From Capitulum mitella (taxonomy: Eukaryota; Arthropoda; Thecostraca; Pollicipedomorpha; Pollicipedidae), in the NCBI GenBank assembly GCA_030062745.1, contig CP099841.1:35158974-35222973 (forward strand): DNA of 64,000 nucleotides, in the 5' to 3' direction. Made by a program: the position numbers and the translations under genes. Below are positions 1-64,000 of this stretch, piece by piece. The notes beneath the pieces were generated by a model. The model saw only the letters and a list, made by a program, of their open reading frames with translations. It searched no databases and was not told the DNA's origin. Each line of letters begins with the position of its first letter. Position 1 is the first letter of the stretch.

Positions 1-902
1 GCAAGGCTGTTTCGTGTTTGTTCCTCGCCGGACGAGATGAAAGATTGGATGCCACCTCCCAAACGGTGTTTTGGGGACCACGGCAATACGGCGCACGACA
101 GCGCCGTGGACTTTGGCATAGCGGACGATGCATTAATTGTACAAGTTTTGGAAACAAAAATTGGTGACCCCAGGTCATCTCAGGTCACCGAACCATGACG
201 TCATTACTGAATGCTCCCAGGAGGATTTCTGCATCAAATATCTTTGCGCTGCTTTGGTACAAAAGGTATGCATAAACGGCAGATGACGGACATGAAGTCG
301 GCTCATAATGGTAGTTGTTATGCGAACAGGTTACTTTAGATAGGTAGATGATATTTTTAAGGCCAGACGAGGTCAGTGACCTAAGATGACCTTTTTTGAA
401 CTTATAATGTTCCTGTACTAATTTTTGGCACTGGATATAGTAAATGATGAGACGATTTCAGGCCTCTTTGGCCCCATATGTGTCGTTTTTGACTCCAGAA
501 AATCGACTTGGAGTTCCGGAGCATAAAGTCTGAACTGATCTAGAAAGTCACTGGTTGATCTGACGAGATTAAACTGGTTACCGTTGAATTCCTTAGGCAC
601 TCGGTTATCGAGGGCTTTTCGTCCCGTGGCGCTAGCTAAATTACGGGCCAAATGGCGAGGGGTGCCTACCCCCGCTCCCTTGTGGAAATTCGTCCCGTCC
701 GGTGAGGGTGAAGGCGAAACTAGCTTTCCGGCTGTTTAACTTTTTCACTGCTGTTGAGCCGTGCAGGTAATTCGTGTAAAACCCGAAATGTACATTCCTG
801 CGTGTTAGTCATGGAATGGTTGCTGAGAATTGTGATTGTTCTGTCCGATGTTGAGCACCATGTAGTTCAACGTTGTGAAGCTGGGGCGTTTGTGGGTTGC
901 AG

Positions 903-3890
903 CTGAACTTTTCGCAGCCGTCCGGTGACGGCGAGACGTCGGAGACAGTGTCGTGCGTCTCCGAGACGCCCCGCCACGACAGCGGCTGCCGAGAACTGGA
1001 CAGACACAGCAACATCACCGTTCTGCGCTGCTACCGGTGCACCAAGCGCTTCGACGACACCACCAGCCTGTTTCAGCACTGGCGAGATGAGATCAACTGC
1101 CACATCGTGTGCCTGTTTTGTCGCGAGGAATTCATCACCAACGCCAAGCACGACCAGCACATCCGACTGTGCCAGGCACTGGTGTGCGCCCAGTGCAAGA
1201 CGCCCTGTCAGGACTATCCGGACTACGAGCACCACATCTTGGTGTGCCAATTCGCCGGCAAGTGCGAGCCCGTGGAGGTGCTGGCCGCGCGCGTCCAGTG
1301 CCCCTACTGCGACCGGCTCTTCACGCAGATCCACATGTTCAAGCGGCACCTGAAGATCCTGCACGAGGTGGAGCACATGCAGCGCTTCGGGCTAAAGATC
1401 CAGCGGAAGTTTCGGCCCAACGAGCGCGAGTTCCCGTGCCGCCAGTGCGGCCGCACCTTCAACCGCGTCTACAACCTGAAGATGCACCAGCTCTCGCACG
1501 GCCGACACGGCCAGTACCGCTGCGAGACGTGCAACAAGACGTTCCGCTTCCGCTCCAACCTGGACCGGCACGCGCGCTCGCACAGCAGCCAGCAGCACGT
1601 GTGCCGCGTGTGCAACCAGGAGTTCCGGCTGCTGCGTCAGCTGCGCGGCCACATGAACCTGGCGCACGACAAGGACGTCTTCCCCTGCGAGATCTGCCAG
1701 AAGAACTGCGACGGCTACCAGCGCCTGCTGGCGCACACGCGCACGCACCATTCGCAGAAGTCGTACTCGTGCGGCGTGTGCGGCCGCGCCTTCAACAGCA
1801 AGCACAAGTACAAGGAGCACATGAATGTGCACGAGGGTCGCTACGCGTACGAGTGCCACCTCTGTTCGGAACGCTTCTTCACGCGCGACCACCTGCGCAA
1901 GCACTACCGCAAACAGCACCCGGAGGTGAAGAAGGTGCCGCGCCGCGCCACCATGCGCCGCCCGCTCGAGGAGGGCCGCCAGTTCTTCGAGCCGACCGAT
2001 CTCGGCCCGATGATCAACGACACGGTGACGCTGTACCAGGCGAGCGCCGACAGCGGCGACGCCTCGGTCGTCAAGTTCGAGGTGGTGGGCGAGCCGTGCG
2101 AGCAGCAGGTGGTGGAGGCGTACGCCGCCGACCAGACCAGCCAGGAGATGATGGACGGCGGGTACCAGGTGCGCCCAGCCTTACATATAATGCTACTGCT
2201 CATGTCGCGGACTTTTCAGTTATTCATAGCCATTACCATGACACCTAATATGTCTTGCATGGGTTCAGAATTGAGGGAATTCGGCAGTGAGTAAAAAGGT
2301 GTTTCATTAGTATCCATTAAAATAAGTCATACAGGGTCTCAAAAAGGACCTTTCAGCACAACAAGCAGACTACTTGTAGGCGTGTGTTTCAATATAGCTA
2401 CTACGAGAAATGTGCAGACATTTCTGCACTGCATATAATATATACTGCAGAAATACAAAATACAAATATACAAAATACAAAGAAATACAAATACTGCAGA
2501 AAAGTGCACTTGAACCTTCACGACAAAAGTATGTTTGCCAGGTGTACGAGGGATCGGAGCAGCACGTGTTGGGAGAGTACAGCACAGTGGCTGAAGGTGA
2601 CACCTACAGCACCGCCGGATCCTGCAGCCGGCCCGGACACGCGGTCCAGTACTATCAGCAGCAGGTAATGGCACTGGACGCGTGTTGGCGGCACTCTGAC
2701 AGGCCCGCGCAGGGGAAGAGGCGGTGTAAAGCTAGCGGAAGGCCACTTTGTCCTTTAAGCTACCGTTTTTTTTTTTTTGCAGCCCATCACAACTAGTACT
2801 GCCCAACAGAGCTGAGATCACGGTTTTACCTCTGTTGTGAAAAAGCATGTTTTCCTTAACAAAACTGCAGTCTTTACCATTTGCGCGATGTGTGCCTCCC
2901 ATGTTCTTGTGATGTTATTATGTTATTTGCCCGCATTATGTCCTCTACTTTTCCGTGTAAATGTTAAAGATCGGTGGGTGCGGAATCATCGGATATGGTC
3001 GACGTAAAGAATGAAGCAGCCCCATAGTAGGAACTGAGGCTGGTCTCTGGACACGACTAGCGCCCTGTACAACCGGCCTCTGCTTCGGTCGCCAGGTGAC
3101 TGACGGCGTGGACGGCGCGGCGACCCTGCTGAGCCTGGAGCCGGCTCCGCCAGGCTCCGTCTCGGATGTGCCCGAGGGCGCCACCGTCATGACCTACATC
3201 GTGCCGGAGACGTCGTCGTCCCAGTTCAGCGTGCAGGACAGCGGCTGGGCCGACGGCGGCCTGTTCGGCTTTCAGCCGCTGACCACGCCGGAGAAGCGGC
3301 CGGCCGACGGCGTGCTGTTTGCCGCCGGCGGCGCGGGCCCGGCGCCCGGGCACGGCCTGGCCGCGCCGTCCCTCTTCCTCACGCCGGACAAGGCGTCGCT
3401 GGAGTCGCAGAATCTGTTCCTGACGCCGGAGCGGCCGGCGGCCGTCTCGCAGGCGGCGTTCGCGGCGGCGGACGCGGCTGCGGGTCGGGCGCCGCCGCTG
3501 GCCACGCCAGAGCGTTCGGCCGGCGCGCTGTACCCCCCGGCCGGCGCCGGCTCGCAGCCCGCGTCGCCCTTCCCCTGGCCGGGCGCCGTGAAGCCGGAGC
3601 TACCGCTGCCGGCGCCGGACGAGATGCCAGTCGCCCTGCAGCAGCTGACGGCGGCCGTGAAGGCCGAGGCAGACGTCGGCCCGTTCCCGCGTGGCGGACA
3701 GTTCGCGGCCGTCTCCGGCGTCGCCGCGGCGCCCCGGCCCAGGCCGGCGGTGACGCCGCCCCGCGCGGTCTGCAGTCCCCGGTTCTGCTCGCCGCGCCGC
3801 GCCCCGGCCGACGCGCGCGCGCCCATCTTCACGTCTCCGCAGCAGACGCCGGTCGTGGTGTCGGCGCTGGGCGAGTCCGGGCCGGTGTAG
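903..3890 (+). CDS. C2H2 zinc-finger protein, C-terminal three exons
   Basis: Probable sequence-specific DNA-binding nuclear protein. Exons: about 903 (or 918) to 2168, 2542-2664, and 3096-3890 (TAG). All junctions are phase 0: CAG|gtgcgc, then ag|GTGTACGAG, then CAG|gtaatg, then ag|GTGACTGAC. The first visible exon has no early ATG and follows two candidate acceptors (AG at 901-902 or 916-917), so the N-terminus lies in an unseen upstream exon. Three atypical N-terminal fingers (C2HC-like spacing, e.g. CLFC...H...C) precede seven canonical C2H2 fingers, starting with CPYCDRLF and ending with CHLCSERF. Linkers are mostly not TGEKP. The last exon encodes a Pro/Ala-rich tail of 264 residues with repeated TPEK, TPDK and TPER motifs and several SP/TP sites, probably a regulatory region. 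About 722 residues are visible. No named orthologue recognised. Confidence 0.85.
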
Positions 3891-4181
3891 TGTAGTCCCG
3901 GCCGGGCCGATGTAGTGTTGGCAGAGGGCCCGCCCCGGCCGCCAGGCGAGGACTTCGATCCACTGTAGCGATTCCGTGGGATGGGGGGTCAGATGCCCGC
4001 TGTGCCCACGCCTCGGCGCTGCGAGGCCACGCTCCGCTTAAACCCGATGTACATAAAGCGACTTAGCTGTTGAATAATTCATGTTTCGTGAGCCTATTTA
4101 TTTAAGTCACTTATGACATTTTGATTTGCGTGATTGTGCTCGTTTGAAGAAAAGATGAGCCGTTAGTTCAGGTTGGTCTTC

Positions 4182-4187
4182 AATAAA
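4182..4187 (+). terminator. Polyadenylation signal of the zinc-finger gene
   Basis: AATAAA, 292 bases after the zinc-finger stop codon. A second AATAAA lies at 4301. The choice between them is inferred from position only. Confidence 0.55.
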
Positions 4188-4272
4188 CAACTGGCTTTGT
4201 CGGGCGTAGTTTGGAATTTCGGTTAATGACAGTTTCGCTGAAGTATCTGAACATCGAAAATCGAGTTCGAAA

Positions 4273-4278
4273 TTTATT
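4273..4278 (-). terminator. Candidate polyadenylation signal of the carrier gene
   Basis: TTTATT on the + strand reads AATAAA on the - strand, about 810 bases after the carrier stop codon. If used, the two convergent genes end within about 100 bases of each other. I did not find a nearer AATAAA between 4279 and 5084. Confidence 0.35.
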
Positions 4279-4309
4279 TCTTGATTTAGAAAAAAAACGG
4301 AATAAAAAG

Positions 4310-5084
4310 ATGCACCTCACGAGAAGTTGGTATGCACAAATACTGTTGACCACGAACGTTTAGGACTCATGAAAGACGCTATACGAAGGAGACATCAAAT
4401 GAGCCGGATTACGATTGACCTAAGCAGCGACAGGCGACCAGGAGCTGCTGGTGCTGTACAAGTCACAAACGTGGCCCCTCTTCGTCGATCGTGATCTGCC
4501 AGATCCAATGCCAATGCCAGAATCGCCTGCAATGCGACGGCGCAACATGCGACAATCAAACCACCTACGCGGCCTCTGTACCGCGCCACAGGGGTACCAC
4601 CATGCGATCCGCGAGCAAGGCAAACTGGCAGGACTATGCGCGTGCATCGACGCGACGTTCCCGTTCTCATATCCCTGATGGACGACCACGCTGAGCCCGG
4701 CCAGCCGACAGAAACACTGGCCGGCTCTATGTACACGAACGCACGCGTGCTCTTCGCCAACGAAACGCGCTAGCGCACCGCCTGCGCACAACAAACGTCA
4801 GCAGATAAAACAGCACCATCAAGGCTCAATAAATAACGGTCCTCACGACCCACGGCGGGCAGGCGGCCCGGCGCGCCGCCTCCGACGGCCGGGAGCGCTC
4901 CGACGGCCAGCTCCGCCCGCTCACTACACATCGCTACCCGCAGCTACGTCTAGCAGTCGACCGGGAATATTGCACGGCTACCCGAGCCGAGGGGCCCCCG
5001 GCGGCGCCGGACCGCACCGGCGCGCGGCGGGCCCGGTGCCGCCGGCCACGGCAACCGCGCTAATTGGTCTAGGCCGCGGCTTCG
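4310..5084. other. Convergent 3' region between zinc-finger and carrier genes
   Basis: No coding exon recognised. It probably contains the 3' UTR of the carrier gene. The stretch 4850-5080 is GC-rich and opens small chance frames on both strands. Confidence 0.4.
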
Positions 5085-8000
5085 TTACGTCATCGTCACG
5101 CCCAGTGCTGTCCGGCACTTCTCGTAGACGACGTACGATATGCTGACGGCGGGCGCCACCTTGAGGAAGTTGGGCGCGATGCCCCGGTACAGGCCCAGGA
5201 AGCCCTCCTGTTTTACGATCGAGCGGAACTGGGCGCGCATGTTGAGGCTGGAGGGGTCGATGCTGCCGGCCCGCTGCTGCATCACGGCTGCAACGCAACC
5301 AAACACGGCGTCAACGACCAGAACATACTCATCTTTCCCGAGAACACAACGGATGCAGAGTGATCACCCGCAGCCTTCGCACGAAACGTCAGAGCTGCAG
5401 GAGAGCAGTGAGTCCAGGGTACAACCGCGGGTAGGAGGTACTCGACGAAACACATCACAAGACGGACAGCAGGCAGTACGCGGGACAGATCACACGCCGG
5501 GTAGGGAGGACCAGCGAAGTCACCTGCGGCCTGTAGTCGCGTGCGGACCAGCGCCAGCGGGTAGGAGGCGATCTGGCCGCATGTGCTGCTAACCGTGCCG
5601 CAGGCCAGCAGCACCATCACGCCCGGGTCCTCTGACTGGTCGTGGGTTCGCAGGTAGTGCTTCTTCAGCGTCTCGTACACGGTGAGGTCGATGCCTGCGG
5701 AACGTTCCAGAGCGTCACATGCGCGATATCGCTTCATGGGCTGGGTGAGAGCAGGCCCTTCTACACAAACCTGCATGGCCGCACAACGGCCTGGCAGCAC
5801 ATGAACGCACACTGGCAGGGAGTCCTGCCTGTGTGCGTCAGTTCTGCCGCGGGCCGCGGGACCGACGCAGCCCACATACTGGGCTTCATCACAGAAAAGT
5901 AGCGAGAAAAAGAGACGCGAAATCACGACACAGGCGTACGCTACACACCGTAACCCTCCCGGAGAATTTGTATTACTGACACGTCAAAATTCTTCACCTT
6001 CTCCAATGCCACTGGCAGTCGATCTGCGCAGTCGCCTCTGAGCACACTCGGAACACGACGTTGATCGCTGATGGTTCTGTTCGACACAACGCATCTGCCA
6101 ACCCTGCCAACGCCAGCCGGTAAACTATGCCCAATAATAGCGGCCCACCGGAACCACTGACCAGCGTAGGGAATGATGCCCAGCAAGTTGGGAACGTAGC
6201 CCTTGTAGAAGCTCCGGAGGCCCTCGGTGCGGTAGATCTTCAAGGCGGCATCCAGCATGCCCTTGTACTGGCCGGTCCGACGAAGGGCCAGCCGGGTCTT
6301 GAGCACCTGCGAGTTGAGAGCAAAAGGAAGGGTCACAGCCGCGCAGCCGAGCATCACGCGTCCACACGGATGTGACAAAGCTCGCGCCGCTTCACCGCGC
6401 ACCAGCAACAAACGTCTACCTCTACGGGTGCTAAAACTGCCAACATGTCGGGTCCGGAGTTTCTCAGCATTTCTAATGCAATGGCTTCTTCATAGACGTG
6501 AGAAATAGTTGAATGTCGCAGTGGGTCCCTGACCTCTCGCCTGCACTCACAGCTAGGCCTCTATCAAAGTGGCACACGATCTCCCGTAAACAGAGCAATC
6601 AAACGTTCCACAATCCACCAGACAAACAAACCCCTACCAAACCAGAGCCAAGCCAGCATACCCACGCTCCACGCCTCGCCGAGCAACCCCCTCCCTTCCC
6701 ACGGACCGCTGCGTCCCTGCCGCACCTCCATCGGGTAGATGACCGTCTGGCTGAAGCTGCCCGCGAAGCTGCCCGCCGCGAAGCGCTCGTAGACGGTGAT
6801 GTCGTGAGGGCCCTCGCCGCGCAGCGCCCGCTTGGCGTACTCGTACGCCATGAACTTGAGCGCCGACTCGGGCGCAATCTTAAGCACGTTGATGCCGTTA
6901 CCGCGCCACAGCGACGGCACGCCGCCCTCGTTGAGCATATGGCGTAGGCAGTGCCGGATGCTGCAGAAGTGTGACTTGCCATGGACCTGCAGCCAGGAAA
7001 CACGTTCAATGATCGCACGTGTGGACGGCGAAACTTGACTGGGAGTTCAGTGCGAAATGGCTTCGTTTAGGGGCGATAATTATGCAGCTGCCAAGGGCTA
7101 GGCCGGCGGGACAAGACTGCCTCTCACAGATATGCGCAATTTTTTCAACAGCCAGGTCCGATCCCCAGGTCTGTCCGCAAATCTACGTCTCACAACCTGC
7201 ACGTAGAGACGCGGGGAACGGAAGCCGCGAGTCCGATCCCCGGCCGTGCCGCACCTGCAGGAAGACCTTGAGTCGGTCGAGCGGCGCGGTGGCGGTGCGC
7301 GACACGGCGCCGGCCACGCCGCCGGCCAGCAGGTGGCGCCACCACAGCCCCTGCTGCAGCTCCTCGGCGCTGAAGTCGTCCGGCACATTGAGGTCCTCGC
7401 CGATGTCCAGGTACTGTAAGCAGAGCAGACCGCGCGCGTCCAGCCGGCGCAGCAGCGGGTGCAGCGGGTGGGCGGAACGCAGCGCGGCCGGCGGCAGCCA
7501 GGCGGCCACCGGCTGCAGCGGCGGCGGCGGCGCCGACATGGCGCACGTCACCGCCGGCCGCGCGGCGCGCAGCCGGCAGCCGCCGCCGCCGTCGCGCCCG
7601 CCCATGCCGCGCGCGGGAGGGGAGAACGTCGCTGGCCGGACCGGCGCACACGGCTGCCGGGGAGAGGAGAGGTCTGTGTCAGCGAGAGCCAAGGGCGCGG
7701 CCGCGGCGGTCGGCCGGCCGGCGTCCCCGGAGGACCGGCGGTCACCGCCCGGCCTGCAGCGGCCGGCCGGCCGGGCTGCACCGGGTCACGGGAGCCCCGC
7801 GGCCCGGGCGACAGCGGCGCCGCCGGCCGGCCGGGCGCAGCAGGGTCCGAGCCGGCCGCCGGGTCCGGTCTCAGGGACGCCGAGCGGAGCACACGACCGA
7901 CCGCCAGCGGCCCCGGATCGGGCCATAACCGAAACACCCCGACAGAAGCCATGCAAAGTGCCGGCCCGCTGAACCACTGTTCAACAGTGCAAACATCTGT

Positions 8001-11000
8001 GGATGTGTAAGAGCAAAAGTAAAGCGGATTTACTGGCGCCGGAAACACGAAAAAGGGGTGTGACGCAACGGCAAAATCGTGAACATCGTATTCACAAACA
8101 AATGAACGAGTACAGTAAACATGCCATGCACGTCTGCTGCAGCGATGCAAAAGTCCATACGGACTTGCTGCAGGCCAAGCTACTGCGCAGCTTGTTTCCG
8201 GGCAAAAGCTCAACCAAGGCCCCAGCGAGGTGAGGGAGGGGAGGGAGGGCACACCGCTGACAGGAACGAGAAGGCATACCGTTGGCCTGCAGAGTGTACA
8301 GTGAGAATGGCAGATCTGACCTCACTTAGAACTAGGACCACAAACGACACACCGAAGAGTCCCAGGAGCGACCCGTAGTGAGGGCGCCCGGCGCCAGCCA
8401 ACAGGAGGCTCCAGCTCTGCTAGCGATGCTATCCAGCCGCGGCCTCGACGGCCCGGTCTACGTATCAACAGGTCAGACAGATCGCTGTGCAGGCTGCAGC
8501 CGACAGCCGCACTAAAACAGCATCCACTGGAAGCCCCGTGACGCGCGGGTGACGTCATACGGGCCGAATGACGTCCCCGAACCGTCCGACGGGCGGATTT
8601 TCACCGGGCGCGTGTCCCGAAGCACCGTGACGGCGCAGCCGGGCAGTGTGCGACAGAGCGACACAGCGACAGCGACAACACAGCCTGGCTACGGCGCACG
8701 ACCACGTGCGAGACAGCAGTCGCCGGCCAAACCGTGAGGGAGGACATTAGGGTCCGGCCTAGAGCCCTCGTCGCCACACACCCGTCCGAAGCCGGCCGCC
8801 TTGGCCGAGCCAGCCGACTGTGAACACGGACCAGACCAAACGCACACTCAGTAGCGCCGACACCCTGGGCGCTGAGGCGCGCGCGGTCGCGCCGCCTGGA
8901 AATCGGCTACAAGCACTGACTGCCTGCCCGGCTGTTAACACCACCCCAAGCGGCCACCGGCCCCGCTACACTCGGCCAGTTCGACACGATGCCCGCGGCG
9001 GGAGAGGGCGAGACGTTACGTACCGTGGAGTGCCGCCAGTACTGGAGGATGTCGTGCAGCTCCGAGCTCGGGTGGAACAGCAGGTAGTCGCGCCACTCGC
9101 CGTAGCTGATCTCCAAGGTGCCGTCCTTGTCCATACTGCGACCGAGCGCGTCAGGCCGTCAGCACGGGGGGGGGACACGTGACTCGCGCAACCCGCAGGA
9201 GCCTCATCGATGGCACGTGGCAGTCAAACGGTACCAGCCATCACCTCGGCCACCCGGCACCCGTGTCCCAGCGCAGGAACACAGGCTATCTAATGATCTC
9301 TAATGCCTCTAATGATCTCTAATGCCGAATCGTCACACCACTCGCACGGTCGACCAATCGCAGACATTTTCCATGAAAAGGACAAGACAGTTCTGTTGGG
9401 TTTTTTGTTATTTACCGACGGTTTCAGTCCCAGCCAATGGTCACGGGAGGCGGCGAGATAACTCTACTATCCAGACTCCAGCCACTATATGCCGACGCAC
9501 CGGACGGCGTGTAAACCGCATAAAACCAGACAGATCAAGAGAGATATTATGAAAGGTTGTCGTTTTCTACGTAAATAACAGCATCATGTAGAGCACAAGT
9601 CAACAATCAAGAACTACAAACACCCAATACGAACTTCACAGCATACCTGACAACAGTTTAAGAAGCCAAAGGACAGGCACAAACAAAGGAGAGGCACCCT
9701 GAGAAACCGAAGAGCAGGTGCTTAGAAAGCAAACTTTGAACTCATGTTTCTTTTCGTCTTTTTGTGCGGTGAGCACGTTTTCAAGACCAGTTACGCTGTT
9801 TTACCACGACAGTTTCTTGTCGTCTCTGACCCCGAAATACAAGTCCTTTAACAATGATGATTGACCCATATAGCAGTAATGTACATGAACTGAAATTTAC
9901 GACCCAAAAACACTTCACAGATCCTAAATTTAGAATTTTCCAGGGGTGTTGAAGCCATCGCCCCTCGGTCTTCCCGCTTTCCCAGACCCATGCTGCACAT
10001 TCAAGTACCATACACAAGTCGGGGGCTTAGCAGCGAGCAATCACATAAAAAAACTACAGCTTCTCCCCGCGCCCCCGGCACTCAAGAGATAAGCTGAAAC
10101 TCCCTGGCGTTGCTGAATTTATCACACAACGCCCGGCGGTGGCAGTATCTCCCTGATGTGTTCCGTATCGAGCCGGACAAAGCCAGCGGTCACCAGCCGG
10201 CGTCTGCCGCCAGATCAGCTATTCGTTGCGTAACCGGCCCGTGCTGTCGCGTTGCTCAATCCCGGCGGCGAGGACGGCCCGCCCCGGCCGTTCGCGAAAC
10301 CGACAGAAGTTCTGAGTGCTGGCTCACCCCCCCCCCCCGCTGATGAACTGCACGGGAGCCGGAGAGAGGCCACCATTCGGGATGAAAACCAATCCAATTA
10401 CGGGAACATCGATATCTCTGACAAAAATAAATGGCGGACTCAGTGTTCTAAGTTCGAGGGGTGGCAGATTTCTACCAACGAAAATGCACGCGCAACAATT
10501 CAGCACCCAGAAGACACGGGCTCGAAGAAAATACACCTGATGTGTTTTGGGCCTCCCGGAAATGACAGGTAAGATGTAGGACACAACGGGCCCGGGGCAT
10601 ATGGTGAGCGGCCGGGGAAATCGTCAACTCACACCAAACATACCGGACGCTTCACCACAGAATGCATCGCGGTAACGAGGAATCGCCACCAACACGGAAA
10701 CCAGTGATCATTCCCAGCCCGTCTGCCCACAGCGGGCCACCTCCGTCGCCAGGAGCAGGCCGCGTCCCCCCAGCGTCACTCACCGCTGGAGCAGCCTCTT
10801 CGCCTCAGCTCTGTCCACCTGCAGTCCGAGCTTGTGCAGCGAGCTGTAGATCTCCTCTAGGTCCAGACGCCCTGCGACACGGCCGCCAATAGTCAGCCCG
10901 GGCTCGGAGCGCGTCCTCCCGCGCCGCCCGTCTCGCCGCGGCGCCGCCAACTGGCCGCCCGGGCCGCCCGCCGGCACGTCACGGACCGCTTCGGCGAACT

Positions 11001-14000
11001 GTGACGTCAGAGGCGCGGCCGGACGATGGGAAGAAACGGGGCCGCGCGGGCGGCGTGTCGCGCTGAAGATCGCCGTCGATCCCGTCACCGCCGGACGGGC
11101 GTCCGTCCAGCAGGAGAGCTGCGAGAACACTGGACGGACGCCACGCCCGGCTTACGACGAAGACGAGGGCGCGTGACGCGGTGCATGCAAGGTCATGACC
11201 GACTTGTGCAAACTGAGCAGATGAGAGGGTGTGGACCGGCGGTACAAGGAAAACATGGCCGGTTATGCATGTGTGCAGTCATCCGTGCATGACCGGCAAG
11301 AGTCACAAGTGCCTCTTGCTAGATCAGCCAGAATGTTAAGCGTATCAGGGAAAATCCCTTTCATAACAGGGCACTATTGCATTTCAACTCGTGACCTTGG
11401 CGTGTCGGGGTAATATTGCAACACCAAATACCAACACAAACACACCAGCGGGCGTCAAACCACAAGGCAGTCACGCTCGGCGCAGAGGCCTGAGGCCGAA
11501 AGTGAAACCGCCCAAACGCCATTCCAGCCAAACCACCACTTTCACGGCCGGCGGAGATTCCGGTTCGCCCTGTCGAAGATACCGCCGATAGCACTCCAGC
11601 GGTGTTGACCGAGACCGGCGGCCAATGTCGAGTTCAGGGCCGGCCGGCTGGTCAGTACTCCCGCACTGTCGGCGTCATCCTCTGACGGCCAGAGCGCCCT
11701 GTAGGCGACTCCACAAAGCCGGCCGGGCACGTTCATTTTCGACTCCTCACATGCGGGACTGAGCGACCGGGAGTTTTGCTGGACTTTCGAGGGCGACCGA
11801 ACATGTCCTGGGGACCGTTTAAGATACCACGGGTGTCAAGCTGAATCATTACATAGAACGGAGAGGATCCCATCCCCACAGGCGACTGCGTGTCTTAATG
11901 CTACCTCGCTTATGTTGGGTTTCAGAACGTAGCTATTGCATTGTCATTCTGTCATTTACCGCTGTTCCTGCTATCCCCTGCCAGGGGACCGATGGCGTTG
12001 TGACCGTCGGTCACGGAGTGGCCGCAGTGACCGTGACCGCCCGTTTCTCCGTCCCAGTCGGCCCGGAGCGCTGCGCCGACCCTGTCCTCCCGACTTGTTG
12101 ACCGGGCGGACACGGCGATCTCGGCGGCCGGCCGAGCCGAGATAGCGCCGCGGCGGCAGAGGCCGCCGTCCATTATCGGCCCGGCTCGCGTGTCGCCGTC
12201 GAGCGACAGGACGCGGCGCCGGCGCCGGCGCCGGACCGCCCTATCTCCGCCGGTCGAGTGGGGCGACCCGAGCCGGGCGTCAGACCCCCCTACCGCGCCC
12301 CGGGGGGCCGAGCTCAAGTGGCCGGGGACACACAGGCACGCAGTTGGTGAGTGAACTGAGGGCACGGTGCACCAGTATCAGGGCTGATCACGCGTAAACT
12401 TCGCGCCGGCTCGACTGCCCAAGCACTTTTTAACGGCCGCTGGCCCCGAAAGTCATCAGAAACACAGGCTTGCCGGAACCGGGTACGGCGCTTCTGAAAC
12501 TGTAGAAAATGGTTATGTGATGCGGTAATAGTACCGCTGGCCTGCCAAACGAGGGCACGATGCACTGTCTGCCCCCGCTGACAAACGTCCCATCGACAAG
12601 TAGAGCCAGGTCAGGTCAGACCAGACAAGCAACTATCCTCCGGGACGGCACCTCTTCCCACGAGCCGTTCAAGCGACCTGGGACCGCGAGACCTTACCAC
12701 TGACCGCCTCCGCGTCCACCCGACCACTGACCGTCCTTGTTGTCGTCCAGCGAGCTGAAGACCAGCTTCAGCTTCTTCTCGTGCTCCAGCACGTAGTGGG
12801 CGAACTCGGCCAGCGTCAGGTCGCCGCTCTGGTTCTGGTCCGAGCGTTCGATGAATTTCTGCGGAACGACCACAGGATGCCGTCACTGGCGGTAGTACTA
12901 TGACAGCGCCCGCCGACCATGAGGTGTTTAGGTTGGCACGGCGCCTTGGCGCCACCGTCCTTCATCATTACGTAACACGTTTTTTTCGTCGCTTGTGTCA
13001 CGACTTTTTGCGCTTAGCATCTTCTAGCCATTGGCGTCAAGTAGGTAATGAACCCCTGCTTCTCTGTTATGTGGCGAACTGAAGAGCCCTATATGAGGCG
13101 CCCCTCCCCTTCTTCCACACAATCCGCAGTGCGATTATTCTTTTCTGAACGTGCCATAACAAACGACACTCTAAAGAAGATGATGTCAATGTCAATGAAA
13201 AGGAAAAACAAAGGGCATGAATAATAAAATAAAGACGAAATTATCGGCACAAAGATACAATTATAACCTGCGTATTTGCAGCGCCTAAAGTTGACGCAGA
13301 TTGTTCAAATTCACACCCTGAAAGCAACTGTCCCCACTTCCACCATCTCTGAGACCCCATATGTGAAGTGTGGGTGTTTTCGTGCTGTGCTGCGCAGTTT
13401 CCGTCAGTACGCACCCTACCCCTTCCACCCCTCTCCCCACCACCCCAGCGTCCGTCTCCCCTCCCAGGGGCGCACGCACAAACACATGGAATGCGTGGGG
13501 GCGCCGGACAATGGCCGGCCGTCGCCGCGGCCCCTCCCGCGGCGGCCGGCGCCGGCAGGTGGGGGGAGCGCGTCTGGCGGACAGCGGCCGCCGCCGGCCG
13601 GGCCATGCTGGTGCGGGACTGGACTGGTAACGGGACCAGTCGCGCCCGTCAGCGGCGCCGGCAGACCGCCTCCCATAAACAGGGGACGGCCGGCGACGAG
13701 CTCCTGCGCAGTTGCGCCCTCCACTGGCCGACAACGTGTCACGCGCCGCGCTGCCCGCGGCCTCCGGGGATACACCAGCTTCCCATGTTTCTACGACGGA
13801 CGCGGTAACGCGACCCCTCTCTTCGGGGACGAGAGGGGCAGCTCAAATGACGCCTGGACCTCACGCTTAAGAGCAGCCGCTGATAGCCGCCGGTCAGCAA
13901 TTCGTGGAACGAGCCGGCCGGGCCCGCTGCCTTCCCTGAACGGACGGCGGGTGGGCCGGCACTAACCACTTGCCCGGCGCATTGCCCGGAATGGCAAACC

Positions 14001-17000
14001 GACCCCGCCGATTCGACAGGCTCGCCGGCCCAGCGGACGACGAACAGACGGCCGACAGCGCAGACAGCAATCACGACAGAACGGGCGGCTGACCGAGAGG
14101 CCTGTCTCAGAGCCGACGGCGTATCCCAACCACTCTCCCAGCGCTGGCTGACGGTAGCTCAGTGCCACGGCGCGTACGGCCTCTTCTCGTTTTTTTTATG
14201 TCATCTTTTATCGTCGGTTGCTATCAAGGTAGCCTGCAGTGTCTCCATCGGAGACTTGCATGTTAATGACGCAAATCTGTAACAGCCATTCAATGGGCGG
14301 ATTTTAGATGGAATACATGCATTCTTTTCACGAAACCACCTGGCCTGGGTCGCCGCCAGGCCGACATCAGGCGGCCATCGCTGGAGAGCCGCCAGACGTC
14401 GCTGATGACAGCCGCCCGCCGCCCGGCACACGAACAGCGACGCCGGGAGACACACCGGAATGAAATCCCCGAGACGGGCCAGCACGGAGACGGGCAAACA
14501 ACAAAGCTGATGCGGGCTCGGCTCTGGGCACAACGCACCGTTCACGCGCCAATGCCAGGAGCAATGGTCCCAGATACGCGCCAGTCACGAGAGCCGATTC
14601 ACGCCAACTGTGCGCACCGCTGACGTACTTCGTGACAGTTGCAGACCGCGGCCCTCGAAAGGGTTTTTTTCTTGCCTTGCGAAGTGCTGGTTTACAACAA
14701 AGTTTCCTTCACGACCGATCATCGTGGGTTGTTCGGACTGTGGTATCTGCCGACCAATTACCATCAAGGTCGCATAACTCCACAAATAGCCTCCACTGCG
14801 CTACCAGATTATCGTTTAAGTTAAAAACACGTTAACTGCTGTGATTCGTGAGTCCGGATTAAAGGCCGACTGCCGGCTGCCCACAGCCGGAAGCCTACTG
14901 TGAGTAGCCACAATGCGTTCAGTTGGCAGCGCCAGAAACACCGCCTGCACCCGCTCGGTCCAGTCCAAGCAAAACACCGCACCCGCCGCTTCCGAGAGGT
15001 GGGACGCCACAATCCCCCTCCCCCACCCTCCGCCAGTGGCCGGCTGTTTTGGCAGAGACCTTGGCATTCACCGCCAGGCGACGGACTGCCGTCTTGCGCT
15101 CACGAGAAGGGGAGGGGAGGGGAGGTAAGGGTCGCGGGTCCCAAGGTCACGGCTCCCGCTGGCCGGCCGGCCGACCGGGAGGTCCTGGGGGTCCACTGCG
15201 GCGGCAGGGCGGCCGGCCGCACACGGCGTGAGCAGCCGCGGCGACGGGCTGGTGATTTTCCACTGCAGCCGGCCGCGCAGAGGCCGCAGTCGCAGCCGGC
15301 CGCGGCACTGGTTGCGTCAAAACGCGGTCACGACTTGTTCGGCTGCCCGTGGCAGCTGTCTGAGCACAGAGCAGACGCGCGACCGCCGCCATAGCCGTCA
15401 CCGGGCAGCATCTGATCCAAAACCGACCGCAAAGAGCAGAGTTTCAGCCAACAGGACGGCGACCAACCCACGCAGCCAAACAAAAACGAGGCCTGAATAA
15501 GACCACAGCAGACACGCTACGCCGCCGCTGGCCTCACAGGCTCGCCAAAGGCTTCCACCTCGCCAGCCTGCTGGAGCCGGCCGGCCGCAGACGGCTGACC
15601 AGACCGTGAGCCCGGCGCCAGACCCGGCCGAGGCCCGGCAGAGCGCAGCCGTCCGGATGTCGGCCGGGTCTGGCGGCGGCCGGGACCGGCACGCCGCTGA
15701 CGTAACGAACGCGCGGCGGCCGTGGCGGCGCATTTTTGGCCGGCTTCGGAAGGTCAGACGTCGCCTGCTGACCCGGCACCCTGGGCCGTACGAGCATCAC
15801 GCGGTTTTTGCGCCGCAACGGACTGACTGCGTGCTCCATTCAGAGAATCATCGACGTCCGGGGGAGGCGAGGAATAGATGAGGCACGTCCGGGGGAGACG
15901 AGAAGGAGTAAGAGGGGCATCCAGGGAAGGCGGGGAGCTGCGATCATCATTCAGTGACTCACGCTTCGACTTTGATCGTGCCAGTGCCGGTTACTTCACA
16001 CCTTTCACAACCGGCCATGCTCAACGTGCTGCGCTTCCGAGAATTTCAGACCTTGCGATCGCAACATGCCCGCAAACGCCCGCGTGCGGCCTGTTTTATC
16101 CGCCAGCGGCCGCGCCGGTTCAACTGGCGTCCGGTCACCGCCGAGAAGTCAGCTGCCGGCCTTGACCGCGACCGAAGACCCCGCCGCACCGACGCCGATC
16201 GATCGACGCCTCGGCCGGACCACTGCCCCGAGCTGTCGCAATCGATGCCCGCCGACCGCCCGGAATGCAGACGGTCGCGTACAGGGGCCACGTGCACCGT
16301 CGCAGTTCTGCGGCGTCATCAAAACTGCATCGCAATCGACACTGTCTGTCAAGGTCTTCGTTCCAGGGAGGAAAACCGGCCCCACCGCCGGCAACGTCCG
16401 CCGACACGTCACAACCCTGAGCCACCACGCCGCACAGTTATAACCGGTGAACATTTCCGGGTCCGTGAGAACCCGCGATCACCCCGGAGGGCGGCCCCAC
16501 GCGCCAAACGCCATCGACGAACATCTTTCAATGAGGCTGCCGCCGCAGACAACGGCCAGGCCAGAGCATGACCAGTTCGCTTCAGTACTGAACTTGGCAT
16601 ACCATGAGGCCCGATGAAGACAGGGAGCGCAACGCAACGACGGCAGAATAAGGCGCCCCTGGCAAACGTGCCCAGCAAGCTTCAGATCGTGCTGAGTTGC
16701 GAGTTTCGCATGTTTTGCTGGTTGCCAATTTTTTGTGGTAGTCCTCGGAGTCGAAAAATTTCGAAAGTCCTAATAACAGAACGAATAACTTGTACATCAA
16801 GGAAGGTCCCTTTGAGGGTAATCACACGCCCAGGCGCGACAGATTTCTGCTGACGTTCGTCTGCATTCCGTGGTGGTGCAGACTGGAGACTTAATGAAAA
16901 GGATCAAAACTGAGCGGAGTTGAAAAACGCGCATGGTTGAGCAAACGCCATCACGTTATGAGCTCTGAAAAGGCGTTTGGTCAGGCATGGAATTCCTGGG

Positions 17001-19412
17001 AATCTAAAAGCTACGACGTTTTGTGACTCGCATGAAATAAAAAAGTTGCGGACGTGATAAACTACAAAAATATTTACCAACTGCGACACAACAATAACGC
17101 CGTAATAATCCCATCACTTCTGCTGAACTGGGCTCGGTCTATACGGACATTGTTGGGAAATGTCAGTCTGTTGTCCGCATTTTATCTGCACGCATACAAA
17201 GGTCCAAAAACGCTCTTGCAATCATTAAAAACATCCGGTGCAGCTGCGCTTTCTGGGCACTTCCGGCGCCCCTTGGTGCACCCGGGACATGTCCAGCATC
17301 GGTCCCGGCCGGCAGCGACGGCCACAACAGGGGCAACCATAGACTGAGCTTCCACTGTCAATCAGTTACGTAAATGGACCCGGTGCAACCAGTATGCTCC
17401 TCCCCATTCCCTACATGGACGCCTCCGAGCTGATCACTGCATTAAAACAAATTGCCCAGCCAACAAAAAAAAACGGGGCATTTTTTTGCCAGAGGCATGG
17501 AACACATCGCCAGGAAAACTGCACGTACAGATCACAAAATGCCTCGTCCCCGTGTGTATTCCGTCTCGGGAGCCCGTGGCCATCCCGCCAACTGCACGGC
17601 AATCATGCATCGCCGACCGTGCCGACGGGACTACCGACTCCGCACCCCGCGCCCACCGCTCGTCAGCGCAACGAACACCAATCGTCAGAGTGAAGACTGA
17701 CGGGTGACTGAGCAATGGCTAGCAAAACCTCACTGCCTGTTTACCCAATTTGATTAAAACCAACATGTTACACTGACGCATCTAGCCTAAACTTACTTAT
17801 GAGTTCCTCACTTCTGACTACCAAAATTCCAAAGAAAATCTCCTCACTGTTTTGTCTGAAGAAAATGTAACACTTAATGATGCATATATTCTCCCCCCCC
17901 AAAAAAAAGGAAGACAAAACCTATTACACTGTGCTGTCAAAGAACAATGGCCATGACCTGTTTGCCAGCTCACCAAACCACAACATGCTGATTACCATAT
18001 GAGATCAATGGTAACAACAATTACTACTGCATTACAGACAGGTATCTGCCAGTGAATCAATCATCAGGTTCACCACAGCAAAGCTAAAATGGATTCAGTC
18101 CTTTTTCAGTTTTCAGTTTTCACCACCAAATTAATGAAAACACTGGCATTGTCTAGCCACAACTTTCTAGATAACATAGATTAGGCTCTTAACGAGGAAA
18201 GCTGAACAATAATCCCTACATTTCATGTTATGAAAAATGCAATTCCTGAATCTGCATTCATTTGGTTCCCATCATCAGACTTAAATACCAAGTGCATATA
18301 TTGTTGCAATAATTCTGAAATATGGCAGTTTCAGTTCTGTGTCAAAACACCAGTAACTGCTTTCACTTCCAGCTTGTAGAACAGATGACACATCACATTA
18401 CACACAATTCCTACCCCTTCATGCTTTGAAAAACTTATCCCTCCCCAAAAAACTGCAGCATGCCCTTGTTAAATGGCATGCCATAAGCAACCATCCTTGA
18501 AAACAAAATGAATGCAACAAACAAGCAAGATAAACAATGTCAATAATACAGTTTACATTTGCCCCACACTGCAAACCATGGCAGGTTTTGATGAAATCTT
18601 CCTGGCATGCACCATGCACCAGACTATAGCACAGCTCAGGCATGCACTTCACTATTCCCAGGCATGCAGTGAGTGGTTCTGGCATGCACCAAGATGTTTA
18701 GGTGCACACTTAGTGCCATTCCTGAAAAACTGGTTTGTAAAAAGAAAACAATTAATTCAGTGAAAGACAAAAACTATGACGAGGACACAGCCAAGAGCAA
18801 ACCACAAGAAAATGCAAAAAGTTGCTGCACTTAACAGTTCCCAAATTATCATCACTCAGAACATTTCCCAATGGAAAATTACATCAGAGTTTATGTTTCC
18901 TCAAACTGATGTTGCACCTGTAATCTCAGGATGTCTTTTGGAACAAAAACAGGCTTTAAACCTTGAAACATTTTTTCTGTGCTGGCAAAAATTGGTGAAA
19001 CTGACACTATACAGGGCCATCATTCTGGAATTTAACCAAAATGAAGATTTTTCTGGGTGTCGAATGCTATAATAACGTGCCATGTGTGCAATGTAATGGC
19101 ACAGGCATACAACAGGGATGCATTCTCAACAACTGCTAGTCATCTCAGGTGTACACATGCCACACTTTGGATTCTGGCATTTGTCCTGTGTCTATCATAA
19201 AAGCAATGATTTACCTGGGCATGTCCAGGCATCTGGTGGACGCCCATACGCTGCAATGCTTCTGACAGATCATGAATGTCGATTCTTCCATCGCCATTGA
19301 CGTCAAGCTGCTTGAAAAGAGAGCCGAGCCTCTTCTCATCTTCAACACTCAGTTCGTGGAGATAATGAGGTAACGGTACTCCAGTTTCACCCCCTGATCC
19401 TTCTTTCGTCAT
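5085..19412 (-). CDS. SCaMC: Calcium-binding mitochondrial carrier, ATP-Mg/Pi exchanger (SCaMC, SLC25A23/24/25 type)
   Basis: Inner mitochondrial membrane carrier exchanging ATP-Mg for phosphate under cytosolic calcium control (family knowledge). Nine exons: 19412-19215, 12858-12732, 10871-10784, 9135-9024, 7413-7255, 6986-6726, 6306-6162, 5694-5524, 5287-5085. Lengths sum to 1464 nt (487 aa plus stop) and every junction keeps frame. Four EF-hand loops are visible at about 37-48 ([12 protein letters not shown]), 73-84 ([12 protein letters not shown]), 104-115 (DDNKDGRLDLEE) and 140-151 ([12 protein letters not shown]). Three carrier repeats follow, with signatures PLDRLK, PMEVLK and PLALVR; the third lacks the acidic residue, as is usual for this family. 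The ATG at 19412 opens MTKEGSGG. Length matches the family (about 470-490). The vertebrate paralogue it is closest to cannot be decided by eye. Confidence 0.96.
7255..7539 (-). CDS. Possible alternative first exon of the carrier gene, EF-hand-less isoform
   Basis: The frame of carrier exon 5 stays open upstream of its acceptor. It reaches an ATG at 7539 ([14 protein letters not shown]...) and an earlier one at 7692. Starting at 7539 would add 42 residues directly to YLDIGEDL and give a carrier with all three transport repeats but no EF-hands. Related forms without EF-hands exist in the family (SLC25A41 in mammals). The stretch is very GC-rich, so an open frame by chance is quite possible. Confidence 0.3.
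7540..12731 (-). other. Carrier introns 2-4, no other gene recognised
   Basis: Carrier exons 3 (10871-10784) and 4 (9135-9024) lie inside this span. The rest is intron. The blocks 7540-7920, 10700-11150 and 12000-12320 are CpG-rich and give many overlapping chance frames on both strands. The block 9300-10080 is plainer. A C-run lies near 10327-10339. Confidence 0.5.
12859..19214 (-). other. Carrier intron 1
   Basis: A 6.4-kb intron. The first part in transcript order (about 19214-17700) is AT-rich and contains the CATGCA cluster listed separately. The part from about 16600 to 13300 is GC-rich, with GGCCGGCC-type blocks and frames open on several strands. None shows a recognisable domain or conserved-looking splice structure. 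Confidence 0.5.
18606..18688 (-). promoter_or_regulatory. Cluster of five UGCAUG motifs in carrier intron 1
   Basis: CATGCA on the + strand (UGCAUG in the carrier pre-mRNA) occurs at 18606, 18613, 18641, 18663 and 18683, i.e. five times in 83 bases, about 0.5-0.6 kb into the intron. UGCAUG is the binding motif of RBFOX-type splicing factors. Function here is inferred only. Confidence 0.35.
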
Positions 19413-20211
19413 CTAGGTGGTACTTTGTTACGATTAGCCAAACCAGAGTTAATGCTCTCAACGGACCAGCTGAAAACGGCACAATATCTGCAATTCGCAG
19501 CCACTTCTTGATCCGTCTTTCAACGTTCCCCGCACCGTGCGCTCTCCACGAGTGGTTCTCGCATCCGCCGGATTACTAACAGCTGCGTCAATTATCGTCA
19601 ACGTTCAAGATCCAAGGATCGAGAGCGCAGAAAAACCTAGAAAAACAGTCAGTCCTATTTGACGTCACAAAAATTTCAACGAAACTGCAAGTGCCGTTAG
19701 AAGCATCTCATGTTATCGTCATGGTATCCATGAGACAAGCGTTGTTATAAGCTGGGTGCATGAAGTCTCCAACGTTTTCGTTAGAAACGATGCTATTCCC
19801 TGGGTACTGTGCTGAAAAATATGCTTTAAAATGCTGTTAGGTTCCGAACAATTTGGGATAATTGCCTCAGTTGCACACATCCTCTTCTCCTTGTGTCTAG
19901 CGTCCTTCAATTTCTAGAATTTTCATATTGCAATTCCAAAGTATTCTGATTGCAGATGCAGGCAAAACGACAGGTCCGGGCACTGAAACGAACAAAATGA
20001 GAACATTTCCCATTTTCTAGTTCTATTTTACCTTTAATTCGATATTTTTTGTTTAATATTTGATTCAGAGACCAGCACATCGTATAAGATACTACTTTTT
20101 CCATGAAGGTTTTCTAGAAAAAATGCATATTTCCATTACATTTGGGTACTGCAGGCATGTTCTTTCCATTAGTGTTGATGCCAGGAACGGGTTATGACGC
20201 CATACATGGCC

Positions 20212-20213
<2 letters not shown>

Positions 20214-20271
<58 letters not shown>
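20214..20271. repeat. (TA)n microsatellite
   Basis: About 58 bases of alternating TA, near the middle of the intergenic region between the carrier and PTGES2 genes. Confidence 0.95.
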
Positions 20272-20784
20272 GGTCATTTCCACCCACCACAAAGTTACTG
20301 GTGCTGAACCGGCATTTTCAATAACGCAGGTTTATCCAAGCATTTATATGTTCTTCTACACCCAGCCATTACATGTGTTTCCCTTTCCCAGCCTGTTTCA
20401 TTAAACGACACCTGAGGATTTTGACATTCACCAGGTACTGACCTCGTTTTTCTCATATCAGTCATAAATCGCTTGTCATATAGATTTCGCGGAACACACA
20501 AAAACCCTGAATGTACACTACAAGTTTGGTGGGGAGTTTACATGGCTTACACTTCGGCGCACACATCCATTCCGTTTTGTTGTTTTCCATAGAATGGCGA
20601 GAATACCCGACTGCAAGCGCATTGCCGTTAGACATGAAGTCTGATCTGTTAGCATACTCCGAGGTATAATAACGAGCACCTCAAACAGGTGTAGTCGATG
20701 TAGTCTGACAGACGTTTCTGGAACTATGTTCCTGCTTCTGGCTGCAAAAAAGAAACCAGACAGGCCGTCCTTATCCAAACTGGC

Positions 20785-20790
20785 TTTATT
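20785..20790 (-). terminator. Candidate polyadenylation signal of PTGES2
   Basis: TTTATT on the + strand reads AATAAA on the - strand, about 720 bases after the PTGES2 stop codon. Confidence 0.4.
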
Positions 20791-21512
20791 AACCCACACA
20801 CGGAGTCCAACGTCGCTATACTCTCACCCACGCACACTGGCTTCAGTAGCCCCGGGACCACCAGACTGCGGGCTAGATAGGACGAGATCTGAGGGTTTCT
20901 GTTCGGCTCCAACCGACGAGAAACTTGACTATGGCGACTTTGTCAATGGTTTTGAAATGTGTCATCATTGCCAGTATCAAACTGCCGCCAGGCATACGCC
21001 ACAAGGATCGGGACTCGTCTTTAGCTGATGATGGCATGGCATCATCAGCTAAATTAACATTACCACAGCATACGATGATCAGTCGTCACGTGTCGGGATG
21101 ACACGCTTCCCATCTGGATAAAACTGAGCATTACGGCAAGAATGATGGGACAAAAGCCCCGTCAAACAGAGCTGCGTGATCCATGGCAAATGTCAAACGA
21201 TCCGACCACTGAGTACAAACGGACGCACAAAGGTCGTTAAGAAACTACCACGTGACATCAGGAAAGTTAAAAATGTCTCGAAAGCCATCTATGCCCGACA
21301 CGCATCGCATTCAGAACGTTCACTGGACAAACACTCGATACCACGGCACCGCCATTCTCTGCCTTAATCAAACGTCTCACGACTCTGCACTAGCTCTGTA
21401 CTCCACTGACGTCAGCGGCACACGCTCAAACCAGCCACCTAACGCACGACAACGGCACGCTGCCACTGTGGCGCACGAGACTAGATGTCGCTAGTGTTCC
21501 CGGCAGGCAGCC

Positions 21513-42630
<21,118 letters not shown>

Positions 42631-42928
42631 GACTGCAACTCATCATCCACGTTCGCTTGCGAAATCAAGCGGAAGGCCACGGAACTAAAAGAAAAAGAGC
42701 CAACAACGGCCGGCCAATCATAGGCCCGTTGACAAAATACCATGAGCCTCGTTCTAGAACTACCTGCGAGTCCCTGCTGAGAGGTGACCAAGACAGAGGC
42801 TCGGGAACGATTTCAAAGCTGAGGAGAGGGGGCGCCTCGAAGACCAGTGAAGTAACCAAGGACCCATGCAGACTCTTGGTCATGGAGCCAGGGCCTCGTC
42901 TAAGGAATTTTGTCTAGGGGTCAGGTCA
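42631..42928 (-). promoter_or_regulatory. Presumed PTGES2 promoter and 5' UTR
   Basis: Immediately upstream of the PTGES2 ATG. No TATA box visible. The boundary on the right is the start of a short mobile element at 42929. Confidence 0.35.
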
Positions 42929-43196
42929 GGGACGTAGCCAAAGGGGGGGGGCATGCCCATGACCATGCCCCCCTGAGCCAAGCGGTCTACACTAGATATA
43001 TAGCGATTCTGCAGGAGGACGGAATAGTGATCATATATCTGTTGCGGAGGGAAACATTACATGTTTTCCTGTGCATAAAATATGAGGTAAATTACATAAA
43101 ATTGCTGCGTTTTCCTGTAAATTTCGTCACATGCCAGTGGCATATGACAAAACTTGACATTTGGCCCCCTCCTGAGGAAAATCCTGGCTACGTGCC
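42929..43196 (+). mobile_element. Short GTAGCCA-end element, copy 1
   Basis: Begins GGGACGTAGCCAAAGGGG and ends ATCCTGGCTACGTGCC, so the ends are short inverted repeats around GTAGCCA. A G-run and C-run near the left end form a hairpin (GGGGGCATG ... CATGCCCCC). A shorter related copy is at 61614-61786 with matching ends and interior (AAATTTCGTCAC versus AAAGTTCGCCAT; TTTGGCCCCT shared). Non-coding, class not assigned. Confidence 0.55.
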
Positions 43197-43229
43197 TAGG
43201 CCAGGTCCTCCATAACCTGGTATTCCAGT

Positions 43230-43959
43230 CAGGCGCGGATCCAAGGGGGGAGGGGCGATGATAACAATCGCCTGCCCCGAGGCCTGAGAAGGGACCCCTC
43301 TCAGACTCAAAAGAGGACCCGAGGGGCACCGTATGAACTTCATGGGGCCTCAGTAAAAACATGACGGGTTCTTGATGCAGTCAGGAGGCTGGGATGGTTA
43401 GATGACCCCTAACATGCGTAGAAGGGCTCTTGAAACTCTCAAATTCCCCCTGAGACCACAACAGGGCCCCAACACGGTACATTGCCCATGGGACCGCCAG
43501 AAGGGTCACAAGGCCACCTAGACGGCCAAGATGAGGACTGAGTCCCTAGGACGACATATAGGGTCCCCTGGAATGGTACAGGGGTCCCGAATGGGTCTCA
43601 CGGACTTGTGTGAAAAGCTGAAGGTTCCTGATGCAGTCAAATGGCCACCGGTAGGGCTAATGAAACCCTGAGACGGCAAGATGGCTCTTAGGACGGATAG
43701 AAGAGCCCTGAAACTCTCCAAGGTCCCCGGGGCCGCAAGAAGGGCCCCAACACGATAAAACTTAAAGAGATCCAAGCCGATGGAGGGGCCCATAATGACA
43801 CAGATGCGCCCGAGGGGGGCCCGGGGGCCAAACCCGCATAAGGCCCCCATTTTTGCGAAAATTATTGCACATCGTCTTTTCAGCAGGCGGTTTGCGTATG
43901 ATTTCAGTTCACACTGAGTTCCGCCCCCACCCCTTAAGAAAATCTTGGCTGTGCCTCTG
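43230..43959. mobile_element. hAT-like ends enclosing a degenerate minisatellite
   Basis: The left end CAGGCGCGGATCCAAGGGGG resembles hAT-type termini (CAGGGGCGGATCCAGG class). The right end, read inward on the - strand, is CAGAGGCACAGCCAAGATTT. The two agree at the outer bases and at CCAAG. I did not see matching 8-bp target duplications. The interior is a degenerate repeat of about 20-21 bases with GAGAC/GACGGC and GGGCCC blocks. Confidence 0.4.
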
Positions 43960-43967
43960 CCTAATGG

Positions 43968-44540
43968 CCTGTAGTGGGACCCCTGCCGGTTTGTAGTGCC
44001 CCTGCCAGCCTGCGCGGGCCCCCTGCCAGCCTGTAGGGAGTCCCCTGTCGGCCTGTGGGGCCCCTGCCGGCCTGTAGGGCTCCCTGCCAGTCTGCAGGGT
44101 TCCTGCTGACCTACAAGGGGCCCTTTCCGGCCTGCTGGGGCCCCATGTCAACCTGCACGAGCCCCCTGCCTGCCTTTTTGGCTCCTACCGGCCTGTCGGG
44201 ACTACCTGCCGATCTGTATGGCTCCCTGCCGGCCTTTTGGCCCCTGCCTGCCAGCCTTCGTGGCTCCTGCTGGCCTGTGGAGGGGCCTCCTGTCGTTTTG
44301 TGCGGCGCTGCCGACCTGCAAGGATCCCTGCCGGTCGGAAAGCGCCCCTGCTTGCCTGTAGCTGTTCCCCTGTCAGCATAAAGAGGCCCCTTCTGACATA
44401 TGGACCCATGCCACCGCCTGTAGGGACCCCTGCTGACCTGTGGAGGGGCTCGCTTACGGCCTGTGGTGAGGCCCCTGGTGTGTAGAGAAACCCCCTGACT
44501 GCCTGCAGAAGGGGCTCCCTGACATCTGTGGAGGCCATCA
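43968..44540. repeat. Degenerate minisatellite, unit about 20 bp
   Basis: Roughly 28 imperfect copies with approximate consensus CCTGCCGGCCTGTAGGGCC. Unit length drifts between 19 and 23 bases. Reading frames through it on both strands give repetitive Pro/Ala/Gly-rich peptides and are not genes. Confidence 0.75.
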
Positions 44541-44859
44541 GAAAACAACGTTTTTGAGGCTATCATCGACAATCAGATAAGAGCTAGCTGGTTGCAACTA
44601 ATAAAGTTTAGCAGCGGCAATCGTTCATTGTCATTTTCACTGGTTGTTTTTATTCAGAGGGCCCACTCATAGGATACGGTTCACCATTGGGTACGCAACC
44701 CCCACCCCCGAAATTTTGAGCCGGCTATCCCCCTCTGCGAGCCTCTTGTGAAATGTTACGTTAATATTTTTGTCCAGAGGGCCCACCACTGGACGAGGAC
44801 CCCCTCCCCGAGAATCTTGGATCTTGCGCCTTTGCCCCCGTGTGAGTTAGGCGAGCTTC

Positions 44860-46740
44860 TGACACCGAAAATGTCTCCCTGAAACTGCCAGCGAGGCCCC
44901 TAAAGCGCTAACCAAGGCCTTTGATACGGCTAGAGGGGCCTTAACCCTATTCCCGGCAGGGGGGGGGCGGAATCCGCCCCCCCTCGGATTTTTTGCTTGC
45001 CAATTCCAGGCTTTTTCACGCAGCTTTACGATACTTGGTCACTTTTCCTAGCCATTCGTTCTACGTGCCGTGGCAAAATTTCAAAATTCTACTTTGCTCA
45101 GGGGCGGAGCCAGGCAACGTTTTTGGGATGCACCTCATGCCATTTTTGGCCATGTTAAGGGTAAAAGGAAAATGTCTGCCAAAAACAGAGTTTTTAAGAT
45201 AGAACTTAAAACTTTATATGGATGTATAGCCAAATAGTTGGGCCATGTGCAGATGTAATTTTGTTCACCTGAGGTCATTTTACAAGGTCAGGTCAAGGTC
45301 AAAAGTCAAAATTTGTTTTTCACAATAATTTCGGCGCCGCTTTTTCAAATGCCAAACCCGAAATATATCTGACGTGGAAGGGGGCCTTCTACTTGTGTAC
45401 CAAGTTTCAGCTTGATATCAGGTCGGGTCACGGAGCTATGACCTAAAATGTCAGTGCGCGTACTCTATATCGCAATAGCCATAAAATGAAATTTTTGAAA
45501 TAGAGTGAATTCAGACGATTGAAAACGTTTAAAGATAATATTAAATGCATAGGAGATCATTCCAAGTGCCCCCAAGGTCACTGGAGGTCATTTAAGGTCA
45601 AAGGTCACAAGTTGATCTGAGAAACGTGTGACCATGACAGTTCCCCCTTTTCATGTCCCTGGCAACGTCTCTGCTAACATTATACAAACATTGTAATGCG
45701 ATTTGTACTTCTTTAGTATGACATGACTAGCAGAAGCCAAAAAAGGGTGTTTGCCTCTTTTGTTCATCCAGTTGTTAGAAAACTAATCCTGCTATTTTTG
45801 AAACCCTGTGAACGCCCATGAATTTTCTCAAAATTTCAGATTTGCGGACCCATGGTAAAAGCCCTATCCATAATCTCTCGATTCATGCCAGTTTCATCGA
45901 AATCGGTCGATAAACAAAGGAGTTATAAGAAGTCCAAAAGTACCCCCTATTTTACATTTTTGCCCCCCTGTATCCACAAATTTCAAAATTTTGGAAATTT
46001 CTTTATATAAAAATGTAGTTCACGTCACGGCAAATCGATTGCCGTTTGTTGCGATGAAATCGAATGAGTAGTTCTCGAGATCTCAGGGGGGGGGCCGAAT
46101 CCGCCGCCCCTGCCGGGAATCGACCATACCGTCTAGCCCTCCGGCAGTAGGGTTAAGACTGCCGGATATACCCTATGTAGCAGAGGGAGACCCCTGATAC
46201 AGTCATGGAGACTACCGGAGGCGTTCATAGGGCCCATGACACTACAGTCCCTATCGCCAAAAGGTCTTCGGTTACTTCAAAAGAGCTCTTGAGACGGCAA
46301 AAATGTTCCCCAGAGACAACAAGAACGGCACCTAAGACAACAGGGACACTGAGACGATAGGCCCCGAAACCACTAAGCCTTGAGACGTACAGACAGTTCC
46401 TGAAACGGCCAAATGACGTAGAGCATTGCCAGAGGTGCCTCTGTCACCCTCTGTAAGTCAGAAGGACTTATAGAGGGCCCTTGTTACTACCTGAGCGTTT
46501 CTTAGACGGCGAAAATTTCCCAAGGACGACAGGAAAGAACCCGAGATGCTTTACGTGTCCCTAAAGCTACCAGATGGGTCCATGAAACTGCCCGAGGTGC
46601 CCCTGAAACTGCCAAAGGAGCGCTTGAGACGTCCCGAGGGATACGTGCAGCTGTTAAAGGAACCTGAGACCACTTGAAGGCCCTGACACGGCAGACGGCC
46701 CGAGACCACCAAAAAAACTAGCAAAAAAACCTCCAGAAGC
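44860..46740. repeat. Second degenerate minisatellite, split by a transposon
   Basis: Units of about 20 bases with approximate consensus CTGAGACGGCCAGAGGGCCC occupy 44860-44940 and 46157-46740, the same family as the interior of 43380-43860. The element at 44941-46156 is inserted in the array. Confidence 0.6.
44941..46156. mobile_element. TTAA-flanked non-autonomous element D (piggyBac-like ends)
   Basis: 1216 bases bounded by TTAA at both ends, with terminal CCCTA...TAGGG. Subterminal inverted repeat: TTCCCGGCAGGGG at the left, CCCCTGCCGGGAA at the right, the right arm carrying a spacer of about 27 bases before the tip. Long G or C runs (9-10) lie next to both ends. TTAA target duplication with CCC-starting ends is the hallmark of piggyBac-type elements. 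No transposase reading frame is present. The interior holds AGGTCA motifs near 45275-45620. Confidence 0.7.
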
Positions 46741-47357
46741 TACAAGGGGTCATGGGGACCTCTGGAACAGGTACAGACACGACGTTTAAAATAGAGGGAG
46801 GGCTGTAACCGCCAACCGTCTAAAATCACTCCGTTATTGTCATATTTTGGCCACTTTGTAGGGGAATAAAACGCAAAATTTTCCCAAATGAGGTAACACG
46901 CTTGAATTTTTCGGCAACTTGATATCACAAAGAACGCAAAATTTAATCAAATATTTCAGCATGGACCAGAGCAAATCAATGTTTTTCATACCCGAAGAAC
47001 AAAAAATAGGGGGCCCGGCCTGGAGAGGGACCCCGCACTGACCTTCCCCAGCGAAATCCTGAATCTACCGCCTGGTTCCAATAGCAGCTATGCCTCCTAC
47101 GGTTGTATTAAAATGCCCGACACCCTGACGTAGGCGGCTTGAGTCGGGGGGATGCTCCAACGCCATTCACTCGCTATCTCGAGAACGGAACTTCGGAGAA
47201 AAATAAAACCTATGTCATCAGAAAGCTCGCCGCAAGTGCGATCCAAAACAACGTAATTTTGGGAAGTTTTTGGAAAATGATAAAACTTTCTTGGCTTATA
47301 TATGTAAGAATGGGAAATTTTTAGAAGAGCTCTAACTTTTCCCCCAATAAACCAAGA
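46741..47357. other. Repeat-derived spacer before the LINE relic
   Basis: No gene recognised. It contains CTCGAGAACGGAAC..AAAGCTCGCC wording similar to stretches elsewhere in the window, so it is probably decayed transposon sequence. Confidence 0.3.
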
Positions 47358-49155
47358 GTGATTGTGCGAGGGTGTCGACTGCCGACCGTGTCAGTTTTGG
47401 AGGGACATAAAAAGTTTCGTCGTTCAGTCTGCCAAGGGGGAGGGGGTGCCGCCGGGGATATATCCGCTGAGCACTTTGATGACTTCAACCGCCATTTCGC
47501 TTCCTCCGGCCCTCGTATCGCTGCCGAGCTGGCAACGGGCAACTACGGTGACACCTCACTTCCACCTAGACCACCATGTGTAAGCACGTCAATTCTTAGT
47601 ATGTGTCCTTCCACTCCCTCTGAATTCTCGAGAGCTATGAATGATTTGTCATCGTCGAGGGCGGCAGGACATGACGGCGTGCCGCTGTATGCGCTGCGAA
47701 AATGCTTTCCCGTTCTCGGGCCACATTTACTTCATCTGATCAACAGCTTTATTGTCACTTGTGTTTTCCCTTACTCTTGGAAGATGGCCTCTGTTCTTCC
47801 TCTTCACAGATCAGGTCCGCGTGACATCGCCAGCAATTTCAGACCCATATCTATCTCACCTACGCTGTCGAAGGTATGTGAAAGATCGTGTGCCCACAGT
47901 TGTCTTCTTATCTCGCTACCTACGATCTTTTAGCTCCATCACAATATGCATATCGATCATGCCACTCGACGGAGGACGCCCTGGTTGACGCTGTTAAGTG
48001 GTTGGTGCGTCGGATTGACGGTGACCACGTCGTGAGAGGAGGTTCTCACTCCCTTCCTCTCTCCTACGGTGTTTCGCAGGGGTCCATTGTCGACCCTACC
48101 CTCTTCAGCATCTTCAGAACGACCTTCCATGCTATCTGCCTCACGGACGTCGAGTGTGCTATGCCGATGACACTCAGCTGCTAGACGCCGTACATCTTGA
48201 TCATTTATCCATTCTAAAATCTTGGCAAGAAAAGACTCTGCTTGCCGTCAGAGCCTACTTTACATCCAACTCCTTGAAAATCAATCCATCCAAAGCAACC
48301 CTGCTCCTTGTCGGCACAGCCCATAACCTCAAGAAGACTACGTCTTTCATCTTAACTTAACTTAACTTGATTTCATCTTAACTTAACTTAACATCTTAAC
48401 TTCATCTTAACGGCCACATACTAACCCCTTCTCCGTCCGTGAAGATGCTTGGATCACTATCGACAACTTCTTGTCCTGAGGGGAGTACATGGCCAAGGTA
48501 GCCAAAAAGTGCAACACCATCCTGCTTTGTTTGTACAAGATACGTCATCACTTTATGCCCGAGGTCCTGACACTCCTAGTCCAGTCACATGTTTTCCCCC
48601 ACATCCTTTAGTGCGGTTCAGTCAGTCTGGGGCGGGGCCGCATCATGCCACCGCAGCAGAGTCCAGAGGGTGGTGAACTTTGGGGCCAGGATCGTCTCTG
48701 GGGCTCGTAAGCGGGATTCGATGTCGGCGACCTTGAGGGCGCTGGGCTGGTGCGCCGTACGTGTCCTAGTTGCGAGACGCGACGGAATTGGCGTCTTCCT
48801 AGTCATGAATGACTCGCGTGCTCCAGTGGCGGTCCGGTCCGGTTCACTCTACGTACCGCTGTGTCCCAGAGTGCTAAACGGGCGTCAGCGGTCGGAGTCT
48901 TAGAGTCGCCGACTTTCCGTCTGTCTGAGGCCCGCAGAGCTTTTTCGTATCGCGCGGTCTCGTCTTGGAACCGCCTGCCGCCGGAGATCACCGCCTCTCG
49001 GACCCGTGGAGAGCTTGTACGTCAACTCGACGAACTATCTCCTATACCTTTACGTGTCTGACTGCCTAGTTTTATCTGTATGACTATCGCGCATGTGCTG
49101 CTCTGAAGTGACACGAATCAAACCGTAATCCACGCGATGGAATGATTCGTGAATA
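47358..49155 (+). pseudogene. Dead LINE (non-LTR retrotransposon) reverse transcriptase relic
   Basis: Reverse-transcriptase words appear in several frames: SSRAAGHDGVP and NFRPISISPTLSK (47358-47880), YRSCHSTEDALVDAVKWL and SYGVSQGSIVDP (47930-48110), then CYADDTQLLDAV with the YADD active-site box (48154-48360). C-terminal parts follow (RVQRVVNFGARIVSGARKRD near 48660; AFSYRAVSSWNRLPPEIT near 48930). At least three frameshifts separate them. The segment between the STEDALVDAV part and the SYGVSQGS part is too short, so the motif with the first catalytic Asp is missing. It is 5'-truncated; the 3' end near 49155 has AATAAA and short TGAACTG-like repeats. Family probably CR1/L2/Jockey-like, uncertain. 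Confidence 0.8.
48352..48418. repeat. (AACTT)n short tandem repeat inside the LINE relic
   Basis: CTTAACTTAACTT runs interrupted by CATCTTAAC. It sits between the YADD segment and the C-terminal segment of the dead LINE. Confidence 0.8.
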
Positions 49156-50626
49156 AACAGCACTGGACTGAACTGAAGGGTGCGGGAACTCCTCCGCAGC
49201 TGGGGTGGCAACGAAGCATTTCTTATCAATTCTTTTCAGCCAACGCCCATAAGGTCCATGCTGAATTTCAAAAACTCTGGGGCAGCCGCCGACCCCTCCC
49301 CCCGCTTCCTGCGTCCTTGCGATCCTGAGCATGCCAATGGAGAGCTCACAGAATGTACATGATGGTGACCTATATTTTATAACATGCACGTAATCCAGTG
49401 ACGGCTCGTCATTAATGGCAATTCAGGCAGTGCCTTACCAAAAATATCGGGGAATGCGAAATTAAAATGGTACTTAATGTGCACGTAATAACACCGTTCA
49501 TAATACAAACTGCGTGATTAAAATGGGATAAAGCGATCATTTTGTTCCTGCATTCATCAACGTAGCAGGGAACATGCCCGCAGACGCCCCATACCGCGTC
49601 GTACCCTCCCCCCCCGCCCGCGAAAGCTCATGGCGTAGGGCTGTAGAGAAAGCCAGCTCACCCGCCTCAGCCAATGCTAGAATCCCATGTAATACAGCGT
49701 CCGCGAAACTGCACGTCGGCCGCTGCCAACGCAGCCGACGGAGCCTTTGTGAAGCAAAACGCAGTACTGCCTCTGGCCGTCGCCAGGCAGCGCCACCGTC
49801 GGGCTCACCGACGAACACGCACCGACATTGCGCTCCACTGTTTGAGCTTGCATCTGCGGTGGAGAAAGGGATGACTGTTCGTAGGATACCTACTGTTTAA
49901 AACATATTTACATTTCGTATTCGCATAAAATGCTAGATATATCCTTAAGAACTTTGCACAAATGATTCAACAAAGACTGTATGCCCCAGCAGTGACGATC
50001 ATATGTCCGCCATGAAACGTGAGAGAACTTTTCGGCTGGGGCGCTGGATGCGAGCGCTCTGTCGTGGGACCTCGTCGTGGCGGGAGTGTGGAGCACGGTT
50101 GTTTGTAAGCAACTGAAGGTAGAAATATGTCGAAATATGTTTCCATGTAAAGTATTTTGATTCTTTTCGTTGCGCGGATTCTAGTGGATGTCCAGTTTGC
50201 TCAAGCTTTCTTCGCAGACAACTGACAAAACACCGCAAGTGCTTCGTCATGTACAATTTCGTTTATTCCGTAAATGTCGATCTGATCGGACATCATTTAC
50301 GGTTTAATAATATAACATAGCATAACATACTTGTTTTCAGAAGTCATAGATAGTTAGACAACGTATCTAAGACAGAGAAACGTAGTCAAGAGCTTGCTCC
50401 AACACTTGCGCTGTGCCTCAGGTGTCTGTGAGACCACGAGCTACCACTGATATAATCAAAGACTGCATGAGGTGACCTGGTATAATGCGATTTTTCATTT
50501 CGCTATTTTGTGTTTGAACGTCGTTGGTATTTTTCAAACTAGCATTGAGGTTTTTAAACGTCGCTGGCGAATGGTTGTCCACGCATGTTTCCAAAACGAT
50601 GTAGTAATGATTTGTGTGAGCATTTC
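49156..50626. other. Spacer, no gene recognised
   Basis: Frames at 49537-49900 on both strands come from a GC-rich patch and show no domain. The rest is AT-rich with no visible repeat structure. Confidence 0.35.
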
Positions 50627-51843
50627 TTAACCCGCGCACGACCGTCGGTCCGTTTCGAACATGGGCGACTGGGGGGGCAGTTGGCCGCCCCCCTCTAACT
50701 CACGAACGGTTGGTCACATGATAAAAATAAGCATACCGTTGGAAAGCTTGTAACGAGTAGAGCTCGAAACTGGTCTCATTTATAGTTTTAGATAATATGT
50801 AAGCCAATTTATGCCTTATATACGTTTTTTCATAGCCGACTGCATGAGACCGAGAAATGGCCTGCATCTCAAGGGCTGTCACTAATAACGGATACGTAAA
50901 GGCACCAGCGCACAAGTAAAGGTTCCCGGATGCCGATGCACGTCTAATTTCCCAGATTTGTTCAATATATACGCCGAAACGTTGAGTTAAAGCCAAGGCA
51001 ATTCTCGCGCTAACTATAGGCGTGCGCCGCTGCCGTATGCGGTACCAAATTGACGGGAACTAATTTTAGCGTTCCTTTATTTTCGCGAAAAAAGACGATC
51101 TATGTCAATTTTATTGATCTTTGTGGTTCTTGTGATGGTTTCTCATGCTTAAATGTTGGAAAAATTCATTAGTTACTAATCTACACAATTGGCGGAGCTT
51201 TATTCGCGAGAGCCTGTTTATTTCCAAAACATGGAATTTTTCAAACTTTTAGAGGTTCCTGGTATTACTTACGTCTGTGCAAGCTAGTTCTGCCATTTTC
51301 TACCCATTCTGAGTAATTCATGGTCGATTTTGACGGTGGTACATTTTGGCCCACTACAGTTATTCGTGACCTGACATCAGGTCAAGGGCTGAACGTCATT
51401 GGTACTTTGCCCAATGACGGTAACTAGATGTCTGCTTCACTCCACACTAAATATGTTATGAAATATTCTGTCAATTTCCGAAAAAACGACGACATGTGTT
51501 AAAAATGGGCTTAACCTTAGGTCAATGACCCGGAAAATTCTGGAAAATCTGAACAGCAGATTTGTTGCATCTATCACGATCACTAATCCCCGAAAGTATT
51601 ATTGAGATATCTTGTTTTGCGAAAAAGTTAGAGGGCGCTAAACTTCTTTGGACATAGGTCTGTTTGACCCGACTTAGTTCAGACACCGGACCTGACCTGA
51701 GATCAAAGTTTTGACACGGGATGTAAAACTGGTGAAGCAAAAGGTGCACAGAGTTTCATGACTCTGTGTTTGTTGGTTCTCTCGCAATCCCAGAAAAACC
51801 TCAGGGGGGGGGGCAGTCAACCCCCCAGTCGGGGACGGGTTAA
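50627..51843 (+). mobile_element. TTAA-flanked non-autonomous element A
   Basis: 1217 bases with TTAA at both ends. Left end TTAACCCGCGCACG, then GGCGACTGGGGGG; right end CCCCCCAGTCGGGGACGGG plus TTAA. Terminal inverted repeats are interrupted, with the GACTGGGGGG block shared. Copies B (53756-55089) and C (55106-56282, inverted) are recognisably the same family: all share CTCACGAACGGTTGGT-like and GGAAAGCTTGTAACGAG-like sequence. No transposase. A peptide reading near the left end (CATGCAGTCGGCTATGA region) is similar between A and C, which reflects nucleotide similarity and not necessarily coding. Confidence 0.75.
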
Positions 51844-51889
51844 AATGCTCACATATTAGTACACCAACAACTCGACATGACCTTACCTG

Positions 51890-52770
51890 GCCTTGTGACT
51901 TGGCCTAGACCAGTCATTGCTTTACTTCGTGTTCTGTTGAGGATCAGTAACAACGCAAACGAAAGGCAAAGAGCACCTATTTATCGAAACTCCTTGGGTT
52001 CCACAGAATGCTATATAAGGTCGATCCTGACGAGGGATCGTGACCTGATTTGAAGTGCGCTTGGGCTCCATCTTTTTATACTTAGTTCTACCACTGAATC
52101 ATGAAATAAACCAAAGAGATAAAGTTGGACATCTGGTTATGAGCTCAGCTTCTACCACGATGACCTCGCATAAGCTGATGTGACCTGAGGTTATTTTACA
52201 GTATGTAATCGTCTTGATGCGGGTTTGGACTGCAAAATCGACTGCAGTGCCTTTTTTTATCACAGGAATCATCAAAATGGCATTTTTGACATCTTTTCGC
52301 TTATGTGACCTGACCAAAATGTGACCTGGCCTGATCTAGTGAACGTTCCTATGAGTTGCATCATTTGTCGTGTTTAGTGATTTCTCTGGCCCAGGAATGC
52401 ATTTCAGGCATCAAGAAACCGAGGAGACGGTTCAGAATCGTTAGAAATAGGGAAATGGGCGGAAATTGGACTGACCAGCCATTGGCAGCAAATTCGAAAT
52501 AGCATAATTCTTAGGAATGCCCTCGACTACTACCCTCGAAAGTTTTAGGTCCAACAATTGCATGGCGTGGTTTACAGAAGACCAAAAAATCAGAGGCTGA
52601 TATCTTTTGTGTGACTTAAGTCAATGACCTGATACTGCCGGAAGTTGAAAATTATTCAAGACATGCACAAAGGATGTAAGAAAAGGCATTGGGAATTTCA
52701 GCGCCCTGCGCGTGCTATTTTTTTGCTTTCACCAAAACTCTTGGGGGGGGGGCGTCGAAAGCCCTTTCCT
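51890..52770 (-). repeat. AGGTCA-rich interspersed repeat, copy 2 (inverted)
   Basis: Reverse complement resembles the copy at 28375-29640 over most of its length: the TGAAATGCATTCCTGGGCCA segment, the CAAACCCGCATCAAGACG segment, and the C-run followed by AAGAGTTTTGGTGAAAGC at its start (52770 side). This copy has only one of the 285-base units. Confidence 0.6.
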
Positions 52771-53755
52771 GTTTGACTCGGCTTAATGTGGCCCTCATGG
52801 TTGTAGAACTGGGACAAATTCTGGTACGGAGAAAAAATTTTATCGGGTCCTTAAACGTGGCATTGATAACGTATTTACAGCACATTATTTTATAAAACAA
52901 CAAAACACGCGAATGGGTTGAAATATTGCTATGGAATTCCATACAAATGATTTCCTTTGATAAGAAAGATCCATGCCAAACGTATAGAAGGTTTGCCCCG
53001 TTTGCACTGCTCCAATCCTCTTATTTTTGGCGTCAAAATAAAAATCCTTACGTTGCGAACATAGCTTGCCGCAAAATATTGGACCTATGCATTGCGATTG
53101 TGTCCGCTACCGGGTATTTGAGCGACACGTAAAAAATGCTTCCGGGAACGGCTTTTATGATGTAGAAAGGATACAAAATTCCATGTTGTGGAATTATATG
53201 CTGTACCGGGCCTGATAAGACCAGAAACGCCCGACGTGTAAACGTCAATACCTTAAACAATGTTGATCTTGTTTAATTTGAACATGATAGCTACAGACTT
53301 CATATCCATATCCGACACATTTGCGACGCATTCCAGCCAAGAAACATACTTAAACACTCAGAAAAACGGGAAATGTTTTCCTGCGGCCACAAAAATACGA
53401 TTTTTTCTTTTCGTTTTTTGCATTCCTTGGAATGGTCAGATTTGGCTTTAAGTTACCTTTTTCTGCCCCATCAAGCCTTCTTTTTACTACTAAACCCCTT
53501 TTGAGCCGCCCAGAAACATTCGTTGTCAAAGTGATTTTCTAAAAATGCCAACAAGGTAACTTGACCTAAGATGACCTGTGGTGGCCTTCACAATCATCTT
53601 ATTTAAAAAAAAATGTTTTCTTCAAGTTTTGGAAAGGGCTTTTCAACGACGTTTTCCCTTTCTCCGTGGGACTTATAGTTCTCGAGATTTGGGGGAATGG
53701 TTTTCATGACCCCAGCCCGGAGGAAAGGTAGATCTCGAGGCCGGCCTGGCGAGGG
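52771..53755. other. Spacer, no gene recognised
   Basis: AT-rich sequence between two mobile elements, ending in CTCGAG-containing sequence just before element B. No coding signal. Confidence 0.35.
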
Positions 53756-55089
53756 TTAACGCGCGCCCGCTTGGCGGTTGGCGCCGATCACGCTCGACTG
53801 GGGGGTTGTTGACCGCCTCCTCTAACTCACGAACGGTTTGTTGCACGATAAAAATAAGCACGCCGTTGGAAAGCTCGTGGCAAGCAGAACCCAAAATTAC
53901 TCTCATTTCTTAGTTTTGAATAAAATGCAAGCTGTCAATGCCTTTTTGTATGTTTTCTCATGGCCAACTGCGTGAGACCGAGACACGGCTTGGATCTCAA
54001 TGGCTGTGACTAATAATGTCTAGATAAAGGTACCAAAGTACAGGTGAAGGTCCGGAGATGCCCGAACACACCTAATTTATCGGATTTCTTCAATAGATAT
54101 GCCGGAAATGCTGGGCTTATGGACAGGACAAATTTGGCGCCGGTTGCTGGCAGGCACCGTAACCATACGCAGTATGGAAATTAGCGGGAACTAATTATAG
54201 CGCTCCTTTATATTTGTGTGTCTATACATATGGCTATCCATGTAATCTTTATTGATCCTGGCGGTTCTTGTGATGGTTTCTCATGCTTAAATTTTGGAAA
54301 AATTCACTAGTTACCAATCTACAAAACTGGTGTATCTCTATTTGCAAGAGCCTGTTTATTTCCAAAATGTGCATTTTTTTAAACTTTTTGAGCTTCCCTG
54401 GTCTTACTTGCAACTGTGTGAGCGAGTTCTGCCATTTTAACCGTTCTGAGTAATTCATCACCTATTTTGAAGGCGGTGCGTTTTGGTTCATAGATAGGCA
54501 CTTAACCGTTTCTTTATTCAAAGAATGTTGGGCATTCTGAAAGACAAGGAGTAATCAGGATTAGAACCATGAACAATGAACATGGAAACGAAACATCATG
54601 TCTGTCTAGTTCATATCAGTTATTCGTGACCTGACCTCAGGTCAATGGCTGGAAGTCATTGATTCTCTGTCCATTGACGGCAGCTAGATGTCTGCATCAC
54701 CCCACACTAGAAATGTTATGAAAAATTCCATCAATTTCCGAAAAAAACTATGACGTCACATCAAAACTGGCTTGATTTTAGGTCAATGACCCAGAAAATT
54801 CCGGGAAATTTGTTGCATCTATCAGGAGCTCTAATCCCTGAAAAGTATTATTGTGATCTCTTGTTTTCCGAAAAAGTTACAGGGAGCTTTTTCGGACACA
54901 GGTCCGCTTGACCAAGGTCAGACACCTGACTTGAGCTGAAGTCAAAACTTCGACGCAAGGCGTAGAAATGAAAAATAGTGCAAAAAATGCACAAAGTCTT
55001 GTGGCGCTGCGTCTGTTCGTTCTCTCGTAATCCTGGGAAAAACCCCAGGGGGCAGTCAACCGACGTTCCCCAGGTCAAGGCCGGGTTAG
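53756..55089 (+). mobile_element. TTAA-flanked element B, diverged copy of A
   Basis: Left TTAA at 53756; right end CCGGG plus TTAG at 55086-55089, a one-base decay of TTAA. Interior parallels element A: CTCACGAACGGTTTG, GGAAAGCTCGTGGC, GACCTGACCTCAGGTCAATGGCTG, and the G-run with CAGTCAACC near the right end. It has an extra stretch near 54485-54620 that A lacks. Confidence 0.7.
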
Positions 55090-55105
55090 GAACATCTAAA
55101 CTGGT

Positions 55106-56282
55106 TTAACCCCCCCGGGGGGGGTGGTTTTTTTTTCCCCCCCGGGTTTTTTTTTTTTTGGGGGGGAAATAAAAAAATTAGAAAAATTTTTGTCCCTTTT
55201 TTTTTTTTTATTTTTTTTTTTTGTGTCAAAATTTGGACCGCAGGTCAGGTCCGGTGCCTGACCTAAGTCAGGTCAAACAGACCTATGTCCAAAAAAGTTA
55301 AGCGCCCTCTAACTTTTTCTCAAAACAGTATATCTCAATGATACTTTCAGGGATTAGTGATCGTGATAGATGCAACAAATCTGCTGTTCAGATTTTTCAG
55401 AATTTTCCGGGTCATTGACCTAAGGTCAAGCCCATTTTTAAGACATGTCGTCGTTTTTTCGGAAATTGACAGGATATTTCATAACATTTTTAGTTTGCAG
55501 TGAAGCAGACATCTAGTTACCGTCATTGGGCAACGTATCAATGACGTTCAGCCATTGACCTGATGACGAATAACTGTAGTGAGCCAAAATGTACCACCGT
55601 CAAAATCGACCATGAATTACTCAGAATGGGTAGAAAATGGCAGAACTAGCTTACACAGACGTAAGTAATACCAGGAACCTCTAAAAGTTTGAAAAATTCC
55701 ATATTTTGGAAATAAACAGGCTCTCAAGAATAAAGCTCCGCCAGTTGTGTAGATTAGTAACTAATGCATTTTTCCAAAATTTAAGCATGAGAAACCATCA
55801 CAAGAACCACAAAGATCAATAAAATTGACATAGATCGTCTTTTTTCGCGAAAATAAAGGGACACTGAAATTAGTTCCCGTCAATTTGGTACCGCATACGG
55901 CAGCGGCGCACGCCTATGGTTAGCGCGAGAAGTGCCGTGTCTTTAACTCAACGTTTCGGCGTATATATTGAGCAAATCTGGGAAATTAGACGTGTATCGG
56001 CATCCGGGGACCTATACTTGTGCGCTGGTGCCTTTACGTATCATTTCTCGGTCTCATGCAGTCGGCTATGAGAAAACATTTATAGGGCGTAAATTGGCTT
56101 ACATGTTATCTAAAACTAAAAATGAGACCAGTTTCGAGCTCCACTCGTCACAAGCTTTCCAACGGTGTGCTCATTTTTATCGTGCGACCAACCGTTCGTG
56201 AGTTAGAGGGGGAGGCAGTCAACTGCCCCCCCCCCCCCAGTCGCCGATGTTCGAAACGGACCGACGTTCGTACGCGGGTTAA
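55106..56282 (-). mobile_element. TTAA-flanked element C, inverted copy of A
   Basis: TTAA at 55106-55109 and 56279-56282. The right end, read on the - strand, starts TTAACCCGCGTACGAACGTC, close to the left end of element A. Interior matches A in reverse over about 1 kb. Its other end (55110-55225) is replaced by long C, G and T runs that look unreliable. Confidence 0.75.
55110..55225. repeat. Homopolymer-rich junction between elements B and C
   Basis: Successive runs of C, G, T, C, T, G, A and T with almost no complexity, exactly where the two inverted copies meet. It is either a genuine low-complexity tract or a sequencing/consensus artefact at a hairpin. Confidence 0.7.
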
Positions 56283-58646
56283 GGTTCAGGTTTTGTTTGC
56301 ATGAACATCCCGAATTATTACTCTGAAATGGCGTGAAGCATGTCCCAGCAATGGCTTAACAATGGCTGAACTATCGATGGACTGAAACGGTTAAACACTA
56401 AGAATTTATTTCCGTCTAATATCCGACCACATGATTTCTGGAAGGAAACAGTTGTTTACTGTGTAACTGGCACCTTATGACGCAGCACGAGCTGCTTGTG
56501 TTGGTTTGCTGTTGTCGCCAATCCCTCATCTGACAGTTTCTGCTTGCGTTGTATGTTCAAGATGAAGACTGAAGATTTTACATGACTTTGCTAAAATTGC
56601 GCTTTTTGAACATGGCTTTCATCCATTCCACAGCGCAACAGCGAGCAGTCGCACTCTACGTTCCTCAGAGAAGCTACCGACCTCGCCCGACGGTGTACCC
56701 AGCTCTCCGTGAGCACCTCAGCGGTAGGACGCTACATGTCAACGCGGCGATTGGCGCTGTCTTTGTATTCTGTTCGTGTTCCAATTTTATGACTGTCTTT
56801 TGGAAGCATGCTGCGCTATCCTCCGACCTTATTGGAGTAGAGTTTTTATTTTTTTATTTATATTTTATTTTTTATTTTAAATTTTACTCATGGTTTCAAA
56901 ACGTCAAATGAAATGGTATACATGCTTGCATGCAATATTTATTTACTACTGCGGACAGATTTATTTACTACTTGAACATATTCAATTAAAAAACTGCAGC
57001 TATCTAGCTATGATAAATGTTACACTTGCATGGAATAAGCAGCCGTCGAGTATACAGCTAAGAGCTAACAAGGACAAAAAGTATCATAAGCAGCAATCGG
57101 ACTTCACGTGATGAGCGAAATGGTGGATCCGCGTTATCAAAAGACCAATCAGGACCAGAGGCGATCGTCCTATCACGCCACAGCTCTCCCTCCTGTGAAA
57201 CCCTGTCAAAGGATGATACTCCGGTGAACTGACGATCGGGACAGGCGACTTCAGTCAACATGTGAATGCGCCAAATGGCTGTGTTCTGACATGGGAATAT
57301 CTTCCAGCTGTCGCCTAGCAGAGGTCAGAAAGACAATCTTGCGTCCAGTGGGGAGTAACGAAATGAAACAAGAGAGACGCAATAGCAACGGTTTGATGAA
57401 AGGCTATAGTAAACCTGTTAACGACACAATACAGCGTATTCATTGCGGCGACCACAGACGACCTGACGGGAGTCCCGAGGGGTGCTGTCCGAGGTCTCAC
57501 CCTAACTGGCGGTAGGCGATTTCTCCAACCACCAGTCCAGTCTTGGTTTAGGATGCTCAGCCGTAGACGTCCGTCGGTTGAGCAGGCGGAACTGAAAGAC
57601 GGCCACCGTCACACGGCTCAATGAAGATCCAGACTGACCAACAAGACGCTCGTTCGGCGAAGAATAGGCGTTTCTTGATTTATCCAGAAATGTCCTTTTT
57701 GTTGGGATGATGACAGCGAAGCTGGCTGATCGTTAGCAGTACTTTCTTGATGCGTGAGAGGCTGATGGCTACGTTTCTTCCTTTTTTAGTCATAGCTGGA
57801 TGGGTAAATTCTACTTTACTTTGAAGCTTACCCTTCAGGTATAAGACAAGGAAGTCTGAAGAAGATGGAAAAGATGCTGCATCGCCATGACGATACCTCG
57901 CTGATTATTGACACACGTATTCGTACCTGCTCGTGACTACGATAACGTAACAATTTCCAGGGACACAAAGAAATTCCATTAAAACAAATATTCTTTGTCT
58001 TACGTTGCCAAATGCCTCCTTAATCTTTCTAATCCCCGTCCTCCAGTTGACGGAGAGCAAGTATCAAATGCAAGGCTGCACCAAACCAGCATCTAAACCA
58101 GCATCATATCATGCGAAAGTATTTGATAATTTGTTTCACTCGCTTGGTTGGGGTCAAGCAAGAGATTTATCTTGGTTACCTTGATCATGGGCAAGGTCAC
58201 TTTGGTTCTCACGAGGAGCTTCCTTATGGCGAAGCTCGCAGTAGGATAAAGGGAAATAAACCAAATATCTCGAGAGGAGTAACAAATCCGGGGTGCAAGT
58301 TGTGGGAAGGGTACCATGATTTGTTACATATGACGATAATACCCTGTGTAATAACAATCTTTATCTAGTAAAACTGCAAAAAACATTTCTTTCTCCCCTG
58401 CGTCCATCATTCTTAGGAGGAGCCATAACCCATCCTCCAGGTAAGCACGTGCTTGAAAACGGCAGCCACCAGTCATGCGCTTCGTGCAAACTATGTATAC
58501 ACGCAGGAGCCAGGCCAATGCTCAGTGCAACAGCACGATAATGCAGAGAAACCGTACAGACATCTTTCCTTCGTGAATTTAGGCCATGGATGGTTTCGAT
58601 TTAGTCTCAATCAGCCATGCCTATGGTTCACGTAAAAATGAACATG
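56283..58646. other. Spacer between element C and the pacifastin gene
   Basis: No gene recognised. It contains a T/A-rich block near 56840-56900. The short frame 58454-58324 on the - strand could be a last exon of the pacifastin gene, since its phase would match, but the evidence is weak. Confidence 0.35.
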
Positions 58647-61600
58647 TCATATTCCCATACCTGTAAGGCACGCCTTCAAAGTGCATCCCGCCACTCCGTT
58701 TTCTGCACAGAAACATGAGTTGCAATCCTCTGCGTCCATAAACACCGCGCCAGGCAAGCACTTCTCGTCTGTGGGTTGAATCGTATTGCTACAAACGATA
58801 CCACATGTTGCTCTGTTACAAGGGGACGAAAGACATACAGCTGTGGAACAACAACGTTCACTTCTAGCATGCTCTGTGTCGGCTAAGACTAAAACCTCAT
58901 AGACTGATTATCAACCATGTTTTTCGAGTTGAATTCGGCATTCAAATTCGAATTCGGGAAACCTAAAACAGGAAGAACAGAGTTATGACTTTGATTAGGT
59001 CGAGAGCCGAGGCACGTCAAGGCCGTACTAAACAGGAAACTGCAATCAGAAATGTCTTATTTTCAGTGACGCGCATGATCACGACGCTCCACTAACACAA
59101 ATGGCGGACTTACAGCGTTTCTCCGAAATATTTCGCCAAGGTAAAAATGTTTTCATATAAAAAGAATTATACAAGAAATTCATGAAAAATTTATCAACAA
59201 AAATATTATATATATGTATGTATATGTATATGTATAATATTTATTTACATTATATTATTTTTATTGGTTAATTAACTTAATTATATTACATTAATTATAA
59301 ATATAACTATACTTTACTAATAAGTAACATAATCAACTAACATATACACATATAAATTACATTAAAATTAAATTTATGATTATTATTAACAATTAGATAA
59401 TATATAAATGATATATTTAATATACACACTGATATGAAATTTTTCATGAAAATATCTTGAAAAGTAAAAAGAACACATAAGTAAAAATCATGTAAAAAAT
59501 CCATGTAAAAAAAATCAGCCAAGCACTTTCATGGCAAGGCAGAGGGCTCTCACCTGGAGGCTGGACCTTGACGATTCCCTCATGGCAGGAGACAAACTTG
59601 CCAGTCACCTTTGGCAGATTACCCGGCCCACTACAGGCCTGTGGCTGCGTGGTTTGGCCATTTTGACACGTTTTCTCCGTGCAGGAGTACCCACCAGTCC
59701 CGCATTCACAAACGTTCCCGCACTCGTCCACGTATGCCTTTCCATGTGGGCACTCCAGGTACTCTGCAAAAAGGACCGGATGACGACCGTAAGAAGTCTT
59801 GAACCTGGTGCTATCTTCTGTGTCTACCCTCGTTGGTGGGTAAAGAGAGGCTCGCGGCGAGATATCCAGCATAAGTCAAACCACAGTTTGAGTATGTTAG
59901 CGAATAATCTGTCAATTGTCCGATAGACAGAGAGGATTTGGAACGGCACGCTCAAAACAAGTCAACTCATAGCAAAAATGGTAATGTAATTAGGTAGCAA
60001 TGAAGTATGTAAGAAGGTAGTATCAAAGTTGGCAGTAACTTCAGTAGGAAGCAATGAAAAAATATTTGAAGAGTCCATGGTTACATCATGGACTTATTTG
60101 ACCTCATTACGAGAAAACCGACCAAGGAAATCATCTCGCTGATGTCTCTTCAAAACCTATAATGTGTCTCAAGGCCATTTAAAACCTATGATGAAAGTAT
60201 GTCGACCAGCACACAATCATTTCACCACAAAGGTCAGCTTTTACGTTTTTAGTGTCTCTGATGCTGAATTCCATGAGAAGCTAGAAACATGGCGTTTTCC
60301 CCGTGTCTTCAGTCTCAGAGAAAAATCGATCCTCTTGAGCCGGTCACCGATGTTAACCTGATTTGAGGTCACTCCTGGATTACGCAACCTGATGCCTGAT
60401 CCTTGCGTTGTCTCTCATGAACTTCATGCAAGCTATTTCGACAGGGAAAGATAGATTGCGGGCCTTAACCCGCGCATTTTCAGGCGTCCGAATCGCCCAT
60501 CGCTTGTTCGGGGTCGGGGGAGGATGGTCTCGAGAAACCCCACGATCTCGAGAACTAAGAGAGGTACGGAGATGAGATGAGGGTGATGCCAATCGACATT
60601 TCGTCAAACCTAATTACGCCGAGTTTGTATTTTAGGGTCAAGAGGTCAAAAAAGGTCATGTTATGGCGTCAAAAATCCGTGAGTAATAAAAACAAATACG
60701 TTGGTTTTATAAACTGCTCCTGGGTACTGAACAGTTAAAACAGGACCAGAAACAAATGTTTTCCATTAGTTTGCTGCTCTTCAGGTCATGCCAGGTCAGG
60801 TCAACAACCATTGGAATATAACGCTGTTAAATGCCGAAACTGGCACTCAGGTAAAGTTATTTCAAGCACGCGTTCTGGATTCTTGAAATTTTTGCCATTG
60901 CCAATGTTTGGCCAGATATGGCGACTTGAATCAGAAAAAATATTTGTATAGGTTATCCGGGGCCAAAGCAGATCAAGTGAAGTCAGATTTTGCAACATTC
61001 GTATGTCGTGATTGAGTAAAGGTGCGAATGTCAAACAAAACCCATTTTGTCGCTATAATCATGCTGATGCGTTCTTGAATAACATAGAAGTCAAGGATGT
61101 GTCAGGGCAGGGGATGTGAAGAACGAGAGCAGACAATATGCATCTGTCTCATCATCTGTCGCATCTAGTGCGACAGGAAAAACGAAGTACTGAAACAGGT
61201 CTGAGACCATAAAAAATCCTGAAGTCACTACACAAGAGCTGTTAGTTAATACAGTTATGTGAGGTCAACTTAGGGCAAACGAATAATCGCTTGTATCTCA
61301 GAAGTACATCGTCAAAACGTTTGAAACCAACTCTGTACATTGCCTTAAAACATTCCACGAAACTCAACGGCATCCCAAATGACAACTGACTTTTGATGTG
61401 ATCTCAGATCATTTAATGAATTAAAAAGTCGTTTGTACAGGCTCCCAAGCTTCAAGCATGCTTACAAAAATATGCAGCCTTTTTATACCGGAAAAATTTA
61501 GATTTACGCGCAAAAATGTATATATAAAGGCTGTGTCTGGCGAGATAAAACATGCAGATATACAGCTTTCTTTATTCTGGGAGAGACTTGGGCATTGCAA

Positions 61601-62634
61601 GCAAGTCAGGTAAGGGGCGTAGCCAAGGAGGGGGAGGGGGCATGGGGGCCATGGCCCCCATGCCCCTTAAATACGAGGCAGCTTACTTAAAGTTGCTATT
61701 CTTTCCTACAAAGTTCGCCATATACCGGTGGGATATGACAAAATTCGACGTTTGGCCCCTCCATGGGGAAAATCCCTGCTACGTGCCTGAGTCGGGTCAC
61801 ATACGGTCATGGCATTTCAAAGCCTTAATGAGCATAAACTGAAATGTACACCTGTCATGCCTCACCAGAAGTGAATGGCAAATGCATTTCATACCCATTT
61901 TGTCGTACACTTGGTTTAGTAACCAAATGACTTCACCTCAGGTCACTGAACCCTCACGAACGATATGTAGCACCATTCAAAAAACGTATCGGACGAACTG
62001 TAGCTCTTTGCTTATCCAAAAACGTCTCTTGTACAAGGTCCTTTCTGGCAAAAAGGCCAAAAACAGCATTTTAGTACAGGTGACCTGAGGTCAGGTCAAG
62101 CAGTTTTCCGAAACATGGGGAATATACATTTCGCCGAGTCAACACGTAGATTGAGGTCTACACTTAGTTGACAATTAGAACGTCGTTTTCCGTTCTGTGG
62201 AGTAGGATGGCGCGTCAGCAGGACGTGAACACTGAGTCTGTACCTTTCACCAGACGTTTCAGTTTGACAAAGTCTGTGCAGTTCTCCAGAACAGAGGCAT
62301 GATGTTTTAGGCGACCAACAAAGGTAGTTCTATTGAACTAACGATATAAGGTAAAGATCATGATATTTAACAAAATGGTAACCATCCAGTATCGTGCTAG
62401 GGAATTTTAATAGTCTTACGTTTTGGTATGCAGGCCTTGCGTGTGCAGGTAAGAATCCCAGCACTGGTGCACGTGCGGGTGTTGCATTCCACTCGTCTGA
62501 CCTCTCCTGGTGTGCTCTCCTTAAGCGGGCCGTAGGCGGGCCAGGAAGTGTCGATTTGTATTCTTTTGAGAGGGCTCTGGCCCATCCAATGTTGGTTTGG
62601 GCCCCTAATGCTGGTTTGGTCCTCCCAATATTTT
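58647..62634 (-). CDS. Multi-domain pacifastin-type serine protease inhibitor, partial
   Basis: Secreted small-protease-inhibitor family known from arthropods. Three exons with matching phases: 62634(?)-62420, 59763-59554 and 58768-58661 (or reading through its donor to a stop at 58647). Exon 3 is a textbook domain: CLPGAVFMDAEDCNSCFC then GCTLKAC. Exon 2 has CPHGKAYVDEC, GNVCECGTGGYSC and TEKTC, with one extra residue between Cys2 and Cys3, then a linker of about 40 residues containing two more Cys. Exon 1 aligns (TPGEVRRVECNTRTC, TCTRKAC) but has Ser and Arg at the first and third Cys. In this family the residue after the CT of Cys5 is P1: here Arg, Glu and Leu in order. Splice joins: AAA C|gtaag to AG TAC, and CCA G|gtgag to AC GAG. 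The signal-peptide exon was not identified. Confidence 0.75.
59150..59450. repeat. AT-rich low-complexity tract in a pacifastin intron
   Basis: Almost entirely A and T with TATATG-like motifs, in the intron between the second and third inhibitor exons. No coding content. Confidence 0.8.
59764..62419 (-). other. Pacifastin intron with repeat fragments
   Basis: 2.7 kb containing AGGTCA-rich repeat fragments (60620-61300, 61920-62100), a TTAACCCGCGCA motif at about 60466 that matches the tip of element A, and the short element at 61614-61786. No exon recognised. Confidence 0.45.
61614..61786 (+). mobile_element. Short GTAGCCA-end element, copy 2
   Basis: Ends GGGGCGTAGCCAAGG and CCCTGCTACGTGCC. 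Near its left end is a perfect 30-base palindrome (61637-61666) centred on GGCCATGGCC. Related to 42929-43196. Confidence 0.55.
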
Positions 62635-64000
62635 CTGCCGGTTTTAAAGGGAAATGAGTAAAAATAACGAAGAGAACGGCCGCAATGGACAAGAGGCAGG
62701 CAAGAAGTAAAGAATAAAGTCTAAATCGACGTATCTTTCTATGTTTCATGTCCCATCTGTCGATTTATCTGTCTGTCTATTTATCTATCTAATCATCCAT
62801 TTAGTTATTTACCCGTCTATCTATCTATCTATCCATCTATCTATACGCATATGTATATATATGCAAATATAAATATATATATATATATATAGACATGGGG
62901 ATAATTGCAGTATTTTAATTGATAAATGGTAACAAAAAAACTTATAAATTCCCGTTGTTCAAATTAAAGCCGGCTTCACCTGTTGAGAAACCCATATTTG
63001 GGGGTGGGAGAGTTATGTTGTTGGGCCCTTGGCTCGGCCGCCACTCCCAATCATTTACAGAAATCGACACCCCTGAGGCGGACCATCTGCGTCAAACAAC
63101 ACATGTTGGCGGACCAAGTAGTTTCTTTTTGTTTTTTTTTTTGGGGGGGGGGGGTAGAGAGAGGAGGCTGTGCGCTGGGCCTTTCCTTTTGTAACTCTCA
63201 ATATCAGCATGAAACCGCAGAAATTTTGACAGTGCACCAATAACATAGCCAATATGAGGCCAAATGCTGGAAACTAACGGGCCTAGCCAAAGCATGCTGC
63301 GGATGAGGGCTGGCATCACTTGAGAGTGGGAATGGAGTATCGGGCGCAGCTCCCGCCTGTATGGATGGCTGTGAACAGGCGCGGGTGCCGTAAGAACGAG
63401 GACGGCGCCGACGGCGATGTCGCACCAGGCTTGCAGATCTTGGCGGCGAACTGCGTCTCCTTCACAGGCACGGCCTCTTTCGACGAGTTTTTTTGGTGGA
63501 GTTTATAGAAGAGAAAGTGTCATGCTCCAACAGACGTTGTGGTAGATGTCACTGTTGATTGGTATGTTCTGACGTGGAATAACTACCGTTGTTCTGTGAC
63601 CAAGTATCACGAGACAAAAACGTGTTACATTCGGTCGTACCCGGCAACCTCCCCGCCGTTCCACGTGAACCGGTCGCCGGTGGGTGGGAGCCCAGCGCGT
63701 GACGACAAATAGGTTCAACCCATCAGCGAACGGGCTATACTTGGTTGGCCGGCGAGCGCGGAACGCTCGTGTGGTAGACAAACGGGACCAGGAGCCGTCC
63801 AGAGTTTACTGGAATGCTCTAAAGGCCGCGTTGTTGTGTGAGGCGCGGGAGGCAAGGGTCTCCAGCCAAGGGAACCCTAGTTACGCGCAGCCCCACGTGG
63901 ACCCTGAGTCGCAGTCTAGACTCCCGATCGCTCGAGGCGAGCGGACGGCGGCGCATTCACTCATCGCAGGAGCCGGACTCGCGAAGAGTGCTGAGATGGC
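62635..64000. other. Right end of the window
   Basis: A hydrophobic reading frame on the - strand starts at 62749 (MKHRKIRRFRLYSLLLACLL). It coincides with a long polypyrimidine tract before the putative acceptor at 62635 and may be an artefact. On the - strand around 63490-63440, EAVPVKETQFAAKICKPG followed by a gtgcga donor is a weak candidate exon. A G-run lies near 63142-63153. Confidence 0.3.
62756..62891. repeat. (TCTA)n and (TA)n microsatellite
   Basis: TCTGTCTATTTATCTATC-type tetranucleotides passing into TATATA. Low-complexity tract upstream of the pacifastin exons. Confidence 0.9.

Follow-up and report, generated by a model that had tools for sequence, protein, structure and literature searches.

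The window, a 64,000-nucleotide stretch of Capitulum mitella DNA (G000:C3:35158974-35222973, in a searched genome of 16 contigs and 477.0 Mb), probably contains the 3' end of one copy, named copy 2, of a pacifastin gene in which the exons A' and X2 have decayed while B' and C' persist as intact modules, with A' skipped if the gene is expressed. The locus is mostly ordinary and overturns nothing established; its point of interest is the replacement of Arg by Glu at the P1 position of B'. Such a natural switch among otherwise alike domains constitutes a clean test of an acidic P1, and the cluster to which the gene belongs displays gain and loss, exon by exon, within an inhibitor family.

Anatomy of the Locus

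The exon names A', B' and C' follow the 5' to 3' order on the minus strand of the window. The original prediction was based on three reactive-loop motifs, CTRKAC, CTEKTC and CTLKAC, all of which are present on the minus strand (Table 1), and its assignment of P1, strand and phase is correct: in pacifastins P1 lies two residues past Cys5 (PMC13388995, as excerpted), which makes it Arg in A', Glu in B' and Leu in C'. A profile built from 18 domains of the genome, B' itself included, scores A', B' and C' at 36.5, 37.7 and 47.8 bits, and the next-best match in the rest of the window reaches only 6.7 bits; the Pfam family Pacifastin_I (PF05375, cut-off 27.9 bits) gives 36.5, 22.5 and 44.8 bits, respectively. 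The proposed array of three phase-linked domains stands in part: three modules are present, and B' and C' possess both a phase-1 acceptor and a phase-1 donor, but A' has the phase-1 donor only and is incomplete (Cys1 and Cys3 are gone), and five more pacifastin-like exons are located upstream.

Table 1. Features of the window, in window positions
Feature	Position	Strand	Basis or remarks
C2H2 zinc-finger protein	879-2291	plus	
Mitochondrial carrier gene, part	6567-7046	minus	
ADAM-type reprolysin metalloprotease	33240-35681	minus	Single 814-aa open frame; disintegrin match below cut-off
C' exon (CTLKAC, six Cys, acceptor and donor)	58661..58768	minus	Pfam, splice-site reading
CTLKAC motif of C'	58668-58685	minus	
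B' exon (CTEKTC, six Cys, acceptor and donor)	59554..59763	minus	Phase 1-1
CTEKTC motif of B'	59666-59683	minus	
A' relic exon	62420..62516	minus	Alignment to six sister A exons; donor GT 62418-62419 kept
CTRKAC motif of A'	62430-62447	minus	
X2 remnant (Cys-rich, not pacifastin)	63424..63475	minus	blastn break and alignment versus copy 1

With its donor unused, the C' frame stops at a TGA (58647-58649). The profile gave no additional pacifastin domain 3' of C' within the window, no convincing homologue occurs there of the sequence that follows the final C exon in copy 1, and a clear terminal exon is absent from that copy-1 sequence. The open reading frame at 62333-62764 (MKHRKIRRF...), signal-anchor-like, was not counted as part of the gene; its frame is different from that of A'.

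Decay of Exons A' and X2

On its sequence, A' is a relic and not a complete pacifastin domain. It reads STPGEVRRVECNTRTCTSAGILTCTRKAC, and in the alignment to six sister A exons, whose consensus is CTPGEV.QVDCNTCTCT.AGVLACTR.AC, two of the six pacifastin cysteines are gone, Cys1 being replaced by Ser (AGC) and Cys3 by Arg (CGC); the six-cysteine pattern is therefore lacking despite the 36.5 bits scored in Pfam. Pacifastin disulfides pair 1-4, 2-6 and 3-5, so that in A', without Cys1 and Cys3, two of the three bridges are impossible. The open frame of A' contains no phase-1 AG acceptor; in the sister A exons this acceptor is located shortly before Cys1 in all three that were tested and is visible in the alignment of all six. 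The comparison of A' with the A exon of copy 1 gives dS 0.38 and dN 0.18 (P=0.16), with no significant synonymous excess over 32 codons, a length of low power. A functional trypsin head in A' was rejected, two cysteines and the acceptor being missing.

X2, the exon immediately upstream of A', has lost about 190 bases with respect to copy 1, a gap that takes away its acceptor and the greater part of its length; the blastn alignment breaks between 63462 and 63475 versus 88057 and 88263, and what is left over reads KETQFAAKICKPG.

The B' and C' Domains

B' and C' both read as intact exons. The B' exon encodes a pacifastin domain, with six cysteines in pacifastin spacing, together with a second short Cys pair (ACSG...SCHEG). 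Its Pfam score is below the cut-off, as is, narrowly, that of the B exon of copy 1 (27.3 bits), this cut-off being a detection threshold and not a structural feature; B' is counted as a pacifastin because of its six cysteines, the homology of the exon and the match to the solved inhibitor PMP-C (phmmer E=0.0023). B' is modelled by AlphaFold2 with three strands at modest confidence (mean pLDDT 71, pTM 0.36), and the best PDB match in the fold search with this model is SGCI, a weak one (E=0.63, probability 0.69). C' combines six cysteines with a Pfam score above the cut-off, and in the alignment its CTLKAC is also present in PMP-C.

With respect to the corresponding exons of copy 1, B' shows dS 0.87 and dN 0.28 (P=0.0009, a value for the whole exon and not for the Glu itself), and C' shows dN 0.13 with saturated synonymous sites (P=3e-11, whole exon). 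These values point to a long past period of purifying selection on B' and C'.

Gene Cluster and Divergence of the Copies

The five further pacifastin-like exons (D, H, G, E and F) are located beyond the window on the upstream side, interspersed with Cys-rich X exons, and presumably belong to the same gene, being grouped with B' and C' by order, strand and phase. F, E, G, Xa, H, Xb, X1, D, B' and C' have in-frame candidates for a phase-1 acceptor and donor, some of the X-exon donors being poor matches to the consensus. G and H are characterized by shortened Cys5-Cys6 loops (ACVGGC and ACTPC), which makes inhibition by these two domains unlikely. X1 (C3:35224084-35224303) and its sister exons, placed between pacifastin exons, are of the Cys-rich type CPADCG...CxxCxCG...; the one X exon scanned in Pfam gave no match up to E=10.

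The cluster appears to comprise at least three gene copies, the window holding the 3' end of copy 2. Copy 1, located further upstream, has the exon order F, E, X1, D, X2, A, B, C, and beyond it five tandem A-B-C triplets, their A exons spaced at 1394 bases, occupy C3:35273513-35280597. Near the start of another contig, C11:10542-14804 repeats part of copy 1 (C3:35244191-35248454) with the same scores, the result of either a translocation or a duplication in the assembly.

Copies 1 and 2 share an exon (MRTSLLLLSGLL..AAAAFP) presumed by reading to encode the signal peptide, whose ATG in copy 2 is at C3:35236840, some 14 kb past the end of the window on the upstream side; a similar exon (MKTSLLLLSGLL) is found near the third array. 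In copy 2, AT takes the place of the donor GT of copy 1 and of the third array, so that normal splicing from that start would stop, and no other feature suggests as strongly that copy 2 may be dying in its entirety. The signal exon with its donor differs between copies 1 and 2 at 4 of 63 bases, one of the changes being that in the donor, and has evolved no slower than its surroundings.

The divergence between copies 1 and 2 is uneven. Three 5' blocks of 3901, 850 and 1347 aligned bases differ by 4.0, 3.9 and 5.1%, respectively, and the 3' flank, from 63475 to about 64500, differs by 28% over 991 bases; this jump from about 4-5% to 28% indicates that copy 2 consists of two halves with separate histories, and gene conversion or partial duplication would give a boundary of this kind. 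Over the 630 bases of exons F, E, X1 and D the two copies show 11 differences, below the approximately 4% of the adjacent blocks.

The best surviving alternative, doubtful but to be taken seriously, is that the copy-2 gene is wholly a young pseudogene, the Arg to Glu change in B' being drift or left-over variation of no present function. The altered donor of the signal exon, the deletion of X2 and the broken A' agree with it, and with its near-identical sister copies the family does not depend on this one. However, the exons from F to B' and C' listed above keep their phase-1 splice candidates, F, E, X1 and D have changed less than the sequence around them, B' and C' bear the marks of past constraint, and an alternative first exon is conceivable.

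P1 Glutamate in the Genome and in the Literature

The original prediction also held that a P1 Glu is unexpected. The census of P1 residues was made on DNA fetched under 89 of 91 Pfam places (C3:30408500 and C11:10542 being left out), in which 112 profile matches of at least 12 bits were found, 102 with the full six-cysteine pattern. In these 102 domains, which include near-identical repeats and are not independent, P1 is R in 45, L in 31, K in 7, E in 4, M in 4, H in 3, D in 2, V in 2, S in 2, T in 1 and Y in 1. Contigs C2, C3 (B'), C11 and C12 carry the four P1 Glu domains, and a fifth one, CTEHTC on C12, has six cysteines and was missed by the census pattern.

The B-like relatives aligned from C3 and C11 are 20 domains, 18 of B-type and two of E-type; the former, with 52-59% identity to B', carry CTRKAC in 18 of 18, and the latter CSSHSC. 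B' therefore has Glu where all 18 of its closest relatives in the fetched DNA have Arg. Eight domains of a cluster on C2 have B'-like spacing between Cys2 and Cys3 but only 38-48% identity, and their P1 is L, M, V or R, never Glu. On the same contig, 22 profile matches are packed in about 11 kb (C2:20680321-20691443). The genome as a whole holds at least 102 six-cysteine pacifastin domains, and in a tabulation of 14 arthropods, as excerpted, the maximum is 40, in Nasonia (PMC5673224). Chitin_bind_4 (insect cuticle) domains number at least 150 in the genome (150 of 627 candidates scored); they identify the host as an arthropod and argue against amphioxus, an early candidate.

Among 284 pacifastin domains surveyed in 2009, Asp, Glu, Asn and Gln together occupy P1 in 13%, and the effect of an acidic P1 in pacifastins is called unknown in the excerpt of that survey (PMC2689174). 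According to a 2026 survey (PMC13388995), P1 Glu is a hallmark of pacifastins from molluscs and non-metazoans, and arthropods have shifted towards Arg, Leu, Phe and Ala. The two surveys and the genome census, with 4 Glu among 102 domains and one in addition, contradict the expectation, and P1 Glu as an unprecedented state was rejected; in arthropods a minority of domains carry it, yet it is known in the family.

Proposed Explanation and Targets

In the preferred reading, copy 2 would be a many-domain secreted pacifastin gene and a member of a recently duplicated cluster. Its delimited exons are symmetric, phase 1-1, and can consequently be gained or lost without a break of the frame. X2 was deleted and A' decayed with the loss of the acceptor and of two cysteines, B' and C' being kept; if the gene is expressed, A' would be skipped and B' and C' would represent the last two inhibitor modules of the precursor. 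Each of them is predicted to act as a canonical (substrate-like) inhibitor, C' putatively directed against chymotrypsin-like proteases and B' most likely against subtilisin-like ones, for example microbial.

The target suggested for B' is based on analogy across families with Kazal domains in which P1 is Glu: domain 2 of CrSPI-1 inhibits subtilisin with a Ki of 2.5 nM, and two P1 Glu domains of the shrimp SPIPm2 inhibit subtilisin as well (PMC3082530, as excerpted). Among the literature matches listed, none is a P1 Glu pacifastin assayed on subtilisin. The choice originally offered for such a domain, between a Glu-preferring protease and loss of function, leaves out the subtilisin-type targets seen in the Kazal inhibitors. 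As for the idea that one gene would cover several protease classes, the presence of several specificity types in one precursor is common in crustacean pacifastins, as excerpted from the 2009 survey (PMC2689174), and is thus ordinary, but the trypsin-type member, A', is broken here. It is unlikely, on the whole, that B' constitutes a new specificity, acquired after duplication by an Arg to Glu change, a reversal of charge through which a head of trypsin type became an anti-microbial one of subtilisin type while A' was discarded.

Glu-specific serine proteases exist and Glu occupies P1 of B', from which B' and C' could be imagined to be joined to some other gene or first exon not seen here, with a Glu head opposed to such a protease. 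This arrangement is very improbable: the profile found no pacifastin domain 3' of C' in the window, and P1 Glu inhibitors of another family (Kazal) act on subtilisin when tested (PMC3082530, as excerpted). Three active heads in one protein, directed against trypsin, Glu-specific and chymotrypsin-like enzymes, are scarcely credible, because the three motifs and the phase-compatible donors that favor them include an A' devoid of two cysteines, two of three bridges and the acceptor.

Comparison with Known Systems

A role of the copy-2 gene in the barnacle adhesive is possible, because pacifastin proteins are reported in the adhesive of Pollicipes pollicipes in the excerpts of two studies (PMC8371367, PMC7177777). 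In the adhesive of Amphibalanus amphitrite, pacifastin was not found according to the excerpt of one of them (PMC8371367).

The Kazal inhibitors CrSPI-1 (domain 2, horseshoe crab) and SPIPm2 are similar to B' in that they are canonical, belong to marine arthropods and have Glu at P1, a functional analogy only. The Kazal fold and cysteine pattern differ from those of pacifastin.

The closest system is the pacifastin family itself (MEROPS I19/PF05375), which includes PMP-C, SGCI/SGPI and the crayfish pacifastin light chain. B' and C' share with it the six-cysteine core, and the gene has the P1 residue in the Cys5-Cys6 loop, a presumed signal peptide followed by many domains, and clustered duplicates. 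In contrast, A' has lost two cysteines, B' and its relatives are one residue longer between Cys2 and Cys3, and the pacifastin exons alternate here with Cys-rich X exons.
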